Assembly (NCBI GenBank): GCA_012033335.1
Contig: JAAURB010000015.1
Location: 1-64,000 of the forward strand
DNA: 64,000 bases
Reading direction: 5' to 3'
DNA from: Oscillatoriales cyanobacterium RM2_1_1
GTDB taxonomy: Bacteria > Cyanobacteriota > Cyanobacteriia > Cyanobacteriales > Microcoleaceae
This document shows positions 1 through 64,000 of this stretch, piece by piece (within the stretch, counting starts at the first letter, position 1; each line of letters opens with the position of its first letter). Made by a program: the position numbers and the translations under genes. Under the pieces are notes generated by a model. It was not told the origin of the DNA. It was given only the letters and a program-made list of their open reading frames with translations, and did not search any database.

Positions 1-48
1 TGTAGGTTAGTATGTAATTGGATGGAGTGGAGGGTCGGGCTAGAAGAA

Positions 49-63
49 GGGGGCAGTGCCCCC
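49..63. repeat. GC-rich hairpin GGGGGC-AGT-GCCCCC
   Basis: A 6-bp perfect stem with a 3-nt loop lies about 130 bp before the kinase gene. A related G-rich/C-rich hairpin context occurs near 18694-18724, so it may be a dispersed intergenic motif. No T-tract follows, so it is not a typical terminator. Confidence 0.4.
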
Positions 64-189
64 CTTTACCCCCCATCGATCTTCTAATTCATTGCCTCAA
101 GCTACTTAACGTCAAATTCTCAACGACTAACTACAATATGCCAATTTGTAGTTGTTCTAATTCACTGTTCCAACCCACTTTCCCAACCC

Positions 190-2184
190 ATGAGTTACTG
201 TCTCAATCCCGCCTGTTCTCATCCTCAAAATTCTAACGATAGTAAATTTTGTCTGGCTTGTGGGGCCAAGCTATTACTGCGAGAGCGATATCGAGCAATT
301 CGACCCATCGGTCATGGTGGGTTTGGGAAAACGTTTTTGGCGGTTGATGAAGACAAACCTTCCCGTCCTCCCTGTGTGATCAAACAGTTTTTTCCCCAGA
401 ATCAGGGGGCGCAAAACTCGATTAAAGCAGCAGAGCTATTTCAGCAAGAGGCTATTCGCCTGGATCAACTGGGGAAACACCCGCAGGTTCCTGAGTTACT
501 GGCTCATTTTGAACAGGATAGCAATCAATATTTAGTCCAGGAATACATTGATGGCATTAATTTGCAGCAGGAGTTGGAACAGCAAGGCGCTTTTGATCAA
601 ACACAAGTCCGAGCGCTCTTGGAGAGTTTGCTGCCGGTGTTAGCATTTGTCCATCAGAATCAAGTGATTCACCGGGATATCAAACCCGCTAATATCATTC
701 GGCGCAGTGGTTTGGGATCGGGTGCAACTGGAATTCAAGTCAGGCCCGGAGAATTGGTGTTAGTTGATTTTGGGGCGGCTAAAGTTGTTACCCAGGGCCA
801 ATTGCCAGGGATGGGAACCGTGATTGGCAGTCCAGAATATATCGCCCCAGAACAAACTCGAGGTCAGGCCATTTATGGCAGTGATCTCTACAGCCTGGGG
901 GTCACTTGCTTGTATTTGCTGACTCAGATTTCTCCATTTGATTTGTTTGATATCCACGAAGACCGGTGGATCTGGCGAGATTACCTGAAGGGTTCTAACT
1001 TTGAGGCCAGACTGGGTCAAATTCTGGACAAAATGGTGGCCATGGCTCCAGCCCAACGCTATCCCTCTGCCCTGGCAGTTCTCAAAGATCTACACCCGAG
1101 TGGTATTCCTCCTGGAAGCCTCAAAAACCTGCAGTTGGTCTCTCATTCAACCTCCCCTACTCCTCGGAGTTTTGGTGCTCCTGCTCCCGTTCAACCCCAG
1201 GTAGGCTCTTCTCCTCGATCCCAAACTGCTCCACCTCCTAGAAAAGAAAAAGACTTCAGCCGAGTTGCTCCCCTGCAGCGCCTATCCTGGGATTGTCTTT
1301 ACACCTTGAAAGGGCATCGCAGCGCTGTTACCTCCGTGGTATTCAGTCCGGATGGCCTAACGATCGCCAGTGGCAGTCAGGATCAAACAATCGAAATCTG
1401 GCAGATGGATCGGGGAAGGCGATGGTATACCCTGACCAGTCACACTAACTGGGTAACTTCTCTAAGTTTCAGTCCAGATAGCCAGGTATTAGCCAGTGGT
1501 AGCCGTGACAACACCATTGAAATCTGGGACATGACCAAGGGCAAACGCTGGTATACCCTGGCAGGGCATCAGGCCGGAGTTGAAGTGGTGCGCTTCAGCC
1601 CCGATGGCAAACTCCTAGCGAGTGGTAGCCGTGACAACACCATTGAAATCTGGGATATGACCAAGGGCAAACGCTGGTATACTCTGATGGGTCATACAGA
1701 TTATGTCTATGGCTTGAGCTTCAGCCCCAATAGTCAAATTCTGGTCAGTGGCGGTCGGGATACCTCGGTTCGTCTCTGGGATTTGCACAAGGCTCGGGAA
1801 CTCTGCCAATTGTCAGGCCATGCAGACTGGGTCAGAACCGTTGTTTTTAGTCCTAATGGTCAGTTGCTTGCCAGCGGGAGTCGGGATGGCATGATCAAGC
1901 TGTGGCACATCGAGAATGGTCAATGGAAATTAAAACGTACCCTACGGGCAGATCAGGTAGATGTATTTTCCCTGGATTTCAGCCCCGATGGACGGTTATT
2001 GGCCAGTGGGAATCGGGATGGCAATCTTGATTTTTGGGAAGTGGACAGCGGTGCATTACTGGAAACCTCCGCCGCCCATCGGGGAGATATTTTCTCCGTG
2101 GCTTTTAGCCCTGACGGACAAAAACTGGCAACAGCCAGCTATGAAGGCTTGGTGAGAATCTGGCAAGCCTGTGGAGACAACTAA
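190..2184 (+). CDS. Ser/Thr protein kinase with N-terminal Zn-ribbon and C-terminal WD40 propeller
   Basis: Product of 664 aa. Residues 4-24 carry a four-Cys zinc-ribbon (C4, C9, C21, C24). The Hanks-type kinase domain spans about 34-305: glycine loop GHGGFG (41-46), the VIK lysine near 65, catalytic HRDIKPAN (161-168), DFG (193-195) and a YIAPEQ motif. A Pro/Ser-rich linker (about 320-365) leads to seven WD40 repeats (about 375-664), each with the FSPDG-type and GSRD-type signatures. This domain order is common among cyanobacterial kinases, where the propeller is assumed to bind protein partners; the substrate is unknown. Repeats 2 and 3 are almost identical in DNA (1492-1560 and 1618-1686), showing recent duplication. 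No transmembrane segment is apparent, so it is probably cytoplasmic. It stands alone on this strand. Confidence 0.95.
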   Translation: MSYCLNPACSHPQNSNDSKFCLACGAKLLLRERYRAIRPIGHGGFGKTFLAVDEDKPSRPPCVIKQFFPQNQGAQNSIKAAELFQQEAIRLDQLGKHPQVPELLAHFEQDSNQYLVQEYIDGINLQQELEQQGAFDQTQVRALLESLLPVLAFVHQNQVIHRDIKPANIIRRSGLGSGATGIQVRPGELVLVDFGAAKVVTQGQLPGMGTVIGSPEYIAPEQTRGQAIYGSDLYSLGVTCLYLLTQISPFDLFDIHEDRWIWRDYLKGSNFEARLGQILDKMVAMAPAQRYPSALAVLKDLHPSGIPPGSLKNLQLVSHSTSPTPRSFGAPAPVQPQVGSSPRSQTAPPPRKEKDFSRVAPLQRLSWDCLYTLKGHRSAVTSVVFSPDGLTIASGSQDQTIEIWQMDRGRRWYTLTSHTNWVTSLSFSPDSQVLASGSRDNTIEIWDMTKGKRWYTLAGHQAGVEVVRFSPDGKLLASGSRDNTIEIWDMTKGKRWYTLMGHTDYVYGLSFSPNSQILVSGGRDTSVRLWDLHKARELCQLSGHADWVRTVVFSPNGQLLASGSRDGMIKLWHIENGQWKLKRTLRADQVDVFSLDFSPDGRLLASGNRDGNLDFWEVDSGALLETSAAHRGDIFSVAFSPDGQKLATASYEGLVRIWQACGDN

Positions 2185-2233
2185 GTAGGTGATTGTGATT
2201 AGTGATTGTAATTAATTGTTAGATCGAATTAAC

Positions 2234-2316
2234 ATTGCTATAGATAGGAACCTGGAACGCAATATGCTGCGGTATGCTCTGGATTTTGTGTTATGCCAAT
2301 TTTAAGAGTTGGTATT
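2234..2316. repeat. Dispersed repeat family B, copy 1 (MITE-like)
   Basis: About 83 bp that match, in inverted orientation, the sequence at 18452-18551: the shared blocks are TAGATAGGAACCTG/CTGTAGATAGG-like and TTTTGTGTTATGCCAATTTT. The right edge reads ATACCAACTCTTAAAATTGG on the minus strand. It fills most of the gap between the kinase and the next gene. Confidence 0.7.
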
Positions 2317-2461
2317 AGGGATCTGTTGCAGGGATCCAAACGCCAACAAAAAAAAGGCACGTTTCCATACCTTCAAGACTATTTATTTTAAGGTCTTCAA
2401 AACCACCCAACTCCATAGACTTTTATCCGAAAAGAATGTCAGGTATTTTCAGCTCAATCCC

Positions 2462-3133
2462 TTAGCTGGCAAAGGCTGAAACGGCTTGTAGAGCTTTGCT
2501 TCCTAGATTAAACGCTTGGTTCAGCGATTTGATGCTAGCGCCAACTTGAGTCATGGTTTTACCCAGGTTATCAGTATCCACCTGACTGGCATTGGTTGCG
2601 ATCGCCGACAGCGCCTTAGAAACCTGACTGAAAGCATCTTCATTTTTAGTGAATTGCTCCCGAACTGGGCCTTTGATGCTAGCCAGCAAGTCCTCAACGG
2701 ATCCCTCAAGCTTGTTATCAAATTTTTCTGTATTTTCAGCTAGCCCGTTGAACGATGCAGCAATCTTCTGCAAGGATTTCTGAGTATCACTGATTTTACG
2801 CAGAAGCGCGTCCCGATCCGCCGGTTTCAGATTGGGATCGGCAACCCGCTCTAATTCATCCGCTAACTCATTCACGGTTTGCTTAGCTGTACTGAAATTA
2901 TCATTAAAGCTGCTTTCAGCGGTCTTAGTGTACTCGCCTAACACGGAACTGAGGAAGTTCTTACCGGCAGAGGTCACAGCCTCAGTCATCATGTCGCTCA
3001 AGCTATCTGTCATCGTGGCTGGAATAGCAGGAGTGCTCAGGGGGAGTGCCTGGGCAGCCCCGCCAACCAGGAGATTAACCACGAATAGCAGGCTAGCAAA
3101 AACAGTAGCGATCTTAATTCTTGCGTTTTTCAT
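2462..3133 (-). CDS. Secreted helical protein of unknown function
   Basis: I start it at the ATG at 3133 (223 aa) because AGGAG lies 8 nt upstream and the protein then begins with a classical signal peptide (KNARIK basic start, a hydrophobic stretch FASLLFVVNLLVGG, cleavage likely after AQA). A longer reading to 3220 has no signal sequence. The mature part is rich in Ala, Ser, Lys and Asp, with no Cys and long predicted amphipathic helices (for example AKQTVNELADELERV), so it is probably an exported coiled-coil-like protein. I do not recognise a family. It is followed in the same direction (upstream on this strand) by the 158-aa protein at 3344-3820, and the two may be co-transcribed. Confidence 0.75.
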   Translation of the reverse strand: MKNARIKIATVFASLLFVVNLLVGGAAQALPLSTPAIPATMTDSLSDMMTEAVTSAGKNFLSSVLGEYTKTAESSFNDNFSTAKQTVNELADELERVADPNLKPADRDALLRKISDTQKSLQKIAASFNGLAENTEKFDNKLEGSVEDLLASIKGPVREQFTKNEDAFSQVSKALSAIATNASQVDTDNLGKTMTQVGASIKSLNQAFNLGSKALQAVSAFAS

Positions 3134-3343
3134 GACAAAGCTCCTGTATAAATGGCCGGGATAATTGATGTAGCAATCAGAAATGGTAGCAATCAGAAAT
3201 GTTTGTGAGATTTTTACCACTCAAACAACCAACCTAGGCAGGCAAGAGACCTACTTCAGGCTTAGGGTTCAAACTTGTAGTTCCAACTTGCTCAACTCAA
3301 GCTGGGTTGATTCAATTCAGATTTCTGCTCAGATTTCAATGAT

Positions 3344-3820
3344 TTATGCGATCGCTGTTTTGAACTTCTCTAAGGCAACTTTTTCTCCCTCAGTTACCTT
3401 GGTTCCAGAGCCAAACATGCCGCTTCCTGCGGCGTTGGCCACTGCCTCACCACAGCTATAGACAAATTCCTTGTACTGCTGAATCTCTCCCGGGGTGGCT
3501 TTACCGTCTAGAATCTGCAGGGCATTGTTGATGGAGTCAATGGCTTGGTCTACCAGAACACCAGATTTAATATCCTCTGGCTTCACCTCTGGTTTTTGCA
3601 TTTTCACCGTGCCACTTTTGATTGCTTCCATTGAGAAAACGGACTGGATAACAGAGTTATCGGGATACTTTTGAGCCACTCCAGCAATTTGTTTGGACAG
3701 GGCCGCTGCTTCGATCGCAACTGAAACAATTCCCATGTCCACCATCGCTACCGCCATACCCGTCATCATTGGAGCCTGAGCAATTGCCGAAAGCTCCTCA
3801 GGTGTGTAGTTCTCAGCCAT
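3344..3820 (-). CDS. Conserved hypothetical protein, Ala/Met-rich
   Basis: Product of 158 aa beginning MAENYTPEELSAIAQAPMMT. There is an AGGATG sequence 10 nt before the ATG. The N-terminal half is hydrophobic and helix-favouring (MMTGMAVAMVDMGIVSVAIEAAAL), but it contains charged residues and is not a clear signal peptide. The C-terminal part has one Cys (YSCGEAVANAAGSG) and a glycine-rich turn. I do not recognise the family; the sequence looks like a soluble helical protein. It shares its direction with the secreted protein at 2462-3133 and is divergent from the DUF937 gene; the 294-bp gap between them (3821-4114) presumably holds both promoters. Confidence 0.75.
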   Translation of the reverse strand: MAENYTPEELSAIAQAPMMTGMAVAMVDMGIVSVAIEAAALSKQIAGVAQKYPDNSVIQSVFSMEAIKSGTVKMQKPEVKPEDIKSGVLVDQAIDSINNALQILDGKATPGEIQQYKEFVYSCGEAVANAAGSGMFGSGTKVTEGEKVALEKFKTAIA

Positions 3821-4114
3821 AGGAGTACATCCTTTGTAAAATTATGAAACTAGCATAGGTATGAAAAATAACAAAAAGATAACGAAAATCAGGCAGATTG
3901 AATCTGGAGGGATAAAGTAATTGCAATCTCAGGGCATGGGATGGGGTTGGTATCGATTTGAGTTTGACATTTTTGTCCTTCAAATCGGTGGATAGATTGA
4001 GTATGAGGGAGGGACGTTATCAGTTCATTACTTTTCTTTCCTAAAATCGGCTGAAGTTTTGCTCTGAGAAAAATCTGAGAAAAAATTTCTAATCACTATC
4101 AAGGGTTTAAGACA

Positions 4115-4642
4115 ATGGGAATGTTCTTCGACGTTTTAAAATCAATCAACGATCCAAACCAGAGTGGCAGTGTTGACCAACTCAGTCAGGTGATGGGCGG
4201 TGTCCAGCAATTGAGCGCCAAACATGGGGTCAGTTCTTCAACTATGCAAACCGCCATGTCTTCTCTCGGCAGCATCTTAGGGCCAGCTTTGAAGCAACAA
4301 GGATCTATGTCTGGCGGTCGTTCGGCCCTCGATGGCATGATCGGTCAGTTTACCGGGGCGAGTGCAGGGGGCATCGGATTACCGGCTTTCATCACTCCCC
4401 AACTACAACAACAAATGATTCAGGGTTTGACTCAGAAAACGGGCCTGAATGCCAGTACTCTGCAAACCATGCTGCCGGGGCTAATCTCTTCAGTCATGGG
4501 CATGATGAGTATGGGGGGTCGTCCTGGGGCTCCAGGGGGAAATCCCCTGATGAATGCCTTTTTAGATAGCGATCGCGACGGAGATATCGATCTGGGGGAT
4601 GTCTTTAAATTTGCTGGCCGTTTTCTCAATCCCACTCGATAG
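4115..4642 (+). CDS. DUF937 family protein with C-terminal EF-hand/dockerin-like calcium loop
   Basis: Product of 175 aa. The body matches cyanobacterial DUF937 proteins: a short N-terminal helix (LKSINDPNQSGSVDQLSQVM), Gln/Ser-rich helices and TGLNASTLQTMLPGLISSVM. The end, NPLMNAFLDSDRDGDIDLGD followed by VFKFAGRFLN, contains a DxDxDGxIDxxD loop typical of EF-hands and dockerins, so Ca2+ binding is likely for this segment (inference). There is no signal peptide. The function of DUF937 proteins is unknown. The gene lies 47 bp upstream of the PBP/DUF4912 gene and is probably co-transcribed with it. Confidence 0.85.
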   Translation: MGMFFDVLKSINDPNQSGSVDQLSQVMGGVQQLSAKHGVSSSTMQTAMSSLGSILGPALKQQGSMSGGRSALDGMIGQFTGASAGGIGLPAFITPQLQQQMIQGLTQKTGLNASTLQTMLPGLISSVMGMMSMGGRPGAPGGNPLMNAFLDSDRDGDIDLGDVFKFAGRFLNPTR

Positions 4643-4689
4643 TTGCTATTTTCAATGCCCAAATTGCTAACCCGTGGAGGATTATCCTG

Positions 4690-6657
4690 ATGAAACTATC
4701 CCGATTTAGCCAAACCGTATTGGCAACCTTGGCTCTATTGTTAGGTTTTGAGGCTGTGCCCAAATTGCAGGTCATTTTGTTAACCATTCAGCCTGTTTTT
4801 GCCCAGTCTGAGACAACTCCTGCGGTGCCCGAAGGGATTGCTGGAGTCACAAAGGTGAGCATTGATGGTTCCTCCAGCATGGAGAAAATCAATGAAGCCC
4901 TAAAGCAGAAGTTTGAAAGCCAAAATTCCGGTGCCCAAGTCAATCTGTCCAACACTGGGACTGATGAAGCCCTGCAAGCCCTGAAGAATGACCAAGTTGA
5001 CCTGGCTGCAATTGGTCGTCCCCTCACCGATGCCGAGAAGGCTGAAGGGTTGGTAGAAGTTCCCGTCAGGCGCTCTAAGATCGCTATCATTGTCTCACCC
5101 GATAGTCCTTTTGATGGCAATTTGACCATTGATCAATTTGCTCAAATCTTCAGGGGGGAAGTGACAAATTGGGATCAGGTCGGTGGGCCATCTGCTCCGG
5201 TCAGAATTGTAGATCGGTCTGAAAGTAGTGATACTCGCCAGGCTTTTGCCAGTTACCCGGTATTCCAGAACGCTCCGCTTCAAGCTGGCCCAGATGCAGT
5301 TCAGGTGAGTGATGATACCTCTGCAGTCATCGAGGCTCTAGGGCCAGAAGGCGTTGGTTATGCGATTGTTGATCAGGTAGAAAATCAGCCTGGGGTGCGG
5401 ATTGTGCGGATGCATGAAACTTTGCCCGATGACCCGCGATATCCGTTCTCCCAACCCCTGGCCTATGTGTACAGAGGCCCTGAACCCAATCCTAACGCCG
5501 CAGCCTATCTAGGTTATGCTACTAATCCTGAGAACCAGGGCGTGATTGAAGCGGCTGGAACTCAGGCTGTAGTGCCAGCGGAGACTCCAACTCCCGTGGC
5601 AACAGCTACCCCGACAGCTACCCCTACTGCTGAAGCTACCGTTGAGTCCACTGAAACCCCAGTGGCTACCACTACGCCGGAGGCCAGAGTAGCTGAAAGT
5701 GCTGTTGCCGAAGAGCGTCGGGGAGGATTTCCCTGGTGGCTCTTGCTGTTACCGTTGCTGGGTTTGCCCCTGTTATTGTTGCGGCGGGGAGAACAAGCTG
5801 CTCCTGCTCCTGTCCCGACTACCCCGGCTGCGGTTCCGCCCCCACCAGTGGCTCGTCGTAGCCAGATGATCCTGACTCCTCGGGATTGTCGAGATGCCTA
5901 TGCCTATTGGGAATTGTCTGATGCTGATGAGGCCGTACTCAGACGGGCGGGTAATCACCCAGCCCTGCGTCTGTATGATGTCACAGGCATTGATATTAAC
6001 CAGCAGCAACCCCACAGCATGAAACAATTTGACTGTGAGGCCTTTGCCCAGGATATGCACATCCCGATTGCCCAAGATGATCGGGATTATCTGGCAGAGT
6101 TGGGATATACCACAGAGGATGGTCGCTGGGTCAATGTGGCTCGTTCTGAGCATGTTCGTGTGCCGCAATGCCCTCCCTTGGAGGATAGTATCCAGGGCCG
6201 GGTGGGAACTGTTGCTCCCATGGCTACTGCGGCCACCGCTGGAATTGCAGCTCTAGGAATCTCCCAGGTCATGCCCCGGGGAGAAACGGCCCTGAACTAC
6301 CCCTTGGTTGATCATAGCGATGGGGATCGGATTATTCTAGTCCCTCGGGATGCTTCAGATGTCTATGCCTACTGGGAAATTCCGGAAGCGGAGAAAGCAA
6401 CTCTCAGACAGCAGGGAGGCCGGGATTTGAAGCTGAGGCTGTATGACGTGACCGGGATTGATATCAATCAGCAAGCCGCCAATAGTATTCGGGAATTTGA
6501 TTGTTCTGAGATAGACTGCGATCGCCATATGCCGATTTATGAGAGCGATCGGGATTATCTGGTGGAGTTGGGATACATCACTGATGATGGGCGGTGGCTG
6601 AAGCTGGCTCGCTCTGCCCATGTGCACGTGCCTGCCTCCGGAGCCGCGACTCATTAA
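4690..6657 (+). CDS. PstS-like substrate-binding domain fused through a TM helix to two DUF4912 domains
   Basis: Product of 655 aa; GTGGAGGATTATCCTG gives a Shine-Dalgarno before the ATG. Residues 1-39 are a signal sequence or anchor. Residues about 50-290 resemble phosphate-type ABC substrate-binding proteins (VSIDGSSSMEKINEALKQKF, LAAIGRPLTDAEK, FAQIFRGEVTNWDQVGG). Then come a Thr/Pro/Ala-rich linker (about 293-340), a transmembrane stretch (PWWLLLLPLLGLPLLLL, about 350-366) and two tandem DUF4912 units (about 388-495 and 547-650), both with PRD...DxYAYWE and LRLYDVTGIDINQQ. The topology implied is an extracytoplasmic sensor-like domain with DUF4912 on the other side of the membrane (inference). 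No permease or ATPase is nearby, so transport is unlikely. Confidence 0.85.
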   Translation: MKLSRFSQTVLATLALLLGFEAVPKLQVILLTIQPVFAQSETTPAVPEGIAGVTKVSIDGSSSMEKINEALKQKFESQNSGAQVNLSNTGTDEALQALKNDQVDLAAIGRPLTDAEKAEGLVEVPVRRSKIAIIVSPDSPFDGNLTIDQFAQIFRGEVTNWDQVGGPSAPVRIVDRSESSDTRQAFASYPVFQNAPLQAGPDAVQVSDDTSAVIEALGPEGVGYAIVDQVENQPGVRIVRMHETLPDDPRYPFSQPLAYVYRGPEPNPNAAAYLGYATNPENQGVIEAAGTQAVVPAETPTPVATATPTATPTAEATVESTETPVATTTPEARVAESAVAEERRGGFPWWLLLLPLLGLPLLLLRRGEQAAPAPVPTTPAAVPPPPVARRSQMILTPRDCRDAYAYWELSDADEAVLRRAGNHPALRLYDVTGIDINQQQPHSMKQFDCEAFAQDMHIPIAQDDRDYLAELGYTTEDGRWVNVARSEHVRVPQCPPLEDSIQGRVGTVAPMATAATAGIAALGISQVMPRGETALNYPLVDHSDGDRIILVPRDASDVYAYWEIPEAEKATLRQQGGRDLKLRLYDVTGIDINQQAANSIREFDCSEIDCDRHMPIYESDRDYLVELGYITDDGRWLKLARSAHVHVPASGAATH

Positions 6658-7244
6658 TGCTGGAAAGTTGAACGGCAAGGGATTGCAGGTTCAGGTTAAT
6701 CAGCCGGGTTGCTGAGCTTATCTCTGGTTTGGTTCTGGTTTAACAACGGTCTAATCTTGACTATTAATCCTGCGGAATCTGGTTTTAATTGGGTTCCGCA
6801 GCTTCTTTATCAGGACGGTTATCAGGGTAGATGGATGTAGAAATTCTGTATGAGAACTTCTAGACGTTCTTTTTAAAGTCTGTAGTCTGGGGCTTCAGCC
6901 CTGCTGTGGCGAGATACCCCATCCTAATTCACCATCCCCATTCAAGATTCAAATCAGATTACTAAAGAATGATTAATAATCTTGTTCGAGTTGACCTATT
7001 AAATTTTGTCTGAATGGCCTGTGAATCATGCCCTTGGAGTTACTTTGTACCTCAGGTGAGGCTTGCAATTGGCTCTAAGTATCGATACACTTTTTAAGAT
7101 AAGTTTCATGTATGCGAAAGCCCCGTTAAAAACTTTAACGTAAGCTCAGATTACTCAATCTTGAGCGGTCGATTGGTTCAACGGGTATCGAATCGCAAAT
7201 TTATAACAAAGTAGACCTTACTAAATCTAGGAGGAGCGTAGTCA
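6658..7244. other. 587-bp non-coding gap upstream of psbB
   Basis: No convincing gene. It holds a hairpin with CTGCGGAA (6770-6777) pairing with TTCCGCAG (6794-6801), which may end the DUF4912 transcript, and a small GGGCTTCAGCCC hairpin around 6892-6903. The last part must contain the psbB promoter and leader, ending in the strong ribosome site AGGAGGAG (7229-7236). Confidence 0.6.
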
Positions 7245-8780
7245 ATGGGACTACCCTGGTATCGTGTACACACAGTAGTTCTGAATGATCCAGGACGGCT
7301 GATTTCCGTACACCTCATGCACACTGCTCTCGTAGCAGGTTGGGCGGGTTCGATGGCACTCTACGAACTCGCTGTTTATGATCCATCTGATCCGGTTCTC
7401 AATCCGATGTGGCGACAGGGCATGTTTGTCATGCCATTTATGGCCCGCCTTGGGGTCACTCAATCCTGGTCAGGCTGGAGTGTTGTCAGCGGAGATACTG
7501 CGATCAACCCTGGCTTCTGGTCATTTGAAGGGGTGGCAGCGGCCCATATTGTCTTGTCAGGCTTGCTGTTTTTGGCAGCGGTTTGGCATTGGGTCTACTG
7601 GGATTTAGAACTGTTTACGGATCCTCGAACTGGGGAACCTGCCCTGGACTTGCCTAAAATGTTTGGGATTCACCTGTTTCTGTCGGGCTTGCTCTGTTTT
7701 GGCTTCGGGGCCTTTCACCAAACCGGGCTATTTGGGCCAGGAATGTGGGTTTCTGATCCCTATGGATTGACGGGAAGTATTCAGCCGGTTGCTCCATCCT
7801 GGGGGCCGGAAGGATTCAACCCGTTCAATGCGGGAGGAATTGTTGCCCACCACATTGCGGCGGGCATTGTGGGTATTATCGCGGGTCTATTTCACTTGTC
7901 CGTTCGTCCCCCGCAGCGACTTTACAAAGCGCTACGAATGGGGAATATCGAAACTGTACTGGCCAGTAGTATTGCGGCGGTTTTCTTTGCAGCCTTTGTG
8001 GTCGCCGGAACCATGTGGTACGGCTCAGCAGCCACTCCAATTGAGTTGTTTGGCCCGACTCGTTACCAATGGGATCAGAGTTACTTCCAGCAGGAAATTC
8101 AGCGACGGGTACAGGCCAGCTTGGCCTCTGGTACTAGTCTATCTGAAGCCTGGTCGAAGATTCCTGAAAAGTTGGCCTTCTATGACTATGTGGGCAACAG
8201 CCCCGCTAAAGGGGGTTTATTCCGGGTTGGCCCCATGGTTCAGGGAGATGGCATCGCCCAGGGTTGGGCGGGTCATCCTGTGTTTCAAGATGTTGATGGT
8301 CGTGAACTAACCGTTCGACGGTTGCCCAACTTCTTCGAAACTTTCCCTGTGATTCTCACTGACAACGAGGGCGTGATTCGGGCGGATATTCCCTTCCGTC
8401 GTGCAGAATCTCGCTATAGTTTTGAGCAGGCTGGAGTTACCGTTTCGTTTTACGGCGGAGATCTAGATGGTCAAACCTTCACAGATGCCCCGACAGTGAA
8501 GAAGTACGCTCGCTTTGCTCAGAAAGGTGAGCCATTTGAGTTTGATCGGGAAACCCTAGGATCGGACGGGGTATTCCGGACGAGTACAAGGGGATGGTTC
8601 ACGTTTGGCCATGCCTGCTTTGCCTTGTTGTTCTTCTTTGGGCATATCTGGCATGGCTCCCGCACCATCTTCCGGGATGTATTTGCTGGGATTGACCCTG
8701 AAATGACTGAAGAACAGCTTGAATGGGGCTTCTACCAAAAAATTGGAGATAAAACCAGTCGGGCTGAAGAGCGGGTTTAG
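7245..8780 (+). CDS. psbB: Photosystem II core antenna CP47
   Basis: Product of 511 aa, the normal CP47 length. The start [18 protein letters not shown], six hydrophobic helices, chlorophyll-ligand histidines (for example [39 protein letters not shown]) and the large lumenal loop with GPTRYQWDQ are all present. CP47 sits in the thylakoid membrane, carries about 16 chlorophylls and passes energy to the D1/D2 reaction centre. AGGAGGAG precedes the start at good spacing. The C-terminus (about the last 25 residues) is more divergent, as usual in this protein. A strong terminator follows (8886-8919), so it is monocistronic; psbT, often found just after psbB, is not present here. Confidence 0.98.
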
Positions 8781-8832
8781 TTTCCAGATTCAGTTTCTAC
8801 AGGTTTGATTTTGAAATGATGCGTTGTTGATC

Positions 8833-8851
8833 GGGTGATTCAAAATCACCC
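8833..8851 (+). other. Hairpin GGGTGATT-CAA-AATCACCC in the psbB 3' region
   Basis: A perfect 8-bp stem with a 3-nt loop 52 nt after the psbB stop. No T-run follows, so it more likely protects the mRNA 3' end or is an RNA-processing element than a terminator. The true terminator lies 35 nt further on. Confidence 0.5.
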
Positions 8852-8885
8852 TTCAGAGCCATTTCAATTCTCAAGTCAGGTTTCA

Positions 8886-8919
8886 GGAGTCTAGCCATTT
8901 TGCTAGACTCCCTTTTTTT
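8886..8919 (+). terminator. Intrinsic terminator of psbB
   Basis: Perfect 10-bp stem GGAGTCTAGC/GCTAGACTCC with loop CATTTT, followed by C and seven T (8913-8919). A textbook Rho-independent structure. Confidence 0.92.
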
Positions 8920-9252
8920 GGCAAATCGGCAGGAATCCCCACTATTCAAATGCTTTGCAGCGAGTCACCAGATGAGAGCCAATGCAGCACTATTGAACAA
9001 CTCATCAGTTTTTATGGCGTACTGAATTCAATTCACTCTAAGAACTGATGAGGTGAGTAACTCAGGTAAAACTATACCCCGCAGATGAGCAGGAGCTGAA
9101 ACTTGCAAAAGCATTCGCTTCTATTTCGTTGGATAGGGAATTACTGTTCGGACTTGAACAATCCGATCACTCCTCAGCTTGATAGATGCTCCGATCAGGG
9201 TCGAGCGGAATTCAGAAGCCCCTATTCACGGCGGAGCATAATGGGGGAGTTT
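8920..9252. other. Non-coding gap between psbB terminator and 9253 gene
   Basis: About 330 bp with no gene, tRNA or obvious repeat that I can support. psbT was looked for here and not found. Confidence 0.5.
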
Positions 9253-9759
9253 TCACAGCAAAGATTCTGTCAGCATCTCTAAAGGCTTAGCAGGAGGTAG
9301 AGTCCCTTTTGAAGTCTGAGCCTGTTGCCTCTCCACCACAACTTCAGCTTGATAATATTGGATTAGCTTGCGCTGAATCTTGAATTCAGTGTGGGGTAGG
9401 ATCAAAAACTGGCCTTCAATCCATCCCTGACGATCTTTGTAATTTGAACCCTTCATCGTAACTCGGGTCAAGGGTTGCTTTGAGTCTAGTTTCATAAAAA
9501 CTCCACCCCCTGCTTCCACCTTCCCTTTGTGTCGTAAAGTCGCCCAGAACTTTAAAATAGAGCCCTCTGCAAGCTCATATTGTGAAGCGACCCATGTATG
9601 ATTTCGGTTATTCCCTTCCCACAATTGCTGACGGATCAGTGCGGCCTCCCTTGCGGCTTTACAGATTTGTGTCTCAAATCCCTCACTCATCACATATACG
9701 ATTCCATTGGCTTCATAAGAGGTGTGGCTTTCGTTTCCAGTCCAACAAGAAATCTTCAT
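9253..9759 (-). CDS. Hypothetical protein (168 aa)
   Basis: I choose the ATG at 9759; the longer reading to 9819 would need a TTG start. The protein begins MKISCWTGNESHTSYEANGI and has no signal peptide or membrane helix. The middle reads like a beta-rich domain (WATLRHKGKVEAGGGVFMKL, WIEGQFLILPHTEFKI), and the C-terminus is Gln/Thr/Pro-rich and probably disordered. I do not recognise the family. No clear ribosome site is seen. It lies alone between psbB and the permease, the latter on the same strand 206 bp away. Confidence 0.65.
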   Translation of the reverse strand: MKISCWTGNESHTSYEANGIVYVMSEGFETQICKAAREAALIRQQLWEGNNRNHTWVASQYELAEGSILKFWATLRHKGKVEAGGGVFMKLDSKQPLTRVTMKGSNYKDRQGWIEGQFLILPHTEFKIQRKLIQYYQAEVVVERQQAQTSKGTLPPAKPLEMLTESLL

Positions 9760-9964
9760 TGTTTTAGTTCCAAAACTAGTACAGTCCACTACCCAGGAAA
9801 AATGCAGTTGCAAAACCAACCAGGCATAGCCTACTTAGAATAGCATCAGCCTTCAACCCCCCTACCGCTAGCGAGTATCAGTTTAAATTTTGGCTTCAAC
9901 AAATTTGATACATCAGGAATAGGAATAGAAAAGCAACAATTTGACGGATATTTCTAATTTCTTT

Positions 9965-11053
9965 TCAGTCCTCAGGGAATAAAATTTGTGGCATGTGTAT
10001 CGTGTTAATGCCCAGATGGGTTTCTGGATCCTGCCTGTACCAAACATTCATAATATCTCTAATTAATAACTCCTTGACCCAGACTTGACCGATCACAACT
10101 AATGGCAATGCCAAAAACAACCCTAGAAAACCAAATAAGAAGCCACAGATGACCTGGGAGATTAAAGTTATGGCAGGGAGCAACGCAACCTGGCGTTTCA
10201 TTACCAGGGGTGTTAACAAATTTCCTTCAACCTGTTGAATTACAACATAGAGAATAATGACAGCGATCGCTTTCCAGGGGGACTCCAGTAATGCCAGAAT
10301 GCCAGGAGGAACCACACTTAAGACTGGGCCAACATTGGGAATAAAGGTCAACAGGCCCGCAATAAAAGCATTGCCAATGGGTAGAGGAATACCAATGGCA
10401 GCCAGGCCAATAAAACTCATCACCGTAATGATAGCCATATTGAAGACAATGCCAATTCCCCAAGCCACTAATGACTGTTCACAACGGTCAAGAATTTGTT
10501 GAGTGCGATAGCGATAAAACTGGGGAAATAGCAGGACAAAACCATGGCGATAAGCCCGAGGATTGGCCAATAGCATAACTGTGACAGCTAACACTAGCAA
10601 AAAATTGATTAGAAAAGACAGCATTCCTCTGAAAATTAAAAAGAAATTGCTGAAAATACTGCTGCCGATCTTGGGAATATCACGAATGAACATGTCAAGT
10701 TGTTGCAATTGATCTGACCATTCAATCGGTAATCGCTGGTCTATCTTTTCTAGCCATGCACTAATCCGAGCTACATCAATCGGAGCCTGATCTAGCCATT
10801 GACGAACTTGATTGATAAAGGGGGGAATAGCAATAGTGAGAATGACGGCAACGAGAAGCGCGATCGCAGCCAGGGTAATCACAATAGCCACTCCCCGTTT
10901 CAGATGCCAGTGAGCGAATTGTCGCACAATACGGTTGAGTACGGTGGCTAAAGCGACTGCTGATAGAGCCAATAGCAGAATAAACCGAATGTACCAGAGC
11001 AAATAAAGCCCTAGCAACAATGCAACAAACCCAACCAACCTGCCAAATTTCAC
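9965..11053 (-). CDS. AI-2E family transporter (PerM/YdiK/TqsA type)
   Basis: Product of 362 aa, typical for the family. It has about eight hydrophobic segments (for example FVALLLGLYLLWYIRFILLL, AIVITLAAIALLVAVILTIA), the family-characteristic soluble region of short amphipathic helices after the third helix (WLDQAPIDVARISAWLEKI), and the conserved C-terminal block GNAFIAGLLTFIPNVGPVLS with VEGNLLTPLVMKRQV. Members of this family are inner-membrane exporters or Na+/H+-type antiporters; substrate cannot be told from sequence and AI-2 export is not implied. The C-terminal tail after IRDIMNVW is lineage-specific. Lies alone on the minus strand. Confidence 0.92.
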   Translation of the reverse strand: MKFGRLVGFVALLLGLYLLWYIRFILLLALSAVALATVLNRIVRQFAHWHLKRGVAIVITLAAIALLVAVILTIAIPPFINQVRQWLDQAPIDVARISAWLEKIDQRLPIEWSDQLQQLDMFIRDIPKIGSSIFSNFFLIFRGMLSFLINFLLVLAVTVMLLANPRAYRHGFVLLFPQFYRYRTQQILDRCEQSLVAWGIGIVFNMAIITVMSFIGLAAIGIPLPIGNAFIAGLLTFIPNVGPVLSVVPPGILALLESPWKAIAVIILYVVIQQVEGNLLTPLVMKRQVALLPAITLISQVICGFLFGFLGLFLALPLVVIGQVWVKELLIRDIMNVWYRQDPETHLGINTIHMPQILFPED

Positions 11054-11397
11054 GGGGGTTTTCCTTATGCTCAGTCTGTGGATACAGCCTATCAGGAAAG
11101 TTCAGCGCTACATATCCTGCAAAAGAAAGGAATTCTACATAAACTTAGTGAAGAATTGAGGTAAAACCTACTTTTATTAATGGCTATATGTATCTACGGA
11201 CAGAGGTTAATTGCCAGGAATTTTCCTAATTTAATTTATAAATAGTGATCAGTAAAGGTGATCAGCAAAATTTAGATTGAAATTTTAGATTGACTATGGC
11301 TTTGATTCGGTTGAGGCTAAGGCTCTCTCAAGCCGTAGAAAATTTAAATTTTAATTGCAAGTTTAATTGCAAGCAAATTTATCTGAGGTAAAAGCAA
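11054..11397. other. Divergent promoter gap with 12-bp tandem duplication
   Basis: AT-rich, 344 bp between two divergent genes. TTTAATTGCAAG is present twice in tandem (11350-11361 and 11362-11373), about 25 bp before the DUF421 start. No gene seen. Confidence 0.6.
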
Positions 11398-11908
11398 ATG
11401 TTTAATAGTTGGTCTTCCCTGGGTCATACTTTATTAGCCGGAAGTTTAGGTTATGTTATTATTGTTTTCCTGCTTCGAATCTCTGGCAAACGTACCCTAT
11501 CGAAGTGGAATTCTTTTGATTTTGTAGTAACAATTGCTTTTGGATCTGTGCTGGCATCGATGATTCTTTCAAAGGAAACATCTCTAGCTCAAGCCAGTCT
11601 AGGTTTTGGTATTTTAGTCCTCTATCAATTTTTAATTACCTGGCTCGCCGTGCGTTCTCCTATGGTACAGACTTTAATCAAAGCGGAGCCTACATTACTG
11701 TTCCACAAAGGTCAGTTTAAATCGAGTGCCCTCAAATGAGCGGGTGACGGAAGGGGAAATTCTATCAGCCATTCGCAATCATGGAATTGGCGATGTCAAT
11801 CAGGTTGATGCCGTTATTCTAGAGACCGATGGTAGCTTTAGTGTGATCAAAGATTTGAAAGATGCCTCTGCATTGCAAGATGTGCAGAACTATCACCCAA
11901 TCGTCTAA
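11398..11908 (+). pseudogene. DUF421 (YetF-like) membrane protein, frameshifted
   Basis: The first frame (11398-11739) gives 113 aa with two to three hydrophobic helices and the family signature LRISGKRTLSKWNSFDFVVTIAFGS, then EPTLLFHKGQ, and ends at TGA within CTCAAATGAGCGG. The second frame (+1), entered just before that stop, continues the family C-terminal domain: ERVTEGEILSAIRNHGIGDV, VDAVILETDGSFSVI, to 11908. In intact relatives these parts are continuous (…ALKxERVTE…DGSFSVI), so either a 1-nt insertion or a 2-nt loss occurred at about 11735-11740. It may be a genuine decay, a sequencing error or, less likely, recoding. The joined product of about 168 aa is close to normal length. Confidence 0.85.
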
Positions 11909-12455
11909 TATGACCCGGGCAAAAAGCATCCCCAAAAATTGACCCCCTGCCCTAAGGGTAAAACTTCCCCAGGTTCTGACTTAGTTCCTTCCTATCGAGC
12001 AATTTGAGGAGGTGTGAGGAAAAGGGATCAGGTGGCAGGGGCAAACTAAACCCACAATGGAACTCGAGGGGTTTTATTCTGGGACAGTGTGATTTATGTG
12101 AAGTTTTGTTAAGCTATAGTCAACAGTTGGCTTTCGTCTGTTGGGGCTAGTGCTTGACGGTGATTCGCGGGCAACCTGAGTCACGGATGATCAGTAATCG
12201 GTGACAATGCTCAAGGAGTTTATGATCGGGTCACTAAAATCACTTACAGAAATTCTAGTCGGCAGGATAGTAAGCAAGCTGATAGGAAACTACAGTAACC
12301 CAGCTTAAATCATAGGGCGGAGCGGAAATTTTGCCCACCAGACTAGAAGCCTGAGCTACAGAAATCTCGCGAATCATTTTTGATGGCTACAGCAGCTAGT
12401 GGTTAGCGATGACTGAATTGGTTTACCAGATTATTTTAATTTGATTGGAAATTTT
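11909..12455. other. 547-bp gap between DUF421 and crtW
   Basis: I find no coding signal or tRNA. A GGTGTGAGGA stretch near 12011 resembles part of the reverse complement of the Yfr1 core but lacks the required second hairpin. The crtW promoter must be in the AT-rich last 60 bp. Confidence 0.45.
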
Positions 12456-13202
12456 ATGCCTGATGACTCAACACTGACTTTGAAGCTTGCTCAGACTGAT
12501 CTTTGGCTTGGCTTGGTCATAGCCAACATAATCATATTCCTCTGGCTAATCAGTTTGGCCATCTTCCTGAGACTCGATCTGGCTCAAGTCCCTTTAATGT
12601 TAATTGTTGTGGGAGTTCTAGTCAGATCTTTTTTACATACTGGCCTTTTTATCATAACCCATGAAGCCATTCATGGTGCTATTTCTAGCAGCCCACAGGT
12701 TAATAAATTTATTGGCAATATCACTGCCTTTTTATACGCATGGCTCCTCTATAAAGTTTTGGCTGAAAACCATCGGTTACATCATCGCCATCCGGCTAGT
12801 GACCTTGATCCAGATTTCCATCCCCAAAATCCTGGTCATTTCATTGGTTGGTATGGAAGTTTTATGAAGGAATATCAAAAGGGTAAACAAGCCTGGGTAT
12901 TATTTGTTGGTATGACAGTGGTTTTCTGGATCTTTATCGGATTGAATGTTTCGTTGGTCAATATAATTCTGTTCTGGTTGCTTCCAATTTTACTCAGTTC
13001 CCTGCAGCTTTTTACCTTTGGAATATTTTTGCCCCATCGGACTACAAAAGCGGGATATAGCGATCGCCACAGAGCAAGAAGTACAAATTATTCAGTCTTT
13101 TTATCCTTTATTACCTGCTATCATTTTGGCTATCATTGGGAACATCATCGGTATCCTGATTTACCCTGGTACAAATTGCCTTCAGTGCATCAGCCCCGTT
13201 AG
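12456..13202 (+). CDS. crtW: Beta-carotene ketolase, CrtW type (fatty-acid-desaturase fold)
   Basis: Product of 248 aa from the ATG at 12456; a TTG 15 bp earlier is less likely. The three His clusters of the non-haem di-iron desaturase/ketolase family are present: HEAIHG, HRLHHRHPASDLDPDFH and HWEHHRYPDLPW. The combination FGIFLPHR...YHFGYHWEHH is characteristic of CrtW rather than acyl-lipid desaturases. It would add keto groups to beta-carotene at C4, giving echinenone/canthaxanthin, in the membrane. Four to five hydrophobic stretches fit. It stands alone, with the PEP-CTERM gene convergent 136 bp downstream. A related beta-carotene hydroxylase cannot be wholly excluded. Confidence 0.85.
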   Translation: MPDDSTLTLKLAQTDLWLGLVIANIIIFLWLISLAIFLRLDLAQVPLMLIVVGVLVRSFLHTGLFIITHEAIHGAISSSPQVNKFIGNITAFLYAWLLYKVLAENHRLHHRHPASDLDPDFHPQNPGHFIGWYGSFMKEYQKGKQAWVLFVGMTVVFWIFIGLNVSLVNIILFWLLPILLSSLQLFTFGIFLPHRTTKAGYSDRHRARSTNYSVFLSFITCYHFGYHWEHHRYPDLPWYKLPSVHQPR

Positions 13203-13337
13203 ACTGTTCAGAATATTGGTTCAGAATCTTGATTCAGATCAGTCCCGGTAAAGCCTGGCTGGAGACTAAGCTACCAGGTTCAGACTTTACCCAAGAATCA
13301 GTGCTAAACGCAATCGTCTAGCTCAAAATTGCCAAAT

Positions 13338-14114
13338 TTACTCCTGCAAACGTTGCTTGAATAACGCTCCAATTCCCAAAGCCGAAAGGGAACCCAATAG
13401 AGTGATTGGTTCGGGTACTGCAGTCACGGGATCAGATATTGATGTGTATAACACTCCCGTTGTCACAATCCCATTACTGAAGCGACTAGAGAACTCAACC
13501 CCCGTAAAAGACTGGTTCTCAAAGTAAATTAGCTCCAGGGCATAAAGTCCAGACTCGGCAAAACTGGCAATGCCTGATGTGGTGCTGAACGGTCTCAGAC
13601 CTGTAAATTCTGAAACCGTGCTCCCCCCAATATTTAACTGAAAGCCGTCATCTGAACCCACGGTGAAATCTACATCAATCGTGTCAGTGCCTGGGTCACT
13701 GTCAAAGCTTGACAGAATATTGATGAAGCCAGAAAACCGGAAAACTGATCCAGTTAAGCTCACCGGAGTGACCCCACTTAAACTGTTCCCATCTTGCCCG
13801 AGCAAATTTGCCAGGGAACTAGAGTCAAACACGACATTGCTAGAACCATTTGGATAGTCCACAGCAGTAGATGTAAACGTAGCATCAGCCGAACGACCAG
13901 CGATCGCCGATGTGGCTACACTTAGATTTGCAATTGAACCAGTAACATCCCAAAACTCCCCCTTAAGTCCGTCGCCCGCCGTAGTTGGGGAATTGGCAAC
14001 CCGGGCACTACTTGAAATAGTGATGGCATTTCCCGGAATACCGACTCCGAAACTACAAACAGTTGTCAATCCAGTTGTCAATCCGACTGAGACTAAGAGG
14101 ATGCTTTTGCCCAT
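13338..14114 (-). CDS. PEP-CTERM sorted exported protein with PA14-like domain
   Basis: I start at the ATG at 14114 (258 aa, signal peptide MGKSILLVSVGLTTGLTTV...); a TTG at 14153 would add 13 residues. The C-terminus VPEPITLLGSLSALGIGALF plus KQR is a typical PEP-CTERM tail: VPEP motif, hydrophobic helix, basic end. Sorting systems with exosortase recognise it, so the protein is probably exported to the surface or sheath. The middle (GLKGEFWDVTGSI, DVDFTVGSDDGFQLNIGG, GLYALELIYFEN) looks like a PA14-type beta-barrel as in other PEP-CTERM proteins. An in-frame 12-bp tandem duplication within the signal peptide encodes TTGL twice (14061-14084). The exosortase gene is not in the window. Confidence 0.88.
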   Translation of the reverse strand: MGKSILLVSVGLTTGLTTVCSFGVGIPGNAITISSSARVANSPTTAGDGLKGEFWDVTGSIANLSVATSAIAGRSADATFTSTAVDYPNGSSNVVFDSSSLANLLGQDGNSLSGVTPVSLTGSVFRFSGFINILSSFDSDPGTDTIDVDFTVGSDDGFQLNIGGSTVSEFTGLRPFSTTSGIASFAESGLYALELIYFENQSFTGVEFSSRFSNGIVTTGVLYTSISDPVTAVPEPITLLGSLSALGIGALFKQRLQE

Positions 14115-14215
14115 GATGTTTGAAAAGTTTGAAACGTTAAGTGAACTGGCCAAGGATTCTACGGTTGGCCAGTTCTTCCGGAAAAAATTGCCGAGTTTTA
14201 CAAATCTCCCCTTTA

Positions 14216-14279
14216 TGTAAAGCTGCTTGTAAAGTTTTTGTAAAGATGCTTGTAAAAGTTTTTACTAAAGTTTGTAAAG
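14216..14279. promoter_or_regulatory. Phased TGTAAAG direct-repeat array upstream of chlP
   Basis: TGTAAA(A)G occurs at 14216, 14228, 14239, 14251 and 14273, with a degenerate ACTAAAG at 14264. Steps of 11-13 bp place the copies on one face of the helix. On the minus strand the core reads CTTTACA, similar to the half-site (G/T)TTACA of the HLR1 motif bound by the response regulator RpaB, although HLR1 uses 10-bp steps. It lies between the divergent PEP-CTERM gene and chlP. Confidence 0.6.
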
Positions 14280-14434
14280 TTTTGATCAGTGAGTCTTCGG
14301 GGTTTTCCGGAGAAATGTATTGCAGTCTGTTAAGCACTATTGCAAACTATCACAAACCCGGAGATTGAAAACCGCTGACCGCGCTGTCCGTGTTACCATC
14401 ACTCCTGATAACAATCTGATAAAGGAGAAAACCT

Positions 14435-15658
14435 GTGACGCTACGGGTTGCTGTTGTTGGTTCTGGCCCTGCGGGCTCCTCCGCTGCCGAAACATTAGTC
14501 AAAGCTGGGATTGAAACCTATTTATTTGAACGCAAGCTCGATAACGCTAAGCCCTGTGGTGGAGCGATTCCCCTCTGCATGGTGGATGAGTTTGAGCTCC
14601 CTCCAGAAATCATTGACCGCCGCGTCCGCAAGATGAAAATGATATCCCCTTCAAATCGGGAAGTGGATATCAATCTGGTCAACGAGGATGAATACATTGG
14701 GATGTGCCGTCGGGAAGTCCTCGACGGCTTTATGCGAGATCGGGCGGCGGCCCTGGGGGCAAAGTTAATTAATGGAACGGTTCATAAGCTGGATATTCCA
14801 TCCACGAGCAGTCAGCCCTATGTCATTCACTACAATGATCATGCTGAAGGCACTGATGGGGTTGGTATTGCCAAAACCCTGAAGGTGGATTTGGTGATCG
14901 GGGCCGATGGGGCTAACTCTCGGGTGGCTAAAGCGATTGATGCCGGGGATTACAACTATGCGATCGCCTTTCAGGAGCGGATTCGGATTCCGGCAGACAA
15001 AATGGCCTATTACGAAGATCGGGCAGAAATGTATGTCGGCAATGACGTTTCTCCGGACTTCTATGCCTGGGTATTTCCCAAGTATGACCATGTGGCCGTA
15101 GGCACTGGCACCATGAAGGTCAACCAGGCTCGGATTAAGCAGCTTCAGGCTGGAATTCGGGCTCGGGCCGCTCACCGGATTGCTGGGGGCAAGATCATTA
15201 AAGTTGAAGCCCATCCCATTCCTGAACATCCCCGTCCTCGCCGAGTGGTGGGTCGAGTCGCCTTGGTGGGAGATGCTGCTGGAACTGTCACCAAGTCTTC
15301 TGGAGAAGGGATTTATTTTGCCGCCAAGTCTGGACGGATGTGTGCTGAAACCATCGTAGAAACCTCTAACAGTGGGGCAAAGATTCCGACAGAAGCTGAC
15401 CTAAAGCTCTATATCAAGCGTTGGGACAAGAAATATGGCATGACTTATCTAGTGCTGGATATTTTGCAGCGGGTGTTCTATCGCACTGATGCTACCCGGG
15501 AGGCATTCGTTGAAATGTGCTCTGATCTGGATGTGCAGAAAATGACCTTTGACAGCTATTTGTACAAGACCGTGGTTCCAATGAATCCCCTGATCCAGAT
15601 GAAAGTCACGGCAAAAACCCTGGCTAGCTTGCTCAGAGGCAACGCTCTAGCGCCCTAA
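14435..15658 (+). CDS. chlP: Geranylgeranyl diphosphate/chlorophyll reductase
   Basis: Product of 407 aa starting with GTG; AAAGGAG lies 8 nt upstream. N-terminal Rossmann FAD site AVVGSGPAGSSAAETL, ChlP signature NAKPCGGAIPLCMVDEF, and the second flavin motif RVALVGDAAGTVTKSSGEGI. ChlP reduces the geranylgeranyl group to phytyl (on GGPP or chlorophyll) for chlorophyll, phylloquinone and tocopherol. Length and motifs are complete. A strong terminator follows at 15771. The unusual repeat array at 14216-14279 may regulate it. The GGPP supplier crtE lies 4 kb away in the same window. Confidence 0.97.
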   Translation: MTLRVAVVGSGPAGSSAAETLVKAGIETYLFERKLDNAKPCGGAIPLCMVDEFELPPEIIDRRVRKMKMISPSNREVDINLVNEDEYIGMCRREVLDGFMRDRAAALGAKLINGTVHKLDIPSTSSQPYVIHYNDHAEGTDGVGIAKTLKVDLVIGADGANSRVAKAIDAGDYNYAIAFQERIRIPADKMAYYEDRAEMYVGNDVSPDFYAWVFPKYDHVAVGTGTMKVNQARIKQLQAGIRARAAHRIAGGKIIKVEAHPIPEHPRPRRVVGRVALVGDAAGTVTKSSGEGIYFAAKSGRMCAETIVETSNSGAKIPTEADLKLYIKRWDKKYGMTYLVLDILQRVFYRTDATREAFVEMCSDLDVQKMTFDSYLYKTVVPMNPLIQMKVTAKTLASLLRGNALAP

Positions 15659-15770
15659 GGGGATTCAATTTAAGTCCTATGAACTGGTATGGGTTGGTTG
15701 TTGAGCTAGCTAAACCGATACTTCCAGGGGCAGCAAGTTCTGATCCAGCCCAGATTTAATCCATTTCGTT

Positions 15771-15809
15771 CCCCCTTTCAGGTTGTTACAACTGAGAAAG
15801 GGGGTTTTT
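15771..15809 (+). terminator. Intrinsic terminator of chlP
   Basis: CCCCCTTTC (15771-15779) pairs perfectly with GAAAGGGGG (15796-15804), followed by five T. The loop contains a further short GTTGTTACAAC inverted repeat. Confidence 0.9.
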
Positions 15810-16117
15810 GTTATTAGTGGTGGTTGTGCCTGACTGATGAATGTGGCTCTCAGACCTAACACACTCAGACCTTACCCTCTCAAAAATCACACTGGTGATT
15901 GTACCCTTGTTGACCAGAGCCGATAGACTTTAGAGAGATTTTTTCAGGTTCATCTCCGCCGCCAAACTTCTTGACTCAGGGGAGCAGCAGGAGATCTTCA
16001 CCCAAATCAAGCGCTTGATGACGTGATGATGCAAATTTTGGCGGGATCGAGGTTGATATTTTCGCCAAATCTGCTAATATTGAATTATGAGTCAAGCTTT
16101 GCGGTGGAACACTAACC
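15810..16117. other. 308-bp gap before the MazG-like gene
   Basis: No gene or clear repeat. The last 60 bp are AT-rich and presumably carry the promoter of the MazG-like gene. Confidence 0.4.
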
Positions 16118-16483
16118 ATGGATTTAAGAGATTATCAATACCGGGCTACTCGTCAGGGATTAGCCTCGATTAAGTTTTTCAAATTTTGTGCCATTGGCTT
16201 AGAACAGGAAGTCCGAGAGATTAATGCCAAAACCAAGCGACTCGAAAGCCTGGAGGACGCTAACCTCAACAAACTGACTCAGCAGCTCGGGGATTGTCTG
16301 TGGTTTATTACGAACCTAGCCCACGCGACGGGTTTGAGCCTGGAGGACATTGTCGCTGAAAGCCTGGAACTCGAAGACGAGAGGAATACTGAACATTTTT
16401 CCCGTTTGGATGAACCCACCCCCGCTTACAAAAATAACAACGGTAAGCACAGAGCCCAGGCTGTTGAGGTTGAAAACCTGTAG
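16118..16483 (+). CDS. MazG-like nucleotide pyrophosphohydrolase
   Basis: Product of 121 aa. It has the all-alpha NTP-PPase layout: GLEQEVREINAK (ExxE-type metal motif) followed by LTQQLGDCLWFITNLAHATG, matching the second motif of MazG proteins (ExxD in classical members; here QLGD with the acidic residue D kept). Such enzymes hydrolyse (d)NTPs to monophosphates. The N-terminus MDLRDYQYRATRQGLASI also fits phage and bacterial MazG-like proteins. The C-terminal 25 residues are polar and probably disordered. No Shine-Dalgarno is seen. It precedes the parM-like gene by 92 bp, with a repeat array between them. Confidence 0.75.
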   Translation: MDLRDYQYRATRQGLASIKFFKFCAIGLEQEVREINAKTKRLESLEDANLNKLTQQLGDCLWFITNLAHATGLSLEDIVAESLELEDERNTEHFSRLDEPTPAYKNNNGKHRAQAVEVENL

Positions 16484-16509
16484 GGTTCTACTTTGAGATG
16501 GGCTTGAAG

Positions 16510-16545
16510 TTGAATCTGAAGTTGAATCTGAAGTTGAAATTGAAT
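16510..16545. repeat. 12-bp tandem repeat upstream of the parM-like gene
   Basis: TTGAATCTGAAG at 16510-16521 and 16522-16533, then TTGAAATTGAAT (16534-16545); TTGAAG at 16504-16509 is a partial copy. Location directly before a ParM-like gene matches the place of a parC centromere, but similar arrays occur elsewhere in this window. Confidence 0.8.
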
Positions 16546-16575
16546 TAAAAATCTCTATTCAGGAATTACAAATAT

Positions 16576-17601
16576 ATGACCAGAATATCCTTAGATATTG
16601 GATATCGGCATCCAAAAATGTATCAGCTTGGCCAACAGCCAGTGGCATTTGATTCAGTGTTTGCTGATCTGGTTTCAAAATCCAGACCAAAAGTCAATGT
16701 TCAAAGCGCCATTATTGAGTACAGAAGATGCAATCACATCATCAATCAAAATCTGGTGGGGAAAGCCTGGATTGCCGGAAGTTCAGCCCGGAACAAAAAC
16801 ATTTATAGAGCTACCATGAACTATGAAAAAAGTGAAGTGGCTTTGCGGTTAGGATTGTTGGCTTTTAAACCCAAAAATGGTCAGCCATTTATTGATATTG
16901 ACTGCCTGGTAACCAGTTTGCCAGAACTACGGGATCAGACAGCCGTTGAGAATATCAAAAGTGCCTTTCTGGGAGAACATCGATATATCCGCAACTCTGA
17001 AGAGATCAGACTGATGATTCGGGATGTGAAAATTTATCCCGAAGGTTTAGGCACATTCTGGTTAGCCAGTCACCAGGGATTAACTGTTCCTGATACCTTG
17101 ACTGGAATTTGTGATCTGGGGGGCAAGACTTGTAATCTGGTGTTGATTGATGAATCTGGAGAACCGATCGAGGATGCTTCATCCAGTTTCAAAGTTGGGG
17201 GAACTTACCATCTCGCCTCATTAATTGCAGCGGATCCTCGCCTAGTGAATGCCAACAAAGGCGATGCTCCCAAACTAGAAACGGTGATGAATGCCCTGCA
17301 ATCCGGAAGTCGATATTACGGGACAACCGGTGCTAGTTTTGCCGAATACTACGAAGATTATCTAGAACAGTGGTTTAGTGGAATTCTTAGCGAAGTTGAG
17401 ACCCGATGGCAGCGTTATTTTGACCGTTTGGGTCGAGTCATTTTGACCGGAGGTTCTGCTAATTTAATCAAGGATCTAATTGCAGATAACGATTACTTTG
17501 CAATTCCCTCCAATCCTCAATTTTGCAATGTTATGGGATTGTTGTATCCACCTCAAACCGAGCCCGAACAAAGCCAGCTCAAACTGGTTGAAACCGCCTA
17601 G
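16576..17601 (+). CDS. ParM/StbA-like actin-type ATPase
   Basis: Product of 341 aa. Actin-fold motifs: phosphate-1 SLDIGYRHPKM (D7), phosphate-2 GICDLGGKTCNLVLID (D180) and the adenosine motif RVILTGGSANLI (288-298). Overall layout and length fit plasmid-segregation ParM/StbA/Alp proteins, which polymerise with ATP and push DNA apart through the adaptor ParR bound at parC. Here the next gene (66 bp downstream) encodes a small basic protein with an RHH-like segment and the upstream gap holds 12-bp repeats, so a complete type II partition cassette is possible (inference). The surroundings are chromosomal housekeeping genes, so it may be a domesticated or integrated plasmid system, or a cytoskeletal protein with another role. 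Confidence 0.85.
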   Translation: MTRISLDIGYRHPKMYQLGQQPVAFDSVFADLVSKSRPKVNVQSAIIEYRRCNHIINQNLVGKAWIAGSSARNKNIYRATMNYEKSEVALRLGLLAFKPKNGQPFIDIDCLVTSLPELRDQTAVENIKSAFLGEHRYIRNSEEIRLMIRDVKIYPEGLGTFWLASHQGLTVPDTLTGICDLGGKTCNLVLIDESGEPIEDASSSFKVGGTYHLASLIAADPRLVNANKGDAPKLETVMNALQSGSRYYGTTGASFAEYYEDYLEQWFSGILSEVETRWQRYFDRLGRVILTGGSANLIKDLIADNDYFAIPSNPQFCNVMGLLYPPQTEPEQSQLKLVETA

Positions 17602-17666
17602 AATCTCTTTTGGACTGGATGTTTTGGGCGATCGCTGTTTTCAAGCAAGTTTCAGGAAGATAAGGG

Positions 17667-18017
17667 ATGGCAAATTCAACAGTATCAAAAGCAAATCTAA
17701 AAGCAAATCTAAAACCCGAGATTCGATTTCGCGTGTCTGAGGAGTTGTTGGCGACAATTCAGGAGATTCAAGCCCTGGGAGACTTTGATAGTATTGGGGC
17801 GGCGGCCCGATTCGTGATCAAGCTTCAGAGTAAAGCTGTTTTGGCCTATCTCAGTCAGGCTGAGTCTGGAAGCGCCAGCTTGGAACCTCCTAAAGTTAGC
17901 TCCTCAGCAAAACCTCTAGGTTTTCCCCCTCCCGATTCCCCGATCATCCCAGACCCACAAAAAATATCGGGAGGATTTGCCCAACAATTTGCCAGCTTGA
18001 AACAGAAGATCAATTAG
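17667..18017 (+). CDS. Small RHH-like protein, possible ParR-type adaptor
   Basis: Product of 116 aa. The core EIRFRVSEELLATIQEIQAL followed by GDFDSIGAAARFVIKL has the strand-helix-helix pattern of ribbon-helix-helix DNA binders. The N-terminus is basic and contains KANLKANL, encoded by a tandem 12-bp duplication (17690-17713). The last 45 residues are rich in Ser/Pro and look disordered, as in ParR, whose C-terminus contacts ParM. The family is not recognised; the ParR role rests on context. AGGAAG lies about 10 nt before the ATG. Confidence 0.65.
   Translation: MANSTVSKANLKANLKPEIRFRVSEELLATIQEIQALGDFDSIGAAARFVIKLQSKAVLAYLSQAESGSASLEPPKVSSSAKPLGFPPPDSPIIPDPQKISGGFAQQFASLKQKIN
17690..17713 (+). 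repeat. In-frame 12-bp tandem duplication in the RHH-like gene
   Basis: AGCAAATCTAAA occurs twice without interruption, giving KANL twice in the protein. Confidence 0.9.
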
Positions 18018-18032
18018 GCTCCTTGGATCAAT

Positions 18033-18344
18033 CTAGTCATCTGGCTTGCCGCTGTCACCTCCCCAGGGATCGCGACAGGGAATCCGCCTAACATCAAACG
18101 ACAATCCAGCCTCCTTGGCTTTTTTTTCCAGATAGTCAATGTCATTGTTCCGCTTTTTCCGGGCCTGTATTCGGGTAGTGGCACTGGATTCAGTCAGTAC
18201 CCATGGTTCAGCCCCAACTCTATATTTAAATTGACAGACAATGTCATTGGCGGATGCCCCTGAGACCTGGGCAAATACCGTGGCCATGCTAACTTGAGTG
18301 GCAAATAATGCAGCAAAACCTGAAACCATTGTTGCCCTGTTCAC
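18033..18344 (-). CDS. Small secreted protein, unknown
   Basis: Product of 103 aa starting with GTG at 18344; AGGAGG stands 9 nt upstream, which favours it over the ATG 15 bp inside. A signal peptide (VSGFAALFATQVSMATVFAQ) precedes a mature part of about 75 residues with two Cys (IVCQFKY and IPCRDPWG), which could form a disulfide in the periplasm. A central basic helix TTRIQARKKRNNDIDYLEKK is notable. No family recognised. Convergent with the RHH-like gene, 15 bp away. Confidence 0.7.
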   Translation of the reverse strand: MNRATMVSGFAALFATQVSMATVFAQVSGASANDIVCQFKYRVGAEPWVLTESSATTRIQARKKRNNDIDYLEKKAKEAGLSFDVRRIPCRDPWGGDSGKPDD

Positions 18345-18451
18345 CTGTCGTGGCCTCCTGATTTGAAAGTTTTTGACAAACTCCTCTTGCTCTCATTCTA
18401 AGACTGGCTATAAATTTTGAGCTGAAAATCAGAACTGGGAATTTGGGGCTT

Positions 18452-18551
18452 ATACCAACTCTTAAAATTGGCATGACACAAAACCCAGAGCGCACTGCAG
18501 CGCGTTGCTTTTCAGGTTCCTATCTGTAGCAATATTAAAGAGAATTGGTAT
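18452..18551. repeat. Dispersed repeat family B, copy 2 (MITE-like, terminal inverted repeats)
   Basis: About 100 bp bounded by ATACCAACTCTTAAAATTGG and, inverted, ATACCAATTCTCTTTAATATTG. The interior contains a GC-rich CAGCGCGTTGC segment. It is the inverted counterpart of 2234-2316. No coding capacity. Confidence 0.75.
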
Positions 18552-18658
18552 TAGAGACCCCCCATCAATAGCTCAAACATCAAGGAATCTGATTGATGTT
18601 CTTCAGAGTTGAAATCTCAATGTTGTCAAGCAGCAATTTGTGATCAGTCGCTTGACGC

Positions 18659-18684
18659 AATGAATTGGAAGAATGAATTGGAAG
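18659..18684. repeat. 13-bp tandem duplication AATGAATTGGAAG
   Basis: Two perfect adjacent copies (18659-18671, 18672-18684) in the 490-bp gap 18345-18836. The rest of that gap holds repeat family B and a G/C-rich segment (about 18690-18725) but no gene. Confidence 0.9.
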
Positions 18685-18836
18685 ATTGATGGGGGGTGAA
18701 GGGGGCAAAGCCCTAGACCCCCTTCCATTTAACAACCAATTACGCGACCCCCTACTGAGTCAGACTGACTCAAGGATTGATTTAGGACTGCTATATTCTA
18801 GAAATATTCTAGAAAAGCTGATTTGAGGGGTTACAA

Positions 18837-19268
18837 ATGGTGAATGCTGCTGAACAAGCCAATACTCTTGAACTAGCTAGCAAAATTGCCTCAGTTGTCA
18901 ATTTATTCAAGGCTCAGTTTCCGGATGTCCGAGTTGACCTGAAGCCCTGGATGAACGATCCAGAGACCCGCGAATTCATCGATCCAGACTCAATTGACAT
19001 TGGCTTCAACTTTCCGGGTCGCAGTCGGGCCTTACAAAGCCGTTGTATTCTGATTCAAATTCGCTTCTACCAAGATCCAGTGGAGGGCGATCGCCGGGTG
19101 ATTGGCATCGAAGCCGCAGGCTACGATCATCGCGGTCAGCAATGGCAAGTTTCAACAGTCGATAACTGGAGTTTCACTGGACAAAGTCAACCCATCCCTG
19201 AAGCCATAGATCGGCTCAAGCTCTGTTGTCGGCAGATTTTTGAGCTATTCAGTCTTCCGGCACTCTAA
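18837..19268 (+). CDS. Conserved cyanobacterial hypothetical protein
   Basis: Product of 143 aa, GAGGGG 6-7 nt before the ATG. Soluble, mixed alpha/beta: an N-terminal helix (LELASKIASVVNLFKAQF), then SIDIGFNFPGRSRALQSRCILIQIRFY and VIGIEAAGYDHRGQQW, ending with a helix with two Cys (LKLCCRQIFELF). It has no signal peptide or known catalytic motif that I can name. Convergent with the DUF212 gene, separated by 2 bp. Confidence 0.75.
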   Translation: MVNAAEQANTLELASKIASVVNLFKAQFPDVRVDLKPWMNDPETREFIDPDSIDIGFNFPGRSRALQSRCILIQIRFYQDPVEGDRRVIGIEAAGYDHRGQQWQVSTVDNWSFTGQSQPIPEAIDRLKLCCRQIFELFSLPAL

Positions 19269-19270
19269 AA

Positions 19271-19729
19271 TCAACATTGACCCAAAAGTGCCAGAATAGA
19301 AATGGTAATGCCCAGGGATAGACCCACGATCACCTGGAATGGAGTATGACCCAGCAACTCCTTCAACCGATCCTCATTGAATTGGGGATGTTCTTGAAAT
19401 AGTTCATCAAGAATTTGATTGAGAATTCGAGCCTGCTGCCCCGCTGCTTGTCTGACTCCGGCGGCATCATACATCACGATCACAGCAAACACCACCGCGA
19501 TCGCAAATTCCGGGCTTTCCCATCCCACCAACTGACCCACACTAGCTGCCAGCGCCCCAACAAAGGCGGAGTGAGCACTGGGCATTCCCCCCGTTGTCAC
19601 CAAAGCCCGCAGATTGAGTTTGCCATGCTGAGCCAGCTCCACTACGATTTTACAGGCTTGGGCACTGACACAGGCGAGCAGCGCCACCCAAAGGACTTGA
19701 TTTTGAAAGACGTTGCCAAAGTCCTGCAT
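19271..19729 (-). CDS. DUF212/divergent PAP2 family membrane protein (YuiD-like)
   Basis: Product of 152 aa with about four hydrophobic helices. The signature KLNLRALVTTGGMPSAHSAFVGAL is the divergent-PAP2 (acid phosphatase/vanadium haloperoxidase-related) motif, and MYDAAGVRQAAGQQA and LGHTPFQVIVGLSLGI complete it. Function is unknown; related enzymes dephosphorylate lipid pyrophosphates. It follows crtE on the same strand with a 15-bp gap, a pairing seen in other cyanobacteria, so a link to isoprenoid metabolism is plausible (inference). Confidence 0.92.
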   Translation of the reverse strand: MQDFGNVFQNQVLWVALLACVSAQACKIVVELAQHGKLNLRALVTTGGMPSAHSAFVGALAASVGQLVGWESPEFAIAVVFAVIVMYDAAGVRQAAGQQARILNQILDELFQEHPQFNEDRLKELLGHTPFQVIVGLSLGITISILALLGQC

Positions 19730-19744
19730 GGGAACTAGATACCT

Positions 19745-20668
19745 CTAATAGCTCCGACTGACAATATACTCTGCGATCGCCCCTAAAGCCATAGCCGCTT
19801 CTCCAAAAGGAACCAATTCTGTCTTGGCTTGAGTGATCAATTCCTCAGCTCGGCGGCGGGATTCCTCCAGACCCCATAGACTCGGATAGGTTGCCTTTTG
19901 AGCCACTAGGTCTTTTCCAGCGGTTTTGCCCAATTCCTCCTGGGTTGCCGTAATATCGAGAATATCATCCACAATTTGAAATGCCAGTCCAATATGCTGA
20001 GCATAGCGAGATAGATGGCCCAGTTTAGTGGGCGAGGCCCCCGCTAATACTGCTCCACAAACCACGCAGGCTTCCAGCAATGCCCCAGTTTTGTGGGTAT
20101 GAATAAAGGTCAGCGTTTCTTCTGAAATATCCTTCTTGCCCTCAGAGGCCAGATCCACCACCTGACCTCCAACTAAGCCGGCTGCCCCAACCGCTCGACC
20201 CAACCGAGCGATCACCTGTAAAACCTGCTGGGCAGGAACCGCTTCAGTTTGAGTGGCCACCAGCTCAAAGGCATAGCTCAAAAGCCCATCTCCTGCCAGG
20301 ATTGCGATATCCTCTCCATAGATCTTGTGGTTGGTGAGTTTTCCCCGACGGTAATCATCATCATCCATGGCCGGCAAATCGTCATGGATCAGGGACATCG
20401 TATGGATCATTTCCACAGCACAGGCGGTGGGCATGGCCATCTCCAGGGTTCCCCCAGTCAGCTCACAGGTCGCCAAACATAAAATCGGGCGCAACCGCTT
20501 GCCCCCGGCCATCAGGGAATAGCGCATCGATTCATAGATTGTTTCTGGATATACAATCTCAATCGCATGATTTAGTGCGGTTTCTACCAGAGCTTTGCGC
20601 TGTGTCAGATAGGTAGATAAATCAAACGTCGTTGAAGGAGTTAATGGAGACTCGCCAGCTAAAACCAT
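19745..20668 (-). CDS. crtE: Geranylgeranyl diphosphate synthase
   Basis: Product of 307 aa. Both Asp-rich motifs of trans-prenyltransferases are present: [16 protein letters not shown] (first, DDxxxxD) and FQIVDDILD (second), plus GGKRLRP and [11 protein letters not shown]. It condenses isopentenyl-PP with allylic diphosphates to farnesyl- and geranylgeranyl-PP, the precursor for carotenoids, phytyl chains and quinones. Length and sequence are typical of cyanobacterial CrtE. Probably co-transcribed with the DUF212 gene downstream. Confidence 0.95.
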
Positions 20669-21296
20669 CTGTTGTCTGCTCTTAATCGTTATATCTGCTG
20701 ATTTTCATCTTTACTGTTCCTCAAATACTTCCCGCCCAGGCATTACTTTTTGGGTCATGGCCTGAAAAAACAACCCGGGATCGAACTTAGAGAGAAAGAT
20801 AAACCATTTGAACTTTTAGGGGAACCTGCATTTAAACGATTTAAACGGGTATTTAAGTGATTTGATTCTAGAGTAGAACCTGAACTTGAACTGATCAGCT
20901 TGAAACTGACCTGAGCTCTGCATCCCGTAGCCGATCAGGCAATCGCAAATCCTGAACTTCAAGTCCCATTCTACAAGGATTTGTACCCTTGAATGATCTC
21001 CAGTAAGAATCAGAAATAATCTCTCCCCCAAGCCCTAAAACTCAATACCCCTTAGGATTGACGGCAATCTGACTCCGTTATCCAGACTCATTAAACGGTA
21101 GAATAATTAACGGGTCATTGCTGGCGCTGATGCAATAAATCAGTTTCCCCTATAGTTTGGGAAGCCCATAGGTTGGGAAGATTCTGATTCACTCATCAAC
21201 TTGAAACCTGAGAATTGAAGCTTAATAATAAGTAATAAAGTAATAAAGTAAAAGCAGTGATCCTCCCCAACCTGTGACCCGTTCCCGGAATCAAGT
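20669..21296. other. 628-bp divergent gap between crtE and gun4
   Basis: No gene or RNA recognised. A small tandem AAGTAATA(A) repeat (about 21229-21250) lies some 50 bp before gun4. TTTAAACGATTTAAACG (about 20832-20848) is a small direct repeat. Both promoters must be here. Confidence 0.45.
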
Positions 21297-21989
21297 ATGC
21301 CTACAGATATTACTGAACTTCGCTCCAAGCTAAACACAGATTCCGCAAAAAACCAGTTGCTTATAATTCAACAGTTGGCTGAAGCTGGATCCCCAGGATG
21401 GCAGGAGCTCATCAATTTTCTTGTGGAAAGTCAGGTTCATCCGCCTGGGGCGATCGCAGGTAAAGCCTATCAATTACTCGCCCAAATTGTTGCCCCCGAG
21501 GTGGTTGAGGCTCTCCAATCCCACTTTCCCAGGGGGTTAGTTCCCTTAAATTCCACTGTTGGGATTGACTATAGCCCGCTGCAAGATTTACTAGTGCAGC
21601 TAAAATTTCAAGCTGCCGACAAGCTCACCCTGGAAAAACTCTGTGAGCTAGCCGGGCCAAAAGCTGTTGAGCGAGGATGGCTGTACTTTTCAGAGGTGAA
21701 GCAATTCCCCCCTGTTGATCTCCAGACCCTGGATACCCTGTGGCGAGTTTACTCTGAAGGAAAGTTTGGCTATTCCGTTCAGCGCAAACTCTGGCTGAGT
21801 CTGGATAAAAACTGGGAGAAGCTATGGTCAAAGATCAACTGGCGTAAACCTAGCGGTTGGACTCGGTATCCTCAAGAATTTACCTGGGATTTGAGTGCGC
21901 CCCCAGGGCATTTACCTTTATCCAACCAATTGCGAGGGGTGCGGGTGATTGAGGCGTTGTTACAGCATCCGGCCTGGACTTTAGATTAG
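21297..21989 (+). CDS. gun4: Tetrapyrrole-binding Mg-chelatase activator Gun4
   Basis: Product of 230 aa, close to Synechocystis Gun4 (233 aa). It has the N-terminal helical-repeat domain (residues 1-80) found in genuine cyanobacterial Gun4, then the GUN4 core: GIDYSPLQDLLVQLKFQAAD, ERGWLYFSEVKQFPPVDLQT, LWRVYSEGKFGYSVQRKLWL, and FTWDLSAPPGHLPLSNQLRG. Gun4 binds protoporphyrin IX/Mg-protoporphyrin IX and stimulates ChlH in chlorophyll synthesis. The presence of the N-terminal domain separates it from kinase- or caspase-fused GUN4 paralogues. Confidence 0.95.
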   Translation: MPTDITELRSKLNTDSAKNQLLIIQQLAEAGSPGWQELINFLVESQVHPPGAIAGKAYQLLAQIVAPEVVEALQSHFPRGLVPLNSTVGIDYSPLQDLLVQLKFQAADKLTLEKLCELAGPKAVERGWLYFSEVKQFPPVDLQTLDTLWRVYSEGKFGYSVQRKLWLSLDKNWEKLWSKINWRKPSGWTRYPQEFTWDLSAPPGHLPLSNQLRGVRVIEALLQHPAWTLD

Positions 21990-22040
21990 ATTAAAACTTC
22001 AGATAAAGTAGCTGGGCTGATTCAAACGTAGATAGTATTT

Positions 22041-22132
22041 TACAGCGTTTCCAAAGCTGCTGGAGTACGAGAGGTGGCGGCGCAGTGCGCCACCTCTCAA
22101 ATCTGTACCTCGCGTGATTGGGAATCGCTATA
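22041..22132. repeat. Dispersed repeat family A, copy 1 (MITE-like)
   Basis: Begins TACAGCGTTTCC and ends GAATCGCTATA; the ends form an imperfect terminal inverted repeat (TACAGCGTTTC against TATAGCGATTC). The centre folds as GAGAGGTGGCG/CGCCACCTCTC. CTGCTGGAGTACGAG follows the left end, as in the copies at 30543 and 37431. Confidence 0.85.
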
Positions 22133-22219
22133 GCAGTTATTTAGGGGTCAAGAACCAGACACCTGCTTTTTTGGTTACACAGACATCCTTCACTGTGCTC
22201 TCCGGCTAGTCCAGTCAAA

Positions 22220-23533
22220 CTATCTCCAGGTTGCAGGTAGCCTGATTCCTAGAGTCACCATGCGAAAAAACATGAATACAGCCAAGGCAAACCAGAGGAG
22301 ATGAGGATTGGGAATGACTTTTGCCCCCAGAACCATGGGAATACTGCTAATCACCGCAGCAATTACAGTGCCCTGCCGGAGAATTTTTCCTGCCGTCAAC
22401 CCCAGAAAATAACCATCTAGCATAAATGCCAGGGAGCCAAACCCGAGAATCGGCAAAAGCCACAAAACATATTGCTGAACTCCTGCAATCACGTCTTCAT
22501 GGTCAGTCAAAAGCCGAAATAATGATTCTGGAGCACTAATAAACAGTAACGCCAACCCCAATCCCAACCCCAGACTCCATCCCCCCGACCAGCGCGCCAA
22601 CCAGGCTAATTCCCCAGGAGACGCTTTTCCCTGAAAACTACCCGCCAGACTCTCCGTCGCAAAGGCTAAGCCATCCAGAAAATAAGCCGAGAGTGTCACC
22701 GCTTCCAGGAGCAGGGCATTGGTAGCTAACACCTCAGTTCCCAGGGCTGAACTAAAGTTGGTGAATAGGGCAAATACTGTAGTTAGGGCAAAAGTTCGGA
22801 TCAGAATATTCAGGTTCAAAGCAAATGATACCCTCAGGGCTGTCTGATCCCAAAGCCTTGGAATGGCTTGCTGAAATTGGCCAAAAGCTTGTTCCTGGGC
22901 CAGAAAAAACAGTCCCGTGAATAACATCAGATATTGACTCAGGGCCGTTCCCCATCCAGCCCCAGCACTTGCCAGATCCCATCGAACAATGAACCAGTAG
23001 TTGAATACCACATTACTAATATTAACAATCAGGGAGAGTAAAAACACCCGACCTCCCTGTTCCCGACCGAGAAACCATCCCAGGAACACAAAATTCATCA
23101 AGGTTGCCGGGGCTCCCCAGATCAAAGCGTTATAGTAGGCTACTCCGGCAGCCTTGACCTCAGGGGTAGCACTCAACAGCCAAAACCCCAGTTTTCTCAA
23201 GGGATCTTGCAAAGTTAAAATCAGTAATCCTATCCCACAAGCCACCAGCAGATTTCGCAGCAAAATCAACCAAACCGTCTCTGAATCCCCCTGACCCTGG
23301 GCCTGGGCAGTTAATCCCGTGGTAGCCATTCGCAGAAAACCGAAAGTCCAGTAAAGATATTTGAATAGCACCGCCGCTAGGGCAACTCCCGCCAGATAGT
23401 CAATCTCCACCAAATGGCCTAGAAAGGCTATATCCACTAGACTGGCGAGGGGAACCATCAGGTTAGAAACAACATTCACCAGGGACAATCGCAGAAATCG
23501 CTGCCGTAAGTTCTCAAGATTTGATTGGGTCAT
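22220..23533 (-). CDS. MATE family efflux transporter (DinF-like)
   Basis: Product of 437 aa with 12 predicted membrane helices in two homologous halves, as in MATE proteins. The N-terminal motif NLMVPLASLVDIAFLGHL and the central FNYWFIVRWDLASAGAGWGT fit the DinF branch. It would export organic cations or drugs, driven by Na+ or H+; the substrate is unknown. The start overlaps the end of the upstream glycosyltransferase by 20 bp, so translation is probably coupled. Confidence 0.9.
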   Translation of the reverse strand: MTQSNLENLRQRFLRLSLVNVVSNLMVPLASLVDIAFLGHLVEIDYLAGVALAAVLFKYLYWTFGFLRMATTGLTAQAQGQGDSETVWLILLRNLLVACGIGLLILTLQDPLRKLGFWLLSATPEVKAAGVAYYNALIWGAPATLMNFVFLGWFLGREQGGRVFLLSLIVNISNVVFNYWFIVRWDLASAGAGWGTALSQYLMLFTGLFFLAQEQAFGQFQQAIPRLWDQTALRVSFALNLNILIRTFALTTVFALFTNFSSALGTEVLATNALLLEAVTLSAYFLDGLAFATESLAGSFQGKASPGELAWLARWSGGWSLGLGLGLALLFISAPESLFRLLTDHEDVIAGVQQYVLWLLPILGFGSLAFMLDGYFLGLTAGKILRQGTVIAAVISSIPMVLGAKVIPNPHLLWFALAVFMFFRMVTLGIRLPATWR

Positions 23534-25256
23534 CGGGGGCTGTCCGGCTGAATTGGAGTGGCAGCAATTCTCCGGCTGAATAAATCACCAAATCTTTTGC
23601 TCTAGCTCGATTCTTCAATTGCAGGATATATTGACCCGGTCGTAAATCAATCACCTCGTAATCTGGAGTGACCAAGGGATCTTTTTTCCAGGCTAGAAAT
23701 GTTGTTTGAGGATTGGAGAGTTGTAATTGATAGCGATTGGAGGGCTGAATTACAGCAGTAACCTGATCATCCGGCAGATCAATACTATGGTGCATGATGA
23801 TTTGAATTTGATCCGTATAAAATCCCACCCGTTCAATACCCTGATCCGTAATCTCCCGTTGAAATTGCACGTTGAAGCGGTTGCTTTGATCCAATAAACT
23901 CAGGGCTTGAATCAGGCCGGTGCGGTAAATATAAGCTCCTCTGTAGTTATCCGGCAAACTGGTAATCAGTACAACATCTTGAGGCAAGTTTTGCACACTG
24001 GTCAGAATGTTCTGGCTGAGTTGGGAGGCGATCGCCCAGTTCTGATTGACTTGATAAAGGGACAACCCAAACCATAGTAAAACCCCGGATGAAATCACCA
24101 GAGCCAACTGAATTTTAGGCCAGACATTCAGACAGAGAACAATCAAAATAATCCCCAGATGAATAGCCGCAAAAGCCGAAGCAAAATAGAGATAGCGCTC
24201 CCCTTGAGTATCCCAGGTGGAGACAGAAACCGTAATCGCAGGTAGAACAATGATACCAAACGCAAGCACCAAGAACCCTTGCAATTTGGGGATTTCTGCT
24301 GATCCCGGTCGTCTCCAGATACATAGAATTCCACAGGAAATGCTCAGGAGAATCAAACCAATCAATAGAATTACCCAAAGCCCTAAATTCGATCCAAATT
24401 GTGGAGGAATAAAGGTTCGAGTCGGGTAAATCACTAGATTTTGTAATACCTGGCCCGGGTTAAAGTTGAGATGAATATCTTCCCCATAGCCACCGATCCA
24501 TTCTCCCAACTTCCAGAAGCGCAACACCAAATAAACCCCTAAAACAACCAGATAAAAAGCAAAATTAATCAGCCCGGTGCGAAAAATTCTCCGCTGATAT
24601 TTTCTAGATCCCAATCCATAGCCCTCATACAAAAAAATCAGCCCCGGATAAGTCACCAGAGATTCTTTTGAAAGCAATCCCCCGAGAAATAAACTCAGGG
24701 AAAGGAACAGCCAGCTAGGACGGCGAGTATGTTTATAGCTTAGATAGGTGACGAAGGAAACCAGACCAAACCCGGTGGAAATCACATCCGTACGGGCAGA
24801 AATCCAGGATACCGGTTCACTGTGACTGGGCAGTAATAAAAAGATGAATCCCGCCAGATAGGGGAGAAATTGCTTGAAGGGGCGATCAATCTGCAAATTG
24901 CCCGTTAGAAATCGGGCAATTAACCCCACCCATAGTCCATTCAACCCATGAAAAATCAGATTGGTCAAATGATATCCCCAGGGTTGAGTCTGCCAGAGTT
25001 GATAGTCCAGGAAACTGATCAAATTCAGCACTGGTCGAAAGAATAGAGATTGACCATGTTGCTGATTGACCCACAAGCCAAAGGGGCCAAGTTCTTTTAA
25101 AAGGGCAATCAGAACAAAATCATCGGATAGGAAAAAATTATTGAGTATATTAGAGTAAGAGATCAGCCCGGTTAACGCGATTAGGGTGATCAGAATACCA
25201 GGGCCAACCCAGATTTGGGGGTTGTAAGTTTTTTTCAGAATGGGCTGATTATTCAT
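23514..25256 (-). CDS. Polytopic GT-C type glycosyltransferase-like protein
   Basis: Product of 580 aa with about ten hydrophobic helices and a C-terminal soluble domain (about residues 400-580). The first external loop has an acidic pair, NNFFLSDDF (D45, D46), as expected for lipid-linked-sugar GT-C enzymes of the PMT/ArnT type; HSEPVSWISARTDVISTGF is a second conserved block. It probably transfers a sugar from a polyprenyl phosphate outside the membrane (inference). The acceptor is unknown. It is the first gene of a two-gene unit with MATE. Confidence 0.75.
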   Translation of the reverse strand: MNNQPILKKTYNPQIWVGPGILITLIALTGLISYSNILNNFFLSDDFVLIALLKELGPFGLWVNQQHGQSLFFRPVLNLISFLDYQLWQTQPWGYHLTNLIFHGLNGLWVGLIARFLTGNLQIDRPFKQFLPYLAGFIFLLLPSHSEPVSWISARTDVISTGFGLVSFVTYLSYKHTRRPSWLFLSLSLFLGGLLSKESLVTYPGLIFLYEGYGLGSRKYQRRIFRTGLINFAFYLVVLGVYLVLRFWKLGEWIGGYGEDIHLNFNPGQVLQNLVIYPTRTFIPPQFGSNLGLWVILLIGLILLSISCGILCIWRRPGSAEIPKLQGFLVLAFGIIVLPAITVSVSTWDTQGERYLYFASAFAAIHLGIILIVLCLNVWPKIQLALVISSGVLLWFGLSLYQVNQNWAIASQLSQNILTSVQNLPQDVVLITSLPDNYRGAYIYRTGLIQALSLLDQSNRFNVQFQREITDQGIERVGFYTDQIQIIMHHSIDLPDDQVTAVIQPSNRYQLQLSNPQTTFLAWKKDPLVTPDYEVIDLRPGQYILQLKNRARAKDLVIYSAGELLPLQFSRTAPDDPIKS

Positions 25257-25342
25257 CTGAATGCTGCATTTGAGGTGGAGGGTTTAGGGTGCTGTGGCGT
25301 GCTCAAAATCATGGCGGGCCGTCAACCCCTCCCTTAGACATG

Positions 25343-25370
25343 GTATCCTCCACAGTGAAGGTGTGGATAC
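25343..25370 (+). promoter_or_regulatory. Leader hairpin upstream of glmM
   Basis: GTATCC..ACA and TGTGGATAC form a bulged stem of nine pairs, about 35 nt before the glmM start and before its AGGAG site. Its role is unknown; it could affect leader stability. Confidence 0.35.
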
Positions 25371-25404
25371 AAAGACACAACAACATTTTTAGGAGTGAGT
25401 TTTA

Positions 25405-26919
25405 ATGGTTGCAATGCCTGCCAGAACCCAAAACGGAGATCCCCAACCCACAGATTCAGCCAGTGCCATAACATTGAATACTACAACACGGAATGCTACA
25501 ACAGTGTCAGCAAAACTGTCATCAGTTAGCCTGTTTGGCAGTGTTGTTGAACTTCCTTCCACTCCTCTGTTTGGTACGGATGGGATTCGAGGTCGAGTTG
25601 GGGAATTGCTCAATGCTCCTTTGGCGCTTCAGATTGGATTCTGGGCAGGGCAGGTACTTCGACAACACTTTCAATCTCTGGATCAATCTGGCCCGATTTT
25701 GCTGGGTCAGGACAGTAGAACCTCTGGCAATATGCTGGCCATGGCGTTGTCAGCCGGGTTAACGGCAGCCGGACTTGACGTTTGGTATCTGGGTTTGTGT
25801 CCAACCCCTGGGGTGGCTTACCTGACCAGTGTTTCTCAGGCTTTAGGAGGGGTGATGATTTCCGCCAGTCACAATCCCCCGGAAGACAATGGGATTAAGT
25901 TTTTTGGGATTGATGGCACGAAGCTATCGATCAATCTGCAACAGCAAATCGAGGCGGGATTGCGGGGCCAGGCAGACTTTCCGATTCGCTTTAACCACTG
26001 CGGTCAATATTATTATCGCTCGGAACTGGTGCAACAATACGCTGATTCCCTCAGCAATTCTCTCCTCGGCCACGGAGACTTAACCGGAATGCGGGTAGTC
26101 TTGGATTTGGCCTGGGGGGCAGCGGTTCACCTCGCGCCCCAAGTGTTTCGGGCCATGGGGGCTGAAGTGATCTGTCTCCATGATCAACCTGACGGCAATC
26201 AGATCAATGTCAACTGCGGTTCCACCCATTTGGATCTGTTGCAGAAAGCTGTGATTCAGCATCAAGCCGATCTGGGGTTTGCCTTTGATGGGGATGCGGA
26301 TCGGGTGCTGGCGGTGGACAACATTGGTCGGGCCGTGAATGGGGACTACATTCTCTATCTCTGGGGCAAGCTCCTCCACGAATCAGGTCAGCTCCCTGAC
26401 CGTCTGATTATCTCAACGGTGATGGCCAACCTGGGATTTGAGCAAGCCTGGAAACAGTTGGGCGGGCAACTGCGGCGAACTCCCGTGGGGGATCAGCATG
26501 TTCACGGGGAGATGGTCAAGACTGGGGCGATGCTGGGGGGAGAACAATCCGGCCATATTCTTTGCCATCACTACGGCGTGACCGGGGATGGGGTATTAAC
26601 GGCCCTGCATCTGGCCACCCAGGTCAAGCAATCGGGCCAATCCCTAGCAGATCAGGTGAATAACAGCTTTCAAACCTATCCTCAACTGCTCAAGAATGTC
26701 CGGGTTGAGGATGCCGATCGGCGACGCAACTGGAATTGTGAGCCCGTGATGGCCGCCATTGCCAGTGCCGAAGCGGCCATGGGCGATCGCGGTCGCGTTC
26801 TAGTCCGAGCCTCCGGCACTGAACCAGTAGTTCGAGTTATGGTGGAGGCCATTGATTTGGATCTGGCCACCTATTGGGCCAATCGCTTAGTATTCGTCGT
26901 AGAGCAATATCTGGCATAG
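25405..26919 (+). CDS. glmM: Phosphoglucosamine mutase
   Basis: Product of 504 aa, about 45 residues longer at the N-terminus than the family norm of 450. The start at 25405 has AGGAG 10 nt upstream, which supports the extension; that extra part is Thr/Ser/Ala-rich and probably unstructured. Domain motifs: [13 protein letters not shown], the phospho-serine loop [13 protein letters not shown], metal-binding [11 protein letters not shown], and sugar/phosphate loops GGEQSGHI and [12 protein letters not shown]. It interconverts glucosamine-6-P and glucosamine-1-P for peptidoglycan and LPS. The next gene starts 10 bp downstream, so the two are co-transcribed. Confidence 0.95.
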
Positions 26920-26929
26920 TTCAAGTCCC

Positions 26930-28546
26930 ATGGCAACCACTCTCAAAAAACGCCGAACCCGATCCAAAAAATCTAGAAAAAAATCGGGGATCCAGCAACC
27001 TGCCTTAAGCAAGTCACAAATCAAAGTTCGGCAGCGACAACGGGCAAAGGAACTAAAGAAACTCACAGGTTTAGTCGTATCCACTGGAATTGTCGCCCTG
27101 TTGGTGGGAATTGCTCTGTTTTTTGTCAAGGATGAGAAGCTGGCGATCGCCGGGGCCGGAGGGATTCTAGCCGTTGTATTGTGTTACCGCTATCCAATTC
27201 CGGGATTGTGGTTTTTTTTGATGTATATGCCCTTTTCTGGCACAGTTACCTACTGGATTGGTGGCGGCAACGCCCTGTTTCAATTGGCTAAAGATGGGTT
27301 CTATATTCCCGCCGTTCTGGCCTTGAATCAACAACTCAAGCGCAAACACCAACCGTTCTTGGTGGTCAAAGCCCTGAAGCAACCCCTGTATATTCTGCTT
27401 GTTTGTTGTGGATTGACCCTGATCTTTGTGAATGGCTTGCAGCAACTCAATCCCCAAGGGGATAAGCCGATCTTATTGGGATTATTGGGGTTAAAAGTGT
27501 TCATTGGTTACTTCCCCCTGATTACCTGTGCCTTTTATCAGATCAAGGGCAAAAAAGAACTGTTGTTTCTGATGCGGATGACCCTGGTGCTGGCTATTAT
27601 TTGTTGTGTTCTGGGGGTGATTCAGTATCAGTTTCTAGCTTCGGGTCGCTGTCAGGGAACCGATCACCTGACCGGGGATGACCTGTTTAAGGCCACCCTG
27701 GAGGCCAAGTGTTTGGTGGGGGGATCTCTAGTCTATAGCCCTTCCCAGAATATGGTTCGACTCCCGGGAACCTTTGTAGCTCCCTGGCAATGGGCCTGGT
27801 TTTTGATTTCTAATGCCGCTTTTGCCTTCGCCGTTGCCTTTAGCGATCCTTCGCCGAAGTGGCGGATTGCGGGGTTAGCGGGAATGGCTCTGGTATTTAT
27901 TAATGCTGCCATTTCCGGTCAACGGATTGCCCTAGCTGTAGTCCCCCTGATTACCATCATTCTGTTATTTCTCACGGGTCAGGTGGCAAACCTCAAACGT
28001 TTCCTGCCTGTTGCCGCTGGATTGGGGGTAATTTTACTGGGGGTGATTACCACCAATCCTGAAATCTTGCAGGAACGGATTGATAGTTTTGTTTCCCGCT
28101 GGCAAGCCTCCCCTCCCACAGAATTTATTGCAGAACAGTTTGCCTTTACCACCCAGGGAGATCTGGCCATTTTAGGAAATGGTTTGGGGCGCGCCACCAA
28201 CTCTGCCCGAATTTTTGGTGAGACCAAGCTGATTGAGACCTACTACCCGAAGTTAATCTATGAGATTGGGCCCCTGGGAACCCTGGCGTTTCTGGGATTA
28301 GTGACGGTGATTACCCTGACTACCTTTAAAACCTATCGTTCGATTAAGGAGAAAAACCTGCGGAGTTTTGGGGCTTCTCTCTGGGTATTCGTATTATTTA
28401 TCAGCTACAACACCTATTACTATCCCCTGGATGTTGACCCCGTTGCGGTGTATTACTGGTATTTTATCGGGGTGATTTATCGGCTGCCTGATATTGATAA
28501 ACAGGAGCAAAAACGCCTAAAAGAAGAGGCCCTAGAAATGGGATAA
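26930..28546 (+). CDS. hpsL: HpsL-like O-antigen-ligase/polymerase-type membrane protein
   Basis: Product of 538 aa. A very basic N-terminus (TLKKRRTRSKKSRKKSG) precedes 10-12 hydrophobic helices with a large loop (about 235-275) that contains two Cys (SGRCQGTDHL, EAKCLVGGSL), and the segment MVRLPGTFVAPWQWAWF. This is the layout of O-antigen ligase/Wzy proteins and resembles hormogonium polysaccharide protein HpsL of cyanobacteria. It probably polymerises or ligates an exported polysaccharide. The symbol rests on memory of the family and is moderately sure. It is in one unit with glmM and ends at a strong palindrome. Confidence 0.7.
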   Translation: MATTLKKRRTRSKKSRKKSGIQQPALSKSQIKVRQRQRAKELKKLTGLVVSTGIVALLVGIALFFVKDEKLAIAGAGGILAVVLCYRYPIPGLWFFLMYMPFSGTVTYWIGGGNALFQLAKDGFYIPAVLALNQQLKRKHQPFLVVKALKQPLYILLVCCGLTLIFVNGLQQLNPQGDKPILLGLLGLKVFIGYFPLITCAFYQIKGKKELLFLMRMTLVLAIICCVLGVIQYQFLASGRCQGTDHLTGDDLFKATLEAKCLVGGSLVYSPSQNMVRLPGTFVAPWQWAWFLISNAAFAFAVAFSDPSPKWRIAGLAGMALVFINAAISGQRIALAVVPLITIILLFLTGQVANLKRFLPVAAGLGVILLGVITTNPEILQERIDSFVSRWQASPPTEFIAEQFAFTTQGDLAILGNGLGRATNSARIFGETKLIETYYPKLIYEIGPLGTLAFLGLVTVITLTTFKTYRSIKEKNLRSFGASLWVFVLFISYNTYYYPLDVDPVAVYYWYFIGVIYRLPDIDKQEQKRLKEEALEMG

Positions 28547-28564
28547 ACCCACCTAAACCCCTAG

Positions 28565-28604
28565 GGGCGGGGTCACCCTGCCCAAATTTAGGGTGACCCC
28601 GCCC
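28565..28604. terminator. Perfect bidirectional stem-loop between convergent genes
   Basis: GGGCGGGGTCACCCT and AGGGTGACCCCGCCC form a 15-bp perfect stem around a 10-nt loop, between the convergent stops at 28546 and 28619. There is no long T-tract, so it works as a bidirectional end or RNA-stability element. Confidence 0.7.
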
Positions 28605-28618
28605 AAATCTCCTCAAAG

Positions 28619-29494
28619 TTAACGATTCATCCAGGCCCTTGTCCCAAAAAATTGACAGGAATGGGAGGCGATCTTAGCTGCAGATTTTACAGCTAGGAGA
28701 AACGGTTGCTGCAAAATAAAATGACAAAATGCCCCATGGAAAATATCCCCCGCCCCCAGGGAATCCAGACAGTTTACGGTAGGAACCTCTACCGTTGTAA
28801 ATTCATGATTTTGAAAACATTGAATTGGATTTTGTCCCTGGGTGATCGCAATTTGAGGAATTTCAAACTGAGTCAGATAGGCCAGGACATCGGCCTGGGA
28901 GCAGCAGCCCGGCGGATAAAAATCTGCCGAACACATAGCGTAATTCACATGGGGTAAAACCTTCTCCAATCCAGGTTTCCAGCTTCCGCCGTCGAGTACA
29001 ACTGTAATCCCTTTCAAACGGGCCTGTTGAGCCAACATCTCACTGACCGCCAGCTGATGCCCATCGATTAATACTACCTCAACCCCCTGAAGGGCCTGAA
29101 TCGGAATTGCCTGGGGAGACATCTGGGATTTAATGGCATTAATCGAAACAACAGCGCGATCGCTGGGCCGCTGACTAACGATAATGGAAGAAATAGGGGG
29201 GGGTTCAGTCCGTCTAGGATCGAGATCAAGCACCATGACATCCTGTTGGCGCAAGTCGGCTTCAATCAACTGAGTGATCGGATGAACCCCAACCACGCTC
29301 AACAATACAGCCCAATTGCCCAGATAACTAAAGGCTACCGCTGCATTGGTAGCTGGGCCTCCAGCCGATGCAGCATAGTCAGAGGCAACGACCTTCTGAT
29401 TAGAATGGGGATACTGTTGTACCCTGTAGATAAAATCAAGGGTGACAAGACCAATGAACAATCCTTGCTTTCTTGAGGGAGCCTGATCAGTCAT
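28619..29494 (-). CDS. PfkB family carbohydrate kinase
   Basis: Product of 291 aa. Ribokinase-family signatures: N-terminal GLFIGLVTLDFIYRV and SAGGPATNAAVAFSYLG, and C-terminal DSLGAGDIFHGAF with the catalytic Asp in GAGD and the anion hole. It phosphorylates a sugar or nucleoside with ATP; the substrate cannot be read. Cytoplasmic. The Cys-containing insertion YAMCSADFYPPGCCSQ is lineage-specific. Stands alone; divergent from rsmI. Confidence 0.9.
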   Translation of the reverse strand: MTDQAPSRKQGLFIGLVTLDFIYRVQQYPHSNQKVVASDYAASAGGPATNAAVAFSYLGNWAVLLSVVGVHPITQLIEADLRQQDVMVLDLDPRRTEPPPISSIIVSQRPSDRAVVSINAIKSQMSPQAIPIQALQGVEVVLIDGHQLAVSEMLAQQARLKGITVVLDGGSWKPGLEKVLPHVNYAMCSADFYPPGCCSQADVLAYLTQFEIPQIAITQGQNPIQCFQNHEFTTVEVPTVNCLDSLGAGDIFHGAFCHFILQQPFLLAVKSAAKIASHSCQFFGTRAWMNR

Positions 29495-29542
29495 GAATTG
29501 CGAGTTTGAGGTTGAATAATCTGGGAGTCGATGTCAGTTTAA

Positions 29543-29581
29543 CGGATAGGATTGGCGGATGGGATTGGCGGATGGGATTGG
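29543..29581. repeat. 13-bp tandem repeat, three units, upstream of rsmI
   Basis: CGGATAGGATTGG, CGGATGGGATTGG, CGGATGGGATTGG in direct succession, 75 bp upstream of the rsmI start. Only one base differs between units. Confidence 0.92.
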
Positions 29582-29608
29582 AATGGGCACAAACGATCCA
29601 TGGTGCAA

Positions 29609-29650
29609 TAAATTTTGTAGTGAATTTTGTAATGAATTTTGTAATGAATT
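29609..29650. repeat. 12-bp tandem repeat ending at the rsmI start region
   Basis: TAAATTTTGTAG, TGAATTTTGTAA, TGAATTTTGTAA, then TGAATT, ending 5 bp before the ATG at 29656. It takes the place where the ribosome binding site should be. Confidence 0.92.
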
Positions 29651-29655
29651 GAACC

Positions 29656-30501
29656 ATGACTGAAGCCGGGAAACTTTACATTGTTGGGACTCCGATTGGC
29701 AATCTGGAAGACATGACCTTTCGGGCAGTGAAAGTTCTCCAGTTAGTGGACTTGATTGCTGCAGAAGACACCCGTCACACAGGCAAACTACTGCATCATT
29801 TTCAGATTCAAACTCCCCAGATTAGTTACTACACCCACAATCAACAGCGCCGGATTCCAGAACTTCTAGAACGATTGTACCAAGGTCATACCATTGCCCT
29901 GGTTACGGATGCTGGAATGCCGGGAATTTCTGATCCGGGTTATGAACTGGTTCAGGCCTGTGTATCGGCTAAAATTTTGGTGATTCCAATTCCCGGAGTC
30001 AGTGCGAGTCTAACGGCCTTGAGTGTTTCTGGCTTGAGTTCTGAGCGGTTTGCCTTTGAGGGTTTTCTGCCGATTAAAGGCAAAGACCGACAGCAACGCC
30101 TGGAAAATCTGCAAGGCCAGACCCAAACCACCATTCTCTACGAAGCGCCCCACCGCTTGATCCAGACTTTGGCGGATCTGGCGGTGGTACTGGGGGAAGA
30201 GCGATCCATCGTTATCGCCAGGGAACTGACCAAACTCCACGAAGAGGTCTGGCATGGAACAATTGCCGGGGCGATCGCTGAATATGCCCAGCGCCACCCC
30301 AAAGGGGAGTTTACCCTGGTGATTGCCGGGGCTGATCTGACCATCGAAGTTCTCTCGGAGGCAAAGGTTCGGACTGAATTGCAAGCCCTATTGCATCAAG
30401 GATTCTCTCGCTCTCAAGCCAGTCGCCAACTTGCACAGTTCACGACGCTGCCTCGACGACAAATCTATCAAATTGCCCTGACTTTACCGGAGGACGAATA
30501 G
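29656..30501 (+). CDS. rsmI: 16S rRNA (cytidine1402-2'-O)-methyltransferase RsmI
   Basis: Product of 281 aa. SAM-dependent tetrapyrrole-methylase fold with RsmI hallmarks: YIVGTPIGNLEDMTFRAV, AEDTRHTGKLLHHF, VTDAGMPGISDPGYELV and FAFEGFLPIKGKDRQQRL. It 2'-O-methylates C1402 in the decoding centre of 16S rRNA together with RsmH. No Shine-Dalgarno can be seen because the 12-bp AT-rich repeat runs to the start; translation may depend on an unstructured leader. Confidence 0.95.
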   Translation: MTEAGKLYIVGTPIGNLEDMTFRAVKVLQLVDLIAAEDTRHTGKLLHHFQIQTPQISYYTHNQQRRIPELLERLYQGHTIALVTDAGMPGISDPGYELVQACVSAKILVIPIPGVSASLTALSVSGLSSERFAFEGFLPIKGKDRQQRLENLQGQTQTTILYEAPHRLIQTLADLAVVLGEERSIVIARELTKLHEEVWHGTIAGAIAEYAQRHPKGEFTLVIAGADLTIEVLSEAKVRTELQALLHQGFSRSQASRQLAQFTTLPRRQIYQIALTLPEDE

Positions 30502-30542
30502 TAGTCACCCCAGAATTTATTCAGGCGGGTAATTCCGTATCA

Positions 30543-30637
30543 TACAGCGTTTGCAACGCTGCTGGAGTACGAGAGGTGGCGGCGCACCGCGCCGCCACCT
30601 CTCAAATCTGTACCTCACGTGATTAGAAATCGCTATA
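30543..30637. repeat. Dispersed repeat family A, copy 2
   Basis: TACAGCGTTT...AATCGCTATA as in 22041-22132. The central hairpin is longer: a 15-bp perfect stem, GAGAGGTGGCGGCGC with loop ACC. The difference in length between the copies keeps base pairing, which suggests the RNA or cruciform structure matters. Confidence 0.88.
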
Positions 30638-30730
30638 ATTCTCAGTACATCATTGCTCTATCCGATGATTTAGTGATAGAAGTGCTTGCTTCTTGTACAC
30701 ACTAGGACTGGAAATCAAGAGCTCATCTAT

Positions 30731-31267
30731 CTATAAATGCCCAATGAGTTCTACTCGATCCTGACCATCTACTGCTTCCAGATAGACCTTAACGGCCTCT
30801 TCCCGTGCCGTTGGCAGTTCTTTCCCAATAAAATCTGGATGAATTGGCAATTGGCGATGACCTCGATCAACTAAAACAGCGAGGGTAATTGTTTCCGGGC
30901 GACCATAGTCATTGACCGCATTCAATGCGGCCCGAATTGTGCGTCCGCTGTAGATCACATCGTCTACCAACACGATAGTCTTGCCGGTGAGATCAATCGG
31001 AATTGAGGTTTTTGCGGGGGTTCGCATGGCTACTCGCTCCAGATCATCCCGGTAAAAGGTAATGTCTAGGGCCCCAACCGGAACCTGACATTGTTCCAAG
31101 AGTTCGATCTGCTGGGCCAATAACTGGGCTAAGGGAACTCCCCGAGTATAGATCCCAACCAGAACCAGATCAGACAAGTTTCCTGCTTTTTCGACAATCT
31201 GAGAGGCAAGCCGATTAACGGTTCGACGGAGTTCTTCGGCGGAGAGGATTTCAACAATTTTGGTCAT
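30731..31267 (-). CDS. pyrR: Bifunctional pyr operon regulator/uracil phosphoribosyltransferase
   Basis: Product of 178 aa. PRPP-binding motif [19 protein letters not shown] and PyrR features [26 protein letters not shown] and [18 protein letters not shown]. It has weak uracil phosphoribosyltransferase activity; in Gram-positives it binds pyr mRNA attenuators, while regulation in cyanobacteria is less clear and no pyr gene is adjacent. The YkgJ gene lies 31 bp upstream on the same strand and may share its transcript. Confidence 0.95.
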
Positions 31268-31298
31268 TTTTAGTCTGGGTGAAACGTTACAAGGATTG

Positions 31299-31922
31299 TC
31301 AGGTTGGCGGCGATAATTCTTGAGTCGGCAAGTCTTGAGGCTGAACGGTCATCTGCAGGTAGAGCCCAAACCGCTCAATTGCAACTCTTAAGGCAGTATT
31401 AATCGGCATTCGCTCCTGTCCTAACGTCGGGTCAAGGTTGGTGATCTGTTGAGTCACTTCAGCAAAATTTGGCGCTTGAACCTGGTTCTGGGCGATCGCC
31501 CCTTGAGCCTGTGCCAGGATTGCTGGCAGGGCCGCTTTATGCTTCACACAGGCCGCCAGTTGCACCTGACCTGACTTTTGAGTGACCGTAGCAAAACCAA
31601 ACAGACGACAGATTGTCGGTCGCCAAGGATAAACCTGACAGCGCCCATTGCCTGGAATTGAGGGGTCGGGTTGATAGAAGACACATTGCCCTTGATATTG
31701 AGAGTCGGCAGCTCGCTGCAGCCAAAATTCGACTGTTTCCTGGCGGAAGAGTTCGATTACTAGGGGAAGAATTTCTAGAATTGTGGTCTCAACCTCAGGA
31801 TTTTCACAACACCAACCGCAACCGGGAGGACAATCCAGATGGGTTGCCGACTGAAAGGCCGCGATGGTTTGATCAATCTGAGTATAGGACTCCATCACCT
31901 GGGAGGCGATTCCAAGATCCAT
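31299..31922 (-). CDS. YkgJ family Cys-cluster protein
   Basis: I start at the ATG at 31922 (207 aa, [17 protein letters not shown]); the extension to 32018 would need TTG. Metal-chelating clusters CPPGCGWCC and [15 protein letters not shown] define the family (putative Zn or Fe-S binding), with a further Cys in [10 protein letters not shown]. The biochemical role is unknown. It precedes pyrR in the same direction. The region 31923-32220 contains a GGTTGGGAAACC hairpin near 32049 and no gene. Confidence 0.9.
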
Positions 31923-32220
31923 AATATTTTTTAGAGCAATGGTTAAAGGTAATTTTGAGGGTATCTTGATTAGATTGTAAATTGTAGCGCTCGGGGTTCG
32001 GACTAATGCCCGGATCAACTAACTGCACCTATCTTGAAATCTGTAATGAGGGTTGGGAAACCCAGCCCCTACCTGGGAAATGAAAAACTCTTAAATCTCC
32101 CCGAAACCGGGTCTGGATATGTCACACTAAAGGTATACCCAGGCATTATCTACAGCATGGTAACGTAATCTCAACCGGAAATCTAGCTCAAATCCTACGC
32201 ACCTTATCGTTTAAGTTCCT

Positions 32221-32814
32221 ATGATAGAACTCCTGGCTGCGCTTTCGGCATCAGCCGCAGCAGGGATGAGAATTGCCCTTCCTCTCCTTTTAATTGGTCT
32301 CCTGCGAACGGATCTCTGGTCACAAGTTCCGATATTGAATTATTTTTCTCCCCAAGTGATTGTCGGAGTCCTGGTCAGTTGGTCTTTATTCGAGCTGTTT
32401 GCTGCCACCCAGTTACTCGGACAACGAATTCTGCAAATTGTGCAGCTTGTTTTCAGTCCAGTTGTCGGAGCGATCATGGGAATTGCTGTGATTCGGGCCA
32501 CTGAGTTACCGGCATGGCTAGCCTGGATTTTGGCCATTGTAGGCGGCTTGCTAGCTTTAGTGCTTCAACTGGTTCAAGCTGGATGGTTTTATCGCTTGCG
32601 CGGCTTGCCACTCTGGGCAATTTTCGCTCAGGATGTACTGTGTATCTCGTTAGTCTTGTTTGCCCTAGGGGATCCCCAACGGGGGGGAGTTATTGCTCTG
32701 CTGTTGCTCTGGCTAGCAATTCGTAGCTCTAAGGAGTGGTATCACTGGTACAGAGGAAAAAGTACCCGAAACTCTCCCTATACACTTCCCCTTGATCAGC
32801 CAGATCAGGATTAA
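32221..32814 (+). CDS. DUF4126 family membrane protein
   Basis: Product of 197 aa. The start MIELLAALSASAAAGMRIALPLLLIGLLR is the glycine/alanine-rich first helix pair of DUF4126, followed by four or five further hydrophobic helices (for example LPAWLAWILAIVGGLLALVLQ). The short C-terminal tail is polar. Function is unknown. Monocistronic, followed by a repeat-family-A fragment. Confidence 0.85.
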   Translation: MIELLAALSASAAAGMRIALPLLLIGLLRTDLWSQVPILNYFSPQVIVGVLVSWSLFELFAATQLLGQRILQIVQLVFSPVVGAIMGIAVIRATELPAWLAWILAIVGGLLALVLQLVQAGWFYRLRGLPLWAIFAQDVLCISLVLFALGDPQRGGVIALLLLWLAIRSSKEWYHWYRGKSTRNSPYTLPLDQPDQD

Positions 32815-32836
32815 AACTATTGTTATGTAGCTGTGA

Positions 32837-32932
32837 TCCAGGGTTTCTCATGCGGCTGGAGTACGGGAGTAGTTAGCGAGATCGCCACCCACTCCCACGT
32901 CCTAACCTCACAGGATTGAAAATCGTTATAGC
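32837..32932. repeat. Dispersed repeat family A, copy 3 (diverged)
   Basis: GGTTTCTCATGCGGCTGGAGTACGGGAG...GATTGAAAATCGTTATA aligns with the other copies, but the central hairpin is replaced by AGTTAGCGAGATCGCC... and the left end is changed. It fills the gap between DUF4126 and lepB. Confidence 0.7.
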
Positions 32933-32933
32933 T

Positions 32934-33548
32934 CTACTGTTGTAAGTCCTCAGGATAAGGTAACTTGCCCCCTAAACCTTGAACCCGATCAATCGGCCAG
33001 AATCTCAGTACGGCACGACCAATAATGTTTTCCCGGGGGACATAACCCCATTTGCGGCTATCGTAACTGTTGTTGCGGTTATCCCCCATCACCACATAGC
33101 TATCCGCTGGTACCACCTCTGGCCCCCAATCCTCATTGGGAACCTCAGCAATATAGTCCTCTGGCAGAACCTCACCATTGACATAGACCCGCCCATCTTT
33201 GACCTCAACCATATCTCCCGGCAAGCCAATAATCCGCTTGATAAAAGCATCCTTGTACTGGGCCTTAAGCTGGTCTGGAGGAGAAAAAACGACTACATCT
33301 CCCCGATGAGGTTGATGGAAGCGATAACCCAACTTATCGATAATCAAGCGATCATTAATTTCCAAAGTTGGCTCCATGGAACCTGAAGGAATATAACGCG
33401 CTTCAGCAACAAAAGTGCGAATTCCCAAAGCCAAAATAATGCTGAGGCCCACGGTCTTCACCCCTTCAATCCAGGGGTTCTCTTCTCTAACAGGAGTTGG
33501 TTTTATGGATTCTGGTTTGGGCACTCTACTCATAGGTTTTTTATTCAC
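32934..33548 (-). CDS. lepB: Signal peptidase I
   Basis: Product of 204 aa, GTG start at 33548 or ATG at 33533. One N-terminal membrane anchor ([18 protein letters not shown]), catalytic Ser in PSGSMEPTL (S57) and catalytic Lys in [11 protein letters not shown] (K104), plus [17 protein letters not shown]. It cleaves signal peptides on the outside of the cytoplasmic or thylakoid membrane. The N-terminal 25 residues ([17 protein letters not shown]) are a lineage-specific cytoplasmic tail. Complete. Confidence 0.95.
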
Positions 33549-33762
33549 AAGCGAGCAATAGAATAAATCAGGCAGGACTGAACAGGCATTACAGAAATTA
33601 CCGCCAAATTAGAACGAAACAACATCAACTTTTCAGGCGTGATTGAACTTGCGCTCCTAAAGTCATGATTCGATGAATCTGCAGTTCAAATCTGAAACTC
33701 AAATCTACAGCTTTAGGTCGCTGCAATCTATACAGTAATCTTGATCATACCAAATTCAAACT

Positions 33763-34854
33763 TTAGTCTTCAAATTGCAACATCTCCATAATCTGATCCT
33801 CATCAAAGATTTTCTTAGGACGCAACAGTAAAACCACCCGCCCATAGAGTTTAATGTCTGGAGCCTGCTCAAACCATTGCACCTCAAGTTGGCCATGAAC
33901 AACGGTTTCCGCCAGAAAGTAGCTGTCGGCATCCCATTGGCGCTGAGCTCGATCCACCATCACAAGCACGATTTCTGAATTGCCGGGCAAATTGGGCAGG
34001 CGATCGCCCGGAATCAGAAAAGCGACTGGATCTTCTGCCGCTAACACCACGCGCCATCCCGGCAGCGGCACCCAGGCCCCCGTACCAGAAAACTTCACCA
34101 TCCGAAAGGGCTCAATTTCCTCCGTCAACGGAACTGCTTTTAAGTCCTCCACCGTTAACGGAAATTCCCCCACCACCGGAATCAACCGGGGCAACTGCTC
34201 CTCAGCCTCTACCCGATAGACTGGAAGTTGTGGCGCAGACCGCTGGGAAACAACGGTAAAATCCATCAATAACTGTTCAAGCTGCTGGCGAGCGGCAGCG
34301 GAATGCACAACTTTGAGCCCCCTGGCAATCAACCGCGATCGCTCCTGCAAATCCCGCTGCTGTCGGGCTAGTCGCCAGGTTTGATAGGCTACGGCATCGC
34401 CAGGATGGTGGCTGAAGCCTTCTGGCAGGTGGGGCAGTCGGGAGAACTCCTTGATAGCCTTGGCCAGATCCCGAGCCTCATCGGCATCTAAGTTTTTATT
34501 CAGGACTAGCTCTGCGGCGGTCACCCGCTCCGTTTGATTCAGAATCCGCAATTCATACAAGATATCGCTACCCTGTTGCTGAAAGTGCGATCGCACGGCA
34601 TCTGGAGCATCCCCATTCACTAGGGAGATATAAACCTGGGAAGCAACAATGACCTGATTTTGCTGTACGGGTTCAAATCCAGTGTCTTCAAAAATTTGTT
34701 GGGTGCTATGGCCTGCTTTCTGGAGGGTGGCGCAGGCCTGACCCCAGGCCACCCAGGTTGCTTCTTTGCGCCGCAGCAATTGCAGGAGATTGGTCAATTC
34801 TGCGGTTTGACTGGTGGGTTCAGGGGAGTTTAAAGGATCTTGTGAAAGGGTCAT
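33763..34854 (-). CDS. raf1: RuBisCO accumulation factor 1
   Basis: Product of 363 aa, typical length. N-terminal alpha-helical domain (LLQLLRRKEATWVAWGQACA, HSTQQIFEDTGFEPVQQNQV), flexible linker and C-terminal beta-rich dimerisation domain (FRMVKFSGTGAWVPLPGWRV, DADSYFLAETVVHGQLEVQW). Raf1 is the assembly chaperone that holds folded RbcL dimers on the way to the L8S8 enzyme. The rbc genes are not in the window. The gap upstream (34855-35594) is long. Confidence 0.95.
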   Translation of the reverse strand: MTLSQDPLNSPEPTSQTAELTNLLQLLRRKEATWVAWGQACATLQKAGHSTQQIFEDTGFEPVQQNQVIVASQVYISLVNGDAPDAVRSHFQQQGSDILYELRILNQTERVTAAELVLNKNLDADEARDLAKAIKEFSRLPHLPEGFSHHPGDAVAYQTWRLARQQRDLQERSRLIARGLKVVHSAAARQQLEQLLMDFTVVSQRSAPQLPVYRVEAEEQLPRLIPVVGEFPLTVEDLKAVPLTEEIEPFRMVKFSGTGAWVPLPGWRVVLAAEDPVAFLIPGDRLPNLPGNSEIVLVMVDRAQRQWDADSYFLAETVVHGQLEVQWFEQAPDIKLYGRVVLLLRPKKIFDEDQIMEMLQFED

Positions 34855-35594
34855 GCTGATGGATTAAAAATTTTTAGACGAGGTAGACTAAAACGGGATT
34901 GTGATCAAGGGTCAACATTAGCAGTTGAGGTTCGGCAGTTGAGGTTCTGGCCTCAACTGTAAAGTTAAAGTTCTGGGCTAAAGTTCTAGAAATTATCCTT
35001 AATTTTAGGTCAGTTCCCCTCACGATCCCAGGAATATTGATTTTTTCTGAATATTTCAGCCAGGATTCTATTGTTGGGGATTTGAAAGATGCCCAAAAAA
35101 GTGGGTCAAATTCTCTGAAATGATTAAAACCCTCCGTTGCTCAGGTTGAGGAGATTTCCAGTTCAGGAGATTAAAGCGGAGGAGGTAGAACGGGCTTACA
35201 TAGTTCTGAATCAAGATCCGGATCGATCAGTCAATAAAATTTCTGACAAAGCCACCCTCAATGAAGCAGCTCAGTCGATTCAGCCCCAATCAGGAGCAGT
35301 TGGCCGCTCAAAGCCAGTTGGGCTCTACAGCTCAATGTTAACAGAAATCACCCGGAGAGATGACCTAGAGAAATTCCCAGCAGAACATCAAGCACCCCGA
35401 CAAAAACTTTGATAGTGATAGAAATTTAGGGTTTTTTCCAGACTTCAATCCTGGTAATCTGCTATTATTTTCATGGCAATTGTGGGTTCATTCAACACTA
35501 AACTTGCAGACGCTAACTTGCAGACGCTAAAGTGCCCAACATTCCCGGTTCAAACTTTAAGTATGTCACTGAAATTTAACCAAGGACTCCATTC
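34855..35594. other. 740-bp region between divergent raf1 and lipoprotein genes
   Basis: GCAGTTGAGGTTC occurs twice at 34920-34947, followed by an inverted GGCCTCAACTG. AACTTGCAGACGCT is tandemly doubled at 35501-35528. A 91-codon reading from TTG 35137 to 35412 is hydrophilic and unlike anything I know; I do not call it a gene. Confidence 0.5.
35501..35528. repeat. 14-bp tandem duplication AACTTGCAGACGCT
   Basis: Two perfect adjacent copies 67 bp upstream of the lipoprotein start. Confidence 0.92.
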
Positions 35595-36143
35595 ATGAAC
35601 CTCAAATTCCCTAGATTTACCCAGCAAATTCTGGCTCTGGTATTTGCAACCGTACTGTTTTTGACCACTGCCTGTACCCAACCCACTAGTCAAACTACTG
35701 CGCCCATGAGCACTCCTATGACTTCTATAGAAGCAGTTGAAACTCAAGCTCAGCGTTCAGTAGATGCGGTAGAAGCGAAAATGGAAGCAGCCGGCAAAAC
35801 CACAGAAGCACTCAAAACCCAAGTTCAGCGTTCCCTAGACACTGTGGTCGATCAAATGCAAGAAGCCGGTAAAACCACAGAGACAACCACAGAAGAAGCC
35901 ATTAAATCTCTCAAATCAACCTTGAAACAATCAGTTGATAAAGTCTCTGATGCCGTTACAGAAGCAGTTGAAGAAAGCGGAAAGGCATTTCAAACAACTG
36001 CTACAGAAGAAATCAAAGAAAAACTCAATGCAGACTCCGTAGAGGAAGCAGTTGAAGCCATTGGCAATCAGGTGGAACGGGCATTTGATCAAGCGCTTGA
36101 GGAAACCACTGATGCCGTTAAACAAGCGATTGGCAATAACTAA
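35595..36143 (+). CDS. Putative lipoprotein with long amphipathic repeats
   Basis: Product of 182 aa. N-terminus KFPRFTQQILALVFATVLFLTTAC ends in a lipobox (LTTAC), so Cys27 is probably lipid-modified. The remainder is almost wholly helical and Glu/Thr/Ala/Lys-rich with internal repeats: EAAGKTTEALKTQVQRSLD and EAGKTTETTTEEAIKSLKS. It has no aromatic residues except one Phe-rich end, so it is an extended coiled-coil or apolipoprotein-like helical bundle. Function unknown; it may protect membranes or the envelope (inference). Ends at a bidirectional terminator. Confidence 0.8.
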   Translation: MNLKFPRFTQQILALVFATVLFLTTACTQPTSQTTAPMSTPMTSIEAVETQAQRSVDAVEAKMEAAGKTTEALKTQVQRSLDTVVDQMQEAGKTTETTTEEAIKSLKSTLKQSVDKVSDAVTEAVEESGKAFQTTATEEIKEKLNADSVEEAVEAIGNQVERAFDQALEETTDAVKQAIGNN

Positions 36144-36222
36144 ATCCAGTCAACCGTGTTAATCTAGAACATTAATCTAGACAGGTTTTTACAGGCTCAG
36201 GTATGGGTTTGACTTTGGAAAT

Positions 36223-36251
36223 AAATTCCTCTCCTGTCAGGAGAGGAATTT
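36223..36251. terminator. Bidirectional terminator between lipoprotein and HAD genes
   Basis: AAATTCCTCTCCTG and CAGGAGAGGAATTT are a 14-bp perfect inverted repeat separated by one T; it sits between convergent stops at 36143 and 36259. On the minus strand it is followed by TTTATTT. Confidence 0.8.
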
Positions 36252-36258
36252 GAGAAAT

Positions 36259-37311
36259 TCATTGAGACTTTTCCTGATAAGCAAATACTGTTTTCCAGTC
36301 CCTTTTAATATTGGCCACTTGCCAATTCTTCGTTTTGGCTGCGTCTAGGGAAGCATTATCCGGTTCACCATAGGCAAATTCCCGTTCTGTATCATCATGG
36401 TTGACGATGAGTTGAAAAGAGGGGCCAGAACGTTCCTGAGAATAGGTCAACATGGCAATATCTCCCCCCGACTTGACATTCCCGGCGGCGAATACAGGAC
36501 GCTTACCAATATGCAAATTAATATTGACAGGCTTCACCGCTTTATCATTAAAAGAATTCAGTTCGCCGGTGCGTTTTAGTATCATTTGATCGCTCTCTTC
36601 AACGAACTGTTTCTTGAGACTACTACCGATGACTTGCTGTTGAGGTACACCATAAAATTGCTCGGAGATCACCCGAATAAAATCAATCCCACCTCCTGAA
36701 CAAATCCAGGTTTGAAAACCATTGGCCCGCAGATAGGCCATCAGTTCCACCATTGGCTTGAAGGTTAACTCGCTGTAGAGAACCTTCAAGGTCGGGTGAG
36801 TTGCCGTCCTGAAGAAGTTTTCAACATCTTGCTGAAAAGCTTCGTCAGTCACACCTTGATTGAGCAACGCTAGGAGTTGATCCACGTCTGACATCTCCAC
36901 CTGCTCAAGGTAGGCAGTATCCCCTGCCGATAAAGCTTTGATTAAGGGTTGTTGGAGAAGTGTCGGATCGTCAACCGCTTTTTGCTGGAGTTGATTCAAA
37001 ACAAACGCCCCTTGAATCAGGGGTTGTTCGGCCCACAACGTGCCATCATTGTCGAAGGTAGCAATTCGATCTTCTACTGGAACAAAGTCAGGACTGCTCT
37101 CTTGGGTAATCCGATCAACAAATTCAAGAATAGCTGATTTGGTGGGGCCATCATTCCAGGAGGGTAAAGGAGTCATGGGAGACGCAAGTCCCATGGAAGA
37201 ACTGCTGATCATGGTTAAAGATGGGCCGAAAATAATTACAACGGTCGCAAAGAGTGGGAGTAATACACCCAGAATGCTGCTCTTCCTCACTTTAAAGCTT
37301 GCCATTAGCAT
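36259..37311 (-). CDS. Exported HAD-superfamily phosphatase-like protein
   Basis: Product of 350 aa. An N-terminal signal or anchor (VRKSSILGVLLPLFATVVII). HAD motif I FDNDGTLW (D87, D89), motif II WICSGGGIDF, a Lys in motif III region, and motif IV area RPVFAAGNVKSGGDIAML, in which the usual GNSDGD is altered by two extra residues. It is therefore probably a periplasmic phosphohydrolase, with altered motif IV. Similar proteins are often next to sulfatase/FGE genes. It is the last of a minus-strand series FGE, DUF6325, SHOCT, HAD with gaps of 70-240 bp. Confidence 0.82.
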   Translation of the reverse strand: MLMASFKVRKSSILGVLLPLFATVVIIFGPSLTMISSSSMGLASPMTPLPSWNDGPTKSAILEFVDRITQESSPDFVPVEDRIATFDNDGTLWAEQPLIQGAFVLNQLQQKAVDDPTLLQQPLIKALSAGDTAYLEQVEMSDVDQLLALLNQGVTDEAFQQDVENFFRTATHPTLKVLYSELTFKPMVELMAYLRANGFQTWICSGGGIDFIRVISEQFYGVPQQQVIGSSLKKQFVEESDQMILKRTGELNSFNDKAVKPVNINLHIGKRPVFAAGNVKSGGDIAMLTYSQERSGPSFQLIVNHDDTEREFAYGEPDNASLDAAKTKNWQVANIKRDWKTVFAYQEKSQ

Positions 37312-37430
37312 TGCCTGAGATATTTTGATTTCTTGACTAAATGGGACGGGACATAGCCAACCTGTATCTTGAGCCCGTGTTCTCCAGGCGAGCCTGGGTT
37401 AGGGACATGAACTCCCAGCCATGGACTTTC

Positions 37431-37475
37431 TACAGCGTTTCTCACGCTGCTGGAGTATGGGATTGAAAAGCGCTA
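37431..37475. repeat. Dispersed repeat family A, copy 4 (short)
   Basis: TACAGCGTTTCTCACGCTGC, TGGAGTATGGGATTGAAAAG, CGCTAT: an internally deleted copy keeping both ends and lacking the central hairpin. It stands between the HAD and SHOCT genes. Confidence 0.8.
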
Positions 37476-37479
37476 TCTC

Positions 37480-37875
37480 TCAACTTCCCAGCAATTTGGC
37501 CTTGGCCGCCAGGAATTCGTCATCCGTTAAGGCTCCGGCATCCTTGAGCTGAGTGAGTTGCTGGAGTTGCCCAAGCAAATCTGGCGTTGCACTGGTATTC
37601 GTCGGAGCCATGGCGGCGGCATTTTGTGCCTGCATGGATTGCATGGCCGCCATCTGCATCTGAAGTTGTTCAAGTTCAGCCTGGGATTGCAGGGCCGCCG
37701 CATTAGCCATTGGTTGTTGCTGCATTTGCTGGCTACTGCGATCCATCGCCCCACTCATCGCTCTGGAGGTGGCTGTTGCAGTGCTAGCCACCACGGCGGT
37801 TCGGGCTACAGTCCCCAATACACCAGGGCCTCGTCGTTGAACGACAATGGGTCGTCTTGCTGCTCTACCGCGCAT
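37480..37875 (-). CDS. SHOCT-domain protein
   Basis: Product of 131 aa. The C-terminal 33 residues (DLLGQLQQLTQLKDAGALTD, DEFLAAKAKLLGS) form a SHOCT domain, a short oligomerisation or DNA-binding helix pair. The N-terminus is very basic (RGRAARRPIVVQRRG), then there is a weakly hydrophobic Ala/Thr/Val stretch, and the middle is Gln/Met/Ala-rich (LEQLQMQMAAMQSMQAQ). AGGAGAATTTT precedes the ATG. It is next to the DUF6325 gene, a pairing seen in other bacteria. Confidence 0.88.
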   Translation of the reverse strand: MRGRAARRPIVVQRRGPGVLGTVARTAVVASTATATSRAMSGAMDRSSQQMQQQPMANAAALQSQAELEQLQMQMAAMQSMQAQNAAAMAPTNTSATPDLLGQLQQLTQLKDAGALTDDEFLAAKAKLLGS

Positions 37876-37920
37876 AAAATTCTCCTTGTGCGTGATTGTG
37901 TGATTGGTTGTTGAGGATCA

Positions 37921-37948
37921 AGTTTGGAATGAGAAGTTTGGAATGAGA
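37921..37948. repeat. 14-bp tandem duplication AGTTTGGAATGAGA
   Basis: Two perfect adjacent copies between the SHOCT and DUF6325 genes, upstream of SHOCT. Confidence 0.92.
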
Positions 37949-38006
37949 AATCTGGCATGGGAACCCTTCCAGGATGGGTTAACTGAATTCAGGGGGATTC
38001 CCCTAA

Positions 38007-38032
38007 CTCGTTAAGTAAGCTCGTTAAGTAAG
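38007..38032. repeat. 13-bp tandem duplication CTCGTTAAGTAAG
   Basis: Two perfect copies 60 bp from the 14-bp pair, in the same intergenic gap. Confidence 0.92.
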
Positions 38033-38117
38033 ATAGAGGAGCTTGAGTCCAGTTTCCCGGGGTTTCGCCAGGAAAATAGTATCTGGCTTCCGCCCTCACA
38101 AAGAGAGCCAGGAAGGA

Positions 38118-38555
38118 TTAAACCGTGGCCGTTTCAGAAGCCTCTGCCGTCAGGGTTTCGATTACGGTTTGGGGAATCCGCTCACTGAACAATACCTGAC
38201 CCTTGGCATTGACAATGGCATCCCGAAACCGCGTGGCCCAGGTATTCTCAAACAGCATTAGTGCGGCTGAAGTATTGGGATCTAGCAGGGCTGCAAACTG
38301 CATGGCATCGCTTTCAGACAGCATCCCGGCTATATCATCCACCACAATTGAGTCAAAACTACCATAATCTTCGTCGTCGAGCTCGGTAATTTCTACCAGG
38401 GTGATATCCCCGTTACTGTCTTTGCGAAGGAACAAGGCATCAATCACTCGAATTGTACTGTTATCAACCAGTTCTTTCAAGGCGGGGACAATTTCCCCTT
38501 TGAATTGGTTGCCTGGAAACTTGACAACCAGCATCTCAATTGGGCCAAGGGACAT
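38118..38555 (-). CDS. DUF6325 family protein
   Basis: Product of 145 aa. The sequence GPIEMLVVKFPGNQFKGEI, LVDNSTIRVIDALFLRKD, AALMLFENTWATRFRDAI and SERIPQTVIE matches DUF6325. It has no signal peptide and is probably a soluble alpha/beta protein. Function unknown. It is found between an FGE homologue and a SHOCT gene on the same strand. Confidence 0.88.
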   Translation of the reverse strand: MSLGPIEMLVVKFPGNQFKGEIVPALKELVDNSTIRVIDALFLRKDSNGDITLVEITELDDEDYGSFDSIVVDDIAGMLSESDAMQFAALLDPNTSAALMLFENTWATRFRDAIVNAKGQVLFSERIPQTVIETLTAEASETATV

Positions 38556-38625
38556 AGGAATTTACCTCGTTAGAATGTTCTGAAGCATCTGAACCACAGA
38601 CTAAATAAGACTTCAACCATTGCAA

Positions 38626-39654
38626 TCAAACCAAATCTTTGGCCAAACGGAAACCGATATGGGTTGTTCCCGTATCGGGGGTTTGGGACTCTCGGGCTTC
38701 CGGACGGTAACGGCTGCAATAGTTCTTGGCGCAGAGATGGGAACCTCCTTTAATCACATGGGATGCACCTTCAACAGGTTTTTTAGGGTCAAAACTGACC
38801 GCCTGATCAGGCCCCTGAGGATTTTTGCTATGGGCCATTCCCTGCCGTCCTACTCTATACCAATCCGCTGTCCACTCCCAAACGTTTCCGGTCATATCAT
38901 AGAGACCATAATCATTCGGGGGGAAGGAAGCCACGGGAGCAGTTCCCAGATAGCCATCCGCTTTGGTATTGAAGAAGGGAAACATTCCCTGCCAGGTGTT
39001 GGCTTTTTTCGGGGAATAATCCTCCCCGTTAAGCTCTGTGGATTGCTCAGAACCCCCTCGGGCTGCATACTCCCATTGGGCTTCTGTCGGCAATTGCTTT
39101 CCCACCCACTCAGCATAGGCTAAAGCATCTTCATAGGCAATATGAACGACCGGATGATTATCTTTGTCGGCAATACTACTTTCCGGGCCAAAGGGATGCT
39201 GCCAATTTGCCCCTGGAACCCAATGCCACCAACTCATGTAGGCAATTTGTTGAATCCCTTCCTCAGGGGGCTGGAACACGACGGAGCCAGCAGCCCGTTC
39301 ATCCTCAGCCAGATCGGGAAACTGTTCTGGGGACAGGGGGCGCTCAGCAACGGTTTTGTAGCCCGTAGCGGCGATGAATTGGGCAAATTCTCCGTTCGTC
39401 ATTTCATGTTGGTCAATGCAGAAAGAGCTAACGGTAACATCCTTCACAATGCCTTCCTCCGTGAATTCAGCACTGCCCGAACCCATGGTAAAACTGCCCC
39501 CAGGAATATAGGCCATCCCTACTGGACAGACCTTAGCCAGTTCTGGGTTGGGTCTTGTAGGGGCAGCAAAGGCCATGGTATTAACCCAGCAAATCGTTAT
39601 AGCAAGGTAGCTAATCAGTAACTTCAGCACAAGAGTGTACGATTTCATCAACAT
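38626..39654 (-). CDS. Exported formylglycine-generating enzyme homologue (SUMF1 family)
   Basis: Product of 342 aa. Signal peptide (VLKLLISYLAITICWVNTMA, cleavage near AFA). FGE fold motifs: MAYIPGGSFTMGSG, VVHIAYEDALAYAEWVGKQL, PTEAQWEYAARGG, DMTGNVWEWTADWY. The end GGSHLCAKNYCSRYRPEARE keeps the Cys pair (C308 and C313, spaced by five), the same as the copper/redox Cys of true FGE (human C336/C341); many paralogues such as EgtB lack it. It could thus convert a sulfatase Cys to formylglycine in the periplasm. No sulfatase is seen in the window. Confidence 0.93.
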   Translation of the reverse strand: MLMKSYTLVLKLLISYLAITICWVNTMAFAAPTRPNPELAKVCPVGMAYIPGGSFTMGSGSAEFTEEGIVKDVTVSSFCIDQHEMTNGEFAQFIAATGYKTVAERPLSPEQFPDLAEDERAAGSVVFQPPEEGIQQIAYMSWWHWVPGANWQHPFGPESSIADKDNHPVVHIAYEDALAYAEWVGKQLPTEAQWEYAARGGSEQSTELNGEDYSPKKANTWQGMFPFFNTKADGYLGTAPVASFPPNDYGLYDMTGNVWEWTADWYRVGRQGMAHSKNPQGPDQAVSFDPKKPVEGASHVIKGGSHLCAKNYCSRYRPEARESQTPDTGTTHIGFRLAKDLV

Positions 39655-39969
39655 GATATTTGAGGGTATGGAGATTCCTAAGCCTTACGGTTCAGGTTTC
39701 TGACTTCCAGGGGCGGCTCACCAGACATTGTTGCAAACCCAGTGCAGCCTTACAAGTCAATTTACCGGAATCGTACGACAATCCTTGGGCAACTTACAAG
39801 ACATCGTGGCAAACCCGTGCAGCGGTTAAGCGTTCCTCAGACTTTCAAGCGATTACAAGCTCCAGATGCCCTGTGTCCCCGGATTAGTGTTTTTCCTGGC
39901 CCTATTATCAGGTCTGATACTAACCACTCACAATTTGACTGGCGATCGCCAGTCAACCTCAGGAATTTT
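39655..39969. other. 315-bp gap between histidine kinase and FGE genes
   Basis: Contains an imperfect direct repeat (AGACATTGTTGCAAACCC at 39723 and AGACATCGTGGCAAACCC at 39799, both followed by GTGCAGC) and a 22-bp perfect palindrome at 39935-39956. No gene recognised. Confidence 0.6.
39935..39956. other. Perfect 22-bp palindrome centred on HIP1
   Basis: TTGACT-GGCGATCGCC-AGTCAA. It is 14 bp after the stop of the histidine kinase gene. It extends the HIP1 octamer by seven perfectly paired bases on each side. Could act as hairpin, operator or methylation-related site. Confidence 0.85.
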
Positions 39970-41535
39970 TCAATGGCAAAAGATAGTCATGACTTCACCC
40001 TGCCGGGGTCTCTGGCGAACCACCAACTTGCCTCCCAATGCTTGGAATAGGTTCTTGGTGACATCCAGATTCAAGCTCAACATGCCTGTCTCAGGCTGAA
40101 ATACTAGCCATGGGCCCAGGGCCTTTAACGGCGTTGGGGGGATCACGGTTGTAGCCGGATTTTGCTTACCCGGTTGGGACTCAAGTTGGAGCTTGAGTTG
40201 ATGGCCCGCCAAGCTCACCCCCACCTGAATATGGCTACCATTGGGCAAGCTCCGGGTAAAGTTTTCGATCACCCCTGTGAGTACCTGATCCAGCAAGGTC
40301 GGATCACTGACAACGGTGGGAAGTTTCTGGGGCAGATCAACCACCAGGGTATGGTTGCGCTGGCTCGCCTGTTTCTGCCAACGGGGCAAACTGTTGTGAA
40401 AAATATCCATCAACGATATTGGAGTTAGGGCGGTAAATTGTTGATGGGGGCTGGGAGATTTCTGGTGATGAACCTGAGACAATTCCAGCTCAGCGGCGCG
40501 AAAAATGAAGTTGAACCGGTCAATTTGAGTGGTGCATTCCTGATCAATTTTTTCAACAGACTTCCGTACTGTGTCAGGGTTAAGCTGACGATGATTTAGA
40601 ATCAGTCGGGCCAGGGTACGAATGGTTGTCAGGGGAGTGCGAACTTCGTGGGCGATCGCTTGGAGCAATTCCGGGTCAAAGTTTTTCAGGAAAGACTGGG
40701 GGTCTTGCACATCCGTTGGATTGGCCATTGAATTGGCGACTTGAGCTGCATCCTCAAGGGTCAATCCTGCCGCCAGATTGAGATTCCAGGGGGGATCCGC
40801 CACAATCGGAAGATGCTGCAGCAGCAAATGACTGAATTGACTAACCGTTTGATAATCGGGGGCCTGGGGAGGGAAGCGTTTCATCAAGATGTCTAGTTCA
40901 GCCAGGGTCATAGGCTGTCCTAAGCTTTGATCGGCGGCCCTGAGACTGAGGCGCGATCGCACCATTGCCAAAGCCTGCATCACTACCTTAGGATCAAAGG
41001 AAAATAGAAAAGCAGGCTGTCCACCCTGGGCCAGACCCAGCACCATCACCAGGCTGAAATGGGGGGTCAGAGTAATACAAAAAGGTTCTTGGGTCAGAGG
41101 ATCCTCATCGGACAGCGGAAATATCGTCACCTCAGGGAAATCTTCAATTGCCCGATTGGTTCCTGTCAAAAGCTTGGGGCGGAGGCTTTGCATTTGGAGC
41201 AATAGTTGTTCCCAACCCAGGGCAGACTCAGGGACTAAAATGTGGCTAATGAAGTGATGCACCAGCCCAGGGCGAGTCAAAATTGGGCTAGGACTTGACA
41301 GTAATAAACCTTGATCGGCAAAAGCTTCAGTCCAATTTAACGACTGAGAGTGAGCCTGTTTTAATATCTGTTGTTCCAATAAAATATTCAGGGCAACAAC
41401 CGCCCCATACCATTCCCGTTCAGCCTTGAGCCATGCAGTTTTCAGGGAGGAAACCGATGCTGACAGGTCAGATTGTTGAACCTCACGGGCCAGGATATCA
41501 CTTAGCGTTGTGAACTGAGAATCTTGCACACTCAC
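39970..41535 (-). CDS. Sensor histidine kinase with degenerate ATP-binding domain
   Basis: Product of 521 aa, no transmembrane segment. The H-box is intact: LLQAIAHEVRTPLTTIRTLA (H296). In the C-terminal domain the N-box is DQVLTGVIENFTRSLPNG (altered), and no DxGxG or GxGLG motif can be found; instead there is PATTVIPPTPLKALGPWLVF. The N-terminal 280 residues are not a known sensor domain that I recognise. So it may be a histidine phosphotransfer scaffold or an unorthodox kinase in the cytoplasm. No response regulator is adjacent. Four 11-bp repeats stand upstream (41680-41723). Confidence 0.8.
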   Translation of the reverse strand: MSVQDSQFTTLSDILAREVQQSDLSASVSSLKTAWLKAEREWYGAVVALNILLEQQILKQAHSQSLNWTEAFADQGLLLSSPSPILTRPGLVHHFISHILVPESALGWEQLLLQMQSLRPKLLTGTNRAIEDFPEVTIFPLSDEDPLTQEPFCITLTPHFSLVMVLGLAQGGQPAFLFSFDPKVVMQALAMVRSRLSLRAADQSLGQPMTLAELDILMKRFPPQAPDYQTVSQFSHLLLQHLPIVADPPWNLNLAAGLTLEDAAQVANSMANPTDVQDPQSFLKNFDPELLQAIAHEVRTPLTTIRTLARLILNHRQLNPDTVRKSVEKIDQECTTQIDRFNFIFRAAELELSQVHHQKSPSPHQQFTALTPISLMDIFHNSLPRWQKQASQRNHTLVVDLPQKLPTVVSDPTLLDQVLTGVIENFTRSLPNGSHIQVGVSLAGHQLKLQLESQPGKQNPATTVIPPTPLKALGPWLVFQPETGMLSLNLDVTKNLFQALGGKLVVRQRPRQGEVMTIFCH

Positions 41536-41679
41536 CTCATTCCCTGTTCATTTCAGAGTTTAGCGTTTTATTGCCATCTCAAATCTTGGCTACTCTGAGC
41601 ATATCCTCAAACTTCTAACTCAGTAAATTCGTAGAACCGAACTTTCTGGTCGCAATCTCCTCGCCCAAAACTGGTTGAC

Positions 41680-41723
41680 CTGAACTTGAGCCAAACTTCA
41701 TCCAAACTTCATTTAGAGTTCAT
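41680..41723. promoter_or_regulatory. Four 11-bp direct repeats between histidine kinase and tldD
   Basis: CTGAACTTGAG, CCAAACTTCAT, CCAAACTTCAT, TTAGAGTTCAT in exact 11-bp register. OmpR/PhoB-type regulators bind such arrays. It could serve either of the divergent genes. Confidence 0.6.
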
Positions 41724-41821
41724 CTAGGCTTCTGTTGCGTTCCAAATGATCATCAAAACAATTAAACAAGCTGCTGAATGGCCAGAATCTAAGGCAAAAT
41801 AGAATCAACCGCCAACCTGGA

Positions 41822-43231
41822 ATGACTATGCTAGCTCTGTCCATAGATATCAAGACAACCCTAGGGGATCTGATCACTCGCTATCGAAATCAGATTGACT
41901 ACCTGGCTATCCGTGTGGAAGAAGCAGAAGAAACCGATGTTTTATTGCGGGGCGATCGCTTTGAAACCCTGAGTGAAGGTCTAGCCATTGGAGGGCAGGT
42001 TCGAGCTTGCCATTGCGGAGGCTGGGGGTTTGCCAGCTTTAATCGGCTTTCTGACCTGGAAAACCGGGTTCGAGAAGCGATCGCCGCTGCCCGATTAATT
42101 GGCGAAGATGAAACTGTTCTAGCGCCTATCCCGGTTGTTCAAGATATCTGCACCGTACCCTTGACCGGTACCGATCCCCGTCACATTCCCTTGGTTGAAA
42201 AAAAAGCCCTGTGCGATCACTACGGTCAAATTCTCCGCAGCGTTGACCCCAGAATTACCACTGTTTCGGTTCGCTACGGCGATAGTGCCCAACGAATTTT
42301 CCTGGCCACCTCCGAAGGCACCTTCATAGAACAGAGTTGGGTAGACATGGAGATGCGGTTTGCCGCCACCGCCCGCAATGGTGAAACCGTTCAAACTGGG
42401 CGAGAAACCACTGGATCTCGCTGTGCCTATGAAGATTTAACCCAGCTCGATCAACAGGTTCGCGGTGCCGCCCAACGGGCGGTCAATTCCCTATCCCTTC
42501 CTCCGGTTAAAGGTAACCTCTACACCGTTGTGATTGATCCTATTCTGACTGGATTATTCGTTCACGAAGCCTTTGGCCACCTCTCGGAAGCGGACATGAC
42601 CTATGAAAACCCTGATCTGCTGGAGGTCATGACCTTAGGTCGTCAATTTGGCCCCAAAGAACTTCAAATCTTTGATGGGGCAGCTTCCCCTGAGCATCGA
42701 GGCAGTTATTTCTATGACGATGAAGGCACCCCTGCCACTACAACCCAGTTGATTCACGATGGGGTTTTGGTTGGGCGGCTACACTCCCGGGAAACCGCTG
42801 GGAAATTGGGGGAAACTCCTACTGGTAATGCCCGCTGCCTGAATTATCACTACCCTCCCTTAGTGCGGATGACCAATACCTGGATTGAGCGAGGTCAAAC
42901 TCCCGTAGAGGATTTATGCAGTGAATTAAAAGAAGGGGTATATGCAAGCAATTGGTTGGGGGGAATGACGAATGGCGAAATGTTTACTTTTAGCGCTGGA
43001 GAAGCCTGGATGATCCGGGATGGCAAGCTAGCTGAACCGGTTCGAGATGTCACCCTATCAGGCAATGTGTTTACCACCCTGGCCGATATTGAGGCGATTG
43101 GGGATGACTTCTATTGGGATGAATCCGGGGGTTGTGGAAAAGGGGGTCAGAATGGCCTCCCCGTGGGATGTGGGGGGCCAAGTCTGAGGATTCGGAACGT
43201 GGTCGTTGGGGGAGAGGCCACTGAGGGTTAA
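41822..43231 (+). CDS. tldD: TldD/PmbA family zinc metalloprotease, TldD subunit
   Basis: Product of 469 aa. TldD's HExxxH motif is present as FVHEAFGHLSEADM, and the C-terminal part has GNARCLNYHYPPLVRMTNTW, GGMTNGEMFTFSAGEAW and GCGKGGQNGLPVGCGGPS. TldD and TldE form a peptidase that removes leader peptides or degrades modified peptides. The partner TldE/PmbA is not nearby. A two-residue shorter start (ATG at 41828) is equally possible. Confidence 0.94.
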   Translation: MTMLALSIDIKTTLGDLITRYRNQIDYLAIRVEEAEETDVLLRGDRFETLSEGLAIGGQVRACHCGGWGFASFNRLSDLENRVREAIAAARLIGEDETVLAPIPVVQDICTVPLTGTDPRHIPLVEKKALCDHYGQILRSVDPRITTVSVRYGDSAQRIFLATSEGTFIEQSWVDMEMRFAATARNGETVQTGRETTGSRCAYEDLTQLDQQVRGAAQRAVNSLSLPPVKGNLYTVVIDPILTGLFVHEAFGHLSEADMTYENPDLLEVMTLGRQFGPKELQIFDGAASPEHRGSYFYDDEGTPATTTQLIHDGVLVGRLHSRETAGKLGETPTGNARCLNYHYPPLVRMTNTWIERGQTPVEDLCSELKEGVYASNWLGGMTNGEMFTFSAGEAWMIRDGKLAEPVRDVTLSGNVFTTLADIEAIGDDFYWDESGGCGKGGQNGLPVGCGGPSLRIRNVVVGGEATEG

Positions 43232-43236
43232 TGTGA

Positions 43237-43458
43237 TTACCATTCTCGCCGACCGCTACCTCTTTCGGGAGAGGCAGTATTTCCCGCACAGTATCTTTGC
43301 TCCAGGTCTGCTAATTTTGCTTGAGCCTGGTTTGTCTGGGATAACTGGTTTGTCTGGGATGGAGAGTTGGCGATCTCCTGTACGGCCAAAACCTGAGGAG
43401 AGACTCCTAGCGTCAAAGACAATGCACCGATGATAGAAGCAGGAATCAGGTTAGACAT
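43237..43458 (-). CDS. Possible small secreted protein
   Basis: Product of 73 aa. The N-terminus SNLIPASIIGALSLTLGVSP ends in QVLA, which reads as a signal peptide, leaving about 48 residues, Gln/Asn/Ser-rich (SPSQTNQLSQTNQAQAKL) with one Cys. The double QTNQ comes from a tandem repeat (QLSQTNQA, DNA TTGTCTGGGATAACTGG-type). There is no clear ribosome site. Convergent with tldD, 5 bp gap. Real but unproven. Confidence 0.4.
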   Translation of the reverse strand: MSNLIPASIIGALSLTLGVSPQVLAVQEIANSPSQTNQLSQTNQAQAKLADLEQRYCAGNTASPERGSGRREW

Positions 43459-43787
43459 AGCTTGTAATGGGTTTGGAGGTTGTTACTCCTCTTTTCCACC
43501 CTCAACCCTCAGCATCCGGAGAAAACTCAGGTGTGAATCTTCATGCTTCCAAGGGGGATGATGGGGGTGAATTCTATCCCAGGCTTTCCCTAAACCTCGA
43601 TCCCGCTTGGGCCAACTTCGGTCGGAGTGGGCCCAACTTCTGAAACTTAACTTCTAAAACTTAGCTAAAGTTTAGTCCACTTATTCTAATCCCCTCCTTA
43701 AGATAGAAGGCACAGTGAGTCAGTCTTATTGACGCTAGAAGTTGTATTACTGAATGCTCTCAATGACTCTCAAACGAGGAATAAACC
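43459..43787. other. 329-bp region upstream of fbp
   Basis: AACTTCTGAAACTT and AACTTCTAAAACTT are adjacent 14-bp units (43635-43662); GGGCCAACTTC and GGGCCCAACTTC occur 22 bp apart just before. No gene. GAGGAATAAACC before 43788 is the fbp ribosome site. Confidence 0.65.
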
Positions 43788-44852
43788 ATGACACAAACGT
43801 CCGTAGAGCAGATATCTGCCGATCTACTGGATCAGGGGTACTACCTCGATCGAGATTGCACCACCCTGTCCCGCCATGTTTTTCAGCAATTGGAGAGTTT
43901 TTCTCCTGAGGCCCAAGACATCAGTGCCTTGATGAATCGCATCGGTCTGGCAGGGAAGCTGATCGCTCGCCGACTTAGTCGTTCGGGCCTGGTTGATGAT
44001 GCCCTGGGATTCACAGGGACAGTGAATGTCCAGGGGGAAGCCGTGAAGAAGATGGATCTGTACTCTAATGCGGTATTCATCTCGGTATTCAAGCAAAGTG
44101 GTCTGGTTTGTCGGTTAGCCTCCGAGGAAATGGAGAAACCCTACTATATTCCTGAGAACTGCCCAATTGGACGATATACCCTGCTTTACGATCCGTTAGA
44201 TGGCTCCTCTAACTTAGACATCAACTCCAATGTTGGCTCCATCTTTGCCATTCGTCAGCAGGAGGGGATTGATGAGGATGGTGCAGCCCTGGATTTACTC
44301 CAGGATGGCCATAAACAGTTGGCTGCTGGGTATATTCTCTACGGCCCCAGTACCATGCTGGTTTACTCAATTGGTAAAGGGGTTCATAGTTTTACTCTAG
44401 ATCCAACAATTGGCGAATTTATCCTGGCGGACGAGCACATCAAAACTCCCGTTCATGGCCCGGTCTATAGTGTGAACGAGGGGAATTTCTGGCAGTGGGA
44501 AGAATCCATTCGGGACTATACCCGATATGTTCACCGCCATGAGGGCTATACGGCTCGCTACAGCGGGGCATTGGTGGGGGATATTCATCGAATTTTGTAT
44601 CAGGGTGGTGTGTTTCTCTACCCCGGAACTGTTAAAAATCCAGAAGGAAAGTTACGGTTATTGTACGAATCTGCTCCTATGGCGTTCTTGATCGAACAGG
44701 CAGGAGGACGGGCTACCACAGGCATTCAGGAGATTATGGATGTGATTCCTGAAAAGATCCATCAACGCACTCCATTAGTGATTGGCAGTAAAGAAGATGT
44801 TGCTCTGGTGGAGTCATTTATTCGGGATCGAGAACGGCGGGAACAAGATTGA
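43788..44852 (+). CDS. fbp: Class I fructose-1,6-bisphosphatase
   Basis: Product of 354 aa. Active site [36 protein letters not shown], and [20 protein letters not shown] are class-I FBPase motifs. It hydrolyses fructose-1,6-bisphosphate to F6P in gluconeogenesis and, in plants, the Calvin cycle; in cyanobacteria the F/SBPase takes the main Calvin role. It opens the fbp-tal-zwf-opcA cluster known from Nostoc and Synechococcus. tal follows after 74 bp. Confidence 0.96.
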
Positions 44853-44926
44853 GAATTTTCAATTCAGAATTGGGGCCTTGAGGTTCCTGACTTTAAGCCC
44901 TGTGGACAAGTTTGTAAACATTACCC

Positions 44927-46081
44927 ATGAACAGCATGACAACCAATCACCTGATCGAAATCGAAAATCTGGGCCAGAGTATCTGGATGGACAACCTGAG
45001 CCGGGACTTAATCAAGTCGGGGGAGCTCCAGCAGCTCGTGACCGAAAAAGGCATTCAAGGGATCACTTCTAATCCGGCAATCTTTGAGAAGGCCATTAAG
45101 GGCAATGCCATCTATGATGCTGATATTGAGGCAGGGATTGCCGCCGACAAGTCGGTGCTCGAGATTTATGAGTCTCTGGTGTTTGCGGATATTCAGGATG
45201 CCTGCGATATTTTCAAACCTGTTTATGATCGCACCAATGGCCTGGATGGCTATATCAGCATTGAGGTGCCACCGACCATGGCCCTCGATACCGAGAGTAC
45301 GATTCATGAAGCCATCCGATATTACCAGGCGATCAACCGGGAAAATGTCATGATCAAAATTCCGGGCACTTCCGAAGGTCTACCCGCCGTGGAGCGGGTA
45401 ATCGCCGAGGGGATCAATGTCAATGTCACCTTGCTGTTTTCGGTACAGAGCTATATCAATACGGCCTGGGCTTACATCAAAGGCTTAGAAGCCCGAGTCG
45501 CCAAAGGTCAGGATATCAGTAAGATTGCCTCTGTGGCTAGTTTTTTCCTCAGCCGAATTGATTCCAATATTGATGACAGGATCGACCAAAAGCTAGCGGG
45601 CATTGATGACATGAATTGCAAGGCCAAACTAGAAGCCGTCAAAGGAAAAGTGGCGATCGCCAATGCCAAAGTAGCCTATCAGGAATACAAAAAAATCATC
45701 CAGAGCGATCGCTGGAAAGCCTTGGCTGAAAAAGGCGCTAAGGTACAGCGGTTACTCTGGGCCAGTACCAGCACCAAAAATCCAGACTACAGTGATGTCA
45801 TGTATGTGGATGAATTGATTGGGCCAGATACGGTGAATACCTTGCCCCCGGCAACGATTGAGGCTTGTGCTGATCACTGTAGTGCTGACAGTCGGGTTGA
45901 AACCGACGTGGACAAGGCTTATCAATTGATCGAAAGCCTGAAAGACCCGGATGTGGATATCAATCTCGACCAGGTTATGGATGAATTGCTGACGGAGGGA
46001 ATCGACAAATTTGTCAAACCCTTTACTTCCCTAATGAGTTCTCTTGAGGAAAAAGTTCAGCAGCTAGCCCCGGTTAGTTAG
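44927..46081 (+). CDS. tal: Transaldolase
   Basis: Product of 384 aa. Motifs GIQGITSNPAIFEKAI and the Schiff-base lysine in ENVMIKIPGTSEGL; NVTLLFSVQSY and SVASFFLSRIDSNID follow. It transfers the three-carbon dihydroxyacetone unit between sugar phosphates in the non-oxidative pentose phosphate pathway. The length is that of the tal type linked with zwf/opcA in cyanobacteria. A second in-frame ATG 9 bp inside is possible. Confidence 0.95.
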   Translation: MNSMTTNHLIEIENLGQSIWMDNLSRDLIKSGELQQLVTEKGIQGITSNPAIFEKAIKGNAIYDADIEAGIAADKSVLEIYESLVFADIQDACDIFKPVYDRTNGLDGYISIEVPPTMALDTESTIHEAIRYYQAINRENVMIKIPGTSEGLPAVERVIAEGINVNVTLLFSVQSYINTAWAYIKGLEARVAKGQDISKIASVASFFLSRIDSNIDDRIDQKLAGIDDMNCKAKLEAVKGKVAIANAKVAYQEYKKIIQSDRWKALAEKGAKVQRLLWASTSTKNPDYSDVMYVDELIGPDTVNTLPPATIEACADHCSADSRVETDVDKAYQLIESLKDPDVDINLDQVMDELLTEGIDKFVKPFTSLMSSLEEKVQQLAPVS

Positions 46082-46230
46082 CCCAGACCTGACTTGAATC
46101 GTTGCGGGGTAGGTATCTTAGCCTGAGCCGTTGAGAACCCTGCCCCCTAGATGTTTATCACTGATTCAAGGTTGCCTTAGGATTGCTATAGTAAGCCCAA
46201 CCCTCCCTCACACAATCTAAATTTTTTTAG

Positions 46231-46260
46231 GTAAGTACACCACAGGTAAATACACCATGA
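46231..46260. repeat. 15-bp tandem repeat upstream of zwf
   Basis: GTAAGTACACCACAG and GTAAATACACCATGA, two adjacent imperfect units, immediately followed by the 12-13-bp array at 46276. Confidence 0.8.
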
Positions 46261-46275
46261 GTCTGCTAGACACCA

Positions 46276-46341
46276 GATTCTAGAATTGGATTCAAAACTA
46301 GATTCAAAATTAGACTCTAAAACTAATAGATTCTAAAACTA
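46276..46341. repeat. Five-unit 12-13-bp repeat upstream of zwf
   Basis: GATTCTAGAATTG, GATTCAAAACTA, GATTCAAAATTA, GACTCTAAAACTA, (ATA) GATTCTAAAACTA, ending 27 bp before the zwf ATG. Units differ by a few bases, so the array is older than the perfect doublets elsewhere. Confidence 0.85.
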
Positions 46342-46368
46342 AACGTTATTCAAATGAAGGAACTCTAG

Positions 46369-47898
46369 ATGGTCGCAGTATTGGAAAACCCGTTAAGAAT
46401 TGGCCTTCAGCAGGCCCGTGTTCCTGAACCTCAGATTCTTGTAATCTTTGGAGCCTCAGGGGATTTAACTCAGCGCAAGCTCGTTCCGGCCCTGTACCAG
46501 ATGCGCTTAGAGCGGAAATTGCCTGCAGAAATCACCATTGTTGGGGTGGCCCGACGGGAGTGGGAGCATGACTATTTCCGGGAACAGATGCGAATTGGGG
46601 TGGAAGAATACGGGGGAGGGCTCCAGTCTGAAGAAGCCTGGCAGGAGTTTGCTCAGGGTTTATATTACTGCTCCTCTGATATTGACAAGCCCGAGGATTA
46701 TCAAAAACTCAAAGCCTTCCTGAGTGAGCTAGACGAAAAGCGGGGAACCCGTGGAAATCGGGTATTTTACCTGTCCGTCGCCCCCCGTTTTTTTGGGGAA
46801 GCTACCGAACAGTTGGGGGCCGCCGGAATGCTGGCGGATCCGCAAAAACACCGCTTGGTGATTGAAAAGCCCTTTGGTCGAGATTTGAGTTCGGCTCAGG
46901 TGCTCAATCGAGTTGTTCGTCGGGTCTGTGCCGAAAACCAGGTCTATCGGATTGACCACTATCTGGGCAAAGAAACCGTTCAGAACCTGATGGTATTCCG
47001 CTTTGCCAACGCCATCTTTGAGCCCCTGTGGAACCGCCAATTTGTCGATCACGTTCAAATCACTGTGGCGGAAACCGTAGGACTCGAAGGCCGGGCCGGA
47101 TATTATGAAACGGCAGGAGCCCTGAGGGACATGGTGCAGAACCATCTGATGCAGCTATTTTCCCTGACCGTGATGGAGCCCCCCAATTCCCTGGATGCGG
47201 ATGCGATTCGCACCGAGAAAGTCAAAGCCGTCCAGGCCACTCGACTGGCTGATACCAGTAACTTAGAGCTATCGGCCATTCGCGGGCAATATACCGCCGG
47301 ATGGATGAAGGGGAAGCCGGTTCCTGGATATCGGGAAGAAGAAGGGGCCAGTCCCGAGTCTACAACGGGAACCTATGTGGCCCTGAAGCTACTGGTAGAT
47401 AACTGGCGCTGGAAGGGAGTGCCGTTCTATCTTCGCACCGGCAAACGAATGCCCAAGAAGGTTTCTGAGATCGCCATTCAATTCAAGGAAGTGCCTTTTT
47501 TGATGTTTCAGTCCGCGAGTAAGCAGGTCAACCCTAACGTTCTAGCCCTGCGGATTCAGCCCAATGAAGGGGTTTCGATGCGGTTTGAGGTCAAAACCCC
47601 TGGGGCATCCCTCAGAAGCCGATCAGTGGATATGGATTTCCGCTACGATACAGCCTTTGGCAAACCCAGCACCGATGCTTATGCTCGTCTATTGATTGAC
47701 TGTATGTTGGGGGATCAAACCCTGTTCACCCGCGATGATGAAGTTGAAGCGTCCTGGAGAGTGATCACACCGTTGTTGGAAGCCTGGGATGCTCCGGCAC
47801 CGCCAGAGACTATTCCCCTCTATGAAGCGGGAACCTGGGAACCTGTCGAAGCCGAATTGCTCCTGAACCGGGATGGTCGCCGCTGGCGCAGACTCTAG
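46369..47898 (+). CDS. zwf: Glucose-6-phosphate dehydrogenase
   Basis: Product of 509 aa. NADP site [20 protein letters not shown], substrate motif RIDHYLGKE with catalytic His-Asp neighbours, and [11 protein letters not shown]. It oxidises G6P to 6-phosphogluconolactone, the entry to the oxidative pentose phosphate pathway used in the dark and in heterocysts; in cyanobacteria it is redox-regulated through OpcA. The ribosome site AAGGAAC lies before the ATG. opcA follows in the same unit. Confidence 0.97.
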
Positions 47899-47987
47899 AT
47901 CCAGCTCGGAATTTGAACTTTACAAATTCCTCCTGCTTAACGTTAAATTCCGAATGCTACTTATCTTCAACCCTAAATCCTAATCCT

Positions 47988-49334
47988 ATGACGACATCAC
48001 TTGTTGCATTACAAAAGCCCAAAGATATTTCCCTGGGGGAAATTGAAGCCGAACTGAATAATATCTGGATCAGTCAGAGTGCCGATGGCGGCAAATCACC
48101 CACGGTAGCAACCCGAGCAGCTACCTTTAGTATGGTGATCTATGAACCTGAAGAATTTCAGCAACTGATGGCAGCGATGAGTTTTTATAAAGCCCCAATT
48201 GATGGGTTCCATGGCACAGAAACCCGAGAAGCTATCAAGCAGGCTCAAAAAGCTTTTAATCTAGATATCAATGGGCGGATTGATTCTGATACCCTGATCA
48301 GATTACGGGAAGAATATGAAAAACTGCCGGAGCAGCATAAAACCTTCCCGAATATTGATGCCCGAGGATTTAGCATCAGTGAGGCGATCGCCGCCCAAAA
48401 CCCCTGTCGGATTGTTACCCTCTGTCCCACCCTGGGAGAAGACACCGGAGTCACGGCTCAAGTCTCTGCCTATTGTCCAATCCGTCGCAAACAAGAAAGC
48501 CTGGTCTGCGCTGAATATATTACCCTGCGGGGCACAAAGGAAGCCATGGAACGGGTTAGCGACATTGTCGCTTCCCTGATGATCCCCGATCTACCCAAAT
48601 TTGTCTGGTGGAAGGCTACCCCAAATTCCGATCAGGAGCTATTCAAGCAGCTTTCTAGTGCCAGTAATTGCCTGATTGTGGACTCTTGCTATTTCAGTGA
48701 TCCGGAGTCAGAGCTACTGAAAATGCAGGACTTGATCGAGAACGAAATCTACATCGCAGATCTCAACTGGCATCGGCTCTTACCCTGGCAAGAATTGACC
48801 GCAGAAGCCTATGACGCACCCCAGCGTCGAGAAGCCCTGGCAGCAATTGATAACATTGCGATTGACTATGAAAAGGGTAACGCCGCCCAAGCCTTTATGT
48901 TTCTGGGGTGGCTGGCAAGCCGATTAGATTGGCAGCCGACCCATTTTACAGAAGAGGGCGGGGACTATGACTTAAAGTATGTCAAGTTCACAAATACAGA
49001 GGGCAAGGAGATCACAGCAGAGCTCGCCGCCATTCCTACTGCTGACTTAGGGGAAGTTCCTGGGGATTTGGTGGGGTTCCGATTAGTCTCTTTGAGTCAT
49101 CCAGAGGCAGACTGTTGTACGATTCTATGCTCAGAAACAACAGGCTGTATGCGGATGGAGGCGGGAGGTAGCGCCCAAACCTGCCGCACCGAACAGGTGA
49201 CAGCCACCTCCGATCAGAGGGCAGAATCCTTAATGACCCAGCAATTACAAAGCTGGGGTCGAAACCTGCTCTATGAAGAGAGCCTGGCCCTCACTGCAGA
49301 GATCTTGAAGTTGGCCTGTAACTTGCGCCCGTAA
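47988..49334 (+). CDS. opcA: G6PDH assembly/allosteric effector OpcA
   Basis: 448 aa when starting at the ATG at 47988; an upstream TTG (47913) is unlikely. It aligns with cyanobacterial OpcA (GEIEAELNNIWISQSADGG, SQNPCRIVTLCPT-like region AAQNPCRIVTLCPTLGED, CLIVDSCYFSDPESELLKM). Between about residues 60-110 there is a peptidoglycan-binding-like segment, GFHGTETREAIKQAQKAF followed by INGRIDSDTLIRLREEY, also present in other cyanobacterial OpcA. OpcA activates Zwf and responds to thioredoxin. The stop codon lies within the 13-bp repeat array at 49318. Confidence 0.95.
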   Translation: MTTSLVALQKPKDISLGEIEAELNNIWISQSADGGKSPTVATRAATFSMVIYEPEEFQQLMAAMSFYKAPIDGFHGTETREAIKQAQKAFNLDINGRIDSDTLIRLREEYEKLPEQHKTFPNIDARGFSISEAIAAQNPCRIVTLCPTLGEDTGVTAQVSAYCPIRRKQESLVCAEYITLRGTKEAMERVSDIVASLMIPDLPKFVWWKATPNSDQELFKQLSSASNCLIVDSCYFSDPESELLKMQDLIENEIYIADLNWHRLLPWQELTAEAYDAPQRREALAAIDNIAIDYEKGNAAQAFMFLGWLASRLDWQPTHFTEEGGDYDLKYVKFTNTEGKEITAELAAIPTADLGEVPGDLVGFRLVSLSHPEADCCTILCSETTGCMRMEAGGSAQTCRTEQVTATSDQRAESLMTQQLQSWGRNLLYEESLALTAEILKLACNLRP

Positions 49335-49380
49335 CTTGCGCCTATAACTGGTGCCCATAACTTGTATCCACAACTGGCCT
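49318..49380. repeat. Five-unit 13-bp repeat overlapping the opcA stop
   Basis: GTAACTTGCGCCC, GTAACTTGCGCCT, ATAACTGGTGCCC, ATAACTTGTATCC, ACAACTGGCCT. The first unit and the stop (49332-49334) are in the coding sequence; the rest is downstream and progressively divergent. Confidence 0.9.
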
Positions 49381-49405
49381 AGAGTCGTTTCATTCAGAAG
49401 TTTTC

Positions 49406-49429
49406 GGGGAAGCCACAGCGCGCTTCCCC
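49406..49429. other. Hairpin GGGGAAGC/GCTTCCCC between convergent genes
   Basis: 8-bp perfect stem, 8-nt loop, between opcA and the histidine kinase. Without T-run, so a weak terminator at best. Confidence 0.5.
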
Positions 49430-49448
49430 CAAGCTATTCCCATCCTGA

Positions 49449-50876
49449 TTAGTTCCGTAATATGGACTTAACGGGGTTCTGGGGTAAGAAAATTGTCAAG
49501 GTTGTGCCCAGATTGATCTCGCTTTCAATCTGGATATAACCTTGATGACGCTCAACAATGGCCCGGGCGATCGCCAATCCCAGACCTGAACCCGGAGTTT
49601 CAGCCCGACTTCGAGCCGGATCAACCTGGTAAAACCGATCAAAAATTTGAGGTAGGGCCTCCGGGGGAATTCCTATCCCCGTATCCCTGACTGTAATCTG
49701 GACTCCGGGCCTGAGGGGCGGACGCTTGGGTTTGATCCCGGACTGCAGACAAACGTTGACCTGACCCCCTGGGGGCGTATAGTGAATCCCGTTACTGATC
49801 ACATTGGTCAACAAACGAATCAGTTGATGCCAATCCCCTGCAATCGTGAAGGCTTCTGGGTCAATCTCCAGTCCCGCAGCCCCCACTCCGAAAGAATCCC
49901 CATTCTCACGGGATAAATCCAGGGTTAAATCAATCCCTTGGGCGATCGCCATGGCAGTTTGTTCTTCGATGACTTCAACCAGTAGAGCATCCAGGGGAAC
50001 TTCTTTGAATTCAGGCAACACCAGATTGCTGTCCTGTCGAGCCAGAAATAGCAAGTCCTCCACCAACCGACCCAAACGCCGGGTAATTCGTTCGATCACC
50101 TGTAATTGCTGCCGCTCTTGGGGGTTCAAATCAGGGTCGGTCAACGTCACTTGAACGTTCGTTTGAATGGTGGCGATGGGATTACGCAATTCATGGGACG
50201 CATCGGCAGTGAACTGTTTGAGTCGTTGAAAGGCATCTCGAATCGGAGCCATGGCCAGCCCTGACAACAACCAGCCAATCGCCGCAACGGAAATCACAGT
50301 CAAAATCAACCCCAAAGCTAAATCCACCATCAACTGGCGAGAGGGTTTTGTTACCTCAAACCAGGGATGGCTCACCCGCAGATAGCCCAAAACCTGTCGG
50401 CCAATTTGTACCCGATCCGTAACCTGCCTGAGCAACAGTTCTGGGCCCCCTGAGGCTGGGGGATTGACTCGTACCGTTTCATGGCGATTGGGATGGAGGG
50501 GCAGATTTAAGGGTTCAGAGAAGGTAGACCAGTATAATTCCCCCCTAGGACTAAACCATTCCAGATCAATCCGATCATCATCCGTGGCGGTAGCGTTATT
50601 GCGGAAACTATCTTCGATATTGACCTGTAGAGCCATCTCCAGCCCATGCAAGGTAGACCAATCAACCCGAGTTGGGGGGTTGTCTCCAACCTGGGCCAGG
50701 GGCTCAATCACCAGGGATCGCTCGACGACTTCTACGACATGGTTGAGGGTGTCGTCCACTCGTTCCACCAACGTCTGACGCACATAGAAGTAAAAACCAC
50801 TGACAAAAAGCAGGAGTAAAACCGCTGTAACACTGGTGTACCAGATGGCTAGACGTCGCCGAGTCGCTTGAAACAT
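49449..50876 (-). CDS. Membrane sensor histidine kinase (RppB/NrsS-like)
   Basis: Product of 475 aa. Two transmembrane helices (about 11-31 and 185-207) frame an extracytoplasmic domain of about 150 residues. Then come H-box KQFTADASHELRNPIATIQT (H228), N-box LLTNVISNGIHYTPPGG, G1 VRDTGIGIPPE, F-box and G2 GSGLGLAIARAIVE; all intact. The sensor part resembles the RppB/NrsS group, which senses redox or nickel in Synechocystis (moderate similarity by eye). No response regulator lies adjacent, so it is an orphan here. Confidence 0.88.
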   Translation of the reverse strand: MFQATRRRLAIWYTSVTAVLLLLFVSGFYFYVRQTLVERVDDTLNHVVEVVERSLVIEPLAQVGDNPPTRVDWSTLHGLEMALQVNIEDSFRNNATATDDDRIDLEWFSPRGELYWSTFSEPLNLPLHPNRHETVRVNPPASGGPELLLRQVTDRVQIGRQVLGYLRVSHPWFEVTKPSRQLMVDLALGLILTVISVAAIGWLLSGLAMAPIRDAFQRLKQFTADASHELRNPIATIQTNVQVTLTDPDLNPQERQQLQVIERITRRLGRLVEDLLFLARQDSNLVLPEFKEVPLDALLVEVIEEQTAMAIAQGIDLTLDLSRENGDSFGVGAAGLEIDPEAFTIAGDWHQLIRLLTNVISNGIHYTPPGGQVNVCLQSGIKPKRPPLRPGVQITVRDTGIGIPPEALPQIFDRFYQVDPARSRAETPGSGLGLAIARAIVERHQGYIQIESEINLGTTLTIFLPQNPVKSILRN

Positions 50877-50996
50877 GAATGATTATCCCCTGGGAAGGCT
50901 AGATAAATAACCCCTCAGGAGCCTAGAGTCAGTAAATAGGGTGGAACAAGCCATCTTGGCTGTTTTCTGGCAGGCTAATGAATTCAGCAGACCTGC

Positions 50997-51734
50997 CTAA
51001 TCAGCGTAGGCAATTCGCAGGCTTTGAATAAAAATCAGGGTAGAAACTCCAATAATTAAAATTGCCCAGAACCAATAGGGCAGGAATAACTGCTGGGCAA
51101 TTTGACCCGTATCAGATACCACCCCTCGTCCGCCAATCACGGCCTGGTTCATGAATAAATACCCCCGTTGATGATAGGTACTGACCAAGGCTTGCACCCC
51201 TAAAAACTGAATTGTCCAGCCCTGGAGCCATTGGGGGGTTTTCAGGGCAATGAATAGAATAGACAATCCCCAAACAGAAATCGCTACGATGCCAAACAGC
51301 GATCGCACCCAGATCAGCACCGACAGCAATAAGAGCACCCCCAAACCCACTAAGCAAAAATGAGCACTTTTGTAGCGGCGACTGGACATGATAAAAATTC
51401 CCCCGGCAAAGGCCGGCCCCAACGGGCCTCCAGCCGCCACCAGGGCATTGCCAATTCGACCCAGAAATAGGGCCCCGGAATGGATGGCATAGCCCGATCC
51501 ATTGGGAAACATCACCAGTTGTTTGAAACTTCCCCCCAGGAACAGCGCTGTCAGTCCATGACCCATTTCATGGAACCAGGTAGCCAGAATCGAAAACGGA
51601 TAGAGAATATAACTTCCCCAGGTAAATTGCCAGAGGAAAATCGTCACCAGCCCCGCCCCAATCAACCAACCTAATCCCATTTGATTGGGGCGCTTCGAGG
51701 AAAAATTATCCAATTCAAACTTAGAAGAATTCAT
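50997..51734 (-). CDS. M50 family membrane metallopeptidase-like protein
   Basis: Product of 245 aa, with about six hydrophobic helices. The zinc motif HEMGH (H55, E56, H59) lies in the second helix: ILATWFHEMGHGLTALFLGG. GGPLGPAFAGGIF corresponds to the second conserved block of the M50B group. The function could be site-2-type intramembrane proteolysis, but the usual DG motif of the third ligand is not clear, so activity is uncertain. Lies between a histidine kinase and the VWA gene, all on the minus strand. Confidence 0.85.
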   Translation of the reverse strand: MNSSKFELDNFSSKRPNQMGLGWLIGAGLVTIFLWQFTWGSYILYPFSILATWFHEMGHGLTALFLGGSFKQLVMFPNGSGYAIHSGALFLGRIGNALVAAGGPLGPAFAGGIFIMSSRRYKSAHFCLVGLGVLLLLSVLIWVRSLFGIVAISVWGLSILFIALKTPQWLQGWTIQFLGVQALVSTYHQRGYLFMNQAVIGGRGVVSDTGQIAQQLFLPYWFWAILIIGVSTLIFIQSLRIAYAD

Positions 51735-51794
51735 AGAAATGATTAAATAGTGAGTTTAAACAGTAAGTTTGAGGTGTGTAGGGTTTATAGGTCA

Positions 51795-51813
51795 GGGTTG
51801 GGTGACCCAACCC
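51795..51813 (-). other. Hairpin GGGTTGGG-TGA-CCCAACCC downstream of the VWA gene
   Basis: Perfect 8-bp stem, 3-nt loop, in the gap between VWA and M50 genes. Similar GGGTTGGGAAACCC hairpins are dispersed (near 32049). Confidence 0.5.
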
Positions 51814-51819
51814 GTAAAG

Positions 51820-51858
51820 CTACTTCAAGATATCTACTTCAAGATATCTACTTCAAGA
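51820..51858. repeat. 14-bp tandem repeat overlapping the VWA gene stop
   Basis: CTACTTCAAGATAT at 51820 and 51834, then CTACTTCAAGA at 51848. On the minus strand each unit carries TTGAAGTAG, so the TAG stop of the VWA gene (51848-51850) is the first of three identical stops in frame-shifted repeats. Confidence 0.92.
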
Positions 51859-53086
51859 CGGTTTTTGAGACAATCCGGGTTTTTTTGCGATCGCTCTCAG
51901 ACAGCTCTTCCCCTGATTGTAAACAGGTTGCACTGGTTTGTAAGACCGTTGCTGCATTTTGATCCCCCATTTGCAGGGCAGTTTTGGCGGCGGTTTGGAG
52001 CATGGTGGCGGCTCCAGCGCGATCGCCCTGTTGTAGCTTGGTTTCAGCGATTTGGGTCTGGCGATACTTGGCTAGGGCTAAAATATGGGGTTGAACCTGA
52101 GGATTCTGAGTCGGTCGATAGTCCTGAATCACATTGACAGTCACCGCCACCGGTTCAGAGAGCAAACCCTGGGCCCCAAGGGCAGGATCATCGTAACGAA
52201 TTTGCAACTGGGCAATAGTTTGGGGGCCAGGGGGAAGTTGACCAATGTAGAGATTTGCCAACACCACCCGTTCTAAATCCCGCATCAGATCTCCCAGGCG
52301 GACAACCCACTGATTGCCCTCAGGCTGCACTGGCAATTCAATAGTGTCTGGGGCCACCTGGGCAATGGGTTTGAGTTCTGCCAGGCGGACGCGGGGCATC
52401 AGAGAAAACTGCAAATAGGCATTGGTCAGGCCAACGGATTGCATCCGGCTAAATAACCGACTGAATTCATCAATGGCCTGTTCTGGGTGTTGAATATAGG
52501 CTAGAGAACCCCCAGCTTTATCGGCAATTTGTTCTAACACATCCTGGTTCCAATCATCTCCAAACCCAAATGTATTTAGGGTTAAGTTGTATTCTGCCGC
52601 CAGTTTGGCGAGCTTGAGACAGCGTTGATTGTCTCCATGTTCGTTTTCCCCATCGGTCAGGAGGAAGGCTTGAGAAATCCGTTCCTGTTTGCCTTTGCTG
52701 AGTTCTTCAATCCCCAGCTTCAAACCTTCATCAATGGCAGTTCCCCCTGAGGTTCTCAGCCTGTTAATCTCCCGCTTGATCGATTCAGCATTGGTAATTT
52801 CCTGGCTGGCGACCAGCACTTTGGCCCGATGGTCAAAGGCAACAATGGCAATGCGATCGCCCGGTTTCAAGCGATCAACTAGTTCTGCGGCGGCTTGCTT
52901 GACCGTCTCTAGGGGGCGACCATTCATGGAGCCACTGTGATCGAGGATCAAACAGAGATTCAAGGGCACATTCCGCGTCAGGGGATCGGCCACAGCAGAA
53001 ACAGAAATCGCAAGCTGTCGCTGGCTGCTGCCTTGGGTTGCGTCGAGATTGGGATCATTGAGCAGGGGCAAGAGACTGACGTTCAT
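51848..53086 (-). CDS. VWA-domain protein
   Basis: Product of 412 aa from ATG 53086, which matches the usual start of the family (MNVSLLPLLNDPNLDATQ); an upstream TTG start at 53134 is less likely. The von Willebrand A domain has the MIDAS motif LILDHSGSMNG, ...GGTAIDEGL..., FLLTDGENEHGDN. The rest contains a beta-rich middle part and a helical C-terminus (LALAKYRQTQIAETKLQQGD). It has no signal peptide, so is probably a cytosolic Mg-binding scaffold. Similar genes recur in cyanobacteria near protein-kinase/FHA genes; none here. Confidence 0.9.
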   Translation of the reverse strand: MNVSLLPLLNDPNLDATQGSSQRQLAISVSAVADPLTRNVPLNLCLILDHSGSMNGRPLETVKQAAAELVDRLKPGDRIAIVAFDHRAKVLVASQEITNAESIKREINRLRTSGGTAIDEGLKLGIEELSKGKQERISQAFLLTDGENEHGDNQRCLKLAKLAAEYNLTLNTFGFGDDWNQDVLEQIADKAGGSLAYIQHPEQAIDEFSRLFSRMQSVGLTNAYLQFSLMPRVRLAELKPIAQVAPDTIELPVQPEGNQWVVRLGDLMRDLERVVLANLYIGQLPPGPQTIAQLQIRYDDPALGAQGLLSEPVAVTVNVIQDYRPTQNPQVQPHILALAKYRQTQIAETKLQQGDRAGAATMLQTAAKTALQMGDQNAATVLQTSATCLQSGEELSESDRKKTRIVSKTVLK

Positions 53087-53454
53087 GGGGGTGACAAAGA
53101 ATATTACTAACGATATTACTAACGATTCTGGCAATCCAGGTTAAATGATTCGGGTTGCAGGGGCCATGGCTATATTCTTCTACATTAGCGTGAACTTTGT
53201 TTCCTGAGAGGAGAGAAAAGGACTATAGAATCCCCGAATAACCCACCAATTCAGTGATTCTAGGGTTGAGCGATGGAGCAGTTTTCCTGATGATTCTCCA
53301 GCAGGCATCTTGCCTGCACCACAGGATGCTGGCTGAATTTTTATCTGATTTGATTGAGGTGCCTTGAGGAACAATCCTCCATGACTCAGAATCAATGCCA
53401 CTTAGTACAGTAATCTAGAGACAATCCTGTAGTTTTTACGTTTACAAAAAACCG
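53087..53454. other. 368-bp divergent gap between VWA and proS
   Basis: Holds the 12-bp doublet at 53101 and a hairpin GCAGGCA-TCT-TGCCTGC at 53301-53317, whose core (GGCATCTTGCC) also occurs, inverted, at 63200-63212. No gene. Confidence 0.55.
53101..53124. repeat. 12-bp tandem duplication ATATTACTAACG
   Basis: Two perfect copies within the leader of the VWA gene, 15 bp from its ATG. Confidence 0.92.
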
Positions 53455-55283
53455 ATGCGACTGTCCCAGATGTTGTTTGTCACCCTGCGGGAAGATCCCG
53501 CAGAAGCCGAAATTCCCAGCCATAAGTTACTGGTTCGAGCCGGTTATATTCGTCGCATCGGCAGTGGAATTTATGCCTATCTACCCCTGATGTGGCGGGT
53601 ACTGCAAAAGATCTCCCAAATTGTCCGGGACGAAATGAATGCCACGGGAGCCCAGGAATGTTTGCTGCCCCAGGTGCAGCCTGCAGAGCTATGGCAGGAG
53701 TCCGGTCGCTGGGACACCTACACTAAGGCAGAGGGGATTATGTTCTCCCTGACGGATCGACGCAATCGAGAACTGGCCCTTGGCCCGACCCATGAGGAAG
53801 TGATTACCACCATTGCCAGGGAGATGATCCGGTCTTATCAACAGCTCCCGGTGAATCTCTATCAGATTCAGACCAAATTTCGGGATGAGATTCGGCCCCG
53901 GTTTGGCTTGATGCGGGGCCGGGAATTTATCATGAAAGATGCCTATTCCTTCCACGGCGATCAGGAGAGTTTGAAAGCCACCTATCAAGCCATGGATCAA
54001 GCCTATCGTCAGATCTTAACCCGTTGCGGCCTGGCTTTTCGGCCCGTAGAAGCAGATTCTGGGGCGATTGGTGGTTCTGGCTCCCAGGAATTTATGGTAT
54101 TGGCGGAAGCCGGGGAGGATGAAGTCCTTTATACCGAAGATGGACAGTACGCAGCCAATGTCGAGAAAGCGGTCTCCTTACCGGCGGAGGCAGAGGCTTC
54201 AGGTTTCTCAACCTTTGAAAAATTGGAGACTCCGAACACTCCGACGATCCAGAGTTTGGCGGATTTCCTCCAGCGCTCTGCAACTCAGATTGTCAAGAAT
54301 GTTTTGTATCAGGCTGTATATGACAACGGCATCACGGTGCTGGTGCTGGTGCATATTCGCGGTGATCAGGATGTGAATTCAGTCAAGCTCCAAAATGAAC
54401 TGACCAAACGAGCCGAACACTTCGGAGCCAAGGCAGTGCTAAACCTGACGGTTCCCGATGAAGAGGCTCAACAAAAATGGGCGACTAGACCCTTACCCCT
54501 GGGTTACATTGCTCCGGATCTGGCGGATGACTACATTGCTGGGTCAAAGGATATTCAAGGTAAGTTTCTCCGCTTGGTGGATCAGACCGCTGTTGAACTG
54601 AAAAACTTTGTCACTGGCTCCAATGAATCGGGCTACCACGTCGTAGGGGCCAACTGGGGAAAGGAATTCAAGCTGCCGGATTTAACCGTTGATCTGCGTA
54701 CGGCTCAGGAAGGAGATCGCGCCCTTCACGATCCCAACCAAACCCTGAAAACTGCTAGAGGCATCGAAGTTGGTCATATCTTTCAACTCGGAACCAAGTA
54801 CTCCCAGGCGATGGCGGCTACTTTCACCAATGAAAAAGGGGAAGAGATGCCCCTAGTGATGGGTTGCTATGGCATTGGGGTCTCCCGGTTGGCCCAATCA
54901 GCGGTGGAGCAGTCCTATGATAAAAATGGTATCATCTGGCCCGTGGCGACTCGCCCCCTCATCATGCCATCATCACCGTTCCCAATGTCGGGGACACTCA
55001 CCAGATGGAGATTGCAGAGCAACTCTACGCCGAGCTCAATCAGGCAAAAATTGAAACCCTGCTTGATGACCGTGACGAGCGGGCTGGAGTCAAGTTCAAG
55101 GATGCGGATCTGATTGGGATTCCGTTTCGGATTGTTCCAGGTCGTTCGATCAAGTCCGGCAAAGTAGAGTTTGTTGAACGGACAGGGGGATCTGAGGAGA
55201 TTGAAATTGGCCAAGTTGTCCAGGTTTTACAGCAAAAAATTCAGACTGCTTTAGCGGTTGGTCAGGAATCAAATAGAGCTTGA
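53455..55283 (+). CDS. proS: Prolyl-tRNA synthetase, split by a frameshift near the C-terminus
   Basis: Reading frame 1 covers 53455 to about 54955: class II motifs [20 protein letters not shown], insertion (editing) domain about 220-400, then [30 protein letters not shown]. After TCGCCCCCTCATC (54951-54962) homology continues in another frame, [20 protein letters not shown] to 55283 ([40 protein letters not shown]). Frame 1 runs on with unrelated residues to 55113. The net change is a 1-nt loss or a 2-nt gain; an extra CT after CGCCCC restores VATRPHHAI. ProS is essential, so an assembly or sequencing error is most likely unless another copy exists. It charges tRNA-Pro in the cytoplasm. Confidence 0.93.
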
Positions 55284-55336
55284 GATTTTGAATGATTGGC
55301 TCGTCATAGCGATGGAGTTGGCCAAACTGCCAAACA

Positions 55337-55846
55337 TCACTTTTGGTTCACTGCCCCTAGAAGAATAGGAGGATGGTTGTTTTGAGATCTGGCTTTGGAT
55401 TGAGTATTGGATTGATCCAGGGCAATGAATTCAACGGCAAGCTGAGTGAATCCTTTGGTCAGGTCAGCATTTTTCGCGTCCACCCCCAGAAGTTGTTGGT
55501 TTTTGTACAGGTAATAGTCCAACGAACCCCTGAGTTGATCCGTCACCTGCAAGGAGTATTCAATTCGGAGTTGAGCCTGAGCGACCTCAGCCACTTCTAG
55601 TAAAATCGGTGTCATCAAAATCTCTCGCCGAGCTGCCTCACGGGTTAGACTGACGTAGGTCAGGCGTTGTTGTAATTTCCCTTGAAGATAGAGAGATTGT
55701 TCCAAAGGGCCGGAGAATTTTGCCAGGTCTAATCGCTGCCGTTGTAAGCCATAACCAAGCTCAGCCAGAATATCCTCTGGTTCATAGGCCATCTCGAAAT
55801 AACTGGGAAATGTATAGGATTTTCCAACTTCGAGAATTGGGGCCAT
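55337..55846 (-). CDS. Conserved hypothetical protein
   Basis: Product of 169 aa, MAPILEVGKSYTFPSYFEMA. The N-terminal part YEPEDILAELGYGLQRQRLD and the middle QLRIEYSLQVTDQLRGSLDYYL suggest a soluble alpha/beta protein. It has no signal peptide, Cys or catalytic motif I can identify. The C-terminus is Asn/Gln/Ser-rich. Divergent from the ATP synthase operon with only a 49-bp gap, so its promoter overlaps the operon's control region. Confidence 0.75.
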   Translation of the reverse strand: MAPILEVGKSYTFPSYFEMAYEPEDILAELGYGLQRQRLDLAKFSGPLEQSLYLQGKLQQRLTYVSLTREAARREILMTPILLEVAEVAQAQLRIEYSLQVTDQLRGSLDYYLYKNQQLLGVDAKNADLTKGFTQLAVEFIALDQSNTQSKARSQNNHPPILLGAVNQK

Positions 55847-55895
55847 ATCAATTTCTAGATTAATGTTCTCTTAATTATTGTCCTCGTTACATGAT

Positions 55896-56420
55896 ATGAT
55901 TCATCTTGGCTTGTGGGAGTGCAGCCAGCAAAGTACGTTAGGGTTGAGTTTTGTGAACTTGCCAAACCCATCAATTGAAGCCCCTTCCTCGTTAGAGGCA
56001 CAGCCGGAAGAACAGCTAAGTGCATCGGTACTGAGTGATCAGCCAGATGCCTCTATGGCGGAGTATTACCAGCTTCAACGCGAGTTGTTAGAGATAACGC
56101 TTGCTTTGACCGGAGTCATCTTCGTCACGGTCTGTTTCTTTTACCCACTTAAGATTGCGCTCAACTACCTATTAGGGGCTTTGGTTAGCGCGTATTATCT
56201 CAGACTGTTGGGGAAGGACGTGGAAAAATTGGGTCGAGAGCAACAAGCGTTGAGCAAGGCTCGACTGGCTGTATTTGTTGGGCTGATTATAGTTGCAGCT
56301 CGATCAAATCAGCTCCAGATTCTCCCAGTCTTTTTGGGATTTCTGACGTACAAAGCTGCGTTAATCTTTTACGTTTTGCGAACTGTTCTGATGCCGGGTT
56401 ATTCTTCTGGTCGTCAGTAG
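55896..56420 (+). CDS. atpI: ATP synthase subunit I (AtpI-like)
   Basis: 174 aa from ATG 55896; a GTG at 55953, with AGGG upstream, is an equal candidate. The conserved part [60 protein letters not shown] has four membrane helices. AtpI assists c-ring assembly or Mg2+ supply and is not part of the final enzyme. The first 55 residues are variable and acidic. First gene of the operon. Confidence 0.85.
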
Positions 56421-56460
56421 GTCGTAAACGAGCAAGTCAGGTCTGGTAAGGGGAAGCCTT

Positions 56461-57219
56461 GTGATGGAAATGCTTAATGTGGTAAACCTGTTTAACTCTT
56501 TCCCCCTCGCTAGTTTGGAAGTTGGCCAGCATTTTTATTGGTCACTAGGTGGTTTAAAGGTTCACGGACAAGTCCTTTTAACGTCTTGGTTTGTGATGGG
56601 GTTGCTGATTATAGCTTCTCTAGCTGCAACTCGCAACATTCAGCGAATCCCTAGTGGAATGCAGAACTTCATGGAGTACGTCCTGGAGTTCATCCGAAAT
56701 CTGGCCAAGGATCAAATTGGTGAAAAGGAGTATCGTGCCTGGGTTCCCTTCGTTGGAACACTGTTCCTGTTTATTTTTGTCTCCAACTGGTCAGGTGCTC
56801 TTTTTCCCTGGAAGCTAATTAAGTTACCTGCGGGGGAACTAGCGGCTCCAACCAGTGACATCAATACAACAGTAGCCCTGGCGTTACTGACTTCGATTGC
56901 TTATTTCTATGCCGGAATGAGCAAGAAGGGGGTATTTGGATACTTTGCAGATTATGCTAAGCCTGTGCCCTTTTTGGCCCCGTTTCGGGTGATTGAGGAC
57001 TTCACCAAGCCCCTCTCCCTGAGTTTTCGTCTGTTTGGGAATGTTCTCGCAGATGAATTGGTGGTGGCGGTACTGGTGTTTCTGGTACCTTTGTTTGTCC
57101 CCCTGCCGTTGATGGTGTTAGGGCTGTTTTTGAGTGCCATTCAAGCACTGATTTTTGCTACCCTGGCGGCAAACTATATTGGGGAAGCTCTAGAGGGGCA
57201 CGGCGAGGAGCATCACTAG
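56461..57219 (+). CDS. atpB: ATP synthase F0 subunit a
   Basis: Product of 252 aa, GTG start (ATG 56464 also possible), GGGGAAGCC upstream. Helices carry the essential Arg in the [20 protein letters not shown] helix, typical of subunit a, and [11 protein letters not shown]. It forms the proton half-channels next to the c-ring in the thylakoid membrane. Name follows E. coli usage (atpI in old plant/cyanobacterial usage). Second gene in the operon. Confidence 0.97.
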
Positions 57220-57273
57220 ATGAATCCTGATGCCTTGAGGGGCACGCTTCGAGATCCGTTTTGTTGATCTTGA

Positions 57274-57567
<294 letters not shown>

Positions 57568-57646
57568 GAATTTTCCCAGGGTTTAGAGTCGAGGAACGCT
57601 TTAGGGTAATGCACTCTAAACTCCAAACTCTAAGCCCTGAAAATTC
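57568..57646 (+). promoter_or_regulatory. Long imperfect stem-loop after atpE
   Basis: GAATTTTCCCAGGGTTTAGAGT (57568-57589) pairs with ACTCTAAGCCCTGAAAATTC (57627-57646), about 20 pairs with one CC bulge and one mismatch. It starts at the atpE stop. No T-run follows, so it is more likely an RNA-processing or 3' protection element than a full terminator. Confidence 0.75.
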
Positions 57647-57675
57647 AGTCATGTGGGAATTCTAGGACGGAACTA

Positions 57676-58161
57676 ATGATGCACTGGACGATTCTACTCG
57701 CAGTTGAAGAGACGGCAAAGGAAGGTGGATTATTCGATCTCGATGCCACTCTACCTATCGTGGCCATTGAATTTTTAATTCTAGCCTTTGTCTTAAATAC
57801 AATTTTTTATAAGCCCCTGGGTCGGGCCATTGATGAGCGTACAGATTATGTTCGCAATAATAAGCTACAGGCCCAAGAGCGATTGGCAAAAGCAGAAAAG
57901 CTAGCCCAGGAATATGAACAAAAACTGGCCAGTTCTCGTAAGCAGTCTCAGTCTGTCATTCAGACCGCTCAAGAGGATGCTCGAAAAATTGCTGCTGAGA
58001 AAATAGCTGAAGCTCAGCAAGAAGCCCAGAGACAGCGAGAGCAGGTTGCTCAGGAGATTGCTCAGGAGCGGCAGCAAGCCATGCAATCTTTAGAACAGCA
58101 GGTTGAACCCCTGAGTCGTCAGATTCTTGAGAAGCTGCTTGGGTCTGTTTTGTCAGGTTAG
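57676..58161 (+). CDS. atpF2: ATP synthase F0 subunit b'
   Basis: Product of 161 aa. One N-terminal membrane helix ([20 protein letters not shown]) and a long charged coiled coil with Gln/Glu/Ala repeats, [18 protein letters not shown]. Photosynthetic bacteria and cyanobacteria have two different b subunits, b and b' (atpG in older usage), forming the peripheral stalk as a heterodimer. Follows atpE after the stem-loop region. Confidence 0.94.
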
Positions 58162-58222
58162 CCTTCGGGTTTGACAGGGCCTTCAGATGGGATTTTTAGC
58201 CGCACAGGATAAGAGAAATATC

Positions 58223-58741
58223 ATGCATATTGTACTTCTAGCAACGGAAGCCAGCTCCGAAGGGGGCTTTGGATTGAACTTTGACATTCTGGAGACCAAC
58301 CTGATTAACCTGGCAATTCTGGTGGGTGCTCTTGTCTACTTTGGCAGAGGCTTTTTAGGTAAGTTACTGGGCGATCGCCGAACTGATATTGAGCAGGCTA
58401 TTCAAGACGCAGAGCAACGTCTCAAGCAGGCGGCTGAAGCTTTGGCTGAACAACAACAGAATTTGACTCAAGCCCAGACTGAGGCTGAACGGATTCGCCA
58501 GGAAGCTGAAGATCGGGCGAAGCTGTTGAGAGATCAAATTCTGGCCCAGTCAATTCAGGATGTGGAACGGATGAGAACCACCTCAAATCAGGAGATTGAT
58601 GCGGAGCGGGAACGGGTCGCTACCCAGTTGAGATCTGAGATTGCTGCCAGGGCTCTAGAGCAAGCTGAAGCGCAGTTGAGAAATCGCCTGGATGACTCCA
58701 CGCAGCAGCAATTAATTGACCGCAGTTTAGCGTTATTGTGA
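58223..58741 (+). CDS. atpF: ATP synthase F0 subunit b
   Basis: 172 aa from the ATG at 58223, chosen because relatives begin just before LLATEA; an in-frame ATG at 58187 is upstream. One membrane helix (NLINLAILVGALVYFGRGFL) and a long heptad-rich stalk (RTDIEQAIQDAEQRLKQAAE, QQNLTQAQTEAERIRQEAED). With b' it makes the peripheral stalk. Confidence 0.95.
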   Translation: MHIVLLATEASSEGGFGLNFDILETNLINLAILVGALVYFGRGFLGKLLGDRRTDIEQAIQDAEQRLKQAAEALAEQQQNLTQAQTEAERIRQEAEDRAKLLRDQILAQSIQDVERMRTTSNQEIDAERERVATQLRSEIAARALEQAEAQLRNRLDDSTQQQLIDRSLALL

Positions 58742-58750
58742 GGGAACTGA

Positions 58751-59299
58751 ATGAGTGCGATCGCTGGTGAAATTGTCGAGCCCTATGCTCAAGCCCTGAT
58801 GTCCTTGGCCCAGTCCAAGAATATTACGAATGAGATTGGGGATAATGTCCGAGATCTATTGAATTTTGCCCAGAACACCCCAGAGTTCAGGCAATTTCTA
58901 GCCAATCCAATTGTCAATCGGGAAGACAAAAAAGCGGTGCTCAATCGGGTGATTGGAGACACGGTGAATCCCTATATGCGGAACTTTCTAATGCTGTTGG
59001 TGGATCGAGGGCGAGCCTTATTTTTTGGACAGATCGGTCAGCAATATCTGGTCTTGCTCCGAAAGCTGAACCAGACTGTGCTAGCGGAGGTTACCTCAGC
59101 TTCAGATTTGAATGACCACCAACGGGGGATCCTGGTTGAAAAGGTCAAAAACTTCACCGGGGCCCATCAGGTTGAGCTGGAAACGAAGGTTGACCCTGAA
59201 ATTCTGGGGGGAGTCATTATTAAAGTGGGCTCTCAGATTTTAGATGCTAGCCTGCGGGGTCAGTTACGGCGCATTGGCATGAGCTTGAATATTGGCTAG
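58751..59299 (+). CDS. atpH: ATP synthase F1 subunit delta
   Basis: Product of 182 aa, 9 bp after atpF; GAGGGAACTG upstream includes the ribosome site. Conserved VEPYAQALMSLAQSKN, NPYMRNFLMLLVDRGRALFF and C-terminal VDPEILGGVIIKVGSQILDA SLRG typical of delta/OSCP. It joins the stalk to the alpha3beta3 head. Confidence 0.95.
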   Translation: MSAIAGEIVEPYAQALMSLAQSKNITNEIGDNVRDLLNFAQNTPEFRQFLANPIVNREDKKAVLNRVIGDTVNPYMRNFLMLLVDRGRALFFGQIGQQYLVLLRKLNQTVLAEVTSASDLNDHQRGILVEKVKNFTGAHQVELETKVDPEILGGVIIKVGSQILDASLRGQLRRIGMSLNIG

Positions 59300-59468
59300 C
59301 CTGCGCTGACAAGAACAGCCAGGAAAAAGCCCCGTAGTAGCCCATAGTCAGGTTCGCCAGAAGCTTACTAAAAGTTTGCTAAAAACTGACCAAAAGATCA
59401 ATTTCCCAAAGATCATAGGTTTCCAAGTTCATTGAATTCATTTAATTTACACTAAACACCAGAAGACT
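59300..59468. other. 169-bp gap between atpH and atpA
   Basis: No gene. CTAAAAGTTTG, CTAAAAACTG and CCAAAAG form a loose 11-bp repeat (59366-59397), another example of the window's short tandem repeats. The wide gap could hold a secondary promoter for atpA-atpG. Confidence 0.45.
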
Positions 59469-60986
59469 ATGGTAGCAATCAGACCGGACGAAATTAGCAG
59501 CATTATTCAACAGCAGATCGAGCAATATAACCAGGATGTTGGTGTTTCTAATGTGGGAACAGTCCTGCAGGTTGGAGACGGCATCGCTCGGATTTATGGC
59601 CTGGATAAAGTTATGGCCTCCGAGCTATTAGAATTCTCTGATGGCACTATCGGCATCGCCCTCAACCTGGAAGAGGACAATGTTGGAGCGGTATTGATGG
59701 GAGAAGGTCGCGACATCGAAGAAGGTTCTAGCGTCAAAGCTACGGGGCGAATTGCTCAAATTCCTGTCGGGGAAGCAATGCTGGGTCGGATCGTAGACGC
59801 TCTGGCTCGCCCGATTGATGGTAAGGGTGAAATCAAAGCAGATGAGACTCGCTTGCTCGAGTCTCCGGCCCCTGGAATTGTTGATCGCAAGTCTGTCTGT
59901 GAGCCCCTGCAAACTGGCATTGTGGCAATTGATTCCATGATTCCCGTAGGTCGGGGCCAGCGGGAACTGATTATCGGTGACCGTCAAACCGGAAAAACAG
60001 CGATCGCCATCGACACGATCATTAACCAGAAGGAAGAGAACGTCGTTTGCGTCTATGTGGCGATTGGTCAGAAAGCCTCTACCGTTGCTCAAGTCGCTGC
60101 AACTCTAGCCGAAAAAGGCGCACTAGACTACACCGTGATTGTCGCTGCCAGTGCCAGTGAATCCGCTACCCTACAATATCTAGCGCCCTATGCCGGGGCC
60201 ACTATTGCCGAGTATTTCATGTATCGGGGTCGTCACACCCTCGTGGTTTATGATGATCTGTCCAAGCAAGCTCAGGCCTATCGTCAGATGTCCCTGTTGC
60301 TCCGTCGTCCCCCTGGTCGGGAAGCCTATCCTGGGGATGTTTTCTATCTGCATTCTCGCCTGTTAGAGAGGGCCGCAAAGCTCAACGATCAGCTCGGTAG
60401 TGGCAGTATGACAGCATTGCCAATTATCGAAACGCAAGCTGGGGACGTTTCGGCCTACATTCCAACCAACGTCATTTCAATCACCGATGGTCAGATCTTC
60501 CTGTCTTCTGACCTGTTCAACTCTGGCTTGCGTCCCGCGGTCAATCCGGGGATTTCAGTTTCCCGGGTCGGTTCAGCGGCTCAAACTAAGGCCATTAAGA
60601 AGGTTGCAGGCAAAATTAAGCTGGAACTGGCTCAGTATGCTGAACTCGCGGCATTCTCTCAGTTTGCTTCTGATCTCGATGAAACGACTCGCAAGCAATT
60701 GGGCCGGGGCGAACGCTTACAGGAACTCCTAAAGCAGCCTCAAAATTCTCCCCTGCAGCTATTTGAACAGGTTGCCATTATTTACAGTGGAGTCAATGGC
60801 CTCCTCGATGACATCCCCGTGGACAAGGTGACCAGCTTTTCAGTCAGTTTGCGGGATTACATCAGAAATAGTAAGCCCCGGTTTGTGGAAATTATTCAAG
60901 GGGACAAGGTTCTGACCGAAGAGGCGGAAGGCATATTAAAAGAAGCGATCGCTGAATGTAAGCAAACCTTTCTGGTTTCTGCCTAG
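59469..60986 (+). CDS. atpA: ATP synthase F1 subunit alpha
   Basis: Product of 505 aa. Walker [16 protein letters not shown] and Walker B-like [17 protein letters not shown], with the arginine-finger region [19 protein letters not shown]. Non-catalytic nucleotide-binding subunit of F1. Length is normal. Separated from atpG by a strong 16-bp hairpin. Confidence 0.98.
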
Positions 60987-61024
60987 TTCTTCTCCGGTGC
61001 CGGTCTTTAACGCTGGTTTCTGAC

Positions 61025-61068
61025 CCTATCCTTTGCTAATAATCTTGATCAAATTAGCAAAGGATAGG
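61025..61068 (+). promoter_or_regulatory. 16-bp perfect stem-loop between atpA and atpG
   Basis: CCTATCCTTTGCTAAT (61025-61040) and ATTAGCAAAGGATAGG (61053-61068), loop of 12 nt, starting 38 nt after the atpA stop. It is followed by TTATCCCTCC without a T-run. Suggests partial termination or RNA processing between alpha and gamma. Confidence 0.8.
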
Positions 61069-61116
61069 TTATCCCTCCGCTTATTTAAAGTAGTTTATCT
61101 AGCAGTTTATTGAACT

Positions 61117-62067
61117 ATGTCTAACCTTAAAGCGATTCGAGATCGCATTCAGTCCGTTAAAAACACCAAAAAAATTACCGAAGCCATGCGTCTGGTGGCT
61201 TCTGCTAAGGTTCGGCGGGCTCAGGAACAGGTTCTGGCTACCCGCCCCTTTGCCGATAAATTAGCGGCGGTGCTATATGCTCTGGAGTCTCGACTCCAGC
61301 TCGAAAATGTCGATTTACCCCTGCTCAAACAGCGGCAAGTCAAGCGGGTGGGCCTTGTGGTCAATTCTGGAAATCGGGGTTTGTGTGGGGCTTACAACAG
61401 CAATGTCATTAAATTGGCAGAAGCCCGAGCCAAAGAGCTAGAGGCGGAAGGTCTGGAGTATGTCTACTTGCTGGAAGGGCGTAAAGCCATTCAGTATTTT
61501 CAGCGCCGCAATGCCCCAATCCATGTCGCCATTGAAGCGGCAGAAAAGAATCTGGATCTGGAGAAGGTGCAGCAGGCTGCTGACGAGGTGCTTTCTCTTT
61601 TCCTCTCGGGAGAAGTTGATCGGGTGGAGCTGATCTATACCAAGTTTGTTTCCCTGATCAGTTCCCGACCAGTGGTGCAGACCTTGTTGCCCCTTGACCC
61701 CCAGGGTCTTGAGTCCCAGGAAGATGAAATCTTCCGTTTGACGTCCAAGGAGGGACGGTTGGAAGTGACCCGGGAAAAAGTGGCTCGGGAATCGAAACCA
61801 GTTCCTCGGGACATGATTTTTGAGCAAGATCCAGTCCAAATTTTAGATTCATTGCTGCCCCTGTATCTGACAAACCAGTTGCTCCGGGCCTGGCAAGAAT
61901 CCACCGCCAGTGAGCTAGCGGCCCGGATGACCGCGATGAGTAACGCTAGTGAGAATGCTGGAGAGCTGATCAAAACTCTGACCCTGTCTTACAATAAAGC
62001 CCGGCAGGCTTCCATCACCCAAGAACTCCTGGAGGTTGTCTCTGGAGCCAATGCCTTAATGGGTTAA
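61117..62067 (+). CDS. atpG: ATP synthase F1 subunit gamma
   Basis: Product of 316 aa (atpC in older cyanobacterial usage). N-terminal helix [20 protein letters not shown] and C-terminal [22 protein letters not shown] form the rotor shaft; the middle Rossmann part [20 protein letters not shown] is followed by a cyanobacterial/plant-type insertion ([18 protein letters not shown]..). The redox Cys pair of plant gamma is absent, as usual in cyanobacteria. Last gene of the operon, before a good terminator. Confidence 0.97.
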
Positions 62068-62124
62068 TATCTGGTTGACATTTGTCTTTGAGTTAGGGCG
62101 AGAATTCAATACAGGTCGAGAAGA

Positions 62125-62151
62125 GTCAGCTTTTTGTAAGCTGGCTTTTTT
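62125..62151 (+). terminator. Intrinsic terminator of the ATP synthase operon
   Basis: GTCAGCTT/AAGCTGGC (8 pairs, one G-U) with loop TTTGT and six T (62146-62151), 58 nt after the gamma stop. Confidence 0.9.
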
Positions 62152-62183
62152 GATTAATAAATCAACGACAAACTCCAGGGGTT

Positions 62184-63053
62184 TTACCAAAGACCCGATT
62201 CTAAGAGGGCCCTGTCCAGATCCTGCAATAGGTTAAACTGGCTGGCCCATTGGTTCAGATATCGGAAGTCTAGGGCATCTTGCTGGGTTTTTAATACCCC
62301 CAGGATATCTCGCCATTGCTTCTCGGACTGGCTTTGTTTGCCCCAGAGCAGTTTGTTCAGGATAATGTCTTCCGGCGAGGCCATGTAGATTTCTGCACCA
62401 CTTGGGGTTTGATGTTGCTGTCGTCGAGTAAATTGAACTTGGTCAAATTCTTTTTCTCCGGCGATCACTAAATCGGCACGAGAAATTGTGGCCATCTCAG
62501 TGATCTGCAACATTTTCATTCTGCCGCTCACAACATCTTCCACACCTGGAACGTAAAAGCCAGCGTTTTCTAAATCATTCACTAATCCAGGGATTCCCCC
62601 TCGTCCAATGGCAATCACTAAATCTAGATCGCGAGTTGTTCTAGGTTCTCCGTATGTAATCGCAGCAACTCCTCCCGTAACATAGTACAGAACTCCTTGA
62701 ACTTGAAGAATTGGGTGCAATTTTTCTGCTAATGCAAGTGAATCTTGAATCCAGGTCATTTTATTTCCAGTAGGGATGTAGTTAGGAGGACAGTCTTCCT
62801 GTAACCAGGCTTCAGCGATTTTTCGGGCCAATGCTTGCTGAGAAAAGTGTGAAAACTGTTGACAAAGGCACATTAGAGAAAAGCGACGGGCATTCTGAGT
62901 CATTGATGCAACTATCTCCATGCGTTGGGTGGGAGTTCGTTGTCGCAATAGCCAGAACCCCAATAAGTCAGCCTCGGCACAGCAATCTTCTGCCTGGGAT
63001 TTGTAGCCGGGGGGTGTGATGAACTTGGGGATAGTTTGGGGGGTTAGGGTCAT
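62184..63053 (-). CDS. Nucleotidyltransferase-like protein with fused N-terminal helical module
   Basis: Product of 289 aa. The C-terminal part (about 100-289) has the MNT/AbiEii-type nucleotidyltransferase core, VTGGVAAITYGEPRTTRDLDLVIAIG (D142, D144 of the metal motif), followed by EDIILNKLLWGK. The N-terminal 95 residues are helical (FWLLRQRTPTQRMEIVASMT, RRFSLMCLCQQFSHFSQQAL). In other bacteria similar pieces are, from memory, two adjacent small genes; here they are one reading frame with a Met (M99) at the seam. It may be a toxin-antitoxin-like adenylylating protein (inference). Monocistronic. Confidence 0.75.
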   Translation of the reverse strand: MTLTPQTIPKFITPPGYKSQAEDCCAEADLLGFWLLRQRTPTQRMEIVASMTQNARRFSLMCLCQQFSHFSQQALARKIAEAWLQEDCPPNYIPTGNKMTWIQDSLALAEKLHPILQVQGVLYYVTGGVAAITYGEPRTTRDLDLVIAIGRGGIPGLVNDLENAGFYVPGVEDVVSGRMKMLQITEMATISRADLVIAGEKEFDQVQFTRRQQHQTPSGAEIYMASPEDIILNKLLWGKQSQSEKQWRDILGVLKTQQDALDFRYLNQWASQFNLLQDLDRALLESGLW

Positions 63054-63422
63054 GATTGAGGTTTCGGAAAAAATGCGATCGCGGGAAGTTCCTGTCTTAA
63101 ACTCCTACCTCAAATTCTAGGGGAACCTATCCATCCCTAAAGCGATGGTAATCAGAGATGACTGATGAGATTCTTGGGGCTCAGGCTTCCAGCCTGTAAG
63201 GGCAAGATGCCCGCTCCACCCCTACGATTAAACCCAGTGGCCTTAATACCCTTGAAGTCTAGTTCTAGATGAATTTATCAAAATCTTTACCAAAACCCAG
63301 TTAATTCTCGATTAACGATAAAATCGAGATCAACTCTGAAGCTGTCAATTACAATGGCTCAGAACCATATCTAGGAAAACTGTCTAGGAAAAACTGTTTA
63401 GGAAAACTGTTTAGGAAAAATT
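63054..63422. other. 369-bp divergent gap before DUF2839, with AGGAAAA repeats
   Basis: Contains the hairpin GGGCA-AGA-TGCCC (63200-63212) within a segment GGCTTCCAGCC, and the 13-14-bp array at 63371-63422. No gene. Confidence 0.6.
63371..63422 (+). repeat. Four-unit 13-14-bp repeat running into the DUF2839 ribosome site
   Basis: CTAGGAAAACTGT, CTAGGAAAAACTGT, TTAGGAAAACTGT, TTAGGAAAAATT. Each unit contains AGGA; the last AGGA lies 8 nt from the ATG at 63423 and serves as Shine-Dalgarno, so the array multiplies ribosome-site copies. Confidence 0.92.
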
Positions 63423-63635
63423 ATGGGCGAAGCAAAACGTCGAAAGGACTCCCTGGGTGAGCAATATGGTCGGGAACAGCGGATTCTTCCCTGGATCCCC
63501 ATCACCAAATCCCAGAGTGAAAAGTTCGTGAACTTGACGACTCGGGGGGCTTGGGCTGGAATTGTTCTGCTGATTACCTTCTGGATCACCATCCGGTTTA
63601 TTGGCCCAGCCTTTGGTTGGTGGGAAGTTGACTAA
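63423..63635 (+). CDS. DUF2839 family small membrane protein
   Basis: Product of 70 aa. GEAKRRKDSLGEQYG followed by RILPWIPITKSQSEKFV and one transmembrane helix GIVLLITFWITIRFIGPAFGW are diagnostic of DUF2839, conserved in cyanobacteria and of unknown function. The ATG is right after the repeat array. Confidence 0.95.
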   Translation: MGEAKRRKDSLGEQYGREQRILPWIPITKSQSEKFVNLTTRGAWAGIVLLITFWITIRFIGPAFGWWEVD

Positions 63636-64000
63636 TCGTTCAGATAGATTGTTCAGGTATTCTGTAACATTCACAGGGCTTAGGGGTTAAGACTGTAGCT
63701 AACAATATTAAGAAAAGCTTAAGAATTTTTGTGACCCTGGATCCTCCTTGATTTCTAGCCAATTTGGATCGGTCTATTCGATTTATCCAGGAGGGGCCTG
63801 GCTCTTTTTGTAATTTCTCAAACAAAATAGCAAAACCCTGAATTAACCATAAGCCAAAATTATATTATTAAATATTTTAATCAAACAGGATTTATAGAGA
63901 AGCTAGAGTTCATCAACCTTTCGCCCAATTCAGGCAAAGCCTGATTGCATCAAGGTTTGCATCAATCCAGTTATAAACCTTCAGGATCAGATCACCTGAA
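63636..64000. other. 365-bp end region without gene
   Basis: AT-rich. The GGATCCTCC at about 63739 and CCAGGAGG at 63788 are partly complementary. No gene or RNA recognised. Confidence 0.4.

Follow-up and report, generated by a model that had tools for sequence, protein, structure and literature searches.

A plasmid-type ParM–ParR-like gene pair, probably a stranded plasmid remnant, among the housekeeping genes of a cyanobacterial chromosome

Actin-like proteins of plasmid type, together with their partner genes, have already been described from bacterial chromosomes. According to PMC12645912, FcmB and FcmC are a plasmid-derived actin pair required for rod shape in Nostoc punctiforme, and PMC12270681 describes chromosomal ParMR pairs as cParMR, with filaments demonstrated for two of them and polymerisation reported for the chromosomal ParMs of Desulfitobacterium and Clostridium. 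FcmBC and CorM illustrate that a plasmid segregation machine can turn into a cell-shape cytoskeleton. CorMR in Anabaena is reportedly the subject of a preprint; our literature search for CorM and CorMR, partly ill-suited to catching the name, returned no paper. Chromosomal ParMR pairs being known, the pair described here is a further example of them and a modest find, and no title or abstract opening that we found names this cassette.

The window, that is, the whole stretch of DNA analysed, covers 64 kb out of the 66,945 bp of contig G000:C126, which belongs to a 5.18-Mb draft genome, cyanobacterial to judge from its genes. Three open reading frames (ORFs) follow chlP on the plus strand and encode proteins of 121 aa (16118–16483), 341 aa (16576–17601) and 116 aa (17667–18017), with a 12-bp direct repeat ahead of the second, all present as originally predicted. 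The contig carries chlP, psbB, crtE, zwf, proS and atpA, each scoring above its NCBIfam cut-off, and genes for GUN4, phosphoglucomutase and a fatty acid desaturase are found no more than 10 kb away. By this gene content the contig is chromosomal, confirming the housekeeping setting that had been proposed, and the pair is not plasmid-borne as type II partition systems are. ParM itself aside, no plasmid replication, mobilisation, integrase or phage protein was recognised among the 22 window proteins scanned with Pfam or NCBIfam, the rest of the window being read as an ORF list only, and PHROGs gave no match for seven proteins near the pair. Promoter and terminator scans stayed at chance level. 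An empty site could not be demonstrated by synteny, because the two flanking genes, chlP and one of 143 aa, are widely separated in G009, a genome in one contig. On the minus strand at 20859–20940 of the window, ARAGORN called a tRNA-Sec, which is probably false because Rfam found no tRNA there at E 0.1.

The 341-aa protein (16576–17601, plus strand) matched the 'partition protein' family phrog_691 with 101.6 bits over residues 3–322, and two Pfam domains, MreB-like_C (42.6 bits) and ALP_N (36.4 bits), exceeded their cut-offs; the NCBIfam ParM model gave just 30.8 bits against a cut-off of 417. When searched alone in the PDB, the sequence found two ParM chains, 6izr (E 8.4e-6) and the pCBH ParM 6ixw (E 9.9e-6), and a profile combining it with eleven relatives (alignment A1) matched 3js6, pCBH ParM, CorM, AlfA and R1 ParM among solved proteins. 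Residues D7, G9, D180, G182, T185, G292 and G293, which we assign to the nucleotide-binding motifs, are invariant across the 12 sequences of this alignment. Judged from its sequence, the protein is an intact actin-like ATPase of the ParM family, as the original prediction had it, with a family match far above chance, and it is probably still able to form filaments.

This protein has its nearest relatives among the ParMs encoded on cyanobacterial plasmids and in further ParMR loci of cyanobacteria. The cyanobacterial ParMs in the 12-sequence alignment share 26–32% identity with it, and the highest value in the tree set is 32% over 314 columns. Among 59 near genomes no close homologue was found, the top hit beyond its own genome having 32% identity; in 386 sampled phylum genomes, a set that overlaps the 59, identity did not exceed 36% and extended over part of the protein, with 13 of the 386 (own genome included) giving a match at E ≤1e-12. 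A contig scan with this ParM, confined to close relatives, found no relative, and 59 plasmid records, some of them non-cyanobacterial, matched it at E ≤0.01, six covering at least 80% of it. In a tree of 51 rows, from which L035 (from a plasmid identical to that of L051) had been left out along with ten FcmB rows that were duplicates or nearly so, the window ParM forms a lone long branch (1.52) whose place is unsure. Sporadic acquisition fits this distribution, because no close homologue occurs in the near or the sampled phylum genomes.

Combined with the setting, this kinship suggests that 16576–18017 is a plasmid-derived type II ParM–ParR pair stranded on the chromosome as an intact remnant, an explanation that we consider somewhat likelier to be right than wrong. 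The integrated plasmid remnant envisaged beforehand is thereby supported, on the one hand by the plasmid ParM kin and on the other hand by the low third-position GC of both genes: among 59 window ORFs, counted from the lowest, parM ranks 4 and the 116-aa gene 7, the 121-aa gene ranking 43. This low value is not unique to the pair, two window ORFs being lower. Because no plasmid or phage gene was recognised among the scanned neighbours, kinship and composition are what argue for a plasmid origin. Phage origin was considered as well and rejected, because tblastn in phages gave weak and partial matches (9 records, best E 7e-3), a viral-contig scan, confined to close relatives, gave none and the seven near proteins lacked PHROG matches, though phrog_691 is itself phage-derived.

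Orthology of the window ParM with FcmB/CorM was ruled out by model score and tree. The FcmB model NF052678 gave 24.9 and 25.5 bits against a cut-off of 300, and in the 51-row tree the window ParM falls outside the clade made up of the 13 FcmB rows (100/100 support), although the program warned that long branches can be excluded wrongly. The true fcmB of the same genome is on another contig (G000:C3:32858–33931), with an FcmC-like gene behind it, the two spanning L073:4214–5965. FcmB exceeded its cut-off in 38 of 59 genomes, and in 35 of the 36 that belong to the own family. Since this true FcmB scores 498 bits against CorM, a protein of solved structure (PDB 9rmi), FcmB and CorM appear by sequence to be a single family that goes by two names.

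A different history, in line with the new cytoskeletal module also suggested beforehand, would be that the pair was recruited for a chromosomal job, such as cell shape or the positioning of the nucleoid or envelope, the ParR-like protein anchoring filaments to the membrane or to a chromosomal site. The genes are open, the setting is chromosomal and the ATPase motifs are kept, and precedents are offered by the rod-shape role of FcmBC (PMC12645912) and by the polymerising chromosomal ParMs (PMC12270681); however, no close homologue was found in sampled relatives, the genome already has fcmBC, and the 116-aa protein lacks, as judged by eye, the tryptophan-bearing N-terminus of most FcmC-like proteins, which the FcmC-like protein of L025 also lacks. 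We therefore regard recruitment as unlikely. Slightly less likely still is that a plasmid ParMR was here recruited as a chromosomal cytoskeleton for a second time and independently, which would set two plasmid-derived actins, this one and FcmBC/CorM, beside each other.

The repeat array ahead of parM (16504–16545, plus strand) occupies the position in which parC had been expected. It contains three in-register copies of a 12-bp direct repeat from 16505, which can also be read as a 6-bp unit, and TRF reported it at 16505–16538 with 2.8 copies and a score of 68. Tandem arrays of score ≥40 are frequent in the window (36 distinct ones, 23 between genes), being held by 20 of the 44 intergenic gaps of at least 60 bp, and arrays of score ≥68 are found in 6 of these 44 gaps and in 4 of the 22 gaps of 60–200 bp, the parM gap counted in each case. 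Among 37 relatives (the 38 related loci without L035), eight have an array of score ≥40 within 400 bp before parM, and only two, both Oscillatoria acuminata plasmids, have one that starts, like that of the window, no more than 75 bp from parM. An array ahead of parM is thus present as predicted, but it is no stronger than the window background; it is neither enriched over that background nor general in relatives, and the view of it as a proven parC was dropped. Indistinguishable from the window background, the array may be regarded as a candidate parC or operator. Short tandem arrays in the window have mostly 10–16 bp units, for instance at 14212–14283, 29543–29659, 51820–51858 and 63372–63419.

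ParR proteins can work on DNA sites in trans, and plasmid ParMs are common in related cyanobacteria. The chromosomal pair could accordingly serve, in trans, a resident plasmid carrying the parC site, or it could confer incompatibility on plasmids that enter the cell. Yet two adjoining units of the array (24 bases) have one mismatch-free occurrence in the whole genome, and with up to three mismatches they recur in their own array and, outside it, only on G000:C148, where the match falls within an ORF of 569 aa, and on G000:C169. We hold action in trans, in either form, to be very unlikely.

Directly behind parM lies the gene of the 116-aa protein (17667–18017, plus strand), for which no Pfam or NCBIfam family matched and tblastn found nothing in plasmids; PHROGs gave a weak match to the phage transcriptional repressor family phrog_4738 (E 0.19). 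Its kinship was assessed with profiles built from chosen partner proteins of related loci. With hhalign, the 116-aa protein matched a profile of 11 partners at P 2.2e-4 and a probability of 45%, the best of 26 other small window proteins reaching P 0.035 and none of 300 shuffles being as good. With HMMER, a profile of 24 partners placed it first among 258 window ORFs (7.7 bits, E 0.76); out of 2000 shuffles, a single one scored higher. The sequence match to ParR-like partners is above chance in both shuffle tests and modest in absolute terms. Against the PDB, the partners' profile had a ribbon-helix-helix repressor, CopG, as its sole match, a weak one (E 0.71).

The place of the gene points in the same direction. 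Following the original prediction, we looked for parM homologues that lack such a partner, and a small ORF, recognised by size and place only, stands directly behind parM in all 38 related non-FcmB loci, a set in which L035 and L051 represent one plasmid and two distant members come from plasmids of Pseudomonas and Rhodoferax; in the Rhodoferax plasmid (L096), the deposited record shows no gene at that place. In relatives, the distance between the stop codon of parM and the first possible start codon of the partner runs from −44 to +26 bp; the 65 bp of the window pair fall outside this range, which counts against the preferred reading. By profile and place, the 116-aa protein is supported as a ParR-like partner, as is the earlier prediction of a ParR-type gene behind parM. 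The opposite case, in which the protein would be no ParR and the ParM-like gene would have no partner, could draw on the missing family and plasmid matches, the hhalign probability of just 45% and a low-confidence structure model that matches nothing, but it runs against the controlled profile tests, a position and size shared with all 38 relatives, and the weak repressor matches to phrog_4738 and CopG, and it strikes us as even more improbable than action in trans.

The single-sequence model of the 116-aa protein (pLDDT 57, pTM 0.23) has helices at residues 8–13, 25–36, 43–66 and 104–114, and no structural match to it was found. A ribbon-helix-helix-like core was judged by eye at about residues 19–62; the linker is probably disordered, and the helix at 104–114 would form the C-terminus in this low-confidence model. 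Because the profile tests are positive but the structure model is poor, partner kinship is supported and the ribbon-helix-helix fold is something that we only infer. Another 12-bp repeat, perhaps made by slippage, occurs at window positions 17687–17714 in the first codons of this gene (SKANLKANLK), and most relatives do not have this N-terminal extension.

The gene of 121 aa (16118–16483, plus strand) had been proposed as a MazG-like member of the cassette. Its product resembles the MazG nucleotide pyrophosphohydrolases weakly: the PHROG MazG-like family gave 22.2 bits (E 1.3e-4), whereas Pfam MazG gave 17.2 bits, below the cut-off of 22. In the ExxD motif, presumably the MazG metal-binding motif, the glutamate is replaced by Gln in the window copy. 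Two paralogues in the same genome, at G000:C172:7713–8057 and G000:C177:25639–25926, are 70% and 55% identical and have Gln in one case and His in the other; in an alignment with eight outside proteins, the six that align at the motif all have Glu, the larger L059 and L060 being unaligned there. The MazG-like genes form a small dispersed family with a degenerate ExxD motif in this genome. A MazG-like match was found in 34 of 292 phylum genomes and, within the own family, in the own genome only. The structure model (mean pLDDT 72) consists of one long helix and one shorter, and no significant structural match was obtained, the weak ones (E ≥4) being largely ribbon-helix-helix chains and meaningless. 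To go by the altered motif, the protein is perhaps without catalysis. Because neither paralogue adjoins parM and the composition of the gene differs from that of parM and the partner gene, a cassette of MazG with ParMR was rejected and we judge the MazG-like gene to be an unrelated neighbour outside the pair. As to the joint conservation of all three genes, suggested beforehand as a check, a small ORF accompanies parM in 38 of 38 loci, and the other copies of the MazG-like gene lie away from parM.

If the stranded-remnant reading is correct, the following course could be envisaged. The pair would have moved from a cyanobacterial plasmid to the chromosome and stayed intact. The 116-aa protein would dimerise through its N-terminal ribbon-helix-helix, and the dimer would bind DNA near its own locus, perhaps repressing it, and the C-terminal helix, past a flexible linker, would cap the end of an ATP-driven ParM filament. 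DNA-bound ParR would in this way cap and steer the filaments, by which sister plasmid copies would have been pushed apart when the pair was plasmid-borne.

ParMR pairs among housekeeping genes were also found elsewhere, between murG and dnaK in G050, between accD and aroA in G111, and near recJ and scpB in G066. The loci L031, L032, L033, L034 and L042 form a ParMR clade in three families of the class, with 100/100 support jointly with an Allocoleopsis plasmid ParM, and in G066 and G111 at least they are situated among housekeeping genes, at differing places; this clade is perhaps a second chromosomal ParMR lineage beside FcmBC. An element, TATAGTAC...GTACTA, upstream of parM is common to L032, L033 and L042 and imperfectly to L034, and could possibly be a promoter with a palindromic operator. 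Two further ParMR loci, L080 and L081, are present on the chromosome-size contig G388:C1 (6.3 Mb), and behind each come a string of small genes and one large gene that no Pfam family matches; the strings are alike by eye and may be integrated plasmid segments. Were the window pair only a remnant, it would have little significance. Stranded pairs such as those of the window, G050, G066 and G111 nevertheless resemble the leftovers expected of early steps toward an FcmBC-type cytoskeleton, and they are therefore material for asking with what frequency, and to what end, such pairs are retained.

Compared with known systems, the window pair shares with type II ParCMR (R1, pSK41 and pCBH; Allocoleopsis pMIC7113.05 and Kovacikia minuta pA) the ParM family, the parM–parR order, a small tailed partner and the ATPase motifs, and differs in being chromosomal, in having parC as a candidate only, in its wider intergene gap and in the low identity, given above, to the aligned cyanobacterial ParMs. 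With FcmBC of filamentous cyanobacteria (PMC12645912) it has in common a plasmid-type actin with a partner gene on a cyanobacterial chromosome, whereas its ParM scores some 25 bits against the cut-off of 300, is not placed in the FcmB clade and occurs in a genome that also has a true fcmBC. The nearest counterpart is cParMR, for which PMC12270681 asks for an actin-fold gene and a ParR-like ORF on a chromosome, and the window has both. The cassettes listed in its section on putative systems come from other bacteria, and filaments, which are predicted for the window ParM, were seen there for two; alike are the chromosomal parM with its adjacent ParR-like ORF and the sporadic occurrence, some cParMRs likewise being unconserved in sister species.
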